DNA of 64,000 nt from a virus, in IMG/VR virus record IMGVR_UViG_3300024308_000018, positions 165,747 through 229,746 of that record; one strand, given 5' to 3'. Made by a program: the position numbers and the translations under genes. Shown here one piece after another: positions 1-64,000 of the stretch. Every line of letters begins with the position of its first letter. The first letter of the stretch is position 1. The notes beneath the pieces were generated by a model. That model worked only from the letters and a program-made list of their open reading frames with translations. It searched no databases and had not been told where the DNA came from.

Positions 1-1578
1 TTCGTTGAGGTGTACCACTATGGTCGCCGTATTGCCACGACACTGGATCCAGAAAGCGGACGCGGTTACCTGAAGTTCTACTTCGACCCGACGCAGAACC
101 AGTGTCAGGATATTGTGGTGCGTGTTGTTAGTGAAGATTTCGCAGAGGTGCAGCCAGATGGCAGCAAGCCAGATGCGACTTCCGTTTACTACGGCCTGTG
201 GTGTCCGGAAACGCGCGGTGCCCGAGAGTTCCGCCACCCCTGCGGTGCTTACGAGGTAACGAGCGCGGGCCACCCGACCACTGAAGACAACTTCGACTTG
301 CAGAACAAGTTCAAGGACGACGTGTGCGGCATCCTGATCAACTGCCAAGCTGGCAACCAGAAAGCGAAGTTCGAAGTGTTCGACGTCAACGACAACCTGT
401 TGGATACTCAGATCGTGGAAGCCGGACAGACGGGCAACCTCGAATACTGGGCACCGATAGGCGACAGAGACGTTCGTTATCCTCGCGTTCACGTTACGTC
501 TGGCATCGGCTGTAGCTGGCGCTACTTCGTGCACTGCGCCATCCAGAAACCTGACGTCGAAGTTCCGTCAACTATCATCCCGTTCACTTGCGTTGAGACC
601 CCGAAGGCCGATGACCTGCCGGGCGGGAACGGCGCGTGGCGTCTGGTGGTCGATAACGTGTGGGCCGACTGGATCAGCTATCCGTGGCGCGAAGACTGCG
701 AATACTACATCGTGGGAACGAACCATGACGACATCATGGTGCGCAACATTGTTCCGTATGCACCGATTGCGATGTCGATTGGAACAACGGAAGAGATGTT
801 CTACGATGGTGGTGACAACGCTCCGCGTGTTCGTATGGGCCGTGGCAATCGCGCAGACCCTAACACTGGGTTCATCGCGTGGATGGGGATTCGGCAGGTG
901 TACGAGCGGGAAATCATTATTTCCCCGGACACTGAGGGAACGGAGTTCGATAACAGCTGGCGCATTGTAGCGAATGGCAGTGGCGCAATCCTCGGCAGCG
1001 TTGCGTGGGAACATGGCTATGAATATTTCATATTCTCGTCCGATGACCACGGAGCCCAAGAGATTTCGCAGACGCACTTCTTCATGCCGCAGCCAGATCG
1101 TTTCCCCAAGTGGCCGACAGATGATGCGCGCTGGTGTATCACAACGTCTAACTCCAACGACTTCAGTTTTTGGAAGGACAAGACGATGCGTGCTTCTCGC
1201 GCGTGGGACACCAACTACAAGACCATGATGGTAATCCGCCGTCCGATCTTCGAATCGCAAGGCGACCTCGATTATTTGGGCTGGCGCGAAGACCTCTACG
1301 ACCCGTGGGCAGAAGGTCACGCTGGACGTGCGTTCCCTTGGGTGGCCGGACGCGAATATGCGCTCTGGAACATTGCGAAGGACTACCGCACTGATCAGCA
1401 CTCGATCTGTTCGCACAACCACATCGTCGGTCTGGGCAAAAACGGTATTGCGTCGTTCGGTTACGGCAACACCAAACTCAAGTACCCAGTAGGGAACGGG
1501 ATTGAATGTTGGTACGATGACTGGTCGTGCTTCTACCTGATGTCGCGTCCGTTCGTAGTGGAAGGGCTCGATGTTTAA
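1..1578 (+). CDS. Putative tail/fibre-region structural protein, 5' end outside window
   Basis: The reading frame is already open at base 1, so the gene is probably cut by the window edge; the GTG at 10 is only the first in-window start codon. About 525 residues are visible. They are rich in aromatic residues and Cys, with no signal peptide, coiled coil or motif that I recognise. The composition (many W, Y, D, G) fits a beta-rich extracellular protein. A hairpin terminator and then a 1340-residue multidomain protein follow directly. Its place at the head of the fibre-like gene run suggests a tail or receptor-binding component, but that is inference from context only. Confidence 0.75.
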   Translation, partial: FVEVYHYGRRIATTLDPESGRGYLKFYFDPTQNQCQDIVVRVVSEDFAEVQPDGSKPDATSVYYGLWCPETRGAREFRHPCGAYEVTSAGHPTTEDNFDLQNKFKDDVCGILINCQAGNQKAKFEVFDVNDNLLDTQIVEAGQTGNLEYWAPIGDRDVRYPRVHVTSGIGCSWRYFVHCAIQKPDVEVPSTIIPFTCVETPKADDLPGGNGAWRLVVDNVWADWISYPWREDCEYYIVGTNHDDIMVRNIVPYAPIAMSIGTTEEMFYDGGDNAPRVRMGRGNRADPNTGFIAWMGIRQVYEREIIISPDTEGTEFDNSWRIVANGSGAILGSVAWEHGYEYFIFSSDDHGAQEISQTHFFMPQPDRFPKWPTDDARWCITTSNSNDFSFWKDKTMRASRAWDTNYKTMMVIRRPIFESQGDLDYLGWREDLYDPWAEGHAGRAFPWVAGREYALWNIAKDYRTDQHSICSHNHIVGLGKNGIASFGYGNTKLKYPVGNGIECWYDDWSCFYLMSRPFVVEGLDV

Positions 1579-1580
1579 CG

Positions 1581-1600
1581 AGGGGGCTTCGGCCCCTTCT
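1581..1600 (+). terminator. Hairpin terminator with TTCG loop
   Basis: A GC-rich stem (about 7 bp including one G-T pair, 1581-1587 with 1592-1598) is closed by a TTCG tetraloop directly after the stop codon at 1578. The T run after it is short (CTTT), so termination may be partial. The Shine-Dalgarno site of the next gene follows at once. Confidence 0.6.
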
Positions 1601-1613
1601 TTGGAGAATTTGG

Positions 1614-4600
1614 ATGTCAAACCTCTGCACGTTTACCAGACCACTTGCGTGCGCTTGGTCTGGGAACCATAACCCGTTAGCGGGCAAGGCATCGTTGATG
1701 GCGGACACACAACCAGCCACCAACATGTGGACAGCGTTCGCGATCCGTAACGAGCAGACTGCTGGCTACTGCTTCGGCTACGGATCAGCATTCATGAATG
1801 GATACTTCGATTCCAAAGACCGTCCGGTAGGCAACGGAATTTTTGGCGACTTCAGCAAACCCGAGTACCTGACACAAGGTGCTATGGTGCAGCTGAAGAT
1901 TGCACTATCGTTGGCGGCACGCGTCGAGCGCGGATCCATGACGCTTGTCCTTAACGACTCGCCTGATTGGGCGAACCATCTCACCAACATGGACGGCAAC
2001 GCCAAATCCTACGGGCAGCTCATGAAGTATTTGAGCGCCACGGAGCCGATGGCAATGCTGACCATGAACGAACTTCAAAACGGCGCACTCAACTACGACG
2101 GCACCGTTGCATTCTTCGAGAAGTTCAAGCGCATCATCATTCTGCTTAGCGGTTCCCCAAACTGGCTAGTAGGTGACGCGCTGTGTAAAAACCTGTCCGA
2201 CGCAATCGGACGCGGAGCCCCAGTCGTCTGCGTGCACGCCGATGGGTACAGTTGGAATTCCAATCACACGTTCAACCGCATTTTTGGTGTGGTTGGAATG
2301 CAAGTGGCAGGTGCCAACTACACCCACCTTTACGCGGAAGCCATCACTGACTACAAGAACATCTATGGCGATGACTTGTCATGGAAGTCGATCACGTCAC
2401 TGTACGGCGGGCGTCGCATGTTCATCTCTGGGGCTGCGGCGTACAGCCACTCGCGCTCCATGCCTACGGCGGGGCTCGACGGCTTCCCCGGCACGTGGGC
2501 TCAAGGTGTTTGTGTTGACGTGCCGTTTACCGACAGCATCTACATTCCGAACATCGTGGTGTTCCGGCCGAACTGTTGTTACAACGAAGGCGACGTGTAC
2601 TCCATGGAGTTCGACGTTCCGGCCACCGTGGTAAAGCCCACCGACTTCAAGACGGATCTGGCGAACGGGATTCTACACTTCGACTGGTGGCACGAACTTC
2701 AGACCGCCGAGCACGCACCGGAAGTCCTTCACGTTCGGGCACGCGGGTGGCATGTGGGCGGTGGCATGACGTACACCACTAATGCCATCCGTTACCGTGG
2801 AAGCAAGTGGGATGCACAGCGCAGCTACAACGTCATGGTGTTCAGCCGTGCGACTGGCGATGTGCTGGACTACCGCTCATTCGACGTGTACGGCAACGCG
2901 GCGAAAGCCGCAGAGTGTGCGGCTTTCCTCAATGCGCAGGACGCCAGCCGCATCGTGTTGGTGGTGACCAGCGACGAGCCGACCCGTAACTTGACTGCCG
3001 AGTTGCAGAGTGCGCTGATTCGCATTGGTGCGGGGGCCGCAACGCTACGCAAAATGAAAGTGCGTAGTGCCTACATGCTGCTCGGTATTCCCGGCGTGCC
3101 CGTGGGGATCGAGCGGTACAAGGGGGCCATGGATGAAGACCCGAACGCCGTAGTGGATGCAGCGTTTGACTTCCGCCCCGACGGTGCCCGCCCCATCGAG
3201 CCGCGCATGTCGGACACCACAGGCAAAGTGATTGTCGCAACGTTGCAGGGTATTGCGGAGCGTGCGTTGTTCCAAGCCAACTGGGATTCGTACCAAAACC
3301 AGAAGGCCATCGGCAATCCGGCGGTCGCAGCATTCAACGCCCGCTGGGTGAAGAACGCGCTGAACTGGATTCGACGCGGAACCACGATGGAAGTTCTGTT
3401 CGTGCCGACCAAGATGGCGACCACTGGCGACTGGAATCCGATGAACACGGATCCCAACGGCTGCTCGTCCATCATGGACTACATCAGGGCTGCTGGATTC
3501 AACGTGTCGGTGCTCGACCACACCAAGATCAGCAAACCCGTCGCCAGTGCCTACGGCAAGTACGACGTCGTGGTGTTCTGGGCAGCAGGTGGTGGCTCCG
3601 ATGATCCGGCGCGCATGCAGATTCTGATGCCTGTGCTGCAAACCGTGGTCAAGGGCGGCGCTGGGCTGTTCGCGATTTCTGATACCGCGCACCCGACGAT
3701 GAATGCGCTGGCTGACATGTACTCGGTGCAAACGAACTTCGTTGCGGGCATCCAACCGGATTCCTTCAACGTGGAGCGTGCGCGTGCCCAACATGGTGAC
3801 CACGTGATATTCGAGGGCCTGCAAGGCTCGTTCGCCAATGACAGCGCAGCTGGCGGTTTCCTCACCCAGACCCGTTTGCTTTGGCCGTACTGTGTGGACG
3901 GTGAGGCGTTGGAAGTTGTGCAGCTAAAGGAGAACGGACGTATCGCGCGTTTCCGCTACACCAAGATCCTCGACGGCATGGATAACCGCAAAGTCTTTAC
4001 CCTCGACGCATGGACGAAGCTCACTGACCTGCGCTTTAAGAAGATCGACATGAGTGACACCGACAAGTGGCCGCTCACAATCGAGATGCCGTGCGCATTG
4101 GTCGATGACGTTCCGCAGTACCGCATCGACGACGTGGAAGTCGAGGAAGGTAACAGCGGCCACACTCAAGCAGTGTTCACCGTGTCACTTGCGTGGCCCC
4201 TGCGCGGGCGTCCCGCTATCATCAGCTGGAAAGTTGTTGATGGTACAGCAACCACGGCGATCAGCAGCAACGCGGAGAAGATGCCGAAGTCGCTTCTGAT
4301 TGACGAGCATGGGAACTGGCACTCGGTTTACATTGAGTATGATCTGGTGCGCATTGCTGCTGATGGCGCGTTCCCCAAGTTCTACAACGGGACAATGCTG
4401 TCTGGTTCGTGGCAGCGCCGCTACTTCAAGAACATACTGGACTGGATGCAACGGGGTCGCGCGAAACGCCGTGTGCTGTTCCTTGGCGACCAAGCGGACG
4501 TCAACGTGAACTACGCGACGCTAGGCGCTAAGGGTGTCGACTTCGGTGACGCAGTGCCAGCCACTATCCGCGAAGCAGGGTACACAGTGGACTCCATGGT

Positions 4601-5636
4601 GTGGCAGAACTTCTACGGCGGCAAGCCCTCCGTTGATAACTTCCTTGTCTATGACTCCATCGTGTTTATCAGCTCTACGACTGGAGCCAGCACTGCGATT
4701 CCGCCGCAGTTCTCCAAGAACATGGAGGCCGCTGTCCGCAAGGGCATGGGGCTGTTCGCAATTACTGACCACGATGTGTTCACGAAATCGTTCACCAGCA
4801 TCATGAACCGTTTCGGTGTCCGCATCTACAATGACCCGACTGAAGCAAGCATGGTGTACCTCGACCAGTGCCGAGCAGCGCTTGAAAACAAAGCGCTGCT
4901 CGAAGGCATTACGATTCCGGTATTCCAAGCGCCCGGTTCGATCTCGGCGTTCATTGTCGACCCAGCTGTTATGGCACCGCCTGATCTCGACCCGCCGTTC
5001 AGTGGGGAGTTGATCTTCTCTCAGAACGAGATTCAGAAGCAGATTGCCATCAACGTAATAGGCGAGCTGTTGCCTGAAGATGACGAGTTCTTCTACGTCG
5101 ACTTGTTCAATCAGAGTCGCGGGGACATCATTAAGGGCCGTGGCGTTGGCACCATCATCAACGACGATGGCGATCTGTTCAACACCAGACAGCTCGACAA
5201 GATTGTTTCGTGGAGTGGTTACATTGCGGGTGGGGATTGGCCCACTGTACCAGACGTCAGCCTGTTCCTGATTCCTGTTCCCGCGAAGTACGGGCACACC
5301 GAAGAGGGCGGCACCGTCTGGATTTCTACAGACAGGGTGGACGTTGTTCAAGCTGACCGCAGTGGGTGGAACGCTACGTACAAGTTTACCGTGGGACGTC
5401 AGACGGCGTGCACCATTCGCATTGTCGACGATGACTCAAGCAACACCAAGATCTACAACTCCGCAGGCGGTCTTGTGTTCGAGTGGGGCTCGGGTGGTGG
5501 TGGGTCGTCCATGCAGCAACCGTTGTTGCTCCAAGCAGATGAATACACCGTTGTCTGCTGGGTACACAACGATGCGAACGGCAATGACTATTGGAGCAAC
5601 CCCGGCTACTTGGGCGTCTCAATAAGGAGAGCATGA
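1614..5636 (+). CDS. Giant multidomain virion protein: Rossmann-like domains, ILEI/PANDER domain, split Calx-beta
   Basis: The start is ATG 1614, with GGAGA at 1603-1607; the frame is open upstream but only back into the previous gene. The product is 1340 residues. About 30-280 is an alpha/beta domain. About 372-500 matches the ILEI (FAM3/PANDER-like) fold, with NVMVFSRATGDVLDYRSFDV, then AAECAAFLN and IVLVVTSDEP. About 570-750 is a second alpha/beta domain (GATase-like, GKYDVVVFWAAGGG). About 835-880 has the first half of a Calx-beta motif (VEEGNSGHTQAVFTVSL) and about 1126-1186 the second half (SGELIFSQ to GTIINDDG). A third GATase-like domain lies between the two halves. The C-terminus is beta-rich. 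It is probably an adsorption or fibre-associated protein; no catalytic residues are evident. Confidence 0.85.
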   Translation: MSNLCTFTRPLACAWSGNHNPLAGKASLMADTQPATNMWTAFAIRNEQTAGYCFGYGSAFMNGYFDSKDRPVGNGIFGDFSKPEYLTQGAMVQLKIALSLAARVERGSMTLVLNDSPDWANHLTNMDGNAKSYGQLMKYLSATEPMAMLTMNELQNGALNYDGTVAFFEKFKRIIILLSGSPNWLVGDALCKNLSDAIGRGAPVVCVHADGYSWNSNHTFNRIFGVVGMQVAGANYTHLYAEAITDYKNIYGDDLSWKSITSLYGGRRMFISGAAAYSHSRSMPTAGLDGFPGTWAQGVCVDVPFTDSIYIPNIVVFRPNCCYNEGDVYSMEFDVPATVVKPTDFKTDLANGILHFDWWHELQTAEHAPEVLHVRARGWHVGGGMTYTTNAIRYRGSKWDAQRSYNVMVFSRATGDVLDYRSFDVYGNAAKAAECAAFLNAQDASRIVLVVTSDEPTRNLTAELQSALIRIGAGAATLRKMKVRSAYMLLGIPGVPVGIERYKGAMDEDPNAVVDAAFDFRPDGARPIEPRMSDTTGKVIVATLQGIAERALFQANWDSYQNQKAIGNPAVAAFNARWVKNALNWIRRGTTMEVLFVPTKMATTGDWNPMNTDPNGCSSIMDYIRAAGFNVSVLDHTKISKPVASAYGKYDVVVFWAAGGGSDDPARMQILMPVLQTVVKGGAGLFAISDTAHPTMNALADMYSVQTNFVAGIQPDSFNVERARAQHGDHVIFEGLQGSFANDSAAGGFLTQTRLLWPYCVDGEALEVVQLKENGRIARFRYTKILDGMDNRKVFTLDAWTKLTDLRFKKIDMSDTDKWPLTIEMPCALVDDVPQYRIDDVEVEEGNSGHTQAVFTVSLAWPLRGRPAIISWKVVDGTATTAISSNAEKMPKSLLIDEHGNWHSVYIEYDLVRIAADGAFPKFYNGTMLSGSWQRRYFKNILDWMQRGRAKRRVLFLGDQADVNVNYATLGAKGVDFGDAVPATIREAGYTVDSMVWQNFYGGKPSVDNFLVYDSIVFISSTTGASTAIPPQFSKNMEAAVRKGMGLFAITDHDVFTKSFTSIMNRFGVRIYNDPTEASMVYLDQCRAALENKALLEGITIPVFQAPGSISAFIVDPAVMAPPDLDPPFSGELIFSQNEIQKQIAINVIGELLPEDDEFFYVDLFNQSRGDIIKGRGVGTIINDDGDLFNTRQLDKIVSWSGYIAGGDWPTVPDVSLFLIPVPAKYGHTEEGGTVWISTDRVDVVQADRSGWNATYKFTVGRQTACTIRIVDDDSSNTKIYNSAGGLVFEWGSGGGGSSMQQPLLLQADEYTVVCWVHNDANGNDYWSNPGYLGVSIRRA

Positions 5637-5860
5637 TGGCAGCGTATGGAGTTTTAGCAATCCGCGACCCTGCGACAGGCAACTGGTACGATAATTTACG
5701 TGAACGTGGTTATCGTGTGCGATATTTGGATCCCGCGCTGGGATCCTTTCGCTGGGTTCTCATGACCGTGAACAACACGCGAATCAGAAATCCCGAGCAT
5801 AACCCAGCTGTGCACCAACCAAACGATCCGGTGTATCCGAAATGGACAACTCCGGTCTAA
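5636..5860 (+). CDS. Small hypothetical protein in fibre cluster
   Basis: This gene encodes 74 residues. Two in-frame ATGs (5633, 5636) overlap the TGA of the preceding gene. AAGGAGA at 5624-5630 gives better spacing to 5636. The sequence has many W, Y, R and P and no membrane segment. The overlap suggests translational coupling to the giant protein, so it could be a chaperone or a small accessory of that protein. No family was recognised. Confidence 0.65.
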   Translation: MAAYGVLAIRDPATGNWYDNLRERGYRVRYLDPALGSFRWVLMTVNNTRIRNPEHNPAVHQPNDPVYPKWTTPV

Positions 5861-5871
5861 GGAAATAGACG

Positions 5872-6696
5872 ATGGTAATGCAGAAGATTAACACCTCCAT
5901 GATCGACGCTTCCGCTGCGGAAGAAGGCTCGCGCCTTGAAGTCGCTGGCGGTGGCACTGCGGACTTCGTACCTCCCGGTGCTAGTGACCCGTTATTTGAA
6001 GGCGATGCCGCTTACAACTATGACCCTGAAACCGGAACGTTGACTGTCTCGTACCCAGACGGACGCCAGCAATCGGTGAAAGGATTCGTGCGGACGAGTG
6101 ACCTTCAACAAGCAATGCGTGGTGCGCCGGGGCTTCCGGGTGCGCCGGGCACGCCGGGGAAAGACGGACGCGCAGGGCGAGACGGAGAGCAGGGCTGTCA
6201 GGGGCGAAAGGGTGACCGTGGGCGGATGGGCCCAACTGGTGGGACGGGCCCTCGCGGCTCGACTGGTAACACTGGCCCCACTGGTGATACTGGCCCCACT
6301 GGCCCCGATGGCCCTCCCGGCAAGGACGCGGTGAAAGCAGATTATACCGTCGTGCAGTACGTGGATCCCGATACCGAGATCCCATACGAGCAAGCATACT
6401 CCGGCTACGATCATGATGTGATGACTGGTCGCATTACGAACGGCGGGCGAGTGATTGCGCGTGCACTGCGCGATACTATAAACGTGACGTTCCAAAAGCC
6501 GTTTCAGAACCACGTACTGTCCGTGACCATTACGTTCATGGACATGACTACGAATCAAGCCAAGACGTTCAAGTTGTATAACCACGCGCGCAAAGATGGC
6601 ACGTTTGAAAACAGCATGCTTGGTGGGTTCGTGATCAAGTGCTCGGGGGTGAACACGGCGGACTGGGATTTCTTCTACACCGCAATAGGGGATTAA
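5872..6696 (+). CDS. Collagen-like tail fibre protein
   Basis: The product is 274 residues. Residues about 80-145 are G-X-Y repeats (GAPGLPGAPGTPGKDG and further), which form a collagen-type triple helix and imply a trimeric fibre shaft. The N-terminal 75 residues probably attach the protein. The C-terminal about 110 residues (from NVTFQKPFQNHVLSVTITF) resemble the beta-sandwich tips of phage tail fibres. An AAGGAA sequence overlaps the preceding stop codon, and ATG 5872 is followed by a second in-frame ATG at 5878. This is a likely receptor-contacting fibre. Confidence 0.8.
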   Translation: MVMQKINTSMIDASAAEEGSRLEVAGGGTADFVPPGASDPLFEGDAAYNYDPETGTLTVSYPDGRQQSVKGFVRTSDLQQAMRGAPGLPGAPGTPGKDGRAGRDGEQGCQGRKGDRGRMGPTGGTGPRGSTGNTGPTGDTGPTGPDGPPGKDAVKADYTVVQYVDPDTEIPYEQAYSGYDHDVMTGRITNGGRVIARALRDTINVTFQKPFQNHVLSVTITFMDMTTNQAKTFKLYNHARKDGTFENSMLGGFVIKCSGVNTADWDFFYTAIGD

Positions 6697-6697
6697 A

Positions 6698-7477
6698 ATG
6701 TCGAGCGTTCAGGGATTTGCCGCTTCCTTGTATAACCTCGCACTAGAGAGTGGGCTGCAAAACGGCCCACTTGTCTATCAGGTTCGTGCAGGGACGGATA
6801 AGTACGTCGTGGTTTCCAATGTGGAGCCCACGGAGTTGGTACTGCCGCTGAATATCCTTTGGGTGCATCTGGAAAACGGTACGCCTACGCTGCTGCGTCG
6901 CGTATCGAAAGAAGCTGGCTCCGGCACGCTTCACACATGGGCACCCGAAACCAACTACGATGCAATCTTCACCACGGAAAATGTTTGGGCACCCGAAGAC
7001 CAAGTTGTGCGCTCCGCTAATTTAGTGGAAGGTGGGCAGCTAACTGGCCCATTGTATCCTGTGGCGAAAGACGTCTACGAAGAAACTGAAGTGCCTCCGG
7101 TTAGCTGGGTGCGGAAGTTCGTAAACGGCGTTCGCAACTCTCTGATGTCCATGTACCAGAACATGAACAACCGAGTGCTGTACGATGACCAGCGGATTCG
7201 TGCTCTTACGTTGCGGACGGAAGAGACGGTTGCGCGGGTACAAACGCTGGAAGGCAGCGCCTCCAACAACCAACATCTGCACTCGCAAGAGATGGAATCA
7301 GGCGTCTGGGTTGTCGACCACGGATTTGGCCCCGACATGATCGTGACCATTTTTGTGACTGACAGTAATGGGGATAATATATGGCCCGACAGAGTGCAAA
7401 GAGAGGGCGATACGCACGTAGTGTATTTCTCGCTTGCGCTATCTGGCTATGCGTTGGCAATTGGAATGAAGCCGTAG
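6698..7477 (+). CDS. Fibre-cluster protein with C-terminal HNLG-type beta module
   Basis: The product is 259 residues. The N-terminal two thirds is unrecognised and about residues 140-200 look helical. The last about 55 residues (VWVVDHGFGPDMIVTIFVTD onward) match a small beta module also seen at the C-termini of the proteins at 9784-11478, 11547-12155 and 12165-12395. The 3' 97 bases are also read in another frame as the signal peptide of the next gene. It is likely a tail-fibre or baseplate-attached protein. Confidence 0.75.
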   Translation: MSSVQGFAASLYNLALESGLQNGPLVYQVRAGTDKYVVVSNVEPTELVLPLNILWVHLENGTPTLLRRVSKEAGSGTLHTWAPETNYDAIFTTENVWAPEDQVVRSANLVEGGQLTGPLYPVAKDVYEETEVPPVSWVRKFVNGVRNSLMSMYQNMNNRVLYDDQRIRALTLRTEETVARVQTLEGSASNNQHLHSQEMESGVWVVDHGFGPDMIVTIFVTDSNGDNIWPDRVQREGDTHVVYFSLALSGYALAIGMKP

Positions 7478-8280
7478 CTGGCCCGCGCACCATTCTCGTA
7501 ATCCGCAGTGAGTCGGTTTCACCTTACAGCGGCACGCAGTATGGTGCGCAATTGCTTGGCAGCGGCTACACTCACGTGATTACCCTGTACCTGCCGAGTG
7601 CAGCGAACGGCAACACGTGGATCAGTGACCAATATGAAGCGCGTATTCTGGAAGCGGTAAAAAGGTGGCAACCAGAATTGGTAGTGTCTGCCGAAATCGA
7701 CTTGGACAATTTCCCGACCTTGCGCACTGCCCTCGGCCCCAAACTTCGCACCGTGAAGCCTTTGGGGGTATTGGACGTAGCGCGTTCGTCGTTCGAGCGA
7801 CTGCATAAGTTCCTCGTTACTACGGGGATCAGCGACCGCAAGTTCTATCTCCTGTACCGACCGGAGTATGGGCCGCTGTATGATGACGTCGCTCGCGAAT
7901 CAGGGTTCAAGTCACTGGAGCCCATCGCGGTCTCCACGCTCGGCGAACTGAAGTCCGCGCTCGCCAGTATTCCACGCGACGACAACGTTGCAATCATCAA
8001 TGCTTTGACGCACGTAGAGGACATAGAGTTCAACTACGCGCTGCTCGGCCCGAAGGTAGCGAGTATCATTCGTCGCACGGGCTTGCTCGACCTGAGTGTG
8101 ATTGACAGTGCCCCCGGTGCTGTGAGCGTGCGACATAGTGCCGCACAGATCAACTTTGAGGCGAGTACCATCACAGCAGGTAACGTTGTTCTGTGTGTGG
8201 ATCCAAAGCGTCTGCGCGCCCTTGGTCTCAAAGAGGTCTACGTTGTAGGGTTCGCTGACATAGATTCCATCACTCAATAA
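7381..8280 (+). CDS. Exported periplasmic-binding-protein-like protein (ABC_sub_bind/TrpX-like)
   Basis: The product is 299 residues. The start at ATG 7381 (GGGGA at 7370-7374) lies 97 bp inside the previous gene. It is supported by a signal peptide: basic RGRYAR, a hydrophobic stretch to about residue 26 and AVA-G as a cleavage site near 33. The mature part has two alternating alpha/beta lobes. Segments such as KPLGVLDVARSSFERLHKFL and VSTLGELKSALASIPRDDNV follow the layout of TrpX-type ABC substrate-binding proteins. No transporter genes are nearby. A periplasmic location is predicted, and the role is unknown. It might act in superinfection exclusion or bind a small ligand, but that is conjecture. 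Confidence 0.75.
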   Translation: MARQSAKRGRYARSVFLACAIWLCVGNWNEAVAGPRTILVIRSESVSPYSGTQYGAQLLGSGYTHVITLYLPSAANGNTWISDQYEARILEAVKRWQPELVVSAEIDLDNFPTLRTALGPKLRTVKPLGVLDVARSSFERLHKFLVTTGISDRKFYLLYRPEYGPLYDDVARESGFKSLEPIAVSTLGELKSALASIPRDDNVAIINALTHVEDIEFNYALLGPKVASIIRRTGLLDLSVIDSAPGAVSVRHSAAQINFEASTITAGNVVLCVDPKRLRALGLKEVYVVGFADIDSITQ

Positions 8281-8294
8281 TTTGAAGGCACACA

Positions 8295-8585
8295 ATGGAC
8301 GATAAAATCGTGGCCCTCGTCAGACGCGCATTGATTGTTGCCGCAATAGTCCTGCTCGGTTCTGTCGTGTGGACGGGTTCTCGTAGCCGTGAGCCCTCAC
8401 CATCTTCAGCTGACGAGCAGGTGTTTTGCGCGTCGGCCATCTGTTTCTACGATTCGGTTAGAGGCAAGGAATGCCTCGACTTCCAACCTACAGTCAGCAA
8501 GCTCATTCCAGTACCGGACGTTCGCGGCGATAGCGTTCGGCTGGTAATCGAAGCGACTGGGAAAGAATGCAAGGAACGAAGATGA
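8295..8585 (+). CDS. Small single-span membrane protein with Cys-rich periplasmic tail
   Basis: The product is 96 residues. A cytoplasmic start (MDDKIVALVRR) is followed by a membrane helix at about 12-27 and then an outside domain with four Cys (CASAIC, KEC, KEC) that could form disulfides in the periplasm. The stop overlaps the ATG of the next gene (ATGATG at 8582-8587), which implies coupling. No family was recognised. It sits between an exported binding-like protein and a membrane coiled-coil protein, so an envelope role is likely. Confidence 0.7.
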   Translation: MDDKIVALVRRALIVAAIVLLGSVVWTGSRSREPSPSSADEQVFCASAICFYDSVRGKECLDFQPTVSKLIPVPDVRGDSVRLVIEATGKECKERR

Positions 8586-9031
8586 TGGACTTCATTCAAA
8601 CCCTGCTTAACGGAAACTTCGCTACCGTAATCTCGGTCTTGATCTCAGCCGCGCTTATCGCGTTTACGTGGTACATTGCGTTGCCTGCGATCACGGAAAG
8701 AAACCAACTGCGAGAGCAGCTGAAGGAAAACCACTCACCTGAGCGCGTGGAAAATCTGGTTGAGCGCATGTCCGAGGAACTAGCTTCGGTCACGCAGCAA
8801 ATGACGGAGTTGAGTCGAGTTCTTGCAGAGATGCAAACTCACGCTACCGTTACCTCGCGTGCTGAAGGAACGGCACAGGCCGAGTTGTATACGCTGCTGG
8901 ATGAAATACGCCAGCAGATGCACAACCTTGCCACCCGCTTCGTCAGCTTAACCAACACCGTTAACGCAATGGGTGGACAACGCCAAGTGCCGCGTTCACC
9001 TGACGGCCTTAACGTTCGAGGACTCAGATAG
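8582..9031 (+). CDS. Membrane-anchored coiled-coil protein
   Basis: The product is 149 residues. ATG 8582 has AAGGA at 8571-8575 and overlaps the upstream stop; ATG 8585 is an alternative. A membrane helix spans about 16-36 (ISVLISAALIAFTWYIALP). A long heptad-like region runs about 38-130 and the tail is short and basic. The layout resembles an inner-membrane spanin or another envelope coiled coil, but there is no specific signature. Confidence 0.7.
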   Translation: MMDFIQTLLNGNFATVISVLISAALIAFTWYIALPAITERNQLREQLKENHSPERVENLVERMSEELASVTQQMTELSRVLAEMQTHATVTSRAEGTAQAELYTLLDEIRQQMHNLATRFVSLTNTVNAMGGQRQVPRSPDGLNVRGLR

Positions 9032-9771
9032 TGAGTAAATATCTCCGAAACAACATAGGCTTTCGCCGCAGCAGTGCAGCGCAGTATGCTGGATTCTATA
9101 GCGCTAAGTCCTATATGCTCGGGGAGATTCTTGATGGGCCCAAATCCAACATCTTCTCCCCAACGGCCCGCGAGATACTGCTTCAGTATTTCTCGGCAAT
9201 GGAGCTTCTTCTCCGTGACATCGAAGTTGCTTTCATCGCGTGTAGCGATGGGGTGGTCTCTGATGTCGCGGTCTCGAAGTGTAAGGTGTCGGCTCGGGAA
9301 TTCAGTTCGAGCCTGCACCAAATCATTAAAGATAACCCGCAAGACTTCGACCCAGTGTTTGCTGAGCCGTGGGCTGCGGTGGTCGCTGAATCTGCTACGC
9401 CGTTGCTGGATGCCGCGCGTGACCTTCTCGAAGGTGACATCGAATCCGCGTTCTGCATGGCAGTTGGCTTCTGCACGTCGTACCTCAATCACATCATGTT
9501 CATCTTGCATGAGCTGGTGTGCTTGCTAAATGGCGCGGCACCAATCCTGTACCTGAGTGACATTGACATTCGGATTCAGGCCCGAAAATCTTACAGCTTG
9601 TCCCGCGCCCGCTTGAACGTGTACCGCACATTCAACCTGCTGAAGGATGACGCTGAGATCAAAGTTCTATGCGAGTTCGATGACGCAAAGGTGCGTGACG
9701 ACGAGCGTAGTTTGGTGGCGTACAGAGCACTCCTTGATTCTGTATCCACCTACTCACTGAAACTGTCTTAA
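9031..9771 (+). CDS. Hypothetical protein
   Basis: The product is 246 residues from a GTG start that shares one base with the preceding TAG (TAGTG). It is mainly helical by composition. Two Cys-containing hydrophobic stretches at about 150-180 (AFCMAVGFCTSYLNHIMFIL) might associate with membrane but do not look like a clear span. No family was recognised. It lies between membrane proteins and the major fibre gene. Confidence 0.65.
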   Translation: MSKYLRNNIGFRRSSAAQYAGFYSAKSYMLGEILDGPKSNIFSPTAREILLQYFSAMELLLRDIEVAFIACSDGVVSDVAVSKCKVSAREFSSSLHQIIKDNPQDFDPVFAEPWAAVVAESATPLLDAARDLLEGDIESAFCMAVGFCTSYLNHIMFILHELVCLLNGAAPILYLSDIDIRIQARKSYSLSRARLNVYRTFNLLKDDAEIKVLCEFDDAKVRDDERSLVAYRALLDSVSTYSLKLS

Positions 9772-9783
9772 CGGAGAGACAAC

Positions 9784-11478
9784 ATGAACGTAGCTGGTAA
9801 TCTGAAACTGCTGGGCCAAGGCCAAATCAAGAACTTCCTGCCTGAAGTTCTGGCCGTCGACCCGTCCGGTGTCGAGCTGTTTGAAGGTCGCGGCTGGTGG
9901 AACTCTACCTCCAAGTCTCTGAAGTTCTACAACGGCACCGAAGTGATCACTCTGGCCGTCGGTGGCGACCTGAGCGACTACATCCGCGCCGACGGCACCG
10001 TTGCCATGACTGGCGATCTGCTGCTGTCCAGCACTGACCAATCCGGTTCCGACGCCAAGGCCGCCATCTCCAAAGGCTACGCCGAGACCCTGCTGCAAGC
10101 CAAGCAAAACACCGTAACTGGTGCTGCCTCCACCATCGTTGCTGCCGACCTGACCGCCAACAAAGCGGTGATCTCCGATGCACAAGGTAAAGTCGTGGCC
10201 GCTGCGGCGACCGCTGCTGAAATCGAACATCTGGCTGGCGTCACTGCTCCGATCCAAACTCAGATCGACGGCAAGCAAGCTGCGCTGGGCTTCACCCCGC
10301 TGAACAAGGCTGGTGACAACCTCGACGGCGACATCAACGCCAACGGTCACAAGATCTCTGGTCTGGGTGCTCCGGCTGCTCCGACTGATGCCGCTCGTCA
10401 GATCGACATCGACAACGCGCTGTCCGGCCTGAACTGGCAAGAAGACGTGAAGGGTGTGCAGGCTGATGCCACTCTGGATCCGGGTACTCCGGTGAAAGGT
10501 GATCGCTACATCATCACCGACTCCGCTGCTCTGCACGCTGGCTTCGGCACCATCGCTGGTGTTGGTAACGGCGACATCGTTGAGCACGACGGCACCGAGT
10601 TCGTTGTTGTGTTCGACGTGAGTGCTGAAGGCGAGAAAGCCAACGGTACTCTGGTGTGGGACAACGGCACCACTACCTACAAACGCTTCCTGTCCGGCGC
10701 ATGGGGTTCCTTCGGCGGCCTGAGCGACATCAACGCTGGTACTGGTCTGGAGCAGATCGGCAACACCATCAACGTCAAGATGGGTGCTGGTATCGTTGAG
10801 CTGCCGGAAGATGGCGTCGGTATCGACCTGCGCGCTGAATCCGGTCTGGCTCTGCTGGATGCTGGTGGTGCTGAATCCACCGCAGCCGATGCCAAGCTGA
10901 CCGTCAAGCTGGACGGCAACTCCCTGACCAAGGGCGCCAACGGTCTGAAGATCGCTGCCGCTGGTGTTGGCGCCGCTGAACTGGCTGCCGCTGCTCTGGG
11001 TAACGGTCTGGTTGGTGGTGAAGGTTCCGTCGTTACCGTGAAAGCCAAGGCCGCTGGTGGCGTTGTTGTTGACGCCGAGGGCGTGTCCGTGGACAACGCG
11101 GTGCTGGAACTGACCTTCCTGAAAGAGACTGGCGACACTGCCGCCGACCTGAAGGTTACCGCTGTCCCCGCTGCCGACACCGACGTCGTGCGCCTGCTGG
11201 AACTGAACGCCGCCAAGGCCGAAGCTACCGCTGCCGCCGAGACCGTGAACACTCGCCTGACCAACAGCGAGTACGTTTACAACGGTCTGGCCAACGTGCA
11301 AGCTACCCACACCATCACCCACGGCCTCAACAACGCGTACCCGCAAGTTGAAGTCATGGACGCCGACGGCGCTACCGTAATGGTAGACTCCATCGTGCGT
11401 GTAGACGCCAACACCGTAAGCGTAAGCGTTCTGCCTGCTTCCGGTATCCGTGTCGTAGTTCGCGGCAACAAGAACTGA
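9784..11478 (+). CDS. Large tail fibre protein
   Basis: The product is 564 residues, rich in Ala, Gly, Val and Asp, with repeated fibre-type segments (INAGTGLEQIGNTINVKMG, then GIVELPEDGVGIDL) typical of phage fibre shafts. The extreme C-terminus (about 509-564, THTITHGLNNAYPQVEVMD onward) is the HNLG-type beta module shared with neighbouring genes. Codon use is unusually uniform, favouring CTG, GGT, GCC and AAC, which suggests high expression. Its own strong terminator follows at 11497-11520. It is a likely receptor-binding or long tail fibre subunit. Confidence 0.85.
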   Translation: MNVAGNLKLLGQGQIKNFLPEVLAVDPSGVELFEGRGWWNSTSKSLKFYNGTEVITLAVGGDLSDYIRADGTVAMTGDLLLSSTDQSGSDAKAAISKGYAETLLQAKQNTVTGAASTIVAADLTANKAVISDAQGKVVAAAATAAEIEHLAGVTAPIQTQIDGKQAALGFTPLNKAGDNLDGDINANGHKISGLGAPAAPTDAARQIDIDNALSGLNWQEDVKGVQADATLDPGTPVKGDRYIITDSAALHAGFGTIAGVGNGDIVEHDGTEFVVVFDVSAEGEKANGTLVWDNGTTTYKRFLSGAWGSFGGLSDINAGTGLEQIGNTINVKMGAGIVELPEDGVGIDLRAESGLALLDAGGAESTAADAKLTVKLDGNSLTKGANGLKIAAAGVGAAELAAAALGNGLVGGEGSVVTVKAKAAGGVVVDAEGVSVDNAVLELTFLKETGDTAADLKVTAVPAADTDVVRLLELNAAKAEATAAAETVNTRLTNSEYVYNGLANVQATHTITHGLNNAYPQVEVMDADGATVMVDSIVRVDANTVSVSVLPASGIRVVVRGNKN

Positions 11479-11496
11479 TAGTTGACACGTCATGGA

Positions 11497-11520
11497 GGGG
11501 AGCGCAATGCTCCCCTTTTT
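11497..11520 (+). terminator. Rho-independent terminator after large fibre gene
   Basis: A 7-bp stem GGGGAGC/GCTCCCC (11497-11503 with 11509-11515) and a 5-base loop are followed by TTTTT. This classic form lies 18 bases after the fibre stop codon. Confidence 0.85.
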
Positions 11521-11546
11521 AGTTTTCATTCTGCGGAGAAACGCAC

Positions 11547-12155
11547 ATGAAATGTCTAGGTAACGTTAACATGCTGGGGAACAAGATCCAGAGCATGTCC
11601 CTCGAAAACAAGAATGAGTATCCGGCCACCCCGACTATCGGATCTCTGGAACTCATTCAGAAGCGCCTGATGCTGTGCATCGACGTTGGCACGGACGCAC
11701 AAAATCCGCTGCCGATGTGGGTTCCGCAGTCCAGCGAAGTGCAGATGTTCCGCTTCAACCAGCCGACCAACTCCACCACGTGGCTGGTAGAACATGGCCT
11801 GAACAACTCCACTCCTGTGTTCCAGATTTACGACGCGAACGGCCACATCTTCACGCCGGACGAAGTTGTGATCGTGGATCCCGACACCATCTCCATCTCG
11901 CTGAACACTCCGATGATGGGCAGCGTTACCGTCCTGTCCGGCACCATGTATGGCTCGCCTGCGCTGTCCCCTGTAGTGACCCAGAAGTTCACCGCTGCCA
12001 CCACGTGGACGCTGGCGCACAACTTGGGTCGCATTCCCACTGTTCGCATCTACGTGAACGGCGCAGAAGTGCAGGCTCCGGTAACTGTCGACGCGAACAA
12101 CGTCAGCGTGGACTTCGGCACCAACTCAGTAGCTGGTACTCTGCTGCTGTTCTAA
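11547..12155 (+). CDS. Fibre protein with two tandem HNLG-type modules
   Basis: The product is 202 residues. After about 70 N-terminal residues come two copies of the same beta module: about 76-132 (TTWLVEHGLNNSTPVFQIYD, VDPDTISISL) and about 143-202 (TTWTLAHNLGRIPTVRIYV, VDANNVSVDF). The copies resemble the C-termini of the adjacent fibre proteins. The start MKCLGNVNMLGNKI resembles MNVAGNLKLLGQGQI of the large fibre, which suggests a shared attachment segment. It is probably a shorter paralogous fibre. Confidence 0.8.
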   Translation: MKCLGNVNMLGNKIQSMSLENKNEYPATPTIGSLELIQKRLMLCIDVGTDAQNPLPMWVPQSSEVQMFRFNQPTNSTTWLVEHGLNNSTPVFQIYDANGHIFTPDEVVIVDPDTISISLNTPMMGSVTVLSGTMYGSPALSPVVTQKFTAATTWTLAHNLGRIPTVRIYVNGAEVQAPVTVDANNVSVDFGTNSVAGTLLLF

Positions 12156-12164
12156 GGAGGCGCT

Positions 12165-12395
12165 ATGTCTTTTTCAATTCCGCGTGAGAAGACCCACCAC
12201 CAAACGGTTCCAGCCGCCGAGTGGGACATCTATCACGGTTTCGGTCGCGAGCCTGCGGTCGACGTATACATCCAGCTGACTGGATGGGCAACGCCGCGCA
12301 AAGCCCTGCCGGAAGAAGTGAAGATCGTGTCTGCTAACGAAGTGAAGATCACGTTCGCGGGAATCCCAACTGCTGGTACTGCGGTACTGCGCTAA
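12165..12395 (+). CDS. Small single-module fibre-tip-like protein
   Basis: The product is 76 residues with a very strong AAGGAGG ribosome site. Almost all of it is one HNLG-type module (AEWDIYHGFGREPAVDVYIQ, ending VSANEVKITF). It could be a free-standing tip, decoration or chaperone for the neighbouring fibres. A hairpin follows directly. Confidence 0.75.
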   Translation: MSFSIPREKTHHQTVPAAEWDIYHGFGREPAVDVYIQLTGWATPRKALPEEVKIVSANEVKITFAGIPTAGTAVLR

Positions 12396-12402
12396 TCAAA
12401 GT

Positions 12403-12421
12403 GTGGGGGCACGTCCCCCAC
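12403..12421 (+). terminator. Hairpin, probable terminator
   Basis: A 7-bp stem GTGGGGG/CCCCCAC with loop CACGT lies just after the stop codon at 12395 and is followed by CTTCT. The weak T tract makes it a partial terminator or an RNA-stabilising hairpin. Confidence 0.5.
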
Positions 12422-12440
12422 CTTCTAAGGGACATGTACC

Positions 12441-12902
12441 ATGATGCTCAACGTAATAAATTTTGCTGCCCCGCTGTTCACGTACTCGGAAATCGCTACG
12501 GCGCACGCCGGACAGAACCCAGCGAACGGAATGTTCGACGGGTCGCTCGGCAACGTGACGTCTTCAGGTTCCGCATACGGGGCGGTAACACTCAACGCCA
12601 AATACGCTGGCTGGAAAGTTGTAGGTTTGCGTTACATCCGCCAGAACCACAACAACAGTGTGAAGGCCGACGCAGTTAAAGACGCGCGGATCGAGGTGTT
12701 GGGTGAGGATAACGTGTGGCGCGTTCACGCAACAGTGCGCTTCCCATACGGGGAATACAACTCGCTTATCAAGTTGGAGAACAACCCAATTGCTCCGATT
12801 CCAGTAAACAGCAAGCGTCAGTTCCGAATTGGCTCCATCAATACGTGGGGCGGAAGCACTGCCACTCACTGGTGCGAGTTCCAATTGGTTGTCGGCTACT
12901 AA
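12441..12902 (+). CDS. Small beta-rich protein, possibly discoidin-like
   Basis: The product is 153 residues; two in-frame ATGs stand at 12441 and 12444. The pattern MFDGSLGNVTSSGSAYGAVT, GWKVVGLRYIRQN, then DARIEVLGEDNVWR and WCEFQLVVGY at the end resembles an F5/8 type C (discoidin) jelly roll as used for sugar binding. The similarity is by eye only. It lies in the receptor-binding gene run. Confidence 0.65.
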   Translation: MMLNVINFAAPLFTYSEIATAHAGQNPANGMFDGSLGNVTSSGSAYGAVTLNAKYAGWKVVGLRYIRQNHNNSVKADAVKDARIEVLGEDNVWRVHATVRFPYGEYNSLIKLENNPIAPIPVNSKRQFRIGSINTWGGSTATHWCEFQLVVGY

Positions 12903-12911
12903 GGAGAGTCC

Positions 12912-13502
12912 ATGATCATCTATGACCCTGCTCATGCTGCTCCCCTAGATGTCAGCCACAAGCTGACGGCACCACCAACGCAGCGCGTAGTGACTAACTC
13001 TGCGATTCCCGAGTCTGGTTTTCAACTCAACTGGATCAACGCGGATGGTGCGCCCGGCGCAGAAGGTCAGCTGTTCAACGTGCTCGGTGTCGATAAGATC
13101 CAGAGCCTGAAGGGTAGGCCGAACCTGTCGCTGTTCTTTGCGCCGCTCAACTTCAGCCGCCTGATTCACCCCGGCGAAAAGAAAGCGCTTCGTGTTTGGT
13201 GCGGTGGCGCAGGCGATGCAAGCGATAACGCGTTCATCCTGCGCCGCTTCATCTCCGAGAGTAACCGACCGCAGCTCAAATACGGCGATGCCGTTGACGC
13301 GTGGGGCTGGCAGTGGATGTACTTCGACTATGCTGCCAACGGTTACCTGAGATGGTGGGCGCAATACGGCGGCGACAGCTATGCAGGTTACCCCGGCGGG
13401 CCAGTCACGTTCGATTGTGCGACACGTCGAGCCTACCAACAATTCCAACTGGACTTGGGCCGCGATGGAACGGCACCACCCGCTGGTTGGGTCTGGGTGT
13501 AA
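12912..13502 (+). CDS. Small beta-rich fibre-region protein
   Basis: The product is 196 residues, rich in W, Y and G. The C-terminus FQLDLGRDGTAPPAGWVWV closely parallels those of the proteins ending at 17736 (FDLGQLGTALPAGFDWY), 18248 and 18808. It is therefore probably a distant member of that family. The fold may be concanavalin/LamG-like, which would suit glycan binding. A TAAGGAGAG site precedes the start. Confidence 0.7.
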   Translation: MIIYDPAHAAPLDVSHKLTAPPTQRVVTNSAIPESGFQLNWINADGAPGAEGQLFNVLGVDKIQSLKGRPNLSLFFAPLNFSRLIHPGEKKALRVWCGGAGDASDNAFILRRFISESNRPQLKYGDAVDAWGWQWMYFDYAANGYLRWWAQYGGDSYAGYPGGPVTFDCATRRAYQQFQLDLGRDGTAPPAGWVWV

Positions 13503-13511
13503 GGAGAGACA

Positions 13512-14237
13512 ATGCCTATTCTGAGTGGAACACCAATAGCGTGGAGCAAGGCGTTCGACGTTGAGCGCAGTGTGGATCTTTTCCTCGGCTGTGCAGCAAC
13601 CAGCGTTGCCGAGATGCTGAAGATTTCCCACAAGTGCGTCGGCACCACGAAGGCACCGGAGGATGCGACGACCCAACTGTGCTCCATCAAGTTTGGGAAC
13701 ATCAAGGCCATGCAGCAGATGCCCAATGGGTTCAGCGCAACGCAGAACACTGTGAGCGGCTACAACAACGGCGTCATTGACTCGATGCCTATTGCCATGC
13801 TGTTCAGTGGTGGGCTGATGCGAGGCCACAAGTCAATGACGTTGAATCTGACGTACACTGGCGGTCTCGCACTCACTACCTTGACGCCGAACCTGATGCC
13901 GGATCCTGACTCGGGTACGTACCCGAGCGGTGCAACTTATAAGGTTGTTGCCGATGGTGCTACCGTGGCTGAAGCCAGCTTCGTCCCGTCCGCCACTCCA
14001 CTCAACATTGCGGTGAACAAGACGGTAACGAACTTGGCTATCACGATCAGTATCGAGGACGGTGGCTGCCTGATGTGTAACTGGCTGCCGAACTCTGCGG
14101 TGTTGCAGAATGCGCCGTTCCCCTCTTTCGGCGTACTGCTGGATCCATGGGGTGGCAACTCCATCACACTGCCCGGTCTCACCATTGCCTACGGGGTATC
14201 GATCACTACGCTGCTCGTTACGCCAAACTTCGTGTGA
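13512..14237 (+). CDS. Hypothetical beta-rich fibre-region protein
   Basis: The product is 241 residues, rich in Thr, Ser, Gly and Val, with about 6 Cys. Alternating hydrophobic patterns suggest mostly beta structure. No signal peptide or known motif was seen. AAGGAGAG lies upstream, and the gene is nine bases from its upstream neighbour. It is probably a virion surface protein, by context. Confidence 0.65.
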   Translation: MPILSGTPIAWSKAFDVERSVDLFLGCAATSVAEMLKISHKCVGTTKAPEDATTQLCSIKFGNIKAMQQMPNGFSATQNTVSGYNNGVIDSMPIAMLFSGGLMRGHKSMTLNLTYTGGLALTTLTPNLMPDPDSGTYPSGATYKVVADGATVAEASFVPSATPLNIAVNKTVTNLAITISIEDGGCLMCNWLPNSAVLQNAPFPSFGVLLDPWGGNSITLPGLTIAYGVSITTLLVTPNFV

Positions 14238-14243
14238 GGACAT

Positions 14244-14888
14244 ATGATCGCAGATTACATGTTCAATAAGTTCACGGTTCCCGCAGGCTACCGACTGTGT
14301 GTCGTGCTCTCTTCGGGGCCGATGTCGTCAGGTGCGCTAGGGAACTTGACGGGGAAGACGCTTGCAGACATACGTGCACTGGGATCCACACTGGCGACTG
14401 CCGTTCCCAATGCTGACGTCGGTGCGTTTGGCTTTCGCATCGAGCGTAGTCAGACGTCGGCCTACGGACAGAAATATGTGCCAGCGTTTTCGGTTCCTAG
14501 CCAGTGCGTGTACTCGCCAGTCAAAAGCGGCACCGTCACTTACGTGATTCTCGTACTGCTCGATGGCAGCACTGCGGCGGCCAAGGTCGTGCGTTGTTAT
14601 CAATGCAGTGCCGGACTGACTGGCGCGGAAGCCAATCTGTCACGCGTTACCGTCAGTGCCGAGGACAAAGCGTTCACCGCCAAGCTGGAACTGACTGGGA
14701 TCCCCGGCCAGCAGATTGGGGCCCAAGAGAAAACTCTGCGTGCTGCTGCCGTCCCGATCCCGATTATGCTTCCTCGGTCGAGCGAAGATACGCTGCGGGT
14801 CAATCCCCAATCGCTGTCTAACATAGCTACCAGCGAACAGGTGACTAAGACCGTTACCGCGAGCGCAATATCAGTAGGGAACTTGTGA
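14244..14888 (+). CDS. Hypothetical fibre-region protein
   Basis: The product is 214 residues. A beta-rich pattern (YRLCVVLSSGP, YVILVLLDGS, KVVRCYQCSAG) is followed by a Ser/Thr-rich C-terminal tail. No motif was recognised. The TGA shares its last base with the ATG of the next small gene, which implies coupled translation. Confidence 0.65.
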   Translation: MIADYMFNKFTVPAGYRLCVVLSSGPMSSGALGNLTGKTLADIRALGSTLATAVPNADVGAFGFRIERSQTSAYGQKYVPAFSVPSQCVYSPVKSGTVTYVILVLLDGSTAAAKVVRCYQCSAGLTGAEANLSRVTVSAEDKAFTAKLELTGIPGQQIGAQEKTLRAAAVPIPIMLPRSSEDTLRVNPQSLSNIATSEQVTKTVTASAISVGNL

Positions 14889-15088
14889 TGCTATTAAACA
14901 TAATGGTATGGATGCCTACGGTTAGAGATACCAGCCGCATACTTAGGCCCTCCGCAAAAGCACTGCCAATACTTCTATCAACCAAGATAGAGAGATCCTT
15001 GCACGGTGCGCCATCTGCTATACAAGCAGTACGCATCTCGCAATCTACCAGCGGCCAGCTACGCCCGTCCGCATCCACTGTGAGGTAA
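14888..15088 (+). CDS. Small basic hypothetical protein
   Basis: The product is 66 residues. ATG 14888 overlaps the preceding stop, with AGTAGGGA upstream. It is basic and rich in Ser, Arg and Pro. The first 15 residues are hydrophobic but short for a membrane span. No family was recognised, and its existence rests on the tight overlap and ribosome site. Confidence 0.5.
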   Translation: MLLNIMVWMPTVRDTSRILRPSAKALPILLSTKIERSLHGAPSAIQAVRISQSTSGQLRPSASTVR

Positions 15089-15092
15089 TGTT

Positions 15093-15887
15093 ATGGAGCT
15101 TATGAAAGAGACCAGCTTGATACAGTCACTTGTCAACCAAGTGTTTATGATCTTGTTCATGGGAGGTACTCCGCCATCGAATGCGGCGGAGTTGAACGCT
15201 GCTGTGCGTATGTCAGATTTCACCGATATGTGGAACAAGAGCCTTGGCTGCGCGTATGCTGGGGCGTCAAAGAACGCGCCCGCTGGCAGCAGTGCAGAGT
15301 ACACAATGCTGCTTAGTCCAAGGGCAGGGTGCGGCCAGCTAAAGGGTGCGGCCAATCGTCTTGACGGTCTGTCTTTTGTAGGCACTGGTTACGCGGTAAC
15401 TCCGGACACCATAGCCCTCGAAACAGCGGCGGGCGTTCCGATTACAGACTCCGGATGGCTTGGGCTATTCGCAGCGAACGTGCTATGTCGCGTTCCAAAG
15501 GGGGATGGCTTTGGCGCTGCCTCACTTAGCCCGCGCCAAATCACGGAATTTACACCAGTCGGTTATTTGGTTGTAGGATTTAACACACCCAAGACCATAA
15601 CCGGGATCCAGTGCGAGCGTAATCCAGTAGGGTCAGCTTCCGCCTATGCGGTGGACTACTGGGACGGGTCTGGGTGGGTAGAGTGCGTGGCTACCAGAAG
15701 TTCCGCTCGGGGTTGGGTTGCCATTGCATCTCAGCCAGTCACTACCAAGATGCGAATCCGTGTTAGCGCTGGTGCTCTCCCAGCAGGATCCGAGATCACA
15801 GATAGTTTCGTATTCGGTGCGGTAGAAGCACCGGAAGTCCGTGCAGTCCCTGCGATTACTTGGGCCCCTAGTGGTGCCTATATGTAG
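15093..15887 (+). CDS. Fibre-region protein with discoidin-like C-terminal part
   Basis: The product is 264 residues. Positions about 150-255 (YLVVGFNTPKTITGIQCERN, AYAVDYWDGSGWVECVA, KMRIRVSAGALPAGSEITDS) follow the strand pattern of F5/8 type C domains. The N-terminus is partly helical (MELMKETSLIQSLVNQVFMI). It may bind surface glycans. The 3' end overlaps the next open frame by up to 47 bp. Confidence 0.7.
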   Translation: MELMKETSLIQSLVNQVFMILFMGGTPPSNAAELNAAVRMSDFTDMWNKSLGCAYAGASKNAPAGSSAEYTMLLSPRAGCGQLKGAANRLDGLSFVGTGYAVTPDTIALETAAGVPITDSGWLGLFAANVLCRVPKGDGFGAASLSPRQITEFTPVGYLVVGFNTPKTITGIQCERNPVGSASAYAVDYWDGSGWVECVATRSSARGWVAIASQPVTTKMRIRVSAGALPAGSEITDSFVFGAVEAPEVRAVPAITWAPSGAYM

Positions 15888-16101
15888 TCGTCCGTCGGCG
15901 CCCGGTGCTGCCTCACCATATCTCGCACTTATAACCGAGGGAAGCATCAAGCGCGGAGGCAGCGTGCCGCTGTATGCGCTGACTGCGGCTGGCCCCGGAG
16001 GTAATGCCGAGCTGATTTTGACAAAGGCTTCTGGGCTTCAATCCAACGACACTCCGCAAATAACTGGTGTCTATATCCAGCCCGGCAACCTAATAGAGTA
16101 A
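15841..16101 (+). CDS. Small hypothetical protein with uncertain start
   Basis: The open frame allows up to 86 residues from GTG 15841, with GGAAG 3 bases upstream. GTG 15871 or 15874 would shorten it and avoid most of the overlap. There is no in-frame ATG. The part after 15900 (SPYLALITEGSIKRGG to the end) looks like a real beta-rich segment. It could be a separate coupled gene or a piece of the preceding gene cut off by a frameshift. Confidence 0.45.
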   Translation: MQSLRLLGPLVVPICSRPSAPGAASPYLALITEGSIKRGGSVPLYALTAAGPGGNAELILTKASGLQSNDTPQITGVYIQPGNLIE

Positions 16102-16114
16102 AAGGACACGAACC

Positions 16115-16612
16115 ATGATTGTATCAAGTGCAATGCTGCTGGCTGAGCTGGTAAGCAACCGAACTCAGAACCCTACATGGGCCATGATTCTGGCCTCTGG
16201 CAATCGCCCTACTCCGACTCAGCTCAGGAGTCTTATTTACGGAGGGTATGGATTTTACGTATCGGATGGGACTTTCAGCAATCTGGTAACTGCGGTTGGT
16301 GGCAAGCAAGTCATTCGCTTCGTCAGCCTTAACCCTGTAACTACTGAACTCACTCCGCAGAAACTGACCTTCAAACTGAGTGAGGTTGTCGCTAAGGGCT
16401 CCAGCCTGCAAAACGATCCTCCCACTTGGGGGATCCTGTATTTCGACATGCGCTCAACAGGTGCTGCCGACTTCCAAGGATGGCGCGCAGTCTACTTCAC
16501 GGTCGGCGACGAGAACAGCAACGCTGACATGAAGATTCAGGGAGGCTTCATTCCGAAGGATAGTGAGTGGAAACCCAACGACATCACAATCAACTTCGCC
16601 GGACTGGCGTAA
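16115..16612 (+). CDS. Hypothetical fibre-region protein
   Basis: The product is 165 residues with AAAGGAC upstream. The first 40 residues look helical and the rest beta-rich (KQVIRFVSLNPVTTELTPQK, WGILYFDMRSTG, WRAVYFTVGDENSNAD). No domain was recognised. It is a likely small virion protein, by context. Confidence 0.65.
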   Translation: MIVSSAMLLAELVSNRTQNPTWAMILASGNRPTPTQLRSLIYGGYGFYVSDGTFSNLVTAVGGKQVIRFVSLNPVTTELTPQKLTFKLSEVVAKGSSLQNDPPTWGILYFDMRSTGAADFQGWRAVYFTVGDENSNADMKIQGGFIPKDSEWKPNDITINFAGLA

Positions 16613-16628
16613 CTAAGAGGACGTACAG

Positions 16629-17180
16629 ATGAAAGCATTCGGTATCACTCTGCCTGAAGGCAGCAAGATCGAAACTGCACCGCTCGACAACAGCAAGCGC
16701 GGCACCGCATTCCCCTCCAATCCCCAGCATCTCGACATCTTCGAGATCATCGCAGGCGGCGCTACCCCAGTAGGCATCTATGCCTACAACCAACGCACCA
16801 CTCAGTGGGTGCTCAAGGAAACCGTGTCGTACCCCTACGACGTAGGCATGTCTATCGCGGGCAAGCCCGAAGCTAACAAGACCGTGGCAATGGCCATCCT
16901 CGTTCGCCCCACGATCCTGCCGAAAGATTTTGTCGGCAGCAGAGCAGCGTGCGACGTTCCGGCCACTGGTGCCGTGGCGTTCCCGATCAAGTTGAACGGC
17001 GTTCAGATCGGCTCAATCAACTTCGCGGCAGGCGCAGCGGTCGGCACCTTCAGCTACTCCCCGACCGCAAGCCTGCTGGTCGGTGCTGGTGACAAGTTGA
17101 CTATCAGCTCTCCGGTAACTGCGGACGCAACTCTGTCCTACGTAGCGGCAACCCTGATGGGCAGCCAGCTTTCCGCGTAA
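16629..17180 (+). CDS. Beta-rich fibre-region protein with repeated C-terminal strands
   Basis: The product is 183 residues. The C-terminal half (FPIKLNGVQIGSINFAAGA, GTFSYSPTASLLVGAGDKLT, ITADATLSYV-like strands) looks like an Ig-like or fibre beta sandwich. Codon use is biased as in the large fibre gene, and a strong terminator follows. Both suggest high expression as a structural protein. Confidence 0.7.
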   Translation: MKAFGITLPEGSKIETAPLDNSKRGTAFPSNPQHLDIFEIIAGGATPVGIYAYNQRTTQWVLKETVSYPYDVGMSIAGKPEANKTVAMAILVRPTILPKDFVGSRAACDVPATGAVAFPIKLNGVQIGSINFAAGAAVGTFSYSPTASLLVGAGDKLTISSPVTADATLSYVAATLMGSQLSA

Positions 17181-17195
17181 AGGCATCATGTAGAT

Positions 17196-17217
17196 GGGGG
17201 CTTAGTGCCCCCTTTTT
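17196..17217 (+). terminator. Rho-independent terminator
   Basis: The stem GGGGGC/GCCCCC (17196-17201 with 17207-17212) has loop TTAGT and is followed by TTTTT. It lies 15 bases after a stop codon. Confidence 0.85.
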
Positions 17218-17238
17218 CAGATCTGCTCTGGGGGATCT

Positions 17239-17736
17239 ATGCTTCTATCAGTTCAAAGTTACCAAGCGCCTCGCGTGCTGTCGACCATTGACGTCAATAC
17301 AATTCAGGCAAACTTCAAGCTCGCTACTCCTGACCAGTATGCGCTGGATAAGGGTGGCACATTGCTGCGTAAAGTTGGCGGGGCGGCAGGCGATAGTCGT
17401 TCCTGTGAGGTGTTGGGTAAGCCGCGCCCCGGCAAGTTCTTCATGCGCGTCAAATTCAACGGCCCTAGCTACTCAGTTATCACGATCTCCAATGGCCTCG
17501 TCAGTCCGAACAACCAAGTTGCTTGGACAACGGGCTCGCTTGCCGCCAACGTGTGGCATGCAATCCGTATTGAGCACGTATCGGGCGACACCTACAAGTT
17601 TACGGTGAACAGTACCGTTCTTTATCAAGGCACAGCGAAGAACTTGACGTTCTATGGGCACAGCGCCGTTACGGAAATGGAATTCGACCTCGGCCAGTTG
17701 GGCACCGCTCTCCCCGCTGGGTTTGACTGGTATTGA
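17239..17736 (+). CDS. LamG/concanavalin-like small virion protein, paralogue 1
   Basis: The product is 165 residues. The pattern GKPRPGKFFMRVKF, VWHAIRIEHVSGDTYKFTVN, then MEFDLGQLGTALPAGFDWY at the end suggests a LamG-like jelly roll (the WHxVxVE-type strand followed by a ligand-facing strand). The two next genes share the layout. It is the first of three tandem paralogues and a probable glycan-binding fibre or decoration protein. Confidence 0.7.
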   Translation: MLLSVQSYQAPRVLSTIDVNTIQANFKLATPDQYALDKGGTLLRKVGGAAGDSRSCEVLGKPRPGKFFMRVKFNGPSYSVITISNGLVSPNNQVAWTTGSLAANVWHAIRIEHVSGDTYKFTVNSTVLYQGTAKNLTFYGHSAVTEMEFDLGQLGTALPAGFDWY

Positions 17737-17762
17737 TTCCACGTTCCGTCATAGGAGGATTT

Positions 17763-18248
17763 ATGTTTTTGAACGTCCCATCAATGGGGGCCACTCAAGC
17801 ACCCATCGGCTATGCGGTCGACCGCTCTTGGATCGTGAAGGGCACTGGCGGTAACCGCCCCGCTGCCGTGGAGGGTTACGACTTCACGCTCACCGAAAAC
17901 GATACGAAGCTCGTTGCCAAGATCAACCAGTATCTGGGGTTCCGCGTGCTGCCATCGCGGGTAGCCAAAGGCCGCAACCTTTACTTCCGCGTCTACTTCC
18001 CTTACAACATCCAGATTGCAGTATGGGGAGCAGGCAACGCGTTCTCACGTTGGTACTCTCCCGGCTGGCACACGGTTCAGTGCGAGTACATGCTGAATGG
18101 CACTTGCCGTTACACCATTGATGGTGGCGTGGTCTACACTGGCGCTATCATCGGGGCCCCAGATTTCTACGGAGTTGGTGTCGGCACCATCCTGTTCGAC
18201 ATCGGTAACCGTGGAGGCACGCTGCCTGCAAACTATGAGTGGTGGTAA
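17763..18248 (+). CDS. LamG/concanavalin-like small virion protein, paralogue 2
   Basis: The product is 161 residues. ATG 17763 has AGGAGG at 17753-17758; the frame is open further upstream, but no earlier start has a ribosome site. WHTVQCEYMLNGTCRYTIDG and the C-terminus LFDIGNRGGTLPANYEWW place it with the neighbouring paralogues. Identity appears low, so the duplication is old or diversified under selection. Confidence 0.7.
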   Translation: MFLNVPSMGATQAPIGYAVDRSWIVKGTGGNRPAAVEGYDFTLTENDTKLVAKINQYLGFRVLPSRVAKGRNLYFRVYFPYNIQIAVWGAGNAFSRWYSPGWHTVQCEYMLNGTCRYTIDGGVVYTGAIIGAPDFYGVGVGTILFDIGNRGGTLPANYEWW

Positions 18249-18250
18249 TC

Positions 18251-18808
18251 ATGATCTTAGTCCCCGCGCACGTCACACCAGTGAACATGATCCACGAAGT
18301 AGAGGCCCCTGAAATGCTGCTTACCGTTCAGAATGCTCGGATGCCGGATTACTCAGTGCTTGATCCAACTACCATAATGCGTAACTGGATCAACGAAGGG
18401 CCGACTGCAAAATCGCGCATCGGGGACTTCGGTAGATCGATCACCAACTTGGAGAAGACCACAACTCTCATGTGCTGCGCGGTAGGCAAGCCCCGCCTCG
18501 GCAAGTACATGATGCGTGTAAAGTTCACTGGGTCGGGAACGTACTACTGCGCGGTCGTTGCCCTTAGTTCGTACTCACTGGCGGGGCGCATTGCGTATAC
18601 CGACTACCTAGCGTTGAACACGTGGCATACGGTCAAAGTGGAAATGGGTGCTGACGGCTTGTGCAAAGTATACGTCAACAGTACGCTGACCTGCTCAAGC
18701 AAGCTAGTTAAGGATGTCGGGCTCTACGTGTTCAATAATATCGACAAGGTTGAGATAGATGCTGGACAGTTAGGAAGTCCGTTGCTGGATGGGTATGAGT
18801 GGCTGTAA
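18251..18808 (+). CDS. LamG/concanavalin-like small virion protein, paralogue 3
   Basis: The product is 185 residues from ATG 18251. Starts at 18287 or 18314 are possible, and 18314 (MLLTVQNARMPDYSV) would align with the start of paralogue 1 (MLLSVQSYQAPRVL). It shares GKPRLGKYMMRVKF, TWHTVKVEMGADGLCKVYVN and IDAGQLGSPLLDGYEWL with paralogue 1. The upstream ribosome site is weak, so the start is uncertain. Confidence 0.7.
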   Translation: MILVPAHVTPVNMIHEVEAPEMLLTVQNARMPDYSVLDPTTIMRNWINEGPTAKSRIGDFGRSITNLEKTTTLMCCAVGKPRLGKYMMRVKFTGSGTYYCAVVALSSYSLAGRIAYTDYLALNTWHTVKVEMGADGLCKVYVNSTLTCSSKLVKDVGLYVFNNIDKVEIDAGQLGSPLLDGYEWL

Positions 18809-18851
18809 CCGCCCACGGTAATTTAGGGTGTCCACCAATAGGAGATAGGGA

Positions 18852-19103
18852 ATGCAAGTAGCGAAACGTCATCAAACTTCTGGGATGCGCGCGGTGTGTG
18901 CCCAGATCATGCAGAGCGTGTCGGAAGACCAGCAGCAATCTCCAAAGCAGCTGGCCTACGACAAGTTGTTCCGTGACAAGTGCGCGGAGAACAAGGTGAA
19001 TCACCCGTTCGAACTCGGCGAACCTAACGCGATCAAAAAGTTCTTCTCTGAGCTTCAGATAGCGTGGGCTGAGTACAAAGACAAGCACGATATGGTTGAC
19101 TAA
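18852..19103 (+). CDS. Small charged hypothetical protein
   Basis: The product is 83 residues, mostly helical by composition and rich in K, E and Q, with two Cys. TAGGAGATAGGG lies upstream. No family was recognised. A hairpin follows and separates it from the membrane-protein genes after it. Confidence 0.6.
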   Translation: MQVAKRHQTSGMRAVCAQIMQSVSEDQQQSPKQLAYDKLFRDKCAENKVNHPFELGEPNAIKKFFSELQIAWAEYKDKHDMVD

Positions 19104-19115
19104 GGCCCGTGCTCC

Positions 19116-19141
19116 CTGCCGTGACCAGTGCACGGCAGTTC
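19116..19141 (+). terminator. Hairpin terminator
   Basis: A perfect 8-bp stem CTGCCGTG/CACGGCAG (19116-19123 with 19131-19138) with a 7-base loop is followed by TTCTAA. It lies between the 83-residue protein and the holin-like gene. Confidence 0.6.
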
Positions 19142-19160
19142 TAACATCATTAGGAGACCT

Positions 19161-19484
19161 ATGAAATTCTCGGAACTTTTTGCATCGTTCACTGTGGAGC
19201 AAAGCATTTACATTCTCTACTGGATTGCTGGCATCGCAACGCATTGGGGAATGAAACTGCAACGCGAAGGTGTAACGGCCAAGCAATACTGGGCAAGCAA
19301 ACCCCTCAACAGTATTGCCAGTATCCTCGTCAGCTTCGCGGTAGTGCTGAACTCGCTCTTGACGGGCGACAACGAATTCATGACTTACTTCGGCGCGGGT
19401 TTCGTAGCCGAGGCATTCATCAATCGTTACGTGGCTACCCAAGGAGGTGACCCAAATGTTGGAAAAGCTGAAAGCGTGCGGTAG
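19161..19484 (+). CDS. Small multi-span membrane protein, holin candidate
   Basis: The product is 107 residues. ATG 19161 has TAGGAG 6 bases upstream. Hydrophobic segments at about 15-30 (IYILYWIAGIATHWGM) and 49-65 (LNSIASILVSFAVVLNSLL), and perhaps 74-88, fit a two- or three-span holin. It is followed by a single-span protein and a lipoprotein with overlapping frames, which is a common arrangement for lysis genes. The holin call rests on topology and context only. Confidence 0.6.
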   Translation: MKFSELFASFTVEQSIYILYWIAGIATHWGMKLQREGVTAKQYWASKPLNSIASILVSFAVVLNSLLTGDNEFMTYFGAGFVAEAFINRYVATQGGDPNVGKAESVR

Positions 19485-19734
19485 CTGGCTGCTGGGGTTG
19501 CTCGCGCTGCTGGCTGCCGTCCTGTTCGGAGCGAACATGCTTCGTGGGAGAAAGCAGTCAGAAGCAGGCGACGCAAGCGCGCCCGCAGGCAAGGCCCCCA
19601 TGGTGGAGGCGCAAGCCAAGGAGACGGACACGGTAAACATCAAGGTTGAGGAAATCAACGAGGTGAAGCCGCCCGCCAAGACTCCCAAGGATAAAAACAT
19701 GGAGGCCATGCTTGAAGACTATGACCGGCTTTAG
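19456..19734 (+). CDS. Single-span membrane protein, inner-membrane spanin candidate
   Basis: The product is 92 residues. ATG 19456 has AAGGAGG at 19441-19447, inside the preceding gene. A membrane helix at about 11-28 (SWLLGLLALLAAVLFGANM) is followed by a charged tail rich in K, E and P. The overlapping lipoprotein gene after it recalls the Rz/Rz1 arrangement. The tail lacks a long clear coiled coil, so the assignment is tentative. Confidence 0.55.
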   Translation: MLEKLKACGSWLLGLLALLAAVLFGANMLRGRKQSEAGDASAPAGKAPMVEAQAKETDTVNIKVEEINEVKPPAKTPKDKNMEAMLEDYDRL

Positions 19735-20212
19735 TGCGCGCGTTATCCTGTTCTGCGTAGTGCTGCTTTGCGCGGTGGCACTCAGTGCATGTAGCACTGT
19801 TCCGCAGGCAGGCCCCGAGCCCCGCACCAGTATCGAGCAGATCCCCGACATGAAGCAGGTGCAGGTTCCAAAGTTGGAGCCAGCGGCAAAGCCGAGGTTG
19901 GTGGTGCGTGAGATTGAAGGTGTGAAGGTGCCAACTCTCGGTAACGAGGGCATGGCGCAGCTGATAGACCTATACAAGCACGATGGGTATGCGACGAGCA
20001 CCGCGAACTCTGCGGTGGAAGTTGCGAACGCCGCAATTGCGGAACGTAACCGACTGCTTGCATTGGCTAAGGCGGAAGAGGCGGAGGGGAATCGACTACG
20101 TGCTGAGTTACACGTCGAGAAGGAGGCGAGAAAGGACGAGCGAATGTGGGGCAACGTTGAACTCAACGCGACGCGTGCCCTGTTGCTGCTGTCCATTCTG
20201 GCCGGAATGTAG
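19712..20212 (+). CDS. Lipoprotein with C-terminal hydrophobic end, spanin candidate
   Basis: The product is 166 residues from TTG 19712 (GGAGG 6 bases upstream) or 163 from ATG 19721. A signal peptide ends in a lipobox (ALSAC), so the mature N-terminus is probably lipidated. Residues about 100-145 are a charged helix, and the last 14 residues are hydrophobic (TRALLLLSILAGM). A lipid anchor plus a C-terminal membrane end is the layout of unimolecular spanins such as T1 gp11. The C-terminal segment is short, so an ordinary outer-membrane spanin is an alternative. Confidence 0.6.
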   Translation: MKTMTGFSARVILFCVVLLCAVALSACSTVPQAGPEPRTSIEQIPDMKQVQVPKLEPAAKPRLVVREIEGVKVPTLGNEGMAQLIDLYKHDGYATSTANSAVEVANAAIAERNRLLALAKAEEAEGNRLRAELHVEKEARKDERMWGNVELNATRALLLLSILAGM

Positions 20213-20213
20213 A

Positions 20214-20247
20214 AGAGGGGAGATCCAAGCTACTGGATCTCCCCTCT
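20214..20247. terminator. Bidirectional terminator between convergent gene blocks
   Basis: A perfect 14-bp stem (20214-20227 with 20234-20247) and 6-base loop AGCTAC start one base after the + strand stop and end seven bases before the - strand stop. It serves both converging transcripts, though the T tracts are short. Confidence 0.85.
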
Positions 20248-20253
20248 TTGCAT

Positions 20254-20829
20254 TTAATCGTAATACGCGATCATGCGGATGCCGTCTTCGGCGTAGGTGG
20301 CATGGTTCCACATATCGGTGTCCGGCACGTTGGCGGCAGCGGCGGCCGCAGAGAGCAGCAGACCGTACACACCATCTTGGCCTTCGCTTGCCATGGTCTC
20401 GACGTCGAACACGCGGGCACCGCTCTGCGCGTCTGACGCTACCTCGGTGAAATCCGCGTGGTCGCAGGCACTGATCACCTTGTCGCCGACCAGCACAACG
20501 AACGACGCCTCCTTCGGAACTCTAGTTCCCTGCACCAACAGCTCGTACTGCTCAACGTAGAATGGCGACAGAGTTTTCACCGCGTCCGGTTTGCGGTCGA
20601 ACATGAACTCGCCGTCGCCTGCAACTTCCAGATCCGGATACAGGTAGACTTGGGCGCTGGCCGCAAGTGACAGCTTCGTGGTGTCCAGCCCAGCGAACGG
20701 CGCGCTGTCCTCAGTCTCACCCGATACGCGGGCCCACGTGTTGATAGCACTCAACACGCTTTGCGACGTGCTCAGGTAGGGCACTTCTTCGTGACGCATC
20801 ACGTAGACTTTTGCAACTACAGATTCCAT
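20254..20829 (-). CDS. Paralogous family protein A (unknown function)
   Basis: The product is 191 residues. It resembles the proteins at 20840-21412 and 22709-23164. All begin with a VxV-(M/V)-R strand. They share a YxxP segment (VYLYPDLEV), a core strand SFVVLVG and a C-terminal PDT...ED...MI pattern (ANVPDTDMWNHATYAEDGIR). No catalytic motif was seen. It is the last gene of the - strand accessory block before the bidirectional terminator. Confidence 0.75.
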   Translation of the reverse strand: MESVVAKVYVMRHEEVPYLSTSQSVLSAINTWARVSGETEDSAPFAGLDTTKLSLAASAQVYLYPDLEVAGDGEFMFDRKPDAVKTLSPFYVEQYELLVQGTRVPKEASFVVLVGDKVISACDHADFTEVASDAQSGARVFDVETMASEGQDGVYGLLLSAAAAAANVPDTDMWNHATYAEDGIRMIAYYD

Positions 20830-20839
20830 GGCAGTTACC

Positions 20840-21412
20840 TTACAGTGGATCGCTCATGCGATTCAGGTTTACGATCATAGCGATGTTGTCTTCGGCACTA
20901 ACGTGGACTTCCGCGCTATCGAATCCAGTATCCGGCAGGTTGGCCGCTGCATTGATTACCGAACGATACAGGCCGACAAAGCCGTCACAGTCGTCAGCAA
21001 TCTCTTCGACCTCGAAGAAGTCCCAGCCGCCCCACGTGTGCTCAATCGCGTAGTCGAGATCATGCTTGCCGTACTGCTCCATGGTCTGCGGCCCGAGGAA
21101 CACAGCGAACGAGCATTCGGTCGGAACTACTTCGGCACTCACACTAAGTTCGTGCAGCTCCAAAGAGAATGGTGACGGCGACTGTACGGCGTCCGGCCCG
21201 CGCTCTTCGAACCAGAAGCCCTCGACTTTCTGCTCTGGATACAGGTTGACGGGCACGGAGGTTCCGGAGTGCATGCTGACATAGCGCACGTCCTTGAAGT
21301 CGGTGCTCTTATCGGCCCACTCCTTGAACGCCTTGATTACCGCGTCCTGTGCTTCGCTGGTGCTGACAGTGTTGTCGCGCACGACATAGACTTGCATGTC
21401 TTTCATTTTCAT
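20840..21412 (-). CDS. Paralogous family protein B (unknown function)
   Basis: The product is 190 residues, from the first of three Met (AAGG upstream). It aligns by eye with its downstream neighbour over the whole length: NLYPEQKVEG, GPDAVQSPSPF, CSFAVFLGP and AANLPDTGF...EDNIAMIV. It is acidic and soluble with no recognised motif. It is the second member of a tandem pair. Confidence 0.75.
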   Translation of the reverse strand: MKMKDMQVYVVRDNTVSTSEAQDAVIKAFKEWADKSTDFKDVRYVSMHSGTSVPVNLYPEQKVEGFWFEERGPDAVQSPSPFSLELHELSVSAEVVPTECSFAVFLGPQTMEQYGKHDLDYAIEHTWGGWDFFEVEEIADDCDGFVGLYRSVINAAANLPDTGFDSAEVHVSAEDNIAMIVNLNRMSDPL

Positions 21413-21421
21413 AGAGTGCCT

Positions 21422-21925
21422 TCAGTAGATTGAAGTTATGTACTCGGCTGCACCGCGCAGCGACGAGTGACGGGGACGCAACGTCAACACGGAATACGTC
21501 GGGTGGTCAACGCGGTTTTCAACATTCCAGCCGTGCACGCCGATAGGGAACTTGACGTGGGGCTCAGGCACTTGCATTGGAATGATTGAGAGGTAAAGGA
21601 CGTTGACGAACGGCATGGCCTGCTTATAGATTTCGGCCCCGCCGATCACAATCGGCTGATTGCGTGCAATAGACAACGCCTCTTCAATGCTACTGACGCA
21701 ATCAACGCCACGGATCCGACGATTGGTCAGCACAATGTTGTGACGTCCGGGCAGAGGCTTCTTCGGCAGCGAATCCCACGTCCTGCGCCCCATAATGATC
21801 GAGCGATTAGCGGTAATTCCCGAGAACCACGCCAGATCTTCCGGAACGTGCCACGGCAACGTGCCATCCATCAAACCTATCGCCAAGTTATTGGACACGG
21901 CGGCGATCATATCGAGCTTCTGCAT
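21422..21925 (-). CDS. folA: Dihydrofolate reductase
   Basis: The product is 167 residues, a usual DHFR length. It reduces dihydrofolate to tetrahydrofolate with NADPH and regenerates the folate used by the thymidylate synthase encoded about 4 kb upstream. Visible motifs are AIGLMDGTLPWHVPEDLAWF at the N-terminus, IIMGRRTWDSLP with the NADPH-binding MGRRT, and IVIGGAEIYKQAMP (the GG dinucleotide-binding turn). Its ATG is directly next to the stop of the small HigA-like gene. It belongs to the phage nucleotide-synthesis set. Confidence 0.95.
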   Translation of the reverse strand: MQKLDMIAAVSNNLAIGLMDGTLPWHVPEDLAWFSGITANRSIIMGRRTWDSLPKKPLPGRHNIVLTNRRIRGVDCVSSIEEALSIARNQPIVIGGAEIYKQAMPFVNVLYLSIIPMQVPEPHVKFPIGVHGWNVENRVDHPTYSVLTLRPRHSSLRGAAEYITSIY

Positions 21926-22090
21926 CTAAATCACCCCGTTACCCATGAAGTCCATGAGATCTTCGTAGTCGGAGATCGCAGCAGCCAGTTCCTCTATGCG
22001 TGCGTTGCTTTCGTCGTCCGTGTTGTCCAGTATGGCTTCGAGTTCAGCCAGCGCTGCTTGGTACGCGTCGTCGGTTTCAATCTTTTGCAT
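21926..22090 (-). CDS. Mini-protein resembling the N-terminal part of HigA antitoxins
   Basis: The product is 54 residues. ATG is at 22088-22090 and the stop at 21926-21928, flush with the DHFR start; the 5' end overlaps the preceding gene by 14 bases. The sequence KIETDDAYQAALAELEAILD, then EELAAAISDYEDLMDF, follows the N-terminal pattern of HigA-family antitoxins (IKTExDYExALxxIExLM...ELxxLxxLIExYE). The helix-turn-helix DNA-binding domain is absent. It could bind a HigB-type toxin or be a structural remnant. The similarity was judged by eye. Confidence 0.65.
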   Translation of the reverse strand: MQKIETDDAYQAALAELEAILDNTDDESNARIEELAAAISDYEDLMDFMGNGVI

Positions 22091-22712
22091 CTATAACTCC
22101 CTTGATGGTATTGACGCGGTGAATCGCAAGACCCTCATTGCGGGCTTTCACCATCGTGTCCCAGAAGTTACCGCGCAGCGGGCACGCAATGGTCACGATG
22201 TCGCCGTTATCAGCACAGAAGATTTCGGCATTCCGTAGGCAGTCACCGTGGTGGTAGTAGGTCATCGCCAACGGCATTCCCATGATCGCAAGGTGCGGGC
22301 TGAACATCCCAAACGCTTTGAGTTCATAGTAAGTGTCGTCGAAGGTGTCCATGCGCGTTTTCGTTATGAGCTGCATCCGCGAAATCTCGGTGCGTGGGCA
22401 GCACGCGACAAACTCTTGTCCGAGATAGCTGGCGACGACCAGCGGCGGCAGTTTGGCAAGTGCGGTGCCAGCGTACTGGACGAGTGCCAGCTTGTATCCG
22501 GTTTCAGCCGTGGGGAACCACTTGGCGAAATCTTCGGTACACAGCAGACGCATCTGCATGTCGGCGCGCGGTATCTGCTCCCACTCCATGAAGTCCGCAA
22601 TGCTCAACGTGTCATGTGCGTGATTGCGAATTACTGCGTTGAACGCCAAGCTGCTCTCTTCCGTAGCGCGTTCCCACTCTTCTTCCTTGTAAACCAGAAT
22701 GCCGTACATCAT
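22077..22712 (-). CDS. Hypothetical protein of accessory block
   Basis: The product is 211 residues. Two in-frame ATGs (22712, 22709) overlap the TGA of the preceding gene. Mixed alpha/beta composition with several Cys and His (VACCPRTE, YYHHGDC), but no spacing that I recognise as a metal site. It is in one coupled string with the HigA-like gene and DHFR. Function unknown. Confidence 0.65.
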   Translation of the reverse strand: MMYGILVYKEEEWERATEESSLAFNAVIRNHAHDTLSIADFMEWEQIPRADMQMRLLCTEDFAKWFPTAETGYKLALVQYAGTALAKLPPLVVASYLGQEFVACCPRTEISRMQLITKTRMDTFDDTYYELKAFGMFSPHLAIMGMPLAMTYYHHGDCLRNAEIFCADNGDIVTIACPLRGNFWDTMVKARNEGLAIHRVNTIKGVIDAKD

Positions 22713-23164
22713 AGCGATTCGTCCATGGCGTTGCGGATCTCCAACATCACACAGTTCTCGCTGTGCTCAATCTTGGTACACGGCGTCCGGAACTTTGCGA
22801 TAGTCTGGCGTAGTGCACCAACGATCAGCAGGCTTACCGGGTCGGCGTGCTCTATCCAATATGCACTAGGGCTGAATGCTTCGGCGAGCAATTTATCGTA
22901 GTGGTCGTGGAATGCTGCATTCGGCTCAGGCCCCATTAGGAAAACGAAGCTGACGTCTTCCACGTGTTTTCGGTCGGCACGCAGCTTAAACACTTCGGTC
23001 ACGTGCTCACCTGCCGAAGTGTCCTTGCCCTGCGCGTGGTACATAGTTAAGTTGGGGTGGCCCTTGAATGCGACCGACACTGAAGTGATTGCTTGCAGCA
23101 GCTTGTCGGTTGAGGTGTAGCCCAAGCCTGCACGAATGGGTCGTACAACAAACACGTTACTCAT
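22709..23164 (-). CDS. Paralogous family protein C (unknown function)
   Basis: The product is 151 residues. The start NVFVVRPIRAG and the core HVEDVSFVFLMGPEP match the family at 20254-21412. They match the protein at 33920-34312 (HVEDLNFVVLGAP) even more closely. The ending IEHSENCVMLEIRNAMDESL parallels LSYQHSVVLMRMPMDAL of that protein. No catalytic residues were recognised. Confidence 0.7.
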   Translation of the reverse strand: MSNVFVVRPIRAGLGYTSTDKLLQAITSVSVAFKGHPNLTMYHAQGKDTSAGEHVTEVFKLRADRKHVEDVSFVFLMGPEPNAAFHDHYDKLLAEAFSPSAYWIEHADPVSLLIVGALRQTIAKFRTPCTKIEHSENCVMLEIRNAMDESL

Positions 23165-23173
23165 ATCAAACTC

Positions 23174-23455
23174 CTAGCGTTTACGTTTCTGCTTCTTGCG
23201 CAGTTCACGACTACGCAACGCGCTACGCAAAGGGCGCAGCCGTTCTTGTTCTGCTCTGTGGGCCGCCCAGTGTGCCTGCTGCTCACGGCGGCGACGTTCA
23301 ACCTCTTCTCGGTCTGGAAGTTTGCTGACTCCGAAGAGATGGATCCCGAGGCCGTCGCCGACCGCCATCATATCAATGGTGCTCAGGATGTCGGGATCTA
23401 CTTTGGGGCCACCAAGTTCACTTAGCACCAAGTGCCATGCTGCTTTGCTATCCAT
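23174..23455 (-). CDS. Small protein with basic coiled C-terminus
   Basis: The product is 93 residues from ATG 23455; the frame is open further upstream, but only across the neighbouring gene. Its start overlaps the upstream stop by 8 bases. The C-terminal half is a strongly charged helix (DREEVERRRREQQAHWAAHR) ending in KKQKRKR, which could bind nucleic acid. No family was recognised. Confidence 0.6.
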   Translation of the reverse strand: MDSKAAWHLVLSELGGPKVDPDILSTIDMMAVGDGLGIHLFGVSKLPDREEVERRRREQQAHWAAHRAEQERLRPLRSALRSRELRKKQKRKR

Positions 23456-24164
23456 TGTGCTGACCCCATCTGTGCGGGCGGTGGCCTTCGCGATGATCCA
23501 GCGGGCGCTTGTCTCCACGCTTGTAGTGGATGCCGCGAATGTCATACCACGCCGCGCCGATGCGCGTATACACGTGGCCTTCAATGCGGTCATACCAGAT
23601 CACGGCTTCCGGATATTGGTGGCGCAGCAATAGGGCAAACCCATAGCAGTTCCCATTGGTGTAGAGATGCACGGAGTTGTTCAGTGACTCACGCACAGCG
23701 TCAATAAACTTGAGGATGTCACGGCGCTGGTGTTGCGTTGGCAGCCCGAACTTCCAGAGTCTGTTACGCCCAACGCTACGGCGACGTCCGTAGTAGCCTT
23801 GCAGCAGGTTCTGATCAGCGACTGGCAGGTACGGCACTCTTGAGAGTGTGCGAGCCGCTTGCTTATTGAGCAGCTTGTGTGCCGAGTGACGCGTTACCTT
23901 CAGCCACATGCGGAGCTTGGCTCGATACATGCGGCGATAAGGCATCTTGGGAGTCGGGTGCCGGATCATGTCGGAGCTGCTGTACGTCTGAAACGATTCA
24001 TCGACACAGAGTTTAAGCCGCCCCTCGACACGTTCAATCCGGATGTCCAAGTGCAGCGTGTGGTTCTCAGGGATGTCGGCTGGCGCTTTGGTCACGGGGA
24101 TCTTCACGTCCGGCCAGTGCGTCCACAGAAGACGCGGAAGTCCGAATGAAACAGTCAGGGGCAT
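23448..24164 (-). CDS. Papain-like fold protein with Cys/His/Asp triad
   Basis: The product is 238 residues. The C-terminal part carries GNCYGFALLLRHQYPEAVIW (Cys173), then IEGHVYTRIG (His197) and WYDIRGIHY (Asp208). This is the order and spacing of a papain-like Cys-His-Asp triad, as found in small phage proteins of NlpC/P60 or transglutaminase-like fold. The N-terminal 150 residues are basic and unrecognised. It could be a cysteine peptidase, amidase or a modifying enzyme acting on host protein. Activity is inferred, not shown. Confidence 0.65.
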   Translation of the reverse strand: MPLTVSFGLPRLLWTHWPDVKIPVTKAPADIPENHTLHLDIRIERVEGRLKLCVDESFQTYSSSDMIRHPTPKMPYRRMYRAKLRMWLKVTRHSAHKLLNKQAARTLSRVPYLPVADQNLLQGYYGRRRSVGRNRLWKFGLPTQHQRRDILKFIDAVRESLNNSVHLYTNGNCYGFALLLRHQYPEAVIWYDRIEGHVYTRIGAAWYDIRGIHYKRGDKRPLDHREGHRPHRWGQHNG

Positions 24165-24168
24165 GGTG

Positions 24169-24603
24169 TTACCTCAGAGTAATGTTGAACACGTGGGGGT
24201 CAGCAGTACATTGGATGTTGGTCACAACGTATTGGCTGAGGTCGACGCCAGTTTCAGCCAGCACCTGCTGGACAATCTCCGGTGACAGCTCCATCTCGGG
24301 AGGGTTGGCTTTGGCAGCCCCTACCAGAGTTGCTAACCATCTGTCCATCACGTCCCGAACGGAGTCCGCAGCATTGTCGCCTTCTTGGAAGTCAATGATG
24401 GGTGCAGTAGTGGGGCACGCTTCAGTGAATGTGCCTTCGCGGTCGATCCGCCCGTGGCGTTGAGCCAGCAACGACTTCGCCATGATTTTCTCCAACTCAT
24501 TTGGCTGAGCCAGTACCTGTGTGTCTCCCCATACTATGTTGGGGAGGTTGGTGAAGTTGATTGTGATTTCAACTTTGCCATCATCTTGTTGCTCGGTGCT
24601 CAT
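24169..24603 (-). CDS. Hypothetical protein
   Basis: The product is 144 residues, acidic. A beta start (KVEITINFTNLPNIV) is followed by mainly helical sequence. The start overlaps the end of the preceding gene by 4 bases. No recognised motif. Confidence 0.65.
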   Translation of the reverse strand: MSTEQQDDGKVEITINFTNLPNIVWGDTQVLAQPNELEKIMAKSLLAQRHGRIDREGTFTEACPTTAPIIDFQEGDNAADSVRDVMDRWLATLVGAAKANPPEMELSPEIVQQVLAETGVDLSQYVVTNIQCTADPHVFNITLR

Positions 24604-24971
24604 TTGCGTTTCTTCCTTGCTGCTGCTTTCTGGGAGGCGCGCCGTTCGTGGCTGCGAATCGCGTTGCCTGTGCTGGGGCTTCGTATGGCTGCGGCTGCCG
24701 CACGTTCCTCAACGGCCACGCGACGACGTTCCATCTCCTGAACACGGGCGGCGTGAATGGCATGCGCTTCATTCAGCGCTTCTTGCGTCACACCGTACCC
24801 AGCAGCACCGACCGATATGGCAAAGAGTCTGGCGTCAGCGGTAGACATGCCAAGGGCTTTCGCGTACTCGAACACTTCGTGCTGCGAACGTGGAAGGCGT
24901 GCACCCATCGGACGTTCAGCCAAACCGTGCGCCTCCAAATCGTAGTGGCGGCGTGCATTCATCTTTTGCAT
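24600..24971 (-). CDS. Basic Ala/Arg-rich hypothetical protein
   Basis: The product is 123 residues from ATG 24971 (GGAG 7 bases upstream). An earlier in-frame ATG at 24992 has no ribosome site and falls in the hairpin. It is helical, rich in Ala and Arg, and ends with RRASQKAAARKKRK, a possible nucleic-acid-binding tail. Function unknown. Confidence 0.6.
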   Translation of the reverse strand: MQKMNARRHYDLEAHGLAERPMGARLPRSQHEVFEYAKALGMSTADARLFAISVGAAGYGVTQEALNEAHAIHAARVQEMERRRVAVEERAAAAAIRSPSTGNAIRSHERRASQKAAARKKRK

Positions 24972-24983
24972 GTGGATCTCCAA

Positions 24984-25002
24984 GGGGAGCATGGCGCTCC
25001 CC
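24984..25002 (-). terminator. Hairpin terminator in accessory block
   Basis: The stem GGGGAGC/GCTCCCC with a 5-base loop is followed by TT on the - strand. It lies between the stop codon at 25019 and the ribosome site of the next gene, so it probably attenuates read-through. Confidence 0.6.
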
Positions 25003-25003
25003 T

Positions 25004-25017
25004 CTTGTTTACAGTTT
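25004..25017 (-). repeat. 14-base repeat AAACTGTAAACAAG, copy 1
   Basis: The same 14 bases occur at 27759-27772, also in an intergenic gap and also upstream of a - strand gene. This could be a promoter or operator element, but a 14-mer pair in 64 kb can occur by chance. Confidence 0.35.
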
Positions 25018-25018
25018 G

Positions 25019-25687
25019 TCAGTCCAGTATTGACCCGATAGTAAGGGCATCGAGTACGGAATCGAGAGCTTTGCCTACAATGCTCTGATCGCCTTTGGTC
25101 TCAGGCAACTTGCGGTAGCCTTTCTCCGTGTACTTCAGCTGCTTGTCTTCCAGCGCGCGAACGTTGTCCTTCTCCACCACAGCCTCTACAGTCGTATCCG
25201 GCTCTGACGCCATATCAACGCCGAGCAGCACAGGCGCGTTCAACAAGTCACGACGGATCCGAATGTGGTAACCGTGCATGCCTTTGGTGACGTAGTTCAC
25301 TTCCTTGCCCGTGAGGTCGAGCCCACCGCACGCGGCTTTGACTTCCTCGACCACTTTGGGATCCAGAATGTTGGGGCCCTCGACTCCCGCTCGACAGATG
25401 GCTACCCACCAATGTTGCGCGGGGCCATGCAGCGGGTCGTAGTTTTCATCCGTGTAGGGGATCGTGGGCAACGTTACGAACTCGCTTTCACCCACGGGTT
25501 CGAAGGTGAAGTGCATCGTGCCCCAATCATACTTGGCGCGAGTGAGTTTGTGGTGTGCCAGCGATACGCCCTGCATTGCGGCGTAGCGGATAACAGACTG
25601 AGGTGCGGAACCGTCATCGACATTGAGGAACTTGCACTCTTCCTCAAGCTCGTCGTTGAACGGCATTGCTATGTTCAACGTGATCAT
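25019..25687 (-). CDS. Hypothetical protein
   Basis: The product is 222 residues. The N-terminus MITLNIAMPFNDELEEE is a short beta strand then acidic, recalling other - strand proteins with an M-x-I/L-x-L start. Mixed alpha/beta composition and a Lys/Glu-rich helix near 180. Its 5' end overlaps the TacA-like gene by 4 bases. No recognised domain. Confidence 0.65.
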   Translation of the reverse strand: MITLNIAMPFNDELEEECKFLNVDDGSAPQSVIRYAAMQGVSLAHHKLTRAKYDWGTMHFTFEPVGESEFVTLPTIPYTDENYDPLHGPAQHWWVAICRAGVEGPNILDPKVVEEVKAACGGLDLTGKEVNYVTKGMHGYHIRIRRDLLNAPVLLGVDMASEPDTTVEAVVEKDNVRALEDKQLKYTEKGYRKLPETKGDQSIVGKALDSVLDALTIGSILD

Positions 25688-25869
25688 GATTGCTCCTTAC
25701 GCTCGGCACAGTCTACGGTGAACTGGCCGCTCTTAGCGTTCTCCATAGCCTGCTGCATTGCTTCGTTAAACTGCGGAGGCGACTTGACCAACTCTTCGAA
25801 CTTGGCGTGCGCCTCGTCATCCAGCAGGATAACCTCTGGCGCTGCCTCGACCTCTGGCTTACTTGACAT
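25684..25869 (-). CDS. Mini-protein resembling C-terminal part of TacA/DUF1778 antitoxins
   Basis: The product is 61 residues with a strong AAGGAGCAGCC ribosome site. Residues about 13-43 (VILLDDEAHAKFEELVKSPP, then QFNEAMQQAMENA) follow the toxin-neutralising C-terminal pattern of TacA-type antitoxins (V-x-L-S-x-x-D-x-x-x-F-x-x-x-L-x-x-P-P-x-P-N-x-x-L). The ribbon-helix-helix DNA-binding half is missing and is replaced by a short acidic leader. It may neutralise a host TacT-type acetyltransferase toxin. The similarity was judged by eye. Confidence 0.65.
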   Translation of the reverse strand: MSSKPEVEAAPEVILLDDEAHAKFEELVKSPPQFNEAMQQAMENAKSGQFTVDCAERKEQS

Positions 25870-25878
25870 GGCTGCTCC

Positions 25879-27195
25879 TTAAATGCTGACGGGGAAGTGA
25901 ACGTGCGGCTGATAGTTCTCGTAGGTGTAGTCGAACACCTTGAGCAGCTCGTCGTCCGGCAACTCCATGCAGTGCGCGATGAACTCGTCGAACCGGTAAC
26001 GCGTGCCGTAGTATTTGTCGCAGCCCGCCCATTTGGTGGTCAGCGCTTCCGGTACGTTGATCTTGAGCTTCGGTGCATCGATCATCGCATCAGTCACGGT
26101 CTCCAGCTCTCCGAGACGCGCGATCTCGGTATCGAGTTGGTGCTGCAACTTGGAAATGGGGGCACCGAGCTGGTTCTTGTAGATGTGGCAGTCACCCATG
26201 CTGTATTGCAGGCCGCCCGCACTCAACTTGGTTTTCGATACAGCGGCAATGATATGCAGCAGTGTGGAGTACGACGCCCAGTTGAAGGGGCCGCCGAGTG
26301 GCGCGTCACAGCTACGTTGATACGCGTTCATGTGGATCACGTGCTCAACGTTGTGGAGACTGCGGTAGTGTGGAGCACCTAGCACCAGCTGGAATGACAT
26401 GTGGCACGGTGGCAGCTGCATCTTCGGCAGATCGCGCGGGTTCCACGCACTGACAACCATGCGTGACGAGCCCGGATCGTTATCCAGCAGATCCAACACG
26501 TCACCCAGCTGGTCAATGTAGCCAGTCATGACCACGTTGTCGTATCCGGTCTCGCCTGCTTCATACATGCCCTGCTTCACGTAGCCCTTGGCGAGCAGCG
26601 CGTTATAACGCTCCATGTGTTCGGAATCACCAGTGAAGATGATCTGGGTGTCTTCAATTCTACGCCACTGTGCACCATACACGGGGCCCAGTTGGCCGCC
26701 AATGAGTTTGCGCGACGGGATGCTGTAGTTGTCCATCCAGATCTCTTGGCGGTTAAGGTCGTCGGGGTAACGCGCAGTTACCTCTTTGAACTGATCCATG
26801 AGGCCGCGCTTCTCAACCAAGCGAATGCGATCCGCCCACGTGAGTTCCGCCCAGACTTCGGTGCCAGCTTTCACCCACCCGTCCCAGATGTTGACGTTGC
26901 GGCTCTTCAGATACGCGATGTCTGTCTGTCCGCTACAGAACCAAAGCAGCTCATGCAGCATAGGCAGCAGGAGCAACTTCTTACCGCGCACCAGCGGCAC
27001 GCTGACCGTTACGTCTGGGAACGTAAACGTAGTGTGCGGAATACTGAGGCGCTGGTGCTGACGTGCGGGCTTCAGGTAACCAGTACGGCGGATCTCTAAC
27101 AGCATTGCTTGATACTGCAAGTCGACGTTGAAAACTTCGTGGAAGTCATCAGCGCATTTAAAGTCATCCATTACGTTAGGGCAGGTTCCGTTCAT
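25879..27195 (-). CDS. thyA: Thymidylate synthase (ThyA type)
   Basis: The product is 438 residues against about 264 in E. coli; extra residues lie at about 110-165 and 180-225. It methylates dUMP to dTMP using methylene-tetrahydrofolate. Motifs are GPVYGAQWR at 170-178, LPPCHMSF with catalytic Cys264, QRSCDAPLGGPFNWASYSTL at 293-312 and GDCHIYKNQ at 334-342. Asn305 in the PFN motif is the residue that reads dUMP; dCMP hydroxymethylases have Asp there. The gene is coupled to dCMP deaminase (4-base overlap), which supplies dUMP. Confidence 0.95.
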   Translation of the reverse strand: MNGTCPNVMDDFKCADDFHEVFNVDLQYQAMLLEIRRTGYLKPARQHQRLSIPHTTFTFPDVTVSVPLVRGKKLLLLPMLHELLWFCSGQTDIAYLKSRNVNIWDGWVKAGTEVWAELTWADRIRLVEKRGLMDQFKEVTARYPDDLNRQEIWMDNYSIPSRKLIGGQLGPVYGAQWRRIEDTQIIFTGDSEHMERYNALLAKGYVKQGMYEAGETGYDNVVMTGYIDQLGDVLDLLDNDPGSSRMVVSAWNPRDLPKMQLPPCHMSFQLVLGAPHYRSLHNVEHVIHMNAYQRSCDAPLGGPFNWASYSTLLHIIAAVSKTKLSAGGLQYSMGDCHIYKNQLGAPISKLQHQLDTEIARLGELETVTDAMIDAPKLKINVPEALTTKWAGCDKYYGTRYRFDEFIAHCMELPDDELLKVFDYTYENYQPHVHFPVSI

Positions 27196-27734
27196 TTTGC
27201 GTGCTCCATGAGTTTAACGTTGTTGAGGATACGATGGCCGATCTTCTTGCTCAGCGCTTGCGACAGACACAGAACTTCGTCCACGTCTATCTGGCTAATT
27301 TTGAATGTGGCGTCCTGAAGGTGTGAGGTCAGGCGATAGTCGAACAGGTAGTAGAACTCGGCTATCCCGGCATCGTTGAGAGCCGTGAGACATTCGGGGC
27401 ACGGGGTATCGGTGCACACCATAATGGCACCGCGTGCCTTGTCGCCCGCTTGCTGCAACGCTCTGATTTCGGCATGTACGACTTCAGGATTGGTCATCAA
27501 GTGGCCGTAGGGATCACCAGCTTGCGGCACGAAGTCCGGAGTAGCTGGGATCTCGCAGCAGTTGGTTGAATGGCCGGACGGCATACCGTTCGCGCCCCAG
27601 CCCAACACCTCGGGGCGATTTTCAACCGCGTCACGCGCAATGATGATTGCACCAGCTTGGCGACGTACACAGTGACTGTGGGTCGAGATCTGGAAAGCGG
27701 TCAACGCTGCGCTAACAATGTACTCGTGTTTCAT
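27192..27734 (-). CDS. Deoxycytidylate (dCMP) deaminase
   Basis: The product is 180 residues. ATG 27734 has GGAG with 7-base spacing; an ATG four codons earlier lacks a good site. It converts dCMP to dUMP. The zinc site is HAEIRAL (His87, catalytic Glu89) and TDTPCPECL (Cys112, Cys115). The insert GHSTNCCEIP at about 54-63 is usual in the family. It is the first gene of the - strand accessory block and is transcribed away from the endolysin gene. Confidence 0.93.
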   Translation of the reverse strand: MKHEYIVSAALTAFQISTHSHCVRRQAGAIIIARDAVENRPEVLGWGANGMPSGHSTNCCEIPATPDFVPQAGDPYGHLMTNPEVVHAEIRALQQAGDKARGAIMVCTDTPCPECLTALNDAGIAEFYYLFDYRLTSHLQDATFKISQIDVDEVLCLSQALSKKIGHRILNNVKLMEHAK

Positions 27735-27758
27735 AGTGGTCTCCATAAGGGGTCACCA

Positions 27759-27772
27759 CTTGTTTACAGTTT
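27759..27772 (-). repeat. 14-base repeat AAACTGTAAACAAG, copy 2
   Basis: It lies in the 54-bp divergent gap between the dCMP deaminase and endolysin genes, about 25 bases upstream of the deaminase start; copy 1 is at 25004-25017. A role in transcription start is possible but unproven. Confidence 0.35.
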
Positions 27773-27788
27773 TGCATAGGAGGTATGT

Positions 27789-28280
27789 ATGCAGATCAGC
27801 GCTAACTTTAACCTGCGCCACGTGGTGGAGAGCGACACCGCTTTCCGCTTGAAGATTGACAACAGTGCTCCGCCCGCAGTAGTAAGCGAAGCGATCAACG
27901 TTGCGGTCAACGTTCTTGAACCCCTCGCGATCCACTTTGGGGTCGCCAACATTGAGATCAATTCGTGGTTCCGCTGCGAAGCGTTGGAGAAGGCTATCTG
28001 CAAGGATGCGTATGTGAAGTGGTGTGCGCAGAACGGCATGAAGGTCAACGACGTGAGCTGGGCGAAATACTTTGCCCGCAAGCAGCACCCGCGCGGCAAC
28101 GCCGTAGACTTTGAAGTGAAGGGAGTGAGCAACAAGGAGTTGTTTGAGTGGTGCAAGGCCAACTTGGTTTACGACCAGTTGATCCTTGAGTTCCACAAGA
28201 GTGGGGATCCGCGTAGTGGTTGGGTGCACATCAGTTACGTGCCCCGCAACAACCGCAAGCAGGCATTCTCTATCGGGTAA
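27789..28280 (+). CDS. Peptidase M15A-type endolysin
   Basis: The product is 163 residues with AGGAGG upstream. Zinc ligands of the D-Ala-D-Ala carboxypeptidase/VanY-like M15 fold are visible: His100 and Asp107 in KQHPRGNAVDFEV, His147 in SGWVHISYV, and Glu134 as likely general base. The N-terminal part SWFRCEALEKAI (59-70) matches the substrate-side SxxRC element. It probably cleaves peptidoglycan peptides at lysis; no signal peptide, so it would need a holin. It is a lone + strand gene inside - strand genes. Confidence 0.88.
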   Translation: MQISANFNLRHVVESDTAFRLKIDNSAPPAVVSEAINVAVNVLEPLAIHFGVANIEINSWFRCEALEKAICKDAYVKWCAQNGMKVNDVSWAKYFARKQHPRGNAVDFEVKGVSNKELFEWCKANLVYDQLILEFHKSGDPRSGWVHISYVPRNNRKQAFSIG

Positions 28281-28283
28281 AAG

Positions 28284-28315
28284 AAAGGGGAGACACCGCA
28301 AAGTGTCTCCCCTTT
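28284..28315. terminator. Bidirectional terminator after endolysin
   Basis: A perfect 13-bp stem AAAGGGGAGACAC/GTGTCTCCCCTTT (28284-28296 with 28303-28315), loop CGCAAA, ends with a T run on + and has A-rich flanks giving T on -. It separates the endolysin from the convergent structural block. Confidence 0.88.
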
Positions 28316-28317
28316 TC

Positions 28318-30237
28318 TTATTCTGCAATGCGTTGAACTTTGCAGTACAGCACAGGCGTCGGCTCGTTCGTGAGCGGCTGTGCGTTACGTACCGGATACA
28401 TGAACACCTTGCCTGAGTTGTTGTCGGTGGCGTAGATCTGGAACGTGCGGTGCTTCTGCGACGCGATGGTGTAGAGCGGAGCACCAATGACCGGAGGCTT
28501 CTCGCGCAACAGTCGGATACTCTCTTTCTCGTCGGCGCTCAGGGCCGGGAACTTGAAGTCGATCAGCGCCTTGGTCTGCGCCCACTTGGCGGAAACCTTG
28601 ACGTTGTTGACCCCAATGTTATGCAGCCACTGATACACTCGACGCACGGCCCCATACACATCATCACGACCTACGCGGCCGCCAACGATGTCGAATACCA
28701 GACCCTTGGTGGTCGGGCGCGGTTTCAGATGTCCGCTGAAGAAGCCTTCATTGAACAGCTTGGTGATCGCCAGCCGTGTTTCCGCAGGGTCGAAGTCGCT
28801 CCAACTGACGTTGATGTCGTCGGGGTCGATGTCCGTCCATGGCCGCTCTTCGCGCACGTCGTCTGACCCGATGGGCGACACGTAGGAAACCATGCGCACG
28901 AACGTTGCCTTCGACTTGATTTCCGCAGTAGACATGGCGACCGCGCGCTTGTTGATCTGCGTGACCAGCGGAGATTGCCGCACGATCTTGTAGAGTTCAA
29001 CCTTACCTGCTTTCGTCATGGAATCGCCAGCAGCCTGACGCAACGTGTCGAGCTGGCGGGTGAGTGCTGCGCGTGTCGGTGCGTACACCACCCAGCTGTC
29101 TTTCGCGTGCTGCTCATGCGGAGTAACAGCGAGGAAGCCGTAATCGGAATCCGCAATGGTCTTCGGCGACGGGATGGTCGTGGTACGTGGGCCGACGGTC
29201 GGGCTCGTTACCGGGACAGTCACGCGTGTGGTAGCTTTCTCGATCTCAGCCAACTGCTTTTCAGCACCCTGCTTACTGGTGTAGCCAAGCTCTTTCCACT
29301 GGGAGAGAGTACGGCCAGCTGCCAGCAATGCGCGGATGTCTTCGGCGTGTGCGGCCAACGCTGCCGCCACGTACTGCTGCTCGCGCGGCTTGGCAAGCAG
29401 CGCCATACCGATTTGCGCAGTCGTCATGTTCTTGTACGCTGGGCGCTTGTTGTTGCGCAGTGCATTTTCGATGGGGTCATCGGAAGCAACAGGGTGATAC
29501 ACGTTGCCCTTATTGTCGACCTCCAACTCGGTGCCCTTGTAGACGTTGCCGCCGATAAGCACGGTGAAGTTCGGGTCGCCGACGTACTTGGGATCAATGG
29601 GCCCGCCGTCGTACTGGTGCACGGTGTTGGGCTTCTTATCCTTCAGCTTTTCTTCAACCTGCTGCGCGATAGTCTGGACGGCCTTCGGCTTGAACGACGC
29701 CTTCAGTCGCGCGACCTTGGTCTTCGGCAGGTAGGTTTCCATCGGGGTTTTGAGATCGAAGCAGAAGTAATGGCGCTTGTTGCTGTCCATATACATCTTG
29801 ATCCCGGCAGCGAGGAACCACTTGTGAGTAGTGGTGTCGTTGATGTCCTCGGTGATCGTGCCGATCTCTGTGAAGTTGGCTCGGTTTACGCCTTTGCCTG
29901 TAGCGTACAACAGGTTGTCGAGATCCATCTTCTTGGGGAACTTGGTGCCCGCCAGAATCTGCATGATCTTCGCACGGTCGCTAACGTAGAAGAACTCGCG
30001 CTTACGCTCAATCTTCAACACGATGGCGACTTTACCACGGGCATTTGCTGCGGGCACCAACTCGTAGGCTTCACCCTTATCGACCGCTGCGTCCCAGTCG
30101 TCGTTACCGTCGATGTCTATGGACGCACTGCCCATATACTTCAAGCGAATCGGAGCCACGGCGGACTCCGAAGTCATCGGTTCAACGTTACTGAGGCTCT
30201 GCATGCGGACGCCAAAATTACGCTGGATCACATTCAC
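28318..30237 (-). CDS. Large hypothetical protein at end of structural block
   Basis: The product is 639 residues. N-terminal about 230 residues look globular alpha/beta; about 270-360 is Ala-rich helical; about 440-639 is again globular. It is Lys/Arg-rich overall. No enzyme motif was seen. The N-terminus MNVIQRNFGVRMQSLS is a weak match to the M-x-I/L start shared by nearby genes. The upstream dTMP kinase gene overlaps it by 20 bases. It may be an internal virion protein, by position. Confidence 0.65.
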   Translation of the reverse strand: MNVIQRNFGVRMQSLSNVEPMTSESAVAPIRLKYMGSASIDIDGNDDWDAAVDKGEAYELVPAANARGKVAIVLKIERKREFFYVSDRAKIMQILAGTKFPKKMDLDNLLYATGKGVNRANFTEIGTITEDINDTTTHKWFLAAGIKMYMDSNKRHYFCFDLKTPMETYLPKTKVARLKASFKPKAVQTIAQQVEEKLKDKKPNTVHQYDGGPIDPKYVGDPNFTVLIGGNVYKGTELEVDNKGNVYHPVASDDPIENALRNNKRPAYKNMTTAQIGMALLAKPREQQYVAAALAAHAEDIRALLAAGRTLSQWKELGYTSKQGAEKQLAEIEKATTRVTVPVTSPTVGPRTTTIPSPKTIADSDYGFLAVTPHEQHAKDSWVVYAPTRAALTRQLDTLRQAAGDSMTKAGKVELYKIVRQSPLVTQINKRAVAMSTAEIKSKATFVRMVSYVSPIGSDDVREERPWTDIDPDDINVSWSDFDPAETRLAITKLFNEGFFSGHLKPRPTTKGLVFDIVGGRVGRDDVYGAVRRVYQWLHNIGVNNVKVSAKWAQTKALIDFKFPALSADEKESIRLLREKPPVIGAPLYTIASQKHRTFQIYATDNNSGKVFMYPVRNAQPLTNEPTPVLYCKVQRIAE

Positions 30238-30880
30238 GGGGGCCTCCTACAGAAAGCTGTGCTTCACAGCACAGGTACGGCCAAAGTTCATGGTGGATCT
30301 GCTCGATTGTCTTGCCGACAACGTTGACAACCAGAACGTTTTGCTCGCGTGCTGCGGCCTGACGGTAGCTTGACATCAGCGCCTCATACTTGGAGCGTTC
30401 GGTGTAGCGCTTCTCGATAGCGTCGAGCTGCTGACCGTCCCCGGTACGCGCATTACGGCGTTCCAGATAGGTGTCGTAGTCGAGTTCGAGGAACACGTAC
30501 AGCGGGGTGATCGGAGCGGCTATCTTCTTGTAGCGCAGGAACATGTCACGCAGTACGTCGTCGTTGCCGCACTGATAGATGTCGGTGCTGGGCGAACCAC
30601 GGTCACCCAACACAACCTTGCCCTGCTCCAAAGCCGGAATGATCCGCTTGTGGAACAGATCAGCACGTGCCGCCATCATTGCAAACAGCTCGGCTTCCGG
30701 GCTTGGATCGTATTCACCGTGCAGCACGCTCGCACGCATCGCTTCAGCGAAAGGGGTGCCGCCCGGCTCACGGACGACCTCCACTTCCACACCGCGCGCT
30801 TGAAGCTGCTCTGCAATGAACGCAATCAGAGAGGACTTGCCAGCGAAGTCCGGGCCTTCAAGTACGATGTAACTATCCAT
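30218..30880 (-). CDS. tmk: Thymidylate (dTMP) kinase
   Basis: The product is 220 residues. It phosphorylates dTMP to dTDP with ATP. The P-loop is EGPDFAGKSSL (residues 8-18) with Asp11 as in EGxDGAGKT. The dTMP-binding REPGGTPFAEAMR follows at about 36-48. DRGSPSTDIYQ at about 93-103 stands in for the family's DRYxxSxxAYQ, and LELDYDTYLERR precedes the lid. The Tyr of DRY is replaced by Gly, which is a divergence worth noting. It completes the phage route to dTTP, though it lies in the structural block. Confidence 0.9.
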   Translation of the reverse strand: MDSYIVLEGPDFAGKSSLIAFIAEQLQARGVEVEVVREPGGTPFAEAMRASVLHGEYDPSPEAELFAMMAARADLFHKRIIPALEQGKVVLGDRGSPSTDIYQCGNDDVLRDMFLRYKKIAAPITPLYVFLELDYDTYLERRNARTGDGQQLDAIEKRYTERSKYEALMSSYRQAAAREQNVLVVNVVGKTIEQIHHELWPYLCCEAQLSVGGPRECDPA

Positions 30881-30889
30881 GAGTCACCT

Positions 30890-32113
30890 TTACTTGCCAG
30901 AGTACATTTTGACTTTGTTGCTGAACACGTCGGCGACCAAAGTATCGAACAGCGCACGCGCTTCGGCCTTGGCTGCCTTGAAGTCGCCGGAGTCCACAGC
31001 GGTGGAGAAGATGCGCTGCATATCGGCGGTGAACTTCGGCGGCACGCGGCACTGACGCTTGCCCAACTGCTTGGTGAAGTTCATCAGAGCGAACTGGGCA
31101 TTCTCTTTGGCCTTGCGACGCAGCTCAACCTTGGTCATTTCTTCCGGCTTGAGTCGGTTCATGACGCGCGCTTTGAAGTCAGCCTGAGTACCAGCCATGA
31201 CTTTCGCGAACTCAACGTAGCCGTAGGTCAGACCCAGCACGTTGTTCACGTAGTTCTTCACGGAGTCGATACCGCGCAGCCCTTCGATCTTGGTGGTTTC
31301 GGCCAGAGCTTCGTTGCCCTTCTGAACGGAGGTGATCACCCGGTTGTACGCGGCGCAGTGCTTGCGGATGTTCTCGATGGACTTGGCAGTCATGGCAGGA
31401 GCCTTGGTCAGCATGCCTTGGAACTGGTTACGCAACTTGGTAGCGGCCAGAATCTGGGCCTTCTGCTTCTCTTCCTTGGTAGCAGCCTTGGTGGTCGGCA
31501 CAACCTTGTCGGCCGGAGCTTTCACCGGAGCTTTCTTGCCATCGGCAACAGCTGCGTCTCTCTTTTCCATGATGGTGGTCAGGGCTTTGGTGACTGCATC
31601 CTTGCTGAGCAGGCGCGACTGGTTCGGATATTGAACGCTGTGCATACCAGCCCACTCTTCCACCGCTTTCTGGACTGCGGTCGCCATATTCTTGCCCTTG
31701 GCGAATCGGACTTTGTAGGACAGGCGATCAGCAATCTCTGCAATCTCACCCTTGGAGAACTTCTTGGCTTTAGCCTTGGTTCCATCGGGAGCAGAGAACC
31801 CAGCAGGCTGCCGACCGGACGGGGAGGTAGCGAGATCGCGCTTGGGGTTTCCAGTATTCACCTTGGGTTTGAATGCGGGTTTCTTGGTTTTCCCGTTGGC
31901 GTTGAGCAGGCTCGTAAGTCTACCAAGTTTCTCTTGCGCCTCCTTCTTGCTGGGGAAGCCCGCAGCTTTTATCTCGGCAACAGGGCCGATAGACAGATCG
32001 TTGAGGCGGCGAATAGTTGGCAGCAACGGGGCAGCCAGTTTGCTTCCGCCAATCAGGGCGTCAACGATTTCAGCCAAAGACTTCTTGGCAGATACCGACA
32101 GTTGAATTTCCAT
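30890..32113 (-). CDS. Lys-rich protein, possible internal virion protein
   Basis: The product is 407 residues and strongly basic, with Lys/Ala/Pro-rich linkers at about 75-115 and 195-225 and helical segments between. It starts MEIQLSVSAKKSLAEI, one of the M-x-I/L-x-L starts common in this block. High basicity suits DNA contact inside the capsid. No domain was recognised. Confidence 0.65.
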   Translation of the reverse strand: MEIQLSVSAKKSLAEIVDALIGGSKLAAPLLPTIRRLNDLSIGPVAEIKAAGFPSKKEAQEKLGRLTSLLNANGKTKKPAFKPKVNTGNPKRDLATSPSGRQPAGFSAPDGTKAKAKKFSKGEIAEIADRLSYKVRFAKGKNMATAVQKAVEEWAGMHSVQYPNQSRLLSKDAVTKALTTIMEKRDAAVADGKKAPVKAPADKVVPTTKAATKEEKQKAQILAATKLRNQFQGMLTKAPAMTAKSIENIRKHCAAYNRVITSVQKGNEALAETTKIEGLRGIDSVKNYVNNVLGLTYGYVEFAKVMAGTQADFKARVMNRLKPEEMTKVELRRKAKENAQFALMNFTKQLGKRQCRVPPKFTADMQRIFSTAVDSGDFKAAKAEARALFDTLVADVFSNKVKMYSGK

Positions 32114-32127
32114 ATCTTGTTCCTTAC

Positions 32128-32847
32128 TTATTGAATCCAGATGTTGTTGAATGGGACTGTGTGCTTGACGATCTTGCCTTTGTCGTCAGTCGTGGTGATC
32201 AACGCTTTCTCGCTCGGCAGCAGAAACATGAGGCGTCCAATGTGGTCGAGGGTTCCCTCACTGAACTGAACATCCTGCCCGCGCAGTCGGCTGATCTGCC
32301 ACGCGGTCTTCGTAAACTTCACCGCGCCTTTCGCCCGTGCTTCACGTCCTACAAGGAATTGCAGGAAGTGCTTGCGGGCTTGCAACGCGTGGTCGTCCTG
32401 AACCCGAGTCACGTCAGTGTTGAGCATAGCGAATGCGGTGGCGTGTTCGATGGCCTTGAAGTTCAGAGCCTCAACTCGCGCACCGCTTGCCAGCCCGAGT
32501 TCCACAACGTAACGTCCCTTGGCAAACTTGTGGATGCCGATGGACGAGTTGTTCATGCGGTTAGTCCACACGATGGAAAACATATCGGAGCCTTCAAGAC
32601 GGGTGGTGATCGTGATAGGCCCGAACCGGGTGTGCTGGCTACTACGCGACGCCTGCTGCGCGTTGGATGCAGATTCAATCTCACCCAGCATGCAGGCTTC
32701 GGCCTCACGCTTGTCACGCAGCTTGCGCGCAGATTCAAACATCTCGCCAAACATGTTGTCGAAGATGTCGCCGAAACTTTCAGCGAAGGAGAGGCTGGCG
32801 AATTCTGATTCCGTTTTTACTTGATTCAATCCTAATGCAATGTTCAT
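32128..32847 (-). CDS. Hypothetical protein with tag-like N-terminus
   Basis: The product is 239 residues. It starts MNIALGLNQVKTESEF, nearly the same as MNINLGLNMVSES of the Acb1-like gene nearby, although the codons differ. A helical acidic region (FGDIFDNMFGEMFESARKLR) follows, then a beta-rich C-terminal domain (RFGPITITTRLEGSDMFSIV). The start overlaps the MmcB-like gene stop by one base. Function unknown. Confidence 0.65.
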   Translation of the reverse strand: MNIALGLNQVKTESEFASLSFAESFGDIFDNMFGEMFESARKLRDKREAEACMLGEIESASNAQQASRSSQHTRFGPITITTRLEGSDMFSIVWTNRMNNSSIGIHKFAKGRYVVELGLASGARVEALNFKAIEHATAFAMLNTDVTRVQDDHALQARKHFLQFLVGREARAKGAVKFTKTAWQISRLRGQDVQFSEGTLDHIGRLMFLLPSEKALITTTDDKGKIVKHTVPFNNIWIQ

Positions 32848-33383
32848 TAGTTAACTCTCCGTGCCCGAGACAAGCCAGAAATCCACGCGAGCTTGGTGAA
32901 CAACCAAATGCGTCGAGCAGGTGCCATTTTCCTTTTAGCCGCAGGCAGGACTTTGCGCACAGGGCCGCCATTCCTACAAACGATGATACCAGCGCCTGAC
33001 CCAGCCAACGCTTCCTTCAAGCGGTCAGCATGAGTGTCCCAAAGCGCGTCGCTCACTGCGAAGTAGAACTGGTTGCAGAACGGTAAATAGCGCTGCCATT
33101 TTTGGTCTGCCGCAAAATCCTGCCATCCACTTTTCACCTCGACTATCGTGACAGAGCGATCCATCTTCACACATACGACGTCAGCACGTAAATGCCCGCC
33201 CCTCTCGACCCCCACCTCAAAGTGCAGGCTATACATGAGCTTCGTGAAGTATGGAGACAGTGCCTGACGCAATAGCGGGGCAACTTGATTTCGACTGATC
33301 GACGTGAAGGTCGCGGGCCCCAGATTACCGAAGGCCCGCTGACTCGGTGTCTTACTCGTCGTCGGTTTCCTCGTACTTGGCAT
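32847..33383 (-). CDS. MmcB-like putative nuclease
   Basis: The product is 178 residues from ATG 33383 (GAGG 6 bases upstream), overlapping the preceding gene by 32 bases. The core RADVVCVKMDRSVTIVEVKS, then GWQDFAADQKWQRYLPFCNQ and FYFAVSDAL, follows the MmcB family of DNA-repair-associated proteins with a restriction-endonuclease-like fold: D...(V)EVK with a following Q/W. Asp and Glu-x-Lys would bind metal. The C-terminal tail is basic. Its role in the phage is unknown; DNA processing or degradation is likely. Confidence 0.7.
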   Translation of the reverse strand: MPSTRKPTTSKTPSQRAFGNLGPATFTSISRNQVAPLLRQALSPYFTKLMYSLHFEVGVERGGHLRADVVCVKMDRSVTIVEVKSGWQDFAADQKWQRYLPFCNQFYFAVSDALWDTHADRLKEALAGSGAGIIVCRNGGPVRKVLPAAKRKMAPARRIWLFTKLAWISGLSRARRVN

Positions 33384-33909
33384 AAGCATCCTCACGGATC
33401 GGTTCCCAAGTCTCGCCGCCGAAGACGAGGCGCACGCCACTGAACGCACCAGCATTCAGACCCTGATTGAGCAAATCCAAGTCCAGCTGGTCGGCAGGAA
33501 CTTTGATCGTCATGTGCGGCTCATACTCAGGGTAGCTGTGACGGTAGCCCATCTGACGCAGGTACTTGTGACGCGCGATCAGACCTTGACTATCCAGCTT
33601 CAGCACCAGCGTGTTCTCTTCGGGCCCGAAGAGCGCACCGCTATTCACGGTAGCCTCGATCTGAATCGGGGCCGCCGGATGGAACAGCACGGGGTTTTCG
33701 CGGTCGTACATCATTGTCACGTGCAGGTCTTTGGGGTCGAAGTCAGTCTTCAGACCGATCTTCTCCAACTCAGACATGACAAACCGCACGGTCTCCGGAG
33801 TGGGATACACAGCAGCGTAGCCAGCGGGGGTCGTGCGGTCGGGGTCGTTCTGGCGGCCACGGCGTCGGGTGGATTCCGAAACCATGTTGAGGCCGAGATT
33901 GATGTTCAT
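33352..33909 (-). CDS. 2H phosphoesterase resembling anti-CBASS Acb1
   Basis: The product is 185 residues. Two HxT motifs of the 2H superfamily are present: LHVTMMYD (63-65) and PHMTIKV (132-134). LVLKLDSQGLIARHKYLRQM and SYPEYEPHMT match the pattern of Acb1 (T4 gp57B), which hydrolyses cyclic oligonucleotides and blocks CBASS defence. A 25-residue N-terminal extension starts MNINLGLNMVSES, a sequence shared in the block. Other 2H enzymes (LigT-like RNA cyclic phosphodiesterases) are the alternative. Confidence 0.75.
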   Translation of the reverse strand: MNINLGLNMVSESTRRRGRQNDPDRTTPAGYAAVYPTPETVRFVMSELEKIGLKTDFDPKDLHVTMMYDRENPVLFHPAAPIQIEATVNSGALFGPEENTLVLKLDSQGLIARHKYLRQMGYRHSYPEYEPHMTIKVPADQLDLDLLNQGLNAGAFSGVRLVFGGETWEPIREDAYAKYEETDDE

Positions 33910-33919
33910 TGGATTCTCC

Positions 33920-34312
33920 TTACAGGGCGTCCATCGGCATGCGCATCAGGACAACGCTATGTTGATAACTGAGAGGCACATTTGCCAACTTGGCGTCGTC
34001 GGAACGCACAGAAGTCACGCGCCCGATAGGGGAACCATGCGCAACACGATCAATGAGATACGACGTGACCACAGAATTGTCTACTGGGTCTTCCACCGCA
34101 AACCCGATGGGGTCTTTGGTGGTGAGCGACGGCGCGCCCAGCACAACGAAGTTGAGATCTTCCACGTGGTCGGGGTTCACTTTCTTCAGTGCTGCGCGAA
34201 TCGGGTTGGGGGCATTGGCGTATGCAGCTTTCCGAACACGGTCAAGGAACGTGATTACGGGGTCTGCGGACAGCGAAGCGTTAGCAACGCAAAGGTTGAG
34301 TTCAATGTTCAT
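33920..34312 (-). CDS. Paralogous family protein D with tag-like N-terminus
   Basis: The product is 130 residues. It starts MNIELNLCVANASLS, an M-x-I-x-L start, and its core HVEDLNFVVLGAP matches HVEDVSFVFLMGP of the protein at 22709-23164. It is therefore a fourth member of the accessory-block family placed next to the Acb1-like gene. Function unknown. Confidence 0.7.
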   Translation of the reverse strand: MNIELNLCVANASLSADPVITFLDRVRKAAYANAPNPIRAALKKVNPDHVEDLNFVVLGAPSLTTKDPIGFAVEDPVDNSVVTSYLIDRVAHGSPIGRVTSVRSDDAKLANVPLSYQHSVVLMRMPMDAL

Positions 34313-34332
34313 GGTGTTCCTCCTGAGCTAAA

Positions 34333-35124
34333 TTAGCGTGCGGGAGAATCAGGAATCAGCTGGCAGTAGTTCTTGCCGTTGGTGAACATGGTGAAGTCGT
34401 GGCGGGGCTCACCGAACGCCAAGGCCGACCGTTGCAGATCGTAGTCCCCGAACATCACCATGCGCAGCGGATGCGGGCCGACGGTCAGGGATTCGAACTG
34501 GTGCTTGGGTAGATTCACGTTCTTCAGCGCCTCTCCGCCATTGAGCAGCATCGTGGGCTTGCGCATCGAGTGGCCGACTTGCTGATCGCTGTATCCCATT
34601 CGGAAGCCGGAGAAGCAAGCGAGGCTATCCTCTCCGAACGTGATTGCCTGCATCGGTTCGGTCTGCACGCGATGGAGACCTATGCGACCGAACGGATCCT
34701 GTGCCGGAGTGCGCACAATGTTGGTTGCCATGATCGTGATATGGCCGTCATCACCGCACATGAGGCGACGTTGCAGATCGTCGGAGAACGAACAGCGGAA
34801 GCACTTAGGTGGCGTGGTGTTCGGCAGCAGGTGGACGATGTGAACGAGGTCGGAGCGAATACTGAATGACCAGCTGTCGTCACCCTCACCGCCAGTCACG
34901 TCGTAATAGTTGTCGACGTACTCGACGTCGGGCCCGTAAATGTGGCTGTCATCTGCCGACATGAATACGCGGTCACGCAGGTAACGGCGCAGCGTGACTT
35001 CGGCGTCAGCGGACGACACGCGCTCGCTCGCGTAATCAATCGCGAACAGGTCGACGGTCAGGCCGCGCTCGCGATGCAGAAGGGCCACAGGGAAATAGAG
35101 TTTACCACACAGCATTTGTTTCAT
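34333..35124 (-). CDS. Hypothetical protein next to baseplate spike
   Basis: The product is 263 residues, globular, with His/Cys/Met-rich segments (PPKCFRCSFSDDLQRRLMCG might be a metal site with Cys pairs). No recognised family. It lies just after the spike gene in transcription order and could be a baseplate accessory, but no sequence feature shows this. Confidence 0.6.
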   Translation of the reverse strand: MKQMLCGKLYFPVALLHRERGLTVDLFAIDYASERVSSADAEVTLRRYLRDRVFMSADDSHIYGPDVEYVDNYYDVTGGEGDDSWSFSIRSDLVHIVHLLPNTTPPKCFRCSFSDDLQRRLMCGDDGHITIMATNIVRTPAQDPFGRIGLHRVQTEPMQAITFGEDSLACFSGFRMGYSDQQVGHSMRKPTMLLNGGEALKNVNLPKHQFESLTVGPHPLRMVMFGDYDLQRSALAFGEPRHDFTMFTNGKNYCQLIPDSPAR

Positions 35125-35134
35125 TGCATACCTC

Positions 35135-35932
35135 TTAGTTCAGGTTCACGTTCGAGCCGTTGACGAACGCTTCACCTTTTGCATCTACCTTGAAATCGCC
35201 GCCGACTTCGATGTCGTACTTGCCGTCAATCTTGTCCTTGCGGTTACCCTTCACATGCACGGTTTGGTGACCGCCAATGGTCGTGTGCTGCGAACCAACT
35301 TGGCGCCCCAGCAGACCCTTGAACGGGATGCGCCCCTGCGGATCACTCTTCAGGTACTTGGCGCTCATGTTCGGGTCGTTGAGAATGTAGGCCGGAACTT
35401 CGCCCTTGTCGCCAGTGACGATCAGCTGCTGGTTCCCAACGATAGTCTGGTTCATATCGCCGAACGTCACGAAGTTGTAGTCGCCGGGATTGATGAAGAA
35501 CACCTCGTTGGTCTGCGTGTCGACCAGTACCTGAAAACCGTTGGGGAAACGGAAGCCCAAGCGGTTCGGGTAGTTGACGTCGTACACCGGATCCTTCGAC
35601 AGCTTGTCGATTGGGGTAGCTGCCGCCCACGTCGCGACGTGGGGGTCTCCGGTCGGGAAGTAGAGTTCAACCTTGTTGCCGCGACGTGGGACACCGCCGA
35701 AGAAACTGGTCTTGCCGATTGCTCCCATCTTCTTTGCCATCTGGCCGAACGGGTGATTCCAGCCACGGGGGCGTGCCCACGGCAACTGATCATCCGGTAT
35801 GTCGTCCATAAGGCCAGCGACGCGTGCACGAATCTGCCCGAACTTACCGGGATCGTTCTCGTCCACGACAATCGCTTCATAGGGCTCGGTCTTGTTGAGC
35901 CCTTTTCCGTGCAGTGCGCTCTGCTCTCTCAT
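35135..35932 (-). CDS. Baseplate central spike (gp5/VgrG-type OB-fold and beta-helix)
   Basis: The product is 265 residues. The N-terminal OB-fold of contractile-tail spikes is visible (YEAIVVDENDPGKFGQIRAR, VELYFPTGD). Residues about 130-180 are a beta connector. The C-terminus (TTIGGHQTVHVKGNRKDKID, then YDIEVGGDFKVDAKG) has the repeating short strands of a triple-stranded beta-helix needle. There is no lysozyme domain, unlike T4 gp5; the transglycosylase at 38805-41096 may provide that activity. It is directly coupled to the hub gene (4-base overlap). Confidence 0.82.
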   Translation of the reverse strand: MREQSALHGKGLNKTEPYEAIVVDENDPGKFGQIRARVAGLMDDIPDDQLPWARPRGWNHPFGQMAKKMGAIGKTSFFGGVPRRGNKVELYFPTGDPHVATWAAATPIDKLSKDPVYDVNYPNRLGFRFPNGFQVLVDTQTNEVFFINPGDYNFVTFGDMNQTIVGNQQLIVTGDKGEVPAYILNDPNMSAKYLKSDPQGRIPFKGLLGRQVGSQHTTIGGHQTVHVKGNRKDKIDGKYDIEVGGDFKVDAKGEAFVNGSNVNLN

Positions 35933-37767
35933 ACGATCTCCACGTCAGCGCTATTCTGTCCGCCAAAGGCACACTGGAACTTGCGCAGGTACTCTTCCAT
36001 CTTTTGGTACAGTGAGGCGAGGTCGAACGACGGGCCGTGCAGCTTGTCCAGAGAGAATGCGTCAAGGCATTTGCTCCCCAGCTTATCAGCAATTGCGTCG
36101 TTCATTTCACTCACTTTGTTGTCGGCGCATGGCGCATTCAACGTTGGCACATTGCGATAGCCTTCAGGGATGTCGCCGCGCGCAATCATGTCGTTGATGT
36201 CGCCTTCAAACTGACCCATGAGTGCTTCCATTTCCCCAAGTCTGGAATCGAGCAGTTGGAAAATGGTTGCCGGATTCTTGATGCCAAAGTCGAGCGACAG
36301 CTTCTCCAACGGCGACAGCATTCCGCACAGTCGGTTCGTGAACGCCGCCATACTGAACTCGCTCATTAGTGCGTCGAGCAAATCCGACTCTGGCCCGTAC
36401 TTGGCTGCAAGCTCGGGGAGATTGATTGCGGAACTTGCGGTCTCCACCATCTTGCCCATCATTGCATCCAGCTGCTGCGTCTGCTTCTCCACAACCTGAT
36501 CGATTGCGTTGAGGCCGTTGCCCATCTGACGCACGCCATCATTCTGCTGCGGCGGCCGCACGGTATCCGCTACGCTGGGCTGGCGGTTGCTCACCTTGTT
36601 CTTGCCGTTGTCTCCATCGACAAGTTCGGTCGTGCCCTTGGTGCCGACGAAGTTGCGCGTTAGCAGGGCCGCCGTGTGATAACTGCGCCGACGAATCAGC
36701 TCCGTGTATCCAGCGTACAACCACTTGCCGCTCTGCTTCTCGTTGAGCACTGCGCCCTTGGCCGTCACTGATCCGGCATAGAGCTGCACAGGGGTCAGCA
36801 GCTCCAAGTCTTTCAGCGAGCCATTGAAACGCACGCGGCAGAACTCAGAGAATGCTGCGTAGTTGCGACGCCAGTTATCGAGGGCTTCCACCCAGTGCTT
36901 GTGAACGTTGGCGCTCGCACCTTTCGAAATCGGCTGGTGCGGCTGGAACGTGTAGTTAGTTCCGGTGATTGCTTCGCGCTGCTTGGCGTTGACGTTGGGG
37001 CTACCGCCTGCCTTGATCTTACCCTTGCTGAAGCGCTCGACTTCGCCGTCGCCGTTGGTTGCCATCATGGTCGAGCCGTAGCCGACGTTCATGTTGAGGA
37101 AGCCGCTAATACTCTTCGAGCTGATCTCTTCGACGAGCACCGCACTACCGTTTTCCACAGGGTAGTTGTAGGAGAACACGGTCTTCGGTTCTTCCTGCAT
37201 CGCCTTGATAACGTCGATCAACTTCAGGCGCTTATCTTCGGTGACCACGACTTGGGGATAGCCGCCTTCCGGAATCCACATTCGCTGCTCAAGAGTTTCG
37301 AGGAACAGGCGTGGACTCTGGCCGAACGTAGTCCAGCGCATGTTGTCGTCGACGCCGCTGACGTTGGTCTCAAATTGCAGACCATACTCGCCTGCAATCT
37401 TCTTCGCAACGTCCAAGCTGGTGCCACGCTGAGCCATTGCCTTGGTGTCGTTGAAGAAGCCGGGGACATCGAGCAGGCAGGTTACGACCTTCAGAGATCG
37501 GTCGCGCTGTCCCACAACGATGAAGGTCGATGTCCGCATTACGTCGCGCGTCTTACCCCGAGAGATAGTGATGCGCGTTCCATCCACCAGAGCGAACGGC
37601 CCACTGAATGCGTCCTGATTATCGTTGAATGTGATCTGGGCACACGGCACACCGAGCACACTGTTGACGACGAGGATTTGAGAGATGCAGTCGCGCAGAC
37701 CGGGAATCTCTTGGTCGTTTATTTTCAGCGACAGGTAAAACTGACCACTGATGCCGCCTTCTGCCAT
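35929..37767 (-). CDS. Baseplate hub protein (gp27/gpD-like)
   Basis: The product is 612 residues. The first 350 residues follow the late-control-D/gp27 layout: QFYLSLKINDQEIPGLRDC, then SLDVAKKIAGEYGLQFETNV, PRLFLETLEQRMW and a later AGYTELIRRRSYHTAALLTR. A 250-residue, partly helical extension about 370-612 is unusual for the family. The gene is coupled to the spike gene, as expected for the spike-hub complex at the tail tip. Confidence 0.78.
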   Translation of the reverse strand: MAEGGISGQFYLSLKINDQEIPGLRDCISQILVVNSVLGVPCAQITFNDNQDAFSGPFALVDGTRITISRGKTRDVMRTSTFIVVGQRDRSLKVVTCLLDVPGFFNDTKAMAQRGTSLDVAKKIAGEYGLQFETNVSGVDDNMRWTTFGQSPRLFLETLEQRMWIPEGGYPQVVVTEDKRLKLIDVIKAMQEEPKTVFSYNYPVENGSAVLVEEISSKSISGFLNMNVGYGSTMMATNGDGEVERFSKGKIKAGGSPNVNAKQREAITGTNYTFQPHQPISKGASANVHKHWVEALDNWRRNYAAFSEFCRVRFNGSLKDLELLTPVQLYAGSVTAKGAVLNEKQSGKWLYAGYTELIRRRSYHTAALLTRNFVGTKGTTELVDGDNGKNKVSNRQPSVADTVRPPQQNDGVRQMGNGLNAIDQVVEKQTQQLDAMMGKMVETASSAINLPELAAKYGPESDLLDALMSEFSMAAFTNRLCGMLSPLEKLSLDFGIKNPATIFQLLDSRLGEMEALMGQFEGDINDMIARGDIPEGYRNVPTLNAPCADNKVSEMNDAIADKLGSKCLDAFSLDKLHGPSFDLASLYQKMEEYLRKFQCAFGGQNSADVEIV

Positions 37768-37775
37768 GATACCTC

Positions 37776-38042
37776 CTAGAACTCGTAGGTCTTGGTCTCG
37801 GCTTTCTTGGTGCGGTCAAGACGGGGAATGCGCAGGATCATTCCCGCGCGTACCTCACATTGATGCACCAGCCCGTTGAACGACAGGATGATATAGAACA
37901 GGTTGTGGTTGTTGTAGTAGCGCTTGGCGATAAGCTGCGGGTTCGCAACCTCCGTTGTCTTCACTTCGTGATTCGTGAAGTCACCGGTAAGCAAGTCGTA
38001 GGTCTTATCGCGCAGCGGATCCATCCCAAATTGATCAATCAT
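37776..38042 (-). CDS. LysM-like baseplate protein (gp53/gpX-like)
   Basis: The product is 88 residues from ATG 38042 (AGAGG 6 bases upstream); an ATG 15 codons earlier lies inside the neighbouring gene. The segment PQLIAKRYYNNHNLFYIILS, then EVRAGMILRIP, is a LysM-type pattern as in short tail protein X and the C-terminus of T4 gp53. It probably sits in the baseplate next to the hub. Confidence 0.7.
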   Translation of the reverse strand: MIDQFGMDPLRDKTYDLLTGDFTNHEVKTTEVANPQLIAKRYYNNHNLFYIILSFNGLVHQCEVRAGMILRIPRLDRTKKAETKTYEF

Positions 38043-38053
38043 AACAGACCTCT

Positions 38054-38794
38054 TTACAGATTGCCCAACGCTTGGGGATTGAACCATGCTTGCAGATCCT
38101 TACGAGTTACGGCGAAGTAGGATTCGACGGTCACCATGAAATCGGCAGCGATTGGATGTCCCGTCGAATCCTCGAACGCACAGTCGCCGCTCGCGCTCAC
38201 GTTGGTGATGATGGCGGGAGTCATGGCGAAGAACGTACCGAGACGGACGGTAAACGCTTCTTCAAGGTTGAACTCGTTGGTGGCAGTAACACCCACCGCA
38301 GAAGTCAAAGTGTCAACCGCAGCGTTGAGCACTTCCTTTGCTGGGGCGGGGCCCGGCGGGACAAAGAATCCCATCCACTCGTCGGGAGCCGCCATGCTCA
38401 GCAGCTGCACCATCGGATCCATTACCTCTTCCTGCGTCGAGTGATAAGCGTCGAGAAAGATTGGAAGCTCCAACGTCAGGTACTGCGGCGAATCCCAAAC
38501 CCGCGCACTCGCCAACTTGTGGATCGACGAGTAGCCTGCAAACTTGAGTGCCTTGTTGGCGTTCTGCGCTCTGTTGTTGGGCACATCCGCCAGCGATACG
38601 CCAGCGAACGGAGAAGCCCAGTTACTTGCAAGGCTGATGTTGAAATCCTCCGGCACGTAACCGGAGAACTTAACGGAGCCCGCTTTGTTGTGAATGTGCA
38701 GTTGGTACATCTTGTCAACGTGCACCATGTCACTACGTCCACGCGCTTGGCCTGCGGCAACGGTAGCCGCTCCGCGCATGAAATAGTTAGCCAT
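38054..38794 (-). CDS. Tail/baseplate structural protein
   Basis: The product is 246 residues. Beta-rich, with YQLHIHNKAGSVKFSGYVPE, LTLELPIFLDAY and a C-terminal FMVTVESYFAVTRKDLQAWF. The position between the LysM-like protein and the transglycosylase gene suggests a tube-initiator or baseplate wedge protein. No specific family match could be fixed. Confidence 0.65.
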   Translation of the reverse strand: MANYFMRGAATVAAGQARGRSDMVHVDKMYQLHIHNKAGSVKFSGYVPEDFNISLASNWASPFAGVSLADVPNNRAQNANKALKFAGYSSIHKLASARVWDSPQYLTLELPIFLDAYHSTQEEVMDPMVQLLSMAAPDEWMGFFVPPGPAPAKEVLNAAVDTLTSAVGVTATNEFNLEEAFTVRLGTFFAMTPAIITNVSASGDCAFEDSTGHPIAADFMVTVESYFAVTRKDLQAWFNPQALGNL

Positions 38795-38804
38795 GCTTTT
38801 CTCC

Positions 38805-41096
38805 TTAGATACGTCCGGTCAGTATGCTTCCCAGACCGTGATCGGTAAGCAACAGCGGCATGTCATCAAGCGACGTTGGGTCAGTTGCGGCCTGTGCAAT
38901 GTTCTGCGGAACCTCGCGCCTGCTTCGGCTGGACGACTGGGCATTAGTTGCTGAGCGTCCTTCCGGTTTAGGTGCGGCAGGTGCTGCCAACATTGGCGGT
39001 GGTGGCGGTGTGGTCTGCGTCACGATGTTATCGCTGGTGTCGGTGCGCGCTACCGTGACTTCCGGCGTTGACTTGGTGTCACGGCCGACAGTCTTATCAG
39101 CCTGTTCGGCTTTGGGTTCTGTCGCTTTTGCCTGCGCCTGATAATCCGCGTGCGACTTCGTGATGTTGCGGACGTAGCCTTGCGTTTCGCGGGGCATGTG
39201 CGGCAGGAGATCGTTGATGTCGGTGGAGCCCGTGCGCTTGATCAATTTCTGCATGTTGCCGGGGCCCCAGTTGTAGGCAGCGAGCGCAACCGGAACGTTA
39301 CCGTCGAACATCTTGATCATCTGCGACAGGTATTTGGTGCCGCCCTCGACGTTCTGCTCTGGGTCGTGGGAATCACGCACACCGAGTTCGCGCGCAGTAC
39401 CCGGCATGAGCTGCATCAAGCCGCTGGCCCCGACGTGGGATCTAGCGTCATTCTTGCCGCCGGACTCTTGCTTGATAACGCTACGCACCAGCATGGGGTC
39501 GAGGCCGCGCTTGGCCGCCTTTTCCTCAATCAGCCCAGACCAGTTAGACAGCCGCGCTTCCAGCTTGTCGTTGACTGGCAGGTTCTTCAACACACCTTGG
39601 CCCGCAACGTAGTTGGGATCCGCGCGATAGTCGAGGCGCTGACTTGGGGAACCCGCACGTGGGATCACGTTGTCACGGTTCGCGCCATAGCCGCCGCCTG
39701 AAGCATACGACATTCCGCTGATGCCCTGCGCGTAGTTCCCGGCAGTGGGCGAGCCGTTGCCGATTCCCAACAGACGTTGCCACCAACTGGCCCCGCTGTT
39801 TTTGGTGTCCGCCGCTTTCGCCAGCTTCTCCAAATCAGGGGACTTGAGTTCGGCTTGAACCTTGTGCGCGTCCTCGTCCTTCTTCACTTGGTCGTCACGC
39901 ACCACAACGTCGTACACCATAGTGCCAGCTTCTTCGCCCGCTTCGCTACCGAACCACGAACCGACGCCACCACCAAGCACCGCACCGACCGCAGTACCAA
40001 CAGCGGCACCCACAGCAGTACCCAATATGGGAACAACAGATCCCACTAGGGCACCAGCGGCAGCCCCACCTTGGGCGCCGAGCCACGCACCGCCAGCACC
40101 ACCGACTACGGATCCCGCAGTAGCGCCGCCGAGTTTGCTATACTCCTTGTCCTTCTCTTTGTCGGTGAGCGTGTCGTTGTCCTTGATGGACATGACTTCG
40201 TTGCCGACCAGACCGAGCGTCAGCAGCGATCCGGCAATGCCTCCGATTTTGCCGAGGCCGCCGAGCTTGCTGAATAGTCCCTTCTCTGCGGTTGCGGCTT
40301 TCGTCGCGCGCTTCAGATCAGGTGCGTCTTCGGCAGCAGCGGCCGCAGTGCGTTTGACATCAGGCGTTTCTGTTTTCGGCTTCTGCTTACGTTCGGTGTC
40401 GATCTCTTCGGGTTCCGGTGCGTCGCCCAAAACAGTGCTGGCACCAGCGAGACCCAGTGCACCGGTTGCAGCAAGCGCGACAGCTTTGCCCGCCGTGCTC
40501 ATACCGGAAAGCAGTTTACCCCCAGCACGCGAGAAGAAACCAGCCTTCTTGGGGGTGGGGGTTCTGCGAGTGCGCGTTTTCTTCTTGCGGTCTCGGCCGT
40601 TACCGCCGATGTCGGCACCGCCGCCGCCGAACATGTCGCCGAGCAGACTGCCACCTTGTTGCTGCTGTGCAACTTGGTCACGCTGGCGATTGTGCAGCGC
40701 ATCCATTTCATCAAGGCGGCGGCGCTCTCGGGTCTCAGCCCGCAGGATCTGAACTTGGCGCTTCTCCCACTTCCACCACTTGCCGATAAGTTCGAGCAGT
40801 TGGTCGAGGCGTTCGTTGCTGCCGAGCAACAGGTCTTCCATCTTCACGGTGCTGATGGTGGAGAACGCTTCTTGATAAGCGGAGTCCACTTCTTCGGGTT
40901 TGGCACGATCAATGTTCGGGGCTTCGGTGCGCTCAGTCACTGCCGCCTGATCTTGTTTGACAAAGCGGCCGCGCTCGTCACGTGCTCTGGGTTTGCCACG
41001 CGACTTACGCTCTTTCGTCGGCTCGCCAATGACACCGCCTAAAGCCACGGCATCGGCTGCTGCTGTAAGCAACGCGTAATGTGAGGGCAGAATCAT
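38805..41096 (-). CDS. Tail protein with lytic transglycosylase domain and glycine-zipper region
   Basis: The product is 763 residues. Residues 1-160 are charged and helical, 160-300 are low complexity, and 310-420 form a Gly/Ala-rich hydrophobic stretch (TAVGAAVGTAVGAVLGGGVG). About 515-640 is a soluble lytic transglycosylase domain with catalytic Glu544 in IKQESGG, then ASGLMQLMPGTARELGV and ALAAYNWGPGNM. It would cut peptidoglycan during DNA entry, and the hydrophobic stretch might insert in the inner membrane. The size and position suggest a tape-measure or hub-associated protein. Confidence 0.85.
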   Translation of the reverse strand: MILPSHYALLTAAADAVALGGVIGEPTKERKSRGKPRARDERGRFVKQDQAAVTERTEAPNIDRAKPEEVDSAYQEAFSTISTVKMEDLLLGSNERLDQLLELIGKWWKWEKRQVQILRAETRERRRLDEMDALHNRQRDQVAQQQQGGSLLGDMFGGGGADIGGNGRDRKKKTRTRRTPTPKKAGFFSRAGGKLLSGMSTAGKAVALAATGALGLAGASTVLGDAPEPEEIDTERKQKPKTETPDVKRTAAAAAEDAPDLKRATKAATAEKGLFSKLGGLGKIGGIAGSLLTLGLVGNEVMSIKDNDTLTDKEKDKEYSKLGGATAGSVVGGAGGAWLGAQGGAAAGALVGSVVPILGTAVGAAVGTAVGAVLGGGVGSWFGSEAGEEAGTMVYDVVVRDDQVKKDEDAHKVQAELKSPDLEKLAKAADTKNSGASWWQRLLGIGNGSPTAGNYAQGISGMSYASGGGYGANRDNVIPRAGSPSQRLDYRADPNYVAGQGVLKNLPVNDKLEARLSNWSGLIEEKAAKRGLDPMLVRSVIKQESGGKNDARSHVGASGLMQLMPGTARELGVRDSHDPEQNVEGGTKYLSQMIKMFDGNVPVALAAYNWGPGNMQKLIKRTGSTDINDLLPHMPRETQGYVRNITKSHADYQAQAKATEPKAEQADKTVGRDTKSTPEVTVARTDTSDNIVTQTTPPPPPMLAAPAAPKPEGRSATNAQSSSRSRREVPQNIAQAATDPTSLDDMPLLLTDHGLGSILTGRI

Positions 41097-41098
41097 GG

Positions 41099-41965
41099 TT
41101 AACTCCTATGGGCCGCCGCAGCTTCCCGTTTCTTGCGCTCTGCCTCCCGCCTGTCTTGCACGTAGCAGCCATGGTGATACAGCAGGCGCTTGAGCGGAAT
41201 GTCTTCGGGGATGCAGGCGTTGAAGTGCATGCTCAGGTTGAATTGCATGTTCATCATCGACACGTCGCTGAAGACGCGCAGGAATCCGAACATGTCGAGG
41301 GGGTCAACGCTGAGAACTTCGTTGGGGCAGAATTGACAGCGCAGTTTCTGCTGCACAACAATGCGCGAGTACATGTGTCGCTTGATTGTCGCAAGCTCTC
41401 CACACGTCAGAGAATCCGCGATGGCTTCCAGCGGCCAGTCACAGTCCACCCAGCGGGCCGCCATGATCAATTCTTCCGGGTAGCCTTTCTTGATTGCGGA
41501 GTACGCGGGTTCCAGCGAACTAACCAGCGGGTGCTTCATGTTCGCGGGTAACGTGCGACGTGCACCCTCAACTTTGACAGTGAGGCGGACGTCTTGCGTA
41601 TTGAGGGAGCCGCACACAGTTTTCCGATACTTCGGATTGTGTGGATTGACTGGTGTGTAGTCGAAGCCCGGTGTGCCCTCGACGCCTTTGACCCAGCGGG
41701 GAGCAAGGCAGTGCCAGTTCATGACGCGGCTGTCTTCGGTGTACGACACACGGTCAACTAGAGCGAGCAGGTAGCGGAAGTCATCGTCATCCATCGACAT
41801 CACGTCATGCGTGCACAGACTCTGGATAACGTCGATCAGCAGTTCCGGCGAACGATAGCGAATCGCCGTGAACAGCGGGCCCATGTGATTGGACAACATT
41901 GGGTAGAGGCCAACGTCGTCGAGCCCGCTGGGGAATCCGCCGAAGCGGGCAGCGATGTTACTCAA
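41099..41965 (-). CDS. Baseplate assembly-type protein with Cys pair
   Basis: The product is 288 residues. The C-terminal RCQFCPNEVLSVDPLDMFGF, then NLSMHFNACIPEDIPLKRLL, recalls the late part of T4-like baseplate hub assembly chaperones such as gp26. This is a by-eye resemblance. The 5' end overlaps the next gene by 8 bases. It is likely a tail assembly factor between tape-measure-like and tube-like genes. Confidence 0.55.
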   Translation of the reverse strand: MSNIAARFGGFPSGLDDVGLYPMLSNHMGPLFTAIRYRSPELLIDVIQSLCTHDVMSMDDDDFRYLLALVDRVSYTEDSRVMNWHCLAPRWVKGVEGTPGFDYTPVNPHNPKYRKTVCGSLNTQDVRLTVKVEGARRTLPANMKHPLVSSLEPAYSAIKKGYPEELIMAARWVDCDWPLEAIADSLTCGELATIKRHMYSRIVVQQKLRCQFCPNEVLSVDPLDMFGFLRVFSDVSMMNMQFNLSMHFNACIPEDIPLKRLLYHHGCYVQDRREAERKKREAAAAHRS

Positions 41966-42695
41966 AGAACACCCCGATGTTCATTTGCCACGTGGTGGTA
42001 GACTGGCGACCACACTGCGGGCAAAGCAGGAATGCACCGTTGCGCACGCCGTGGTTGTTCTGCGACAGCCAGCGGCCAGCGTTCATGAGATCGGCAGCTT
42101 CCAGTTCGTCGATGTCGTGAGCAGCGAGTACCATGTGCAGCAGGTGAACACGATCCGTTGAATCGTAATCGTCCTCTCCCAGTTGACGCAGCAGCGGCAG
42201 CGTCATGTTTGGCAGCGGTGCCTTCTGCATGCAGTCACTGTGAACGTGCATCACTTGGATGTCTTCGGCAGTGAGGTAAGCACTGGCGTGTCCGCCACAG
42301 GCTTCAACGCTGAGAACGGTCGCGGTCTCCGGAACGTCGCTTGCCGAGTACACGGAAGTCTGCATGCCGTTGGCCTCAACGATGTGATAGACCGGATGGT
42401 TGCACACACCTTTGAGCAGCATCGGCACGCCAGATTCTTGCCACTGACGAACTACCAGTTGCCACGCGTCGTAGATGGTCAGACTGTTCATCAGGTTGTC
42501 GACGTCACACGATTCGGGATCGATGCAGTCGCGCAGTGCGTGCCCGAAAGCCATCAGCTCTTCCGTCGCGTTCTTGGGTTTGGCTTCCCATACGCGCCGC
42601 AGATCAGCACCGCGAAACTTCCGCATCTCGAACGACTCAATGGGAGGATCGGCGACTACCAGTTTGGAACCAAGTTCGTTAGCGGTAACAAGCAT
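41958..42695 (-). CDS. Hypothetical tail-region protein with C-terminal Cys pair
   Basis: The product is 245 residues from ATG 42695 (GGAG 6 bases upstream), sharing one base with the preceding stop (TAATG). The C-terminus FLLCPQCGRQSTTTWQMNIG contains a CPxCG knuckle and parallels the C-terminal Cys elements of its two neighbours. It is probably part of the same assembly or complex. Confidence 0.6.
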   Translation of the reverse strand: MLVTANELGSKLVVADPPIESFEMRKFRGADLRRVWEAKPKNATEELMAFGHALRDCIDPESCDVDNLMNSLTIYDAWQLVVRQWQESGVPMLLKGVCNHPVYHIVEANGMQTSVYSASDVPETATVLSVEACGGHASAYLTAEDIQVMHVHSDCMQKAPLPNMTLPLLRQLGEDDYDSTDRVHLLHMVLAAHDIDELEAADLMNAGRWLSQNNHGVRNGAFLLCPQCGRQSTTTWQMNIGVFFE

Positions 42696-43207
42696 TATGT
42701 ACTCCAGATAAGACGACAAGCATCACACTTGAACTGAACGACCAGAGGCTCATTGGACGGTTGACGCGCAAGCGCCAGCCCGTCGAAAGACATAGGCCAG
42801 CAGTTGCGTACTTCAATCGTCACGACGAGTTGCCCTGTCGTATCGTACAGCCCACAGCTGATGTTCTTCTTGTAGGTGGACGGGAGACGGAAGGCACCAT
42901 TGTACGGATTCTGAATCAACTGCTGCCACGTATCGAAGTAGCGCAGAGCATGCAGTTTCGCAGTGGTTGCCGCCTCCATTGAGAATTGGCCGGGCCGAGT
43001 ACCGTTGGCGAAGTAGATTTCGCTGGATGCAATGTTCTTCGCGCGCTCTTGCAGCACGTTGAACGGAGGCGTCACAGCTTCAATCAATTCAATGGGGAGC
43101 TTGAGGCCGCCGATGTCGGGCAACGCCAGCACTTTCCATTTGTCTGATTGCCACGGCTCGTATTGACCTTCAGAGTGTTTTTCTAGTTGTGCCAGCGTAA
43201 CGGTCAT
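42695..43207 (-). CDS. Tail-tube-fold protein, possible tube initiator
   Basis: The product is 170 residues. FDTWQQLIQNPYNGAFRLPS, then CGLYDTTGQLVVTIEVRNCW and VVQFKCDAC, matches the pattern of the tail tube protein at 43914-44429 (IMRKWQALIRATQTATGKF, VTFRLLDQTGALVDETTIKG). It is probably a tube-like baseplate protein (T4 gp48/gp54 role). It ends with a CDAC pair. Confidence 0.65.
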   Translation of the reverse strand: MTVTLAQLEKHSEGQYEPWQSDKWKVLALPDIGGLKLPIELIEAVTPPFNVLQERAKNIASSEIYFANGTRPGQFSMEAATTAKLHALRYFDTWQQLIQNPYNGAFRLPSTYKKNISCGLYDTTGQLVVTIEVRNCWPMSFDGLALARQPSNEPLVVQFKCDACRLIWST

Positions 43208-43869
43208 GAATCCACCTTAACCATTAACACCGCCCGCTCGGGCTGCGTCTTGGAAGTTGGCTGCTGCACAACGGCTCCGACTTCGTGGTTGGTGCCTGCC
43301 ATGGCGGCGAGCAGCAGTTTCTCCGCGTGCTTCTCCCACTGCTCAGCTTTCAACTTCGATTCCACGTAGGAGGAAGTCGCATCGTAGTAGAAGACTTTGC
43401 CGTCACCCATATCAGCGTTGCGCATGTAGGTAATACTGCGCGGCTTGGGGAACGCTTGCTTGCGAAGAGCAGTCAGGATGTCTTTGGCGTTGCCTACAGC
43501 TTTGGTTTTGGTATCGGGGGCCGGATCGGCTGGCGGCTGTGCCGTTGGGTCACGTGGAACGTTCGCGCCCTTGACCAGTCTGCTGTTGTTTACAGCTTTG
43601 CCCTTCACTCGTCCCTTGTAATACGTTGCACGGCTCATGAGGGAACGTGCGGTTTTCGCATCGCACTTGAACAGCTCAGTCGGCAGGTCTTCGTGTGCAA
43701 CGTAGAACACACCACGCGGCCCGATGAAGATACCGAAGCGTTCGCCCGCATCTATCTGAACTTCGTATTCCTTGTTTTCGAGATATACACCACGCGCCCC
43801 AGTGAACTTGAACCAATCGAATTCAGTGTACTGCGGCTTGGCGGCGGATAGGCTCAAATTTAAGAGCAT
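43204..43869 (-). CDS. Hypothetical protein with tag-like N-terminus
   Basis: The product is 221 residues. It starts MLLNLSLSAAKPQYTEF, an M-x-x-x-L-x-L start. A globular N-terminal half and a Pro/Lys-rich linker at about 105-125 are followed by a helical end. It follows the tail tube gene after a terminator, and its stop overlaps the next gene by 4 bases. Function unknown. Confidence 0.62.
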   Translation of the reverse strand: MLLNLSLSAAKPQYTEFDWFKFTGARGVYLENKEYEVQIDAGERFGIFIGPRGVFYVAHEDLPTELFKCDAKTARSLMSRATYYKGRVKGKAVNNSRLVKGANVPRDPTAQPPADPAPDTKTKAVGNAKDILTALRKQAFPKPRSITYMRNADMGDGKVFYYDATSSYVESKLKAEQWEKHAEKLLLAAMAGTNHEVGAVVQQPTSKTQPERAVLMVKVDS

Positions 43870-43879
43870 AGATCCTCCA

Positions 43880-43900
43880 AAGGGGGCACTAGGCCCCCTT
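43880..43900 (-). terminator. Terminator after tail tube gene
   Basis: The stem AAGGGGGC/GCCCCCTT (43880-43887 with 43893-43900), loop of 5 bases, followed by TTGG on the - strand. It lies 13 bases after the tube stop codon, suiting separate control of the abundant tube message. Confidence 0.75.
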
Positions 43901-43913
43901 ATCGCTACTGCGT

Positions 43914-44429
43914 TCAGTCCGCATCGGTCTTGATGTAGTCGAACTTGAAGTCAATAGAACAGGGAACAGCTTGCGCCGCGCCACTGAACTGGTAGTCAGG
44001 CACCTGACCCGGCCACACGCCCTTGATGGTGGTTTCATCCACCAGCGCGCCAGTTTGATCCAGCAGGCGGAAGGTTACGGTCGCGGCGTATTCTTTCTTG
44101 AACTTGCCAGTTGCCGTTTGGGTGGCGCGAATCAACGCCTGCCACTTGCGCATGATCTTGAGGATCTTCGCTTGGTGGTTTTCGTTGAACTCCATCTGGA
44201 ACGAGCCGCTGAAAGTCTTACGGCCCGCGTAACGGAGTTGGTAACCGAACGCTTCTTTGATCACTTCCTCGATGGTTGCACCGGGCAGCGTACCAGTTTT
44301 GGTATGGATACGCAGGCTCTTGGCACCATCCATGCCGTCGACGGGCAGGTTGGAGAAGATGATCTCGAAGTTATCGTCGAGCATCGGGTCGCCAGTGGAC
44401 TCGAACTCGTCAAGGGTAGGCTTAGACAT
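43914..44429 (-). CDS. Tail tube protein
   Basis: The product is 171 residues, the length of T4 gp19-type tube proteins (PF06841). It has NFEIIFSNLPVDGMDGAKSL at the N-terminus, GTLPGATIEEVIKEAFGYQL, and a late strand DYQFSGAAQAVPCSIDFKFD. The first is the typical D.Y..F...I.GL-type tube entry. It forms hexameric rings inside the sheath. Codons are biased, in line with high expression. Confidence 0.85.
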   Translation of the reverse strand: MSKPTLDEFESTGDPMLDDNFEIIFSNLPVDGMDGAKSLRIHTKTGTLPGATIEEVIKEAFGYQLRYAGRKTFSGSFQMEFNENHQAKILKIMRKWQALIRATQTATGKFKKEYAATVTFRLLDQTGALVDETTIKGVWPGQVPDYQFSGAAQAVPCSIDFKFDYIKTDAD

Positions 44430-44441
44430 GATGTCTCCTGT

Positions 44442-45179
44442 TTACTTGGCCGGAGTAGCAGCGGCTTTCTTGGCGGCAGCCAGCTGGGTTTTGGTTGCGT
44501 GACGCAGAACCAGAACACCCGCACCCGGTACGTTGATGTAAACGGCGGGCATGCCACGCGCCGGAGTAGACTCGAACACGTTGGCGGGTTTGATCTTGGA
44601 GCCCGCAGCGCCGAGGATGGTGTTCACCACAAGGTCAGCGGACTTGCGGAAGTCTGCGACGTTGGCCGCAGTGTTCGCTTGGCTGATCTCGGTGGCGCGG
44701 CCCTTGGTCTTGTCCAGTCCGCCCATGTGGGTTTCGATGGCCTTGATCAGGTCACGCTGGATAGCGGCAGCTTCTTTGCCCAGAATGCGCACGTCGTAGA
44801 TCGGTGCGATGGTGGCGTAGGCGTCGGTCGCGGTCTTACGGCTCATGACACGGAAGGCACGCTTGCGCAGATAGGCCGGGTCGCCCTTCTTGGCTTTGAC
44901 CGCAGAGTAGTTCTCGGCCTTGGAGTGTGCCTTCTTGTTCACCACGTAGTAGCCAACAGGCTTCAGCGCTTTCTCGATCTGCTTCGGAGTCTTGGCACCG
45001 ATGCGAGCGATAACCTTGTCGGCTACCGCGTCACCCTTGGCGTGTGCCTTAGCGAAACGCTCGGCGGCGGCAACGATCTTCTTGCCAGCGGCTTCAGCCT
45101 TCTTGATGTTCAGGTGCTTGTCAGCATCCAGAAAGTCAGCGGCTGCGGAAACGGATACGGTCTTGATGTTCAGCTTCAT
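44442..45179 (-). CDS. Lys/Ala-rich protein between sheath and tube genes
   Basis: The product is 245 residues, basic and helical, starting MKLNIKTVSVSAAADFLDAD, an M-x-L-x-I start. The C-terminus has a beta hairpin (AVYINVPGAGVLVLRHATK) and a Lys/Ala tail. Codon bias is strong, as in neighbouring virion genes, which suggests an abundant product. No family was recognised; it could be an internal or tail-associated protein. Confidence 0.65.
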   Translation of the reverse strand: MKLNIKTVSVSAAADFLDADKHLNIKKAEAAGKKIVAAAERFAKAHAKGDAVADKVIARIGAKTPKQIEKALKPVGYYVVNKKAHSKAENYSAVKAKKGDPAYLRKRAFRVMSRKTATDAYATIAPIYDVRILGKEAAAIQRDLIKAIETHMGGLDKTKGRATEISQANTAANVADFRKSADLVVNTILGAAGSKIKPANVFESTPARGMPAVYINVPGAGVLVLRHATKTQLAAAKKAAATPAK

Positions 45180-45181
45180 GG

Positions 45182-46894
45182 TTATACCTGTCCACGTTCA
45201 ATGAGGGAAACCACCGCCTTGAGGCCGCCCGTCGGGGCTACGTTCAAGTTCAGGTGAATACGTTTGGTGTAGCGGGTCGGGTCGAGGAAGATGTCGACGT
45301 ACAGATCACCGTTCGCGCTGCTGGCGTTGGTGTTGTTGCGACGGTCAACTACCGATTCGTACCAGTCCAGACCACGGCCATTGGCGGCAGGCTGCAACAC
45401 GTTGTCGTCGAGGTCAGTCTTCAGCTCTTTGCGGAGCACGGTACTGTCGTTCTCGAAGTTGTAACGCAGGAAGCTGACGCGCACGCTTTCAGTAATGACG
45501 GAAAGCAGACGTTGCACACCGATGTCGTCCAGCGGCGAGCGCTTGCCGTTCATGGTGTCCGCGTTCCACATGTAGATACCGACGGCATCGTTGGGTGCGA
45601 CCGGAGACTTGAAGTGGATCGGGAAGTTGATCTGGTTATCGTTGAGGATGTCACGCACCGGAAGCGGGGCTTCATGGCGCAGGCGCAGACCCCACGGGAA
45701 ACCACCACGATTCAGACCAGCAGGCGCGAGCCAGCTACGATCCTTATCGCACTCCAACATCGCGTAGGTCATTGCCACAGAGCAGGGAACCCACATGTTG
45801 CGCTCCACGCTGGATGCGCGGTACTCGATGTCGTTGTTGCTCAGGGTGGCGAACGCGGTAGCCATGTTCATGCCCATGCCGTCGAGCAACTTGCGACCGT
45901 AGCGGTAGGCGATAGCATCTTCATGATACTGCCACTGCACAGGCACGTTGTTGTTCGAGATGCAGTCCATGCGGTCTTCAGCGATTTCCGCAATCTTGGC
46001 TGCGATGGCCGGGTGAGCGTAGCCGCCGTCACACGCGATACCGACGCGAACAGTTTCCCAGTCGCGGTAGTTCTCCCAGCCTTCCAGCATGAGAGCCAGC
46101 GAACGGTTGCGGACTTCTTCGTCATCGCTGTAGATGTCGATCTCGTCGCCGTCGCTACCGTGCAGCAGTTGGCCGTGCGGTGCGTTCGGTGCGTTCGGGT
46201 CGCGGGGCCCGCCGCCGATGGCGTTGATAGCCAGATAGCGCGGGTCGTTCTTGAGCTTGTAGTGGTCTTCGTTGACGAACACCATGATGGGGCAGAGGTG
46301 ATCGTTGTTCACCATCTCTTCGATGAACTTCTGCTCGTTGTTGTCGTCCTTCTTGTAGAAGAGCGTGCAGCCACGATAGGTATGAATCGGGGTTTTGTAC
46401 CCGACGCGATACACGTAGAAGTTGAAGGACTCGCCATCCGGGTCAGTGAGGTCGGGCTCGAACGCACAGTAGTAGTTCTTGCCGTTGTCGCCGCCGTGAC
46501 GTGCAGCTACCAGCATGATGTCCTTGTCGTTGAACAGCACGGTGTCGAGGTTGTCGAGACCAGCAGCAAGGTTGCGGGTAGTGGCGAAGTTGTTGAAGGT
46601 GGTGATCATGGTAGCAGCGAACTTCACGTTGCTGCCGATACGGGTGATGTTGAGGTAGCGCGCTTGGGACGCCAGCAGCTTCAGGATCTCAACGTTCTGC
46701 CAGTAGCGTCCAACGGACGGGCCAAGCAGATCGTCGACTTCGGAAGCAAGAACACGCATGTTCTTACCCACGACCCCGAGAGGGAGAGGCATAACCAAAG
46801 TAGCGACCCCACCTACAGCCAGAACAGCATTCGCCCCACGATCATTGATCGAGAAGTAAACGCCAGCACTGGTGTGTTGTGTAATAAAGGCCAT
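45182..46894 (-). CDS. Tail sheath protein
   Basis: The product is 570 residues. The N-terminal ITQHTSAGVYFSINDRGANA, then VGGVATLVMPLPLGVVGKN, is the standard contractile sheath opening (P-G-V-Y-x-x-E-x-D plus a hydrophobic strand). The C-terminal third has VQRLLSVITESVRVSFLRYN and YTKRIHLNLNVAPTGGLKAV, matching the sheath C-terminal domain. It contracts around the tube and shows that this is a myovirus. GGAG lies inside a 14-bp palindrome just upstream. Confidence 0.92.
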   Translation of the reverse strand: MAFITQHTSAGVYFSINDRGANAVLAVGGVATLVMPLPLGVVGKNMRVLASEVDDLLGPSVGRYWQNVEILKLLASQARYLNITRIGSNVKFAATMITTFNNFATTRNLAAGLDNLDTVLFNDKDIMLVAARHGGDNGKNYYCAFEPDLTDPDGESFNFYVYRVGYKTPIHTYRGCTLFYKKDDNNEQKFIEEMVNNDHLCPIMVFVNEDHYKLKNDPRYLAINAIGGGPRDPNAPNAPHGQLLHGSDGDEIDIYSDDEEVRNRSLALMLEGWENYRDWETVRVGIACDGGYAHPAIAAKIAEIAEDRMDCISNNNVPVQWQYHEDAIAYRYGRKLLDGMGMNMATAFATLSNNDIEYRASSVERNMWVPCSVAMTYAMLECDKDRSWLAPAGLNRGGFPWGLRLRHEAPLPVRDILNDNQINFPIHFKSPVAPNDAVGIYMWNADTMNGKRSPLDDIGVQRLLSVITESVRVSFLRYNFENDSTVLRKELKTDLDDNVLQPAANGRGLDWYESVVDRRNNTNASSANGDLYVDIFLDPTRYTKRIHLNLNVAPTGGLKAVVSLIERGQV

Positions 46895-46902
46895 TGGGAT
46901 TC

Positions 46903-46916
46903 TCCATTCGAATGGA
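46903..46916. other. Perfect 14-bp palindrome over the sheath ribosome site
   Basis: TCCATTCGAATGGA is self-complementary and contains the start of the GGAG ribosome site of the sheath gene (start 46894). With no loop it is more likely to be a protein-binding or dimer site than a strong hairpin. Confidence 0.4.
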
Positions 46917-46919
46917 CAT

Positions 46920-47303
46920 CTATAAATTACGGACTACCGCTGTAATGGACACCACAGTTGGCTGTGCTGCAACGATAATCAGCGAATCTATCGAGCCAGT
47001 CATCGCGAAAATCCCAGTGCAGGGCAGTGCCGCACCGCCGATCATAATGGTGATCGGAAAGCTAGACTCGATAGCAATCATTCCGTCGATGTTCTTCACT
47101 TCCACGCCACGGGAGTCGACGGTCAGTGTGTTTTGAGACAGCGATTGATTGTCGCCGCCTTTCACCGGAGCTTGTTTGGTCTGACGCTTGATAAGCGACC
47201 GACCGCGACCGCCTGCAACGTGCTGGATACTAAGATCCATAATCAACGTGCTATCGGTCGGGCGGAATCTGGTTCGCGCGTTTTGATGTGAAATACTGGT
47301 CAT
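46920..47303 (-). CDS. Small neck/tail-region protein
   Basis: The product is 127 residues. A basic N-terminal part with low complexity is followed by a beta-rich hydrophobic end (AIESSFPITIMIGGAALPCT, SLIIVAAQPTVVSITAVV). Encoded just before the sheath, with a 4-base overlap with the upstream gene. Probably a neck or tail-completion protein, by position only. Confidence 0.6.
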   Translation of the reverse strand: MTSISHQNARTRFRPTDSTLIMDLSIQHVAGGRGRSLIKRQTKQAPVKGGDNQSLSQNTLTVDSRGVEVKNIDGMIAIESSFPITIMIGGAALPCTGIFAMTGSIDSLIIVAAQPTVVSITAVVRNL

Positions 47304-48073
47304 CGCATTCCTCGCATCAGCAGATCGATTGTTGACTGGGCGCGGCGCAGGTCGTCTGCTTCCTCGGCACTGATAGCGTACTGAGGGTCGAACAGAATGC
47401 TGTTCAATTCCTCAAGCTCGTCCTCGGGCGGAGTTGGATTAGCATCGACGTTGAATTGCACGGAGCCGTAGTTGTTGATCTTGGATATATCGCGGATGAA
47501 GCCGATCTTTGACGTGACGTCGAGTGAGAAATTGACTGCCGCAGTGCCGGGCGTGCTGCCCTCGTTGAGGTCGTCAATCATTGGCAACGGCATGGACTTG
47601 CCACCACCACTCAGCGTTACATTGCTGAACCATTTGTTCCGCGCGTAGCTGATCTCAGAACCCAGCATGCCTACGGGGAAGAAGATAGCGGCTGCCGTAC
47701 AGAAGGCGATAGCCTCTTGCATGTCCTGAAACTTGATCTCACACTCGCAGTTGATTAGCACTGGAATGAGAAATGACCGTTGCAGCACCGCGTTATTCTG
47801 ACCGCCTGCTACCACACCATCACCAGTACCCACGCGCAGCATGTTCTTGATGTTGTTCTCGGTGACGTTGATCGCCGTCATCTTGAACCCGCCGTGGGGA
47901 TACGCGGTGCCCGTTGCTTTACTTGCGCGGAGACCTTGCTTCCAGTTGTTGTGGAACTGAAGGCTGAAGTTCTCGACGCCCATGACGTCTTTGAATTGTT
48001 CCTTGAGCGCACGTACTGTCAGGAGTAACGGCGCGGGATCAATCATGCGAGACATTGACCCTAACATTGCCAT
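47300..48073 (-). CDS. Neck/tail-region structural protein
   Basis: The product is 257 residues from ATG 48073 (GAGG 6 bases upstream). Beta strands (RSFLIPVLINCECEIKFQDM) and an Ile/Phe-rich helix are followed by an acidic tail (PPEDELEELNSILFD). Placed between capsid and sheath genes, like tail terminator or neck proteins of myoviruses. No family was fixed. Confidence 0.62.
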   Translation of the reverse strand: MAMLGSMSRMIDPAPLLLTVRALKEQFKDVMGVENFSLQFHNNWKQGLRASKATGTAYPHGGFKMTAINVTENNIKNMLRVGTGDGVVAGGQNNAVLQRSFLIPVLINCECEIKFQDMQEAIAFCTAAAIFFPVGMLGSEISYARNKWFSNVTLSGGGKSMPLPMIDDLNEGSTPGTAAVNFSLDVTSKIGFIRDISKINNYGSVQFNVDANPTPPEDELEELNSILFDPQYAISAEEADDLRRAQSTIDLLMRGMR

Positions 48074-48085
48074 ATTTTGCCTCAG

Positions 48086-48115
48086 AAACAAGAAGAGCCA
48101 GCACTAGGCTGGCTC
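48086..48115 (-). terminator. Rho-independent terminator
   Basis: A perfect 8-bp stem GAGCCAGC/GCTGGCTC (48095-48102 with 48108-48115), loop CTAGT on the - strand, then TTCTTGTTT. It ends the capsid gene set just after the stop at 48125. Confidence 0.82.
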
Positions 48116-48124
48116 GGGGTTCCC

Positions 48125-48556
48125 CTAGTCGATATTGCTGATAGTCAGCTTGATCAGGGAACGTTGAACGTCGGAACTTTCTGATTCGAAAGAGTCGTCA
48201 GCTTCTTCGTCTTCGTCTTCGAAGTCGATTACGCCGAGATCAATTTGGTCATCGTCATCCGAGTCGTCATCCGCGACGCTCAAGATGTCTTCCAGAGGAT
48301 CGGACATCTTGCTGAGTCGGCCAGCACGCGACAGTTCGGAACTGAGGGAATCAATGACATCCCCCAATTCCGATTCCGGCGCAAGAATGGCGGAACTCAA
48401 ACTGCACGCGACTTCATTGTTATCCACCAAGGTGGCAATGAGTTCGGGTGCGTCATCGGCGTGAGCCGCTTGACTGAAGAGTTCCGCTGCATCCTGTACG
48501 CGACCGCTACGGAGCGCCGAGATTGACATTGCTATCAAACTGGCGCTCAGCTTCAT
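48125..48556 (-). CDS. Acidic small protein downstream of major capsid gene
   Basis: The product is 143 residues. N-terminal 90 residues are helical (MKLSASLIAMSISALRSGRV, then AAELFSQAAHADDAPELIAT). Residues about 93-125 are an acid run with DDDSDDDDQID and EDEDEEADD. It may be a prohead core or head-completion protein, given its position and charge. The start overlaps the capsid gene stop by 4 bases. Confidence 0.62.
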   Translation of the reverse strand: MKLSASLIAMSISALRSGRVQDAAELFSQAAHADDAPELIATLVDNNEVACSLSSAILAPESELGDVIDSLSSELSRAGRLSKMSDPLEDILSVADDDSDDDDQIDLGVIDFEDEDEEADDSFESESSDVQRSLIKLTISNID

Positions 48557-49653
48557 TGACGCTTAGCCAGAGCCAGACCTTGGGTGTTGGCAACAACCAT
48601 GGACAGGATTTCGCTGATCAGCCAGCCCTTGTCGGTGTTACCTTCGTTGGCGCCAGTGGTAGCTTCGCTGGTTGCGCCGCCGCGAGTGGTGTACGCGCCG
48701 AGGTATTCCGGAGTGGCGAAGGTAAACAGGGTGCCACGTTCCAGAACACGTTGGGTCGGATCACGGAAACCGTCGGTGATCAGATCCATGCCCAGCAGGG
48801 TAGCCAGACGGCCAGTGCTCAGCAGCTCGTAACGGGTAACCGGTTCCAGAGCTTCCATCCACACGGAGCCACCGATCATGTCAGTCCAGAAGTCGGAAGA
48901 CAGAACGGTGCCCGCGACCGGAATGTTCCAGCTGTCGATCTGGTCGCGCATGGCGGCCAAGTGACCCGGCAGCAGCTTGTCGTGCAGGTAGGTGATCGGG
49001 TTGCCACGACCAACGGCCTGATATACGGCGTCCATGAACAGACGGTCTTCTTTGACCACTACGGACTGGTGAGCGTCGCGCTCAGCACGGCCCATCAGGT
49101 CACCAGCGATCTGGTGCATGTCGATCACCGGAACGCGCACAGCGGACTTGACTTCGAACTCTTGCGGGTTGAAGACTTTGCCGCGCAGGATTTGGTAACC
49201 CAGATCGGACGGGCCAGTTGCGACCACGGCGTGGCAGACGTGTTGTTTCAGTTCGACACGCGCGATTTCGCCTTGACGCAGGGTGCTGCCTTGCAGCAGG
49301 TTACGCATCAGGCCGGAACGCTCGGCACGGTCTTCAACGCGTGCAACGATGCTGGAGCCCAGAGACGCCCACTTGGACGGATCGTTGGCAGCTTCCATGA
49401 ACACTTCGTTGCCCAAACGGATGCGGTCAGCGCTGGACATGGAAGCCTGCATGGAGCCGACTTGATCTTCTTGAACCAGAACGACGTCGCCGTTCTTCAT
49501 CATGTCCATGTAACGTTGGCCTTGGGCCAGCGCGTCTTTCTTGTTGATGGCGTTCAGGTCGCCGGATGCGGAGAACATCGGCAGGTCGGTAACGGGACGG
49601 CCATCGCGAGTAACGGCAACAACAGCGCCCTTGGCTTTTGCATATTGAGTCAT
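48553..49653 (-). CDS. Major capsid protein
   Basis: The product is 366 residues from ATG 49653; the open frame extends 19 codons upstream through an intergenic hairpin, so the longer start is unlikely. Codons are very biased (high expression). HK97-like features: a helical N-terminal arm, a long central spine helix region, a P-domain type segment (MHQIAGDLMGRAERDAHQSV) and a beta C-terminus with GTLFTFATPEYLGAYTTRGG. Position after protease, scaffold-like and decoration-like genes supports the call. Confidence 0.8.
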   Translation of the reverse strand: MTQYAKAKGAVVAVTRDGRPVTDLPMFSASGDLNAINKKDALAQGQRYMDMMKNGDVVLVQEDQVGSMQASMSSADRIRLGNEVFMEAANDPSKWASLGSSIVARVEDRAERSGLMRNLLQGSTLRQGEIARVELKQHVCHAVVATGPSDLGYQILRGKVFNPQEFEVKSAVRVPVIDMHQIAGDLMGRAERDAHQSVVVKEDRLFMDAVYQAVGRGNPITYLHDKLLPGHLAAMRDQIDSWNIPVAGTVLSSDFWTDMIGGSVWMEALEPVTRYELLSTGRLATLLGMDLITDGFRDPTQRVLERGTLFTFATPEYLGAYTTRGGATSEATTGANEGNTDKGWLISEILSMVVANTQGLALAKRQ

Positions 49654-49686
49654 GAGAAGGAATTCCTGTTCAAAGTGGTAGGTTAT

Positions 49687-49710
49687 GTGGGGGCGAACAT
49701 CGCGCCCCAC
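49687..49710 (-). terminator. Hairpin between decoration-like and capsid genes
   Basis: An outer stem GTGGGG/CCCCAC (49687-49692 with 49705-49710) and inner GCG/CGC with one bulge lie 25 bases after the stop at 49736. The - strand tail is ATAACC, poor in T, so it may stabilise or process the message as much as end it. Confidence 0.5.
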
Positions 49711-49735
49711 AAATTAGCAAACGCAGCTTACTGGA

Positions 49736-50449
49736 TTAGTAAGCGTGAACTTCCAGCAGCAGGAATTCACCTTCAGCTGACGGGCGGTTCAGAACGGTAA
49801 CGTTCTTCAGCACGGTGCCTTGACCAGCAGTGGTCAGCATGCCATCGGGGCCCAGACGCGGGTTCAGCACGTCAGTCCAGTCAACGCTGGAGTCGTAGAA
49901 GCTGGTCGCGATGTCGCCGACAACCAAGAAGGACTCTTGGTTTTGAGCGTTACCGGGATGGCCGCCGTGCGGGGCGTCACCAGTGATCTGTTGAGCTTCG
50001 GTGACGGTCGGCTCGTAGTGGTACTGGATCTCAGCAGGCTTGCCCAGATCGTCGGCGTGGAAGTAGAACATGTCTTTGACACGGTTCACCTTACCAGCGG
50101 CGTCCGGAGCTTGGGCGTCGGCACCGATGGCGGTTACCACGGCATCACCGATACGAACCAGCAGCTTGCCCGCGACCGGAACGCGGATGGTGCTGAAGGT
50201 GGCGACAGCAGCGCCGTCCAGCTTGGAGATCTTGAACGCTTCTACCTTCGGCACGTACTGCGGAGGAACGGCACGGGACAGGCGGAAGCCAGCGAATTGC
50301 TCGTCAGCAGCACCAGTGGAAGGACGAACGACACGGACGCCATCTTCTTTGACGGAGACCAGAGCCTGACCTTCTTCAGTGATAAAGACACCAGCGGCCT
50401 TCGGTGCGAAGCTGGTCTTGAGTACGCGAGTTGCTTGCAGGTTAATCAT
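49736..50449 (-). CDS. Abundant head protein, possible decoration protein
   Basis: The product is 237 residues from ATG 50449 (AAGGA 9 bases upstream). It starts MINLQATRVLKTSFAPKAAG. Beta-rich, with IRVPVAGKLLVRIGDAVVTA and VLKNVTVLNRPSAEGEFLLL. Codons are as biased as in the capsid gene. Located between scaffold-like and capsid genes, where many phages encode decoration or vertex proteins. Function inferred from context. Confidence 0.62.
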   Translation of the reverse strand: MINLQATRVLKTSFAPKAAGVFITEEGQALVSVKEDGVRVVRPSTGAADEQFAGFRLSRAVPPQYVPKVEAFKISKLDGAAVATFSTIRVPVAGKLLVRIGDAVVTAIGADAQAPDAAGKVNRVKDMFYFHADDLGKPAEIQYHYEPTVTEAQQITGDAPHGGHPGNAQNQESFLVVGDIATSFYDSSVDWTDVLNPRLGPDGMLTTAGQGTVLKNVTVLNRPSAEGEFLLLEVHAY

Positions 50450-50481
50450 GAGATTGATTCCTTGTAGGACGTAATGGTTAC

Positions 50482-50505
50482 TGGGCACCGTATCGTTGGT
50501 GCCCA
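50482..50505 (-). terminator. Hairpin between scaffold-like and decoration-like genes
   Basis: An 8-bp perfect stem TGGGCACC/GGTGCCCA (50482-50489 with 50498-50505) and an 8-base loop lie 15 bases after the stop codon. There is no T run on the - strand, so it may be a processing or stabilising hairpin. Confidence 0.45.
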
Positions 50506-50519
50506 AAGTTCAGCGACAT

Positions 50520-52817
50520 TTATTTCAGGCCGAGGGCCGCCATCTTCTGTTCCCATGCGAGGGCGTCAGAGGACTTGGAGGCGATCTTGTCTTCAGGCTC
50601 TTGCGCAGGCTTGCGCACGACCTTACCGATTTCGGTAGCGCCGTTGGCAGACACGGAGGCAACGTTGATCTCTTCGATGGCACGGCTTACTTCGTTGTAG
50701 CCTTCGACAGACATTGCGCTCAGGGACTGTGCACGGGAGTAGACGGAAGCCATGAGTTCGGCACCCTGTTCGGCGAAGGCCGAGGATACCATCTCACGGG
50801 CGCTGCTCAGGCTCATGCCACCAGCAACCATCTTGTTCACCAGCGCGGACGCAACAGCGTTGTCATCCTGCTTCCAGAAGCCGCGAGTCAGACCGACAAA
50901 TGCGGTGCTGACGCTTGCTTGGTAGCGTTCGGTGGTATCGGCAACGATGGTGTTGATTTCGCTTTGCAGACGGTCGGCACGCTCGTCAGCGGACTTGCTT
51001 GCACGTTGTTGCAGAACGTTGCTGACGCTGACGTTGAATTCCACCGGAGTGAAGCCCAAGTCGGTCAGGGCCTGCTCCAGACCGTTCTCGCGGGCCGAAG
51101 CACTGAGTACGTTAGGCAGAGTACCGTTGCGGAACAGCAGCTTGGCCTTGTCTTCGTCACCCAGCGCAGTAGACAGAGCGGTCAGGTTCAGGGAACCCAG
51201 CGGCAGGTTGTCGTAGATGGCGTGATAGCGGCTCTTACCGTCGAACACACAGGACAGAGAGTCGAGGTTGAATTCCGCATCAGCGACCAAGGCTTCCGCC
51301 GCGCTGATAGAAATTACCGAACTCTCGGATTCCATGTCACCATCTTCGTCCTCGAAGTCCAGCTCGGAAAGCTCGTCGTCGGTCAACATGGTGTCGGGAT
51401 CTTCGCCATCATCATCACCTTCGTCGCCGGAGGTGGATTCCAGAGAGAAGTCGCCAGTGGCTTCGAAATCGGACTCTTCGTCCTCTTCCTCGTCCTCTTC
51501 GTCTTCTTCGTCTTCTTCGTCTTCGTCGTCGAATTCAGGCATGTCGTCACCTTCGTCTTCGTCGTCGAAGTCGTCACCGGACAGGCTGGCTTCGCCATCG
51601 TCGCCCATGTCTTCGTCGTCGTCGAGTTCGAGGTCTTCCTCTTCCTCGTCGTCGAACTCTTCTTCCTCACCGGAAGCAGACAGGAGGTCTTCGTCTTCCG
51701 CATCCAGCTCGGCCAGATCGGATTCCAGATCGTCGAGGGAAGACTCGTCGCCAACGGTGTCGGCGGCGGGCAGGTCGGCCAGATCTTCTTCGCTCGGTTC
51801 TACCAGCGGAGCGTCGCACTCGGAGCAGAAGTTGGCATCAGCAGAGCTGCACGCCATGAAACCGCAACCGTCGTGGCACTTGAACAGGTGAATGTTCAGA
51901 GCGTCGTGGGCGAGTTCAGCACCAGTGCCAGACAGAGAATCCATCACGCTGCTGGTAACGTTGTTACCGGTGTACGGGTTGAACGCGCACGCAGAGTTGG
52001 AGATGAAGTTCTCGTCGGTGTTCTTGTGATCGAAGTGGCTTGCGTTCGGCGCGCCGTTGATCAGAAGGTCGCGCAGCCCGTTAAGGGCACCGGACACTGA
52101 CGGAGCGAATACGTGCAAACGCTGATCAATTTTTCCAATTTTCTTGATCATGTTCTCGGGTTCCTCAAGGGGAGCGTTACAGTGAGCGCAGAAAACGATG
52201 TCCGCCGAAGTAGACAACGTTACAGGGTGGCTGCAACCAGCAGCGCACTTGAATTTGTGAAACACGCCGCTGAATTCAGCAACGTTGGAGCAGCTTCGTA
52301 CCGACTCTTGACCGCTATACGGATCGTAGTTCAACGTTGCGAGTTCCCCCGACAACGATGGCACGGTGCCGGAGCGCAAGGCACGGGCATAAGCAGCGGC
52401 TTGCTCTTCGGTTCCGCAGAACAGAGGGTCGCTACCTTGCAGCAGGGCGTCAGACTCGGAGCCGAAAACGAGGTCGTGAATATCTTCCTCGCTTGCGGTG
52501 AGTGCTGCGGAGCATGAAGGGCAACGTTGCAACTGGGATTCAGACAGGATGAAGGATTGGCAGCCATCCAGACACACGGTCAGGTTAGCTTCCGCTTCCG
52601 CACTGGTAGAGGCGAATTCCGTGCCCTCTACCCCATCAAAATCATGCACTGTGCCGTAACCGCAAGGGTCATAGGCAATGCCGTTAGTTGCGAACACGGC
52701 ACCGGATTCCGATGCCATGAAACGCGCGTTCTTCCCTGTAGCAACGTCCGAAAACGCTGCTACAACTCCCGCCTTGCTGTTAGCTGCCACGACTATGCCT
52801 TTGTAGAGCTTAGACAT
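50520..52817 (-). CDS. Scaffold-like protein with three zinc-knuckle modules and acidic domain
   Basis: The product is 765 residues. Residues 40-340 hold three copies of a module: a YDPxxG-type turn, then CxxxC, 12-14 residues, and CxxC. The Cys are 82/86/99/102, 191/195/210/213 and 314/318/331/334, for example KCAAGCSHPVTLSTSADIVF then CAHC. About 340-520 is extremely acidic (runs of D and E). About 530-765 is helical and resembles a prohead scaffold. It lies between the giant zincin protein and the capsid genes. It is probably an internal core protein; zinc binding is inferred. Confidence 0.72.
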   Translation of the reverse strand: MSKLYKGIVVAANSKAGVVAAFSDVATGKNARFMASESGAVFATNGIAYDPCGYGTVHDFDGVEGTEFASTSAEAEANLTVCLDGCQSFILSESQLQRCPSCSAALTASEEDIHDLVFGSESDALLQGSDPLFCGTEEQAAAYARALRSGTVPSLSGELATLNYDPYSGQESVRSCSNVAEFSGVFHKFKCAAGCSHPVTLSTSADIVFCAHCNAPLEEPENMIKKIGKIDQRLHVFAPSVSGALNGLRDLLINGAPNASHFDHKNTDENFISNSACAFNPYTGNNVTSSVMDSLSGTGAELAHDALNIHLFKCHDGCGFMACSSADANFCSECDAPLVEPSEEDLADLPAADTVGDESSLDDLESDLAELDAEDEDLLSASGEEEEFDDEEEEDLELDDDEDMGDDGEASLSGDDFDDEDEGDDMPEFDDEDEEDEEDEEDEEEDEESDFEATGDFSLESTSGDEGDDDGEDPDTMLTDDELSELDFEDEDGDMESESSVISISAAEALVADAEFNLDSLSCVFDGKSRYHAIYDNLPLGSLNLTALSTALGDEDKAKLLFRNGTLPNVLSASARENGLEQALTDLGFTPVEFNVSVSNVLQQRASKSADERADRLQSEINTIVADTTERYQASVSTAFVGLTRGFWKQDDNAVASALVNKMVAGGMSLSSAREMVSSAFAEQGAELMASVYSRAQSLSAMSVEGYNEVSRAIEEINVASVSANGATEIGKVVRKPAQEPEDKIASKSSDALAWEQKMAALGLK

Positions 52818-52856
52818 GGGACTTCCTCATGGTGGTTTGTTTTGGGCCACGCTTAA

Positions 52857-52865
52857 ATTATATCA
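52857..52865 (-). promoter_or_regulatory. Extended -10 promoter candidate
   Basis: On the - strand the bases read TGATATAAT, i.e. TGn followed by a perfect TATAAT (52862-52857). It lies 40 bases upstream of the scaffold-like gene in one of the few AT-rich gaps of the block. No TTGACA-like box stands at 17 bp. It could drive scaffold, decoration and capsid genes. Confidence 0.4.
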
Positions 52866-55800
52866 TGCAAGTTTCTGCCTATCCTCCGGGGTAATGAAAT
52901 TGTTCACAAAGAAACGTTCTACAACGTTGATGCCGTTGCAGTTGTAGAGGCCGCGAACACTGTTACCGCTAACCATCGTTTCCGCCAGAATCGCGAACTG
53001 TTCAGTGTCGAACGCGTAGGCGTCTTTACCCTGAGCAGGGTGAAGTTTGCGACCACTTGTAGCCTTCTTCCAGTCCAGCAACGCTGTACCTTTCAGGCCC
53101 TTGTGGAAGTAGTGCGCAAATTCATGCGTCAGCGCCTGCAACACGGTCTGGGTGTTTGCACCTCCCAGATGCTGCGCGATTTCCGACATGTTGATGTAGA
53201 TAACGGAAACCATGCGACCGCCGCTATTGAACGTTGCAATACAGGTTGCACCAGAGCCTTCGGTTCCCACCACGACAAAGTTGCCCGCCGGAAGTTTGCG
53301 AGTCATACCCAAGCATTTGCTGTTCTTTGCGAGGTCTTCCAGAATATCATCGGACAGGCGATAGGTACGCCCACCGTTGAATCCTTGACGCAGCGCGGCT
53401 TCGAAGATTTTGTTCGCCTGATAGCTTACGCTACCCGTGAACACTTCGGAGTTGTCTACGCCAGTCGGCGGAGTGGTCGGCGTCACCTTGCGGTATTCGG
53501 CGTCCCCGCTACCTTCCTCGAATGATGTGTACGCGATTTTGCCGTCATTCGCACGCGGCACATTCTGCGGGGCACTGTCTTTCCCGTAACGGCCAGCGTC
53601 GGAAATCTGAGTCGGCCAACGCTTGAGCGCATGGTTGATTACGTTCTCCGGGGTTTCGAGGAACGCACGAAGTTGCACGGTTGCCCCACGAATAGCGGGT
53701 GCAATCTGTGGGCGCATCTTCAAGTCATTCCACGCGGTCGGCGACATATCCAGCGGACGCATCTCGATTGCTGCTTCCAGCACTGCTTGAACAGCGTCAA
53801 CCACGTGGCCCGCAACTTGTTCCGTGGTGCCGGATTCGGTGCCAAGGAATTCGTCGACGAACGAGTTAACCTTCGCCATCAAGCTGTCGAACATCATGGT
53901 CGTTGCCAGCCCAGTAACAGGAGCATGCTTGAACTCAGCAAACGCACCTTCCCACTTGGTGTAGATAAGTGGGTCACTGGCGGCCTTCATTCGGATGTCG
54001 TGCAGCATGGAAGCACCGCGACGCATACGAACGCGCTTGTTCTCGATGGCGTTCAGTGGAACAACCATGGCCGAGATTTCCAGATCGATACCAGTACCGG
54101 ATCCTGTTTTCGGCAGGGCCGCAACCAACAGGTTGCTCACGTTCACCTTGCCATATGCCGTGCCATCCACGACGTCGGTCAAACCCTCAATCGCGTAGTA
54201 GAACGGCTTCGGTGCCACGTCACCCCAACGAATCGGAGTGATGAACAGCGGACGCATGTGGTTGCCCATGTCGTAGAGTTCAGAGCACAGGTTCTCGATG
54301 AACTGGCGCAGCTCAACTTCGGTGCGCAGGGACGAACGTTGCGCACTCCGCAGAATCAGGGACGACACATCTTCCCAGCTCATTTTCAGATTGAGCGGCA
54401 GGTTACGCTCGGCGGCTCCGTCCATGAAGTCGTTCCACCAGTTTTCGTAACGCTCTTGGTTTTCACCAGTAGCGCGGTCGCGGAACTGGTTACGCCATTC
54501 CAGCAGAATCTGGTTGAACTCGCGCATGTCGGACAGTGACGGCGACGACTTAGCCAGCGGGCGCAGGCCCACCAGCTGCACGGCACTCAGGAACTTGCCG
54601 ACGAATTCGAACAGGTCATCTTCGGACGGGAAGCAGGTGAGCACGAACGATTCGAGCGCGTTCTCGTTGGTGTGCAGTGCCCGCACGTTGCGGAACACGT
54701 CACGGTAGTGAGTTGGTGCAGAGCGGCGACCGTCAGACACAGACATACCAATCGGACGCAGATCCGACAGCATGTTGTAGACCTTAATCAGGCCCTGCAA
54801 TGCGCTGTCACGCTGACCGTCTTTGGTGTTCGCTGACGCGCCTTTGGCCTTGTGGATGATGCGGGTGATGCAAACCGCCGCGTCCATGTACTGCTCGGTG
54901 GTGAGGTTCGGGGCCAGTGGGCACAGGTCAACGAATGCCTGACGCGTAATGCTCAAATCGAGCGCGTCGCCGAGAGCACCAGCCAGCACGTCGCCCATCT
55001 TGCGCAGGTGCGCGCTTGCCGATTCCCACTCAACGATGTTCGATGCCGTCATCTGCTCAAGGTTCGCCGGACGCTGAACAATGAACATGCCGCGCGTTTC
55101 CGTCACGATCTCGTTCCACTGGTCAGCAGCCTTCGGCTGCTGCTTCTTGTCGTCCAGCTTCTCGCTTGCTTCACGCACAATGGTGGCCGCAACTTCCATG
55201 ATGTCGACATCGTTGTACCACTGACGGAACTTGCTGGCGATTACGGCACGCAGGCCGAGGCCGCGAGCTTGGCTTTCGTACTGGGCGGGACGCATGCCAT
55301 ACGGACGCCAGTGCGACGTCAGGTCGCAGGCAGCACGAATCTGATCAGCAACGTCTGTGGTGGTGAGGTCGCGCGGTGCGTTCTCAACCTTGCCGACAGA
55401 GGACGTGCGGTACTGTGCCAAGCGGGTGGCCGCGAAATCACGCAGCATCCACTCGACATGCTCCCACAAATCATCGAACGAGTTAACGGCGATTGAGCTG
55501 AGCGGGTTGACACCGACCATGCCGTCCGCGATAAACGTAACGACTGGTGCGGAGTAGATGTTGCCCTTTGCCACTGCCTCGTTGGCGTAGCTGCGAATCT
55601 TGCTGACGTGAACCAACGCAGGCTGGTAGCCGTACACCGCGATGTTCTGCGCTGGTGCCGCTGCCTCAATCATCTGATTCAGTTCGGCTTCGCACGTAGC
55701 GGTCACGGCATTGCCCACAGTCGCGTACTTCTCCCACACGCCGTTCTTCAGGAAACGGTAGAGGGAAGCGATTGCAGGCCAGCGACGATCTTCCGCAGGG

Positions 55801-57008
55801 TCATAACCAGCAGTGCGTGTGGCGGGTGCCATGCGCATAATCACGGAGAGCGTGTTCGCCACGTGAGTTACGTGCTTGCTAGGTTCTATAGAGATCAACG
55901 TGTCGATGAACCAGCGACAGATCGGATCCAACTCTTCCTGAGTGTTGGCTGGCGAGTTACGCAGTGAAGAGAACGGCACTACGCCTTCACAGCCGCTGTC
56001 GATAAACGAGCAGATGTAGCGCAGGGCGAACCACTCGGGATACGCACCAGTCGGCGTCTTCGGCACGTCGCGGTAGAAGGTCTCCATCTGGTCGACGTAA
56101 CCACTGAGGGCACCCAGTACCGTGTTGGCTGCGCTCATATCGTTGAACATGTTGCCGCTTACTGCGCGGGCGTAGTCCTGACGAATCTGGCCCACCATGA
56201 AACGCGGCATCAGGGTTTCAAAGTAGTTGTATTTGCTGCGGGTGACATTCACCAGATTCTCACGGATTACTTTGTACCGTGGAATGTTCGGGTACGTCAT
56301 GCGTGCCGTGGAGTTCAGCGCGAACTCAATCACGTTGGTGAACTGGTAAAGCAGCGTGAAGAACTCTTGGGGAGCGCCGGAGATCTCTGCCTGCCACGCC
56401 ATAACGTAGGGAGCGGCGGCAGGTGGCAGGTCTTCCAGAGCGTAACCGCCGACAGTGAACGCGTCGTTCACCGCTTCATCGAACAGGGTAGCCAGATCTT
56501 TGAAGTTGGGATGGCGGACGACTTCACTCATGCCGTAGTCGTACATGGCCTCGCGAACTTCCGAATCGATCATGACTGCCAAGTGCATGCCACGGCGGTC
56601 ACGGGAGGTCAGCACTTTGGTAGAGATGGCAGCAAGGGCGAGACCGAGCGAGTCGCTGTTCACGTCGACTGGCGAGGGCTGTTGGGGCTTAGCAGATTCA
56701 GGTTCGGGCTTCGCGGGTTCGGGGTCTGGAATGCTGCCCGTTACTTGGGCTTCCAGCTCGGGATCCAGTGCGAGACCTTCAGGCCAAATATCCTGCACAC
56801 CGAACGAGAAATTCATCGACTGTTCGGAGATGGCTTCAACAACGGAACGTGCGACTGGAGCCATCTTGTTGCTCCCGTCGATTGCACAATCCACGAATTG
56901 CTGGCCCTTGATGTTGCGCATGTTCCCCTCGAACCAAACGCTCTGGGGCTGCACGGTGAACGGCCCCAGTTGAGCGGGGGCCACGCCGTAATAAAGTTTT
57001 ACACCCAT
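52863..57008 (-). CDS. Giant head-region protein with C-terminal HExxH zincin domain
   Basis: The product is 1381 residues from ATG 57008 (TAATG overlap with the protease stop); a TTG two codons earlier is possible. Residues about 90-115 are Pro/Glu/Lys-rich. The large middle is mostly helical, with repeating phrases such as WRPYGMRPAQY, LRPIGMSV, MRPLFITP and EMRPLDMSP, suggesting internal repeats. At the C-terminus ALTHEFAHYFHKG gives HExxH (His1295, Glu1296, His1299). EQFAILAETM at about 1337-1346 offers a gluzincin third ligand. It could be a virion-packaged metalloprotease; activity is inferred. Confidence 0.75.
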   Translation of the reverse strand: MGVKLYYGVAPAQLGPFTVQPQSVWFEGNMRNIKGQQFVDCAIDGSNKMAPVARSVVEAISEQSMNFSFGVQDIWPEGLALDPELEAQVTGSIPDPEPAKPEPESAKPQQPSPVDVNSDSLGLALAAISTKVLTSRDRRGMHLAVMIDSEVREAMYDYGMSEVVRHPNFKDLATLFDEAVNDAFTVGGYALEDLPPAAAPYVMAWQAEISGAPQEFFTLLYQFTNVIEFALNSTARMTYPNIPRYKVIRENLVNVTRSKYNYFETLMPRFMVGQIRQDYARAVSGNMFNDMSAANTVLGALSGYVDQMETFYRDVPKTPTGAYPEWFALRYICSFIDSGCEGVVPFSSLRNSPANTQEELDPICRWFIDTLISIEPSKHVTHVANTLSVIMRMAPATRTAGYDPAEDRRWPAIASLYRFLKNGVWEKYATVGNAVTATCEAELNQMIEAAAPAQNIAVYGYQPALVHVSKIRSYANEAVAKGNIYSAPVVTFIADGMVGVNPLSSIAVNSFDDLWEHVEWMLRDFAATRLAQYRTSSVGKVENAPRDLTTTDVADQIRAACDLTSHWRPYGMRPAQYESQARGLGLRAVIASKFRQWYNDVDIMEVAATIVREASEKLDDKKQQPKAADQWNEIVTETRGMFIVQRPANLEQMTASNIVEWESASAHLRKMGDVLAGALGDALDLSITRQAFVDLCPLAPNLTTEQYMDAAVCITRIIHKAKGASANTKDGQRDSALQGLIKVYNMLSDLRPIGMSVSDGRRSAPTHYRDVFRNVRALHTNENALESFVLTCFPSEDDLFEFVGKFLSAVQLVGLRPLAKSSPSLSDMREFNQILLEWRNQFRDRATGENQERYENWWNDFMDGAAERNLPLNLKMSWEDVSSLILRSAQRSSLRTEVELRQFIENLCSELYDMGNHMRPLFITPIRWGDVAPKPFYYAIEGLTDVVDGTAYGKVNVSNLLVAALPKTGSGTGIDLEISAMVVPLNAIENKRVRMRRGASMLHDIRMKAASDPLIYTKWEGAFAEFKHAPVTGLATTMMFDSLMAKVNSFVDEFLGTESGTTEQVAGHVVDAVQAVLEAAIEMRPLDMSPTAWNDLKMRPQIAPAIRGATVQLRAFLETPENVINHALKRWPTQISDAGRYGKDSAPQNVPRANDGKIAYTSFEEGSGDAEYRKVTPTTPPTGVDNSEVFTGSVSYQANKIFEAALRQGFNGGRTYRLSDDILEDLAKNSKCLGMTRKLPAGNFVVVGTEGSGATCIATFNSGGRMVSVIYINMSEIAQHLGGANTQTVLQALTHEFAHYFHKGLKGTALLDWKKATSGRKLHPAQGKDAYAFDTEQFAILAETMVSGNSVRGLYNCNGINVVERFFVNNFITPEDRQKLA

Positions 57009-57799
57009 TACCAACGTTCCTTATTGCGAGGATCCATTACGGATTCTGGGTCGGGAGACGCGCACACGAATGCTGGATTGCGCACGGCACTGGTCTCGAA
57101 ACCTTCGAGCACGTGGCACTGGCGATAAGCGAGACGGCCATCGGGTCGACGCATTACGCGGTTGCCGACGTGTCCGCACAGCCGCTTGCTACTGCCAGTG
57201 AAGGTTTCGCCGCACACCGAGCAGGTATACGCTTTGTACCACGTGCCCTTGGAGTAGGTGTTGTGCTTACCGGACAGAATGTCACGGCACAACTCGGGCT
57301 CAAGGTTGCGGTCGTAGGCCAGCAGCAAAATCAGACGACCGTGCGCTTTGTGGAAACCTTGCAGCTTCGACAGTTGGGCGTCGAAGATTGCGCCACGTGC
57401 GATGCGGTGGTTCTGGTTGTTGTGCTCGATGAAGGTGGGCTTACCCTTGAAGGTCTTGTACGCCAGCTGCCCGAATTCCGGACGGAAGGTCAGCCAGTCT
57501 TTGAGACCGAACGCGTCGCCGTTGGTATTGGGGATCCCCGACACGTTGACGACTGTAGGATGCAGCACGTAGTCGCGGATGTCGCGGCTGATGTTGTAGT
57601 GCTCGGCAGCAGCGGGCAGCCAAGTGTTCACGTCGAGGTTAACGGATTCGCGAACACCCATGCTTTCGCCGCGAACGGAGATTGACTTCGACTGGCGGGA
57701 GGCTTGCAGCTTGTGCATGTCGAGGCCGCGCGGAATCGAGACCCCAACGTCGAAGGATACGGAACGGAACGCTCCCTTGGATACATCAAATTCGCTCAT
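57008..57799 (-). CDS. Prohead maturation protease
   Basis: The product is 263 residues from ATG 57799 (GGAG upstream). GKPTFIEHNNQNHRIARGAI includes the likely catalytic His126. YSKGTWYKAYTCSVCG has Ser183 in the position of the family's S-x-G, followed by a CSVCG...CGH zinc knuckle (Cys193, Cys196, Cys208, His210). This is known from prohead proteases of large myoviruses (SMG...CSICG...YCEH). It cleaves scaffold and capsid precursors before DNA packaging. Confidence 0.78.
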   Translation of the reverse strand: MSEFDVSKGAFRSVSFDVGVSIPRGLDMHKLQASRQSKSISVRGESMGVRESVNLDVNTWLPAAAEHYNISRDIRDYVLHPTVVNVSGIPNTNGDAFGLKDWLTFRPEFGQLAYKTFKGKPTFIEHNNQNHRIARGAIFDAQLSKLQGFHKAHGRLILLLAYDRNLEPELCRDILSGKHNTYSKGTWYKAYTCSVCGETFTGSSKRLCGHVGNRVMRRPDGRLAYRQCHVLEGFETSAVRNPAFVCASPDPESVMDPRNKERW

Positions 57800-57801
57800 T
57801 G

Positions 57802-59055
57802 TTATCTCCGAAGAACTGAAACGGCCCACTGCTTAGCAAACTCATAAGGCATGCGGGCGGGATTAACGAGCACGATGTCGTTACGATGGATCGCGGTGTA
57901 CGGCTCAAGGGTCGCTTCGTCGCGGTCGGTGCGGTACGCGTTTTCGTTGAAGCCATCGACCAGCACACTGTACCAGCCGTTCGCCTCTTTGCTCGGCGTG
58001 CCGTATTTCTTATCCCACATGAGGAAGCCGCGAATCTTGCGGCCGACTACCAGCAGGTAGCGGCGACCGCACTCTTCTTCGAGTCCGCGATAGTAGTCCA
58101 CGGGGCAGCGACGGATCTTAACTTCGATGCCAGTGCTGCTGGTACTGGTGAACTCGCCGTCAGCGCTCTTCTTGATGGCGTCAAGGTTGAGACCTTCCGC
58201 CCAGTCCATGAAGGTTTCGACCAAGCGGTCGCACTCGTCACCAGACAACGAGGCGTAGGCAGCAGAGCGTGACATGCTCGCAGCGTCCAGAGTGCTGTTG
58301 ATGAAGAAGCACGCCAAGATAGCGGGCAACGCACCAGCACCAGCGGCAGCAGCACCAACACCAATGAGGCCGTATGCTGCAATCTTGGCAATCGGCAACG
58401 TTGCCTTGATTGCGCGAACCATGGTGCTCGCGTCCTCTTGGGTCTTCGGCTTCATCTTCTTGACAACAGCCGGAATGTCACCGCGATTAATCTCTTCGCG
58501 GGAACCACTCAGATCAGCACGGGTGCCGGGGCTACGGCCACTGTCGAGAGCGCCGAAGAACGCACGAAGGCCCGCCTTCAGCGCATCGGGCAATGAGCTG
58601 CGGTAGGAATCAGCCATTGCAGAGCGCGGAGGGATCGGGCGAGTTTCACGGATAGCAGGTGGCCGTGGTTGTGACTCTTCGTTTTCGTCTTCGTCTTCGA
58701 AGTCGGCGTCTTTCAGATCTTCCTTGGGTTCAGCTTCAGACTCTTCTTCAGAGTCGTCTACATCGGCCTCGCCTTCCTCGTCTTCCTCGTCGCCATCTTC
58801 GCTGCCATCAGCGGCATCGGCCCCACCAACGTTGTCAGCAACATTGCCGCCACCAGCTTGGTTGCGGAACTTGGCCTTCTTGGAAGCATTCTTGTTCAGC
58901 GGCTTCAGTGCGAGCTGGCGATTTTTCACCATCTTGGCGTATTTCCCTTTGGGGTGACGCTTGATGTGGGCACGCTGCTTTTCAGGAGAACGGCTTTCCC
59001 ACCAGCTACTCGCCGACTCGCTCAAGCAAATCGGTTCTTTTGAATTTGTGTGCAT
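57802..59055 (-). CDS. Acidic-linker virion protein upstream of protease
   Basis: The product is 417 residues from ATG 59055 (AAGG 9 bases upstream), overlapping the glycosyltransferase gene by 50 bases. N-terminal SSWWESRSPEKQRAHIKRHP is a motif I associate with head-region proteins of large phages. About 80-135 is an acidic run. About 215-255 is hydrophobic and Gly/Ala-rich (YGLIGVGAAAAGAGALPAIL), a possible membrane or core helix. The C-terminal 130 residues are globular. Possibly an internal or injected protein. Confidence 0.62.
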   Translation of the reverse strand: MHTNSKEPICLSESASSWWESRSPEKQRAHIKRHPKGKYAKMVKNRQLALKPLNKNASKKAKFRNQAGGGNVADNVGGADAADGSEDGDEEDEEGEADVDDSEEESEAEPKEDLKDADFEDEDENEESQPRPPAIRETRPIPPRSAMADSYRSSLPDALKAGLRAFFGALDSGRSPGTRADLSGSREEINRGDIPAVVKKMKPKTQEDASTMVRAIKATLPIAKIAAYGLIGVGAAAAGAGALPAILACFFINSTLDAASMSRSAAYASLSGDECDRLVETFMDWAEGLNLDAIKKSADGEFTSTSSTGIEVKIRRCPVDYYRGLEEECGRRYLLVVGRKIRGFLMWDKKYGTPSKEANGWYSVLVDGFNENAYRTDRDEATLEPYTAIHRNDIVLVNPARMPYEFAKQWAVSVLRR

Positions 59056-60127
59056 AGAAATGGGCCTTATCATTCAGTTGAAGAGATTCCAGCGATCTGA
59101 CCACAAAGGCCGGAACCTGCTGTAGATAGTAGTTCGAGTAGTCGAACATGAAATTACTGTCTACGGGCATTGTTGTCTCCATGCAACGTATGCCGAATGC
59201 AACGCATGCAAGGTCTTCCCCCGCGTAGTAGTGCGAGAGACACAGCTGCCCCAACGTTTCGATGCGGTCAGGGCGGTACGTGTGCGCAATCATTGCATGC
59301 AGCGCGCCCTCTGAAGCCAGCATTGAATGCGGCTGCACGGCACGCGCAATTTCCAACGCGGCCCACGTGATGAAATCATCGTAGCGTGCGATGGTGCGCA
59401 GAAGGCCGAAGCAGCGACTGACGTTCTGCTGATAGTAGGCAATGATCGCCTCGTCGGGGACGCGGCTATCTTCGATCATATCCGACAGCGCGTAAGCATG
59501 TTGGCGGGTCAGATAGAACAGCACGCGCTCGTCGTGTGGAAAGCAAGCATAGTCGCGCAGCAGCAAATCCATATGGAAGCTGCGGTACTTCTTGTTCGGC
59601 TCTTGCAGGTGCAAGGAGTTGAACGTCGAGGCATCGTGCGGAACACTCAGGTGACCAACAGGCTTCAGGACTTCGTGCACCGCGTACTTCCAGTAATGGG
59701 TGCCGCCACGGAATCCCTTGGCCTGCGTATACACGATAGACTGGTCGCCGACCAAATCCATCTGCACGTTAACCAAGTCAACGTGATCGGGCAGTTCTCT
59801 GATCTCGACTGTCCAATCTCTCACTCCCTTGGAGATGAAACGCTCGTCGAGATCCAGCCACATACAGATGGTGTTGTGGTCAGCACTAGCGCACGCTATG
59901 GAGCGCGCAACGTCGTAAGCAACGGGGCCGTCGAAGTCAGCAGGCAACATGCGCAGCACAGTCATGTCGTGGTGGATGCCAACGTAGTATTCAGCAAGTG
60001 CCACCGAGTCGTCCGACGAACCGGTATCGACAAGCACAATCTTGTCCGCGTGCTGCACGCTTGCATACCAGTCGTCAATGTTCCGCGCTTCGTCTCGCAT
60101 TATGGAAGCGACCATTACCTTATTCAT
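59006..60127 (-). CDS. Family 2 glycosyltransferase
   Basis: The product is 373 residues. The GT-A start VMVASIMRDEARNIDDWYAS, then IVLVDTGSSDDS (Asp34) and CMWLDLDERF with the DLD metal-binding motif at 92-94, are diagnostic of GT2. The C-terminal 200 residues are helical. The closest type is the SunS-like, TPR-containing group. It could glycosylate virion proteins, DNA or host envelope; a sugar donor cannot be predicted. It sits between structural genes, which suggests virion glycosylation. Confidence 0.8.
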   Translation of the reverse strand: MNKVMVASIMRDEARNIDDWYASVQHADKIVLVDTGSSDDSVALAEYYVGIHHDMTVLRMLPADFDGPVAYDVARSIACASADHNTICMWLDLDERFISKGVRDWTVEIRELPDHVDLVNVQMDLVGDQSIVYTQAKGFRGGTHYWKYAVHEVLKPVGHLSVPHDASTFNSLHLQEPNKKYRSFHMDLLLRDYACFPHDERVLFYLTRQHAYALSDMIEDSRVPDEAIIAYYQQNVSRCFGLLRTIARYDDFITWAALEIARAVQPHSMLASEGALHAMIAHTYRPDRIETLGQLCLSHYYAGEDLACVAFGIRCMETTMPVDSNFMFDYSNYYLQQVPAFVVRSLESLQLNDKAHFYAHKFKRTDLLERVGE

Positions 60128-60128
60128 T

Positions 60129-61010
60129 CTACTTCTCCGAACTAATTGGCAAGATGTTACCGGACAGCCACCAATCAGGATCGGTCTCGGCCCAAAGGGT
60201 GTCCCAGTGTTCTAGGTCAACACAGTTATATCCAAATCCGTTGCCTATGATGCTGGCGACGCGGTTGTAAATCCGAACTTCCATGCGGACGCGCCCACGT
60301 GTTCCTTTTGGTTGATAGGCACGCTCACTGGTTCCATCGAACCCGCGCAGCTTATCGTCGGTGGTGAATGTGTAGTCTACGCGATTGCGCAGGATCCAGT
60401 TCGGCCAGAACGATGCGTAGATGCCCCCAATCTGCGAGAACAAAATGGTGGCCGTGCGAGTGAAGATCTCAAACGCTTGACGCCGCTCATTCCACTCTGC
60501 AACCGGACGCTCCCAGTAGAAATACACGTTGTAGCAGTAGGGCTTGGGTTTTTCTTTCGGCCAGTCATGTCGCTCTTTGAACACAAAGCGATCTTCGGTG
60601 ACGCGGTAGATGTCGAACCAAGCGCGGTAGTTAGGCTTGACCTTCACCAGAATGCGAATCGGGTCACTAGCCTGAGTGCCATTGGTGAGTCGGATGTTGA
60701 AGCACTCGTCACCGATGAACTTTGTCTTAGGCAGGTAGATGATCGATTCCTTGTCATCGGACAACCTCACGCTGCCAAGATCCGGCTGATTCATGATCAG
60801 GGGAGAAAGACGCCAGCCGCGCTGTGCCTGCACCTTGTCCAAAACGCCTTCAGTCGGTGAGTTCCCTTCTGTATCGCGTGCCCCCTGAAGCAGCAGCGAC
60901 TTCAGGGGGATTTTGATTTCGGTGTTCTCGTTGCCTTCGAATTCTATCACCTCGGGAACTACGGGTTTGAAGTTGCGCCAGTAGTCGAGGGTTACGGTGG
61001 TCGAGTTCAT
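60129..61010 (-). CDS. Hypothetical protein with Ig/cadherin-like N-terminus
   Basis: The product is 293 residues. Residues about 20-125 (VIEFEGNENTEIKIPLKSLL, then DKESIIYLPKTKFIGDECFN, IRILVKV) follow a cadherin-like or Big-type beta sandwich pattern. The C-terminal part is Trp/Tyr/Arg-rich. It overlaps the ligase gene by 4 bases. Possibly a virion surface protein; no firm family. Confidence 0.6.
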   Translation of the reverse strand: MNSTTVTLDYWRNFKPVVPEVIEFEGNENTEIKIPLKSLLLQGARDTEGNSPTEGVLDKVQAQRGWRLSPLIMNQPDLGSVRLSDDKESIIYLPKTKFIGDECFNIRLTNGTQASDPIRILVKVKPNYRAWFDIYRVTEDRFVFKERHDWPKEKPKPYCYNVYFYWERPVAEWNERRQAFEIFTRTATILFSQIGGIYASFWPNWILRNRVDYTFTTDDKLRGFDGTSERAYQPKGTRGRVRMEVRIYNRVASIIGNGFGYNCVDLEHWDTLWAETDPDWWLSGNILPISSEK

Positions 61011-62953
61011 AGCATCGCCTCGAATTGTTGTCGGCCAATGACTTTGACGCCAGCGTCGCGCGCCTTGTCCAGCTTGGCACTGCTGCCGTTCGGATCGCTG
61101 GCGACCAGAATGGTTACGGCTTTCGTCATAGAACCTGCAACAGCAGCGCCCGCTTCCATCGCCCGCTCTTTGAGGACTGCATCACGGAAGCCAGTGAACA
61201 ACACGGTCTGGCCCGCCAGCTTGGATTTGCGCGTCACCTTGAACTTACGCACCACAAGCCCGTATTTGCGAATCATCTTGGCAATGGCTGACATGTTGGT
61301 GGAGAGCAGTGGAATCTTGGACTTGAGTTCAGTCAGTTCCGCCAGCTCGCGTTTGATTTTGGCCGGAGTGAGTTTGGCAATCGCCTCGACGTCGTTACCG
61401 AACATCGGCAGCACCTTGGCCCAGTTGGTTTCGCCCATCCCCTCAAGTCCGACGAACGGACTGAGACCAGTGAACAGCTGCTCGATACGCGCGCCCTTGT
61501 CGAACAACACGCGGTCGATTTCAGCATCAAGGGCACGGGCTTTCGCCAGCCCCAGTGCGGGAGCAAACACGTTCATCGGCGAAATCAGAATGCGGTGCAG
61601 GGTATTGGCTGACGTGGTTTCGATCAGCTTGCGGATACTCGGTGCCCCAATGTTACGCACGCCAGTTGCGACGAAGAAGTCGTTGATGCGGCGCACCTGC
61701 ACGTCGATGTCCTGCGAGATGTCGTGCACGGCAACAAAGTCCACGCCTTTGCGTTCGAACGGCACGTCGGGCAGAGCCGCTTTCTTTGCCGGACGCACCA
61801 CTTCCATGATGTAGGGAATGACGGAACCGCTGCGCACAATCTTGAGGATTGCGCCTTTGCCAATCGGGCGCTTCTTGCTGCGGTCGGCGTTCTTGTCGTC
61901 TTTCAGATAGCCGTGCTCGATGTAGAAACCGTTGTGTCCGGTGGCCTTCGAACACATGGCACCGCCTGCCAGCTTCGTCGGCTCATAATGGATAACGGGG
62001 TTGAGCACACCAAACTTCGACATCTGGAACGTTACGCCAGTGCATGGAACCAACGCGGTTGCCGCATCCACGTTCATCTTGAACTTGAACGCGTGCTTCG
62101 GGTTGCTGGCTCCGGTGTGTGCGTATGCAACGTCCTGCGCAACGACCAGCCCGTCGATTTCGTATGGGGAGTTACGCACCCGCTCGTCCAGATACGCAAT
62201 CAACTGCGCTTCTGTCAGCTTGGTGAACTTCTTGGAGTGTGGAACCTTGAACCCGAGGTCTTTTAGGATGTCGAGTTGCTTGCTCTGCTTCATCCCAGCG
62301 CCATACCCCTTGAGGATTTCGAACGCCACGAAGTTCACATGCTTCATTGCCGACGGGGTGGTCTGCGAGTTAATGAGGCCGCCCGCTGCGTTACGCGCTG
62401 CCGTGTATTCGTGCGTCCCGTTGTCCTTGTGCAGGATACTGTCGAACGTTGCTGTTGGGATGATGGCTTCAACGCGGATCACCATGTCATTGTACTTCAG
62501 CTGCTGCGGTACAGGCAACTTCTTGACGTGGTAGCTGCGGTCGGTGCCGTGGGTGCTGGTGCCACGCGTCATCATGTTAGTGAGACGTGGGCCCCGGTAA
62601 ACGAGTTCGATGGACTGGCCGTCGAGCTTATCGGTTACGACGAAGGGCCCGTTGCCCTCCAACGCCTTCGCTAACTTCGCAGTGCCTGCGTTGAGCTGGT
62701 CGAGTGACGCCATGGGTACGACGAGCGGAGTGTCCGCTACGTTCTTTGCACCGATCTTGTTTACCAATGTTCCTTGCGGGTACTGCTTCTTGTAGAACTT
62801 GCGCACGATGTCGTACACGCTGTCAGGAGTGAGCGGTGCGTTGTCGACAAAGAACGCCTTGTCCAGTTTCTTGATCAGGTTTTCGATTTTCTTCTGGTCA
62901 AGAGCCTTGAGGACGGCAATTGGATTTTCGATTAGCTTTTGGATAAGAGACAT
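61007..62953 (-). CDS. ligA: NAD-dependent DNA ligase
   Basis: The product is 648 residues. The adenylation lysine is in TDKLDGQS (Lys109), preceded by MASLDQ. TAARNAAGGLIN, YEIDGLVVAQD and HAFKFKMN are the further nucleotidyltransferase motifs. An OB domain (ILKIVRSGSVIPYIMEVV), helix-hairpin-helix repeats (GVRNIGAPSIRKLIE, PFVGLEGMGETNWAKVL) and a C-terminal BRCT (LAGQTVLFTGFRDAVLKERA) follow. The Cys4 zinc finger usually between OB and HhH is missing. It seals nicks during phage DNA replication. Confidence 0.92.
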   Translation of the reverse strand: MSLIQKLIENPIAVLKALDQKKIENLIKKLDKAFFVDNAPLTPDSVYDIVRKFYKKQYPQGTLVNKIGAKNVADTPLVVPMASLDQLNAGTAKLAKALEGNGPFVVTDKLDGQSIELVYRGPRLTNMMTRGTSTHGTDRSYHVKKLPVPQQLKYNDMVIRVEAIIPTATFDSILHKDNGTHEYTAARNAAGGLINSQTTPSAMKHVNFVAFEILKGYGAGMKQSKQLDILKDLGFKVPHSKKFTKLTEAQLIAYLDERVRNSPYEIDGLVVAQDVAYAHTGASNPKHAFKFKMNVDAATALVPCTGVTFQMSKFGVLNPVIHYEPTKLAGGAMCSKATGHNGFYIEHGYLKDDKNADRSKKRPIGKGAILKIVRSGSVIPYIMEVVRPAKKAALPDVPFERKGVDFVAVHDISQDIDVQVRRINDFFVATGVRNIGAPSIRKLIETTSANTLHRILISPMNVFAPALGLAKARALDAEIDRVLFDKGARIEQLFTGLSPFVGLEGMGETNWAKVLPMFGNDVEAIAKLTPAKIKRELAELTELKSKIPLLSTNMSAIAKMIRKYGLVVRKFKVTRKSKLAGQTVLFTGFRDAVLKERAMEAGAAVAGSMTKAVTILVASDPNGSSAKLDKARDAGVKVIGRQQFEAML

Positions 62954-62965
62954 TGGTGAACTCCG

Positions 62966-62989
62966 GAAAGAGGGGGCCGAAACCCCCTC
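62966..62989 (-). terminator. Terminator between acidic protein and ligase genes
   Basis: The stem GAGGGGG/CCCCCTC (62970-62976 with 62983-62989), 6-base loop TTTCGG on the - strand, is followed by TTTCC. It lies 6 bases after the stop at 62996. Confidence 0.75.
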
Positions 62990-62995
62990 ACGTTA

Positions 62996-64000
62996 TCAAC
63001 TCTTGATTGCAGACTTGTCGTGCTCCGCGTTATCAACGGCGTCTTGCGCTTCGTTGAATTCCTTCGGAGTGACTTGCCCAACTTTGTCCGCGTACTTCAA
63101 GATACTCTGACCACGGTCGGTAGCTACGCGCACAGTGCGGTAGGTTTCCGGCTTGCTGTCGAAGTCCCAAAGTTTGTAGACAATGATGCGGTCGTTCTGC
63201 TCCATCGGCTCCGCAGAGACCAGCAGGAAACGACGCTTGAGCTTGGTGTCATCGTGGAACGTCAGCAGGTCGCCTTCTTCAGCGGTCTGCGTATCCTTGA
63301 TGCCAGCAGGCTTCGGCACTTCAGCGCCAGCGGCTTCAGGATCTTCAGCGTCCTCGTCTTCGAATTCGAGCGGGTCGTCTTCAGACTCTGGCGCTTCTTC
63401 GGCGGGAGGTGCTTTTTCCTTGGCCTTCGGTTTCTTCTCGGCGTCCTTCGGAGGGGTCTTCTCTTCCTCGGGCTCTTTGCCGATGTCTTCCTCGTCTACG
63501 TCGGCCAGATCAGAAACCGCGTCATCATCGTCGAAGTCCTGCGCGTCAGGGTTGTCGCGAAGGCTATCAGCAATCCCAGCGGAGTCTTCGTCGATCTCAG
63601 GCTCTTCCATGTCCTCAAGATCATCGTCGGCGGTGGGCTCGAAGTCTTCGTCGTCAGCCGCATCAGGATCTTCTTCAGCGTCTGGGTCTTCCTCTTCGAA
63701 CTCTTCATCGTCCGGCTGTTCGTCGGCCGCGTCGGGATCCTCTTCTTCGAAATCAGCGTCGCCATCTTCAGATCCATCATCACCAGCGTCGGGGTCTTCT
63801 TCCTCGAATTCCTCGTCGTCCGGCTGCGCATCAGCGTCGGGGTCTTCCTCTTCAGCGTCGGGGTCTTCCTCTTCAGCGTCGGGGTCTTCCTCTTCAGCGT
63901 CGGGGTCTTCCTCTTCAGCGTCGGGGTCTTCCTCTTCAGCGTCGGGGTCTTCCTCTTCAGCGTCGGGGTCTTCTTCAGCGTCGGGGTCTTCTTCAGTGGC
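62996..64000 (-). CDS. Very acidic repeat protein, 5' end outside window
   Basis: The frame is open from 62996 to the window end, giving at least 334 residues; the Met at 63610 is internal. The visible N-terminal part is DPDAEEE-type tandem repeats and longer D/E-rich units. A Lys/Pro/Glu linker follows (about 63400-63480). The last about 110 residues are globular, with LLTFHDDTKLKRRFLLVSAE and DRIIVYKLWDFDSKPETYRT. A DNA mimic, core or spacer protein is possible. No family was recognised. Confidence 0.7.
   Translation of the reverse strand, partial: ATEEDPDAEEDPDAEEEDPDAEEEDPDAEEEDPDAEEEDPDAEEEDPDAEEEDPDADAQPDDEEFEEEDPDAGDDGSEDGDADFEEEDPDAADEQPDDEEFEEEDPDAEEDPDAADDEDFEPTADDDLEDMEEPEIDEDSAGIADSLRDNPDAQDFDDDDAVSDLADVDEEDIGKEPEEEKTPPKDAEKKPKAKEKAPPAEEAPESEDDPLEFEDEDAEDPEAAGAEVPKPAGIKDTQTAEEGDLLTFHDDTKLKRRFLLVSAEPMEQNDRIIVYKLWDFDSKPETYRTVRVATDRGQSILKYADKVGQVTPKEFNEAQDAVDNAEHDKSAIKS
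63842..64000. repeat. Tandem 21-bp coding repeat (DPDAEEE units)
   Basis: Six exact or near-exact 21-bp units run from 63842 to 63967, followed by 18-bp variants to the window end. All are in frame and encode a 7- or 6-residue acidic unit, so copy number can vary without breaking the gene. Confidence 0.9.

Follow-up and report, generated by a model that had tools for sequence, protein, structure and literature searches.

Does the minus-strand gene at 33352-33909 encode an enzyme that destroys CBASS signals, and why does this protein begin with about 28 residues that the characterized Acb1 proteins do not have? The window, the whole stretch of 64,000 nucleotides analyzed here, comprises positions 165747-229746 of a virus record of 229,746 bases (G000) with 243 predicted genes, and all features whose window coordinates are given below are on its minus strand. 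The open reading frame begins with an ATG codon behind a good ribosome binding site (AAGGAG) and encodes 185 amino acids. It is the sole acb1 copy in the record and is located between a block of baseplate genes and an MmcB-like gene. The corresponding stretch in phages JA13 and Y3 contains a NUDIX gene, MmcB and dTMP kinase; the acb1 homologue in Y3, JA13, Yoloswag and Alexandra is found in a replication region together with exonuclease, SSB and RecA genes.

The encoded protein is a member of the Acb1 family of 2H phosphoesterases, as a reading made from the sequence only had proposed; profile, predicted fold and catalytic residues all agree on this assignment. Residues 31-174 match the Pfam Acb1 family (PF23474) with 65.4 bits, far over the cut-off of 27, whereas LigT (PF02834; 15.8 bits, cut-off 23.3) and 2_5_RNA_ligase2 (PF13563; 22 bits, cut-off 27), the type of families against which that reading had suggested comparing it, remain under theirs. 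The top match by sequence among solved structures is the FBB1 Acb1 (7t26). In an AlphaFold2 model of the protein, for which 15 natural sequences were used, a 2H core at approximately residues 30-170 is predicted with confidence. The sequence-only reading would have been abandoned if a LigT-type enzyme provided the best structural match; in a Foldseek search of the model against the PDB the best five matches are all Acb1 entries, with E values of about 1e-8 to 1e-9, and LigT-type enzymes follow far behind at 5e-5 and weaker. A PADLOC run on the gene matched nothing.

The two HxT motifs and the LVLKLDSQGL...PEYEPHMT pattern noticed earlier are both present in the translation. The first motif, H63-V64-T65 (33715-33723), aligns with H44 and T46 of Acb1, and the second, H132-M133-T134 (33508-33516), with the second Acb1 HxT (H113 and T115 in T4), which together reproduce the catalytic tetrad. 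In addition, Y31, Y126 and E166 align with Y12, F107 and E141 of the T4 enzyme, of which E141 contacts the adenine. The characterized Acb1 proteins (T4 gp57B; FBB1, 7t26/7t27; BCSR5, 9q2g/9q2y) likewise have the 2H fold with an HxT/HxT tetrad and are the best structural matches; however, the window protein differs from these in its N-terminal extension, in the adjoining baseplate genes, and in that the base-stacking W74 and the lid tryptophan W147 have no clear counterpart in the alignment. These differing lid residues, the weak sub-threshold matches to 2_5_RNA_ligase2 and LigT, and the labels of its relatives in PHROG and GenBank (RNA ligase or cyclic phosphodiesterase; PHROG 755, labeled 'RNA ligase', matches at 2e-27) could suggest a LigT- or CPDase-like 2H enzyme that acts on RNA 2',3'-cyclic phosphates or other nucleotides instead of CBASS signals. 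Given an Acb1 profile match far above and a LigT match below the cut-off, and a structural ranking that places the Acb1 entries first, this alternative is very unlikely, and we reject the LigT reading. Judged by its family, the protein very probably has the enzymatic activity of Acb1, and we infer from the same membership that it would serve as an anti-CBASS protein. As an enzyme, it adds a new member to a family already known.

The extension at the start of this enzyme is a different matter. Residues 1-25 have a pLDDT below 50 in the AlphaFold2 model and the fold starts at residue 30, with the first strand at residues 30-36; the earlier claim that about 25 residues lie outside the 2H fold is borne out. 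The extension consists of an N-terminal tag, MNINLGLNM (residues 1-9; 33883-33909), and a basic, flexible linker (residues 10-28, VSESTRRRGRQNDPDRTTP; 33826-33882). Its first eight residues match those of two neighboring, unrelated genes. The acb1 stretch of the window contains four genes with related N-termini: the gene for a 130-aa protein (33920-34312) with the tag-like start MNIELNLCV, whose sole relative found is in G001, a relative of the window phage (92%); acb1 itself; the gene for a 239-aa protein (32128-32847) whose N-terminus, MNIALGLNQ, is of the same tag type as that of Acb1; and the gene for a 407-aa protein (30890-32113), which carries the consensus tag MEIQLSVSA according to the tag matrix described below. 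This last protein shares 60% identity over its C-terminal 300 residues with the C-terminal portion of a G001 protein of 710 aa (L057, G001:C1:66749-68881), the N-terminal region of which looks DNA methyltransferase-like; the domain common to both proteins is joined to the tag in one phage and to another partner in the other.

The resemblance of the Acb1 extension to the start of a neighboring gene, also remarked on in the earlier reading, is closest for the 32128-32847 protein: MNINLGLN and MNIALGLN have seven of eight residues in common, the two proteins are otherwise dissimilar, and the likeness goes beyond chance in a permutation test. Over residues 2-8, six of the seven amino acids are identical, but only one codon is. 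This bears on the possibility that the common start works at the level of RNA or translation, through the early codons, and not as a peptide. The tag does always start at the start codon; nevertheless, the peptide is kept while the codons differ, and genomes that range from approximately 44% G+C (JA13, G004) to 57% G+C (G000) have similar tags, which makes this explanation extremely improbable. Between G000 and G001, residues 1-28 of Acb1 have undergone five synonymous changes and no amino-acid change. The tag of the 32128 gene is the same in these two phages, with seven changes among the ten residues behind it; over all carriers, the conservation of the tag relative to the residues that follow is a small effect.

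Related starts are found well beyond this stretch. A pair test that assumes no motif, applied to residues 2-8 of the 243 G000 proteins, found eight pairs with at least five identities where 0.59 are expected, and the maximum in 300 permutations was four. All eight pairs are formed by tag or tag-like genes, including Acb1 and its neighbor, and one of the eight consists of two paralogues. When nine tag carriers were compared behind their tags, no significant mutual similarity was detected. The consensus spans nine N-terminal residues, M-[EKQ]-I-x-[LVI]-S-L-S-[AK]. The cleanest test uses a matrix for which 31 N-termini, taken from JA13, G004, Y3, Yoloswag and Alexandra and none from the window phage, served as the training set: it recognizes five of the 243 genes in G000 (P 6e-6) compared with 0.24 expected from internal methionines, and nine of the 128 genes in G001 (P 2e-14) compared with 0.13. 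Applied to control jumbo phages, the matrix finds no gene in two and one in the third. With a looser four-position criterion, the tag is present on 50 of the 1,886 proteins encoded by seven related jumbo phages, compared with 0 of 1,223 in four other genomes, one of which is PaBG, a distant relative; these and all other figures for the tag serve as guides only, because the criteria were fixed after the pattern had been noticed, orthologous carriers were counted once per genome, and the starts came from our own gene caller. Positions outside the looser criterion are biased as well (polar EKQNR at position 2, IVL at 3, and A or K at 9), with no bias at positions 10-11. A limited search of open-access literature text found no earlier description of such a tag. 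On statistical comparison of these N-termini, a portable tag on otherwise unrelated proteins exists, and the Acb1 extension points to its presence in a lineage of jumbo phages.

Acb1 has a divergent tag that fits the consensus only marginally: MNINLGLN scores 1.5 bits with the independent matrix, which is the eighth best score of the 243 genes but only within the best 1% of decoys. This modest score, and the fact that most acb1 homologues have no extension (including most of those in Alexandravirus and Salmondvirus, which are without the tag), could be taken to indicate that three neighboring genes share a random or locally copied start that is unrelated to the consensus and has no targeting function. 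We consider this quite unlikely. The extension probably belongs to the tag family, because the start of the neighboring gene is shared through different codons, because residues 1-28 show no amino-acid change between G000 and G001, because the consensus tag MEIQLSVSA is found two genes away, and because versions of it are present on other acb1 genes. The acb1 genes of Yoloswag and pEa_SNUABM_5 begin with MKVSLSMPN and MKVTLPISN, respectively, if an upstream ATG is the start, and the acb1 of PaBG (gp228) begins with MQIKVAMYSAEA and that of a PaBG relative with MMIKLSMKK. In the two former cases (L014 8013 for Yoloswag and L030 3977 for pEa_SNUABM_5) the tag-like start is added by the longer reading, and the Yoloswag start may lie upstream of the annotated one. 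A kinase-like protein encoded at position 65314 of G000 begins with MQINMGLPN and its PaBG homologue with MKINVPLSSAEA; the acb1 and kinase-like families therefore both carry the local tag type in the window phage and in PaBG. The Acb1 of Alishewanella phage Slickus01 (L019 2929-3423) has an extension, MNITELYEALTSES, that looks unlike the tag and could represent another type of leader.

Tag carriers with a known domain are polyvalent-type ADP-ribosyltransferases (ART-PolyVal), NUDIX hydrolases, a KMPT-N protein and Acb1. The KMPT-N protein (43204-43869; PF20294, 2.5e-12) is encoded in the tail gene block and starts with MLLNLSLSA; its orthologues at the same place in related phages start with MLIFLSESA, MLFFVSVSA and MLLFISASA, and in JA13 and Y3 this carrier is located between tail tube genes. 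Each related phage record has KMPT-N domains at three to five places, several of which are in structural gene blocks. The 'ISTS' paralogues at positions 20313 and 22524 of G000 were left out of the count of consensus carriers; their relatives start with MEIEVSLSAL in JA13, MEILVSLSAL in G004 and MEIVVSLSAL in Yoloswag. Tagged and tag-like genes also form tandem clusters, one outside the window (G000:C1:20313-27630) and one in G001 (L054 3069-14774), which contain ART-PolyVal, ART-like, NUDIX and unknown genes and two large paralogues starting with M..ISTSALKPSQYR. A search of viral contigs for relatives of the ART recovered G001 only. A tagged 190-aa protein of G001 (L054 4305-4877) has a weak match, below cut-off, to a metallopeptidase-type domain model.

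What function might such a tag have? The sequence-only reading had raised the possibility that the enzyme is packaged and delivered with the DNA. We put the chance that the tag is a packaging signal at about even, and favor this function because of the classes of enzymes that carry the tag, the existence of portal-fused 2H domains, the example of phiKZ Tad1, the T4 capsid targeting sequence, and the presence of a prohead protease. According to a survey of viral NAD+ and ADP-ribose systems, contractile-tailed phages often package their ARTs and Nudix proteins; the survey also describes some 2H domains of phages as joined to portal or MuF domains, which suggests packaging against nucleotide signaling (PMC9503650). 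The profile of the group that includes the window Acb1 matches the portal protein of Pam3 (8hds_A, residues 484-593, 1.3e-7), possibly a virion-borne 2H domain. The enzyme classes in these polyvalent effectors are those of the tag carriers; however, the effectors, proposed or shown to be in the particle, are joined either to one another or to structural domains, whereas the tagged enzymes are single and have a short tag. In T4, a capsid targeting sequence of 10-20 residues is found on unrelated internal proteins, including the ADP-ribosyltransferase Alt, and is, like the tag, a short N-terminal peptide on unrelated proteins (PMC5694885). Its consensus seems to differ from that of the tag, and no common site for a prohead protease was seen among the tag carriers.

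The putative prohead protease of the window phage (57008-57799) resembles two proteins that are annotated as prohead core protein protease, JA13_132 (approximately 52% identity) and Y3_143 (55%); a Peptidase_S77 search of the record gave no match, and neither did its positive controls. We looked for a prohead-protease site following the tag across the carriers and found none in common; as a shared feature such a site is unsupported for most of them. The acb1 gene of PaBG is located two genes from the PaBG prohead protease. In the head module of the PaBG relative, a 501-aa protein with the tag-like start MLVSLSLAT (L180 202-1707) is encoded two genes upstream of the prohead protease. gp228 is not among the proteins listed for the 14 bands of the PaBG particle, and none of the nine bands with checkable N-termini has a clear tag. 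A look for virion proteomics in the JA/AD1 paper turned up none.

Many tag carriers are found in replication or early-looking regions, outside the head modules. Like the PaBG particle proteins and the lack of a common protease site, this counts against packaging. For a tag that is real and portable, this location could also suggest action in the infected cell, where it would dock enzymes to a hub such as the replication site, a membrane, RNA polymerase or a chaperone. This explanation seems rather unlikely, as the carrier classes equal those proposed as packaged (PMC9503650) and one conserved carrier is located between tail tube genes.

Our preferred explanation, held tentatively and with slightly less than even confidence, is that the window gene encodes a 2H phosphoesterase of the Acb1 family that carries a short targeting tag at its N-terminus, by which it is packed in the prohead and delivered with the DNA. 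The tag, a strand-like peptide of about nine residues with alternating hydrophobic positions followed by the basic flexible linker, would recruit Acb1 to an assembly partner in the prohead, where it would be packed alongside other tagged enzymes such as the ADP-ribosyltransferases and NUDIX hydrolases, with the prohead protease available for head maturation. The tagged enzymes would then enter with the DNA, ahead of any phage gene expression. The 2H domain would cut CBASS cyclic di- and trinucleotides 3' of adenosine, independently of metal and through H63/T65 and H132/T134, and the cleavage of the signal would stop the activation of the effectors. An anti-defense protein acting at injection, as favored here for the tagged Acb1, has been reported for phiKZ, which injects the anti-CBASS and anti-Thoeris sponge Tad1 (PMC13282480). 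Tad1 is a binding protein and not a nuclease, unlike Acb1. To our knowledge, the two have no tag in common.

From T4, a stand-alone form of Acb1 is known. Since CBASS may already respond at an early stage of infection, a pre-packaged Acb1 would be a different strategy. More broadly, though we hold this with somewhat less than even confidence, a jumbo-myovirus lineage may load a changing set of enzymes (ARTs, NUDIX hydrolases, Acb1 and unknowns) by means of a nine-residue code unlike that of T4, which would provide counter-defense before the first transcription. The tag may represent a new signal for the loading of proteins into phage heads, and it makes testable which proteins of jumbo phages are injected. 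If this explanation is true, then the N-termini alone would list the injected effectors of tag-bearing jumbo phages, and a code that can be read from the sequence would provide ranked candidates for such effectors in several phage genera.
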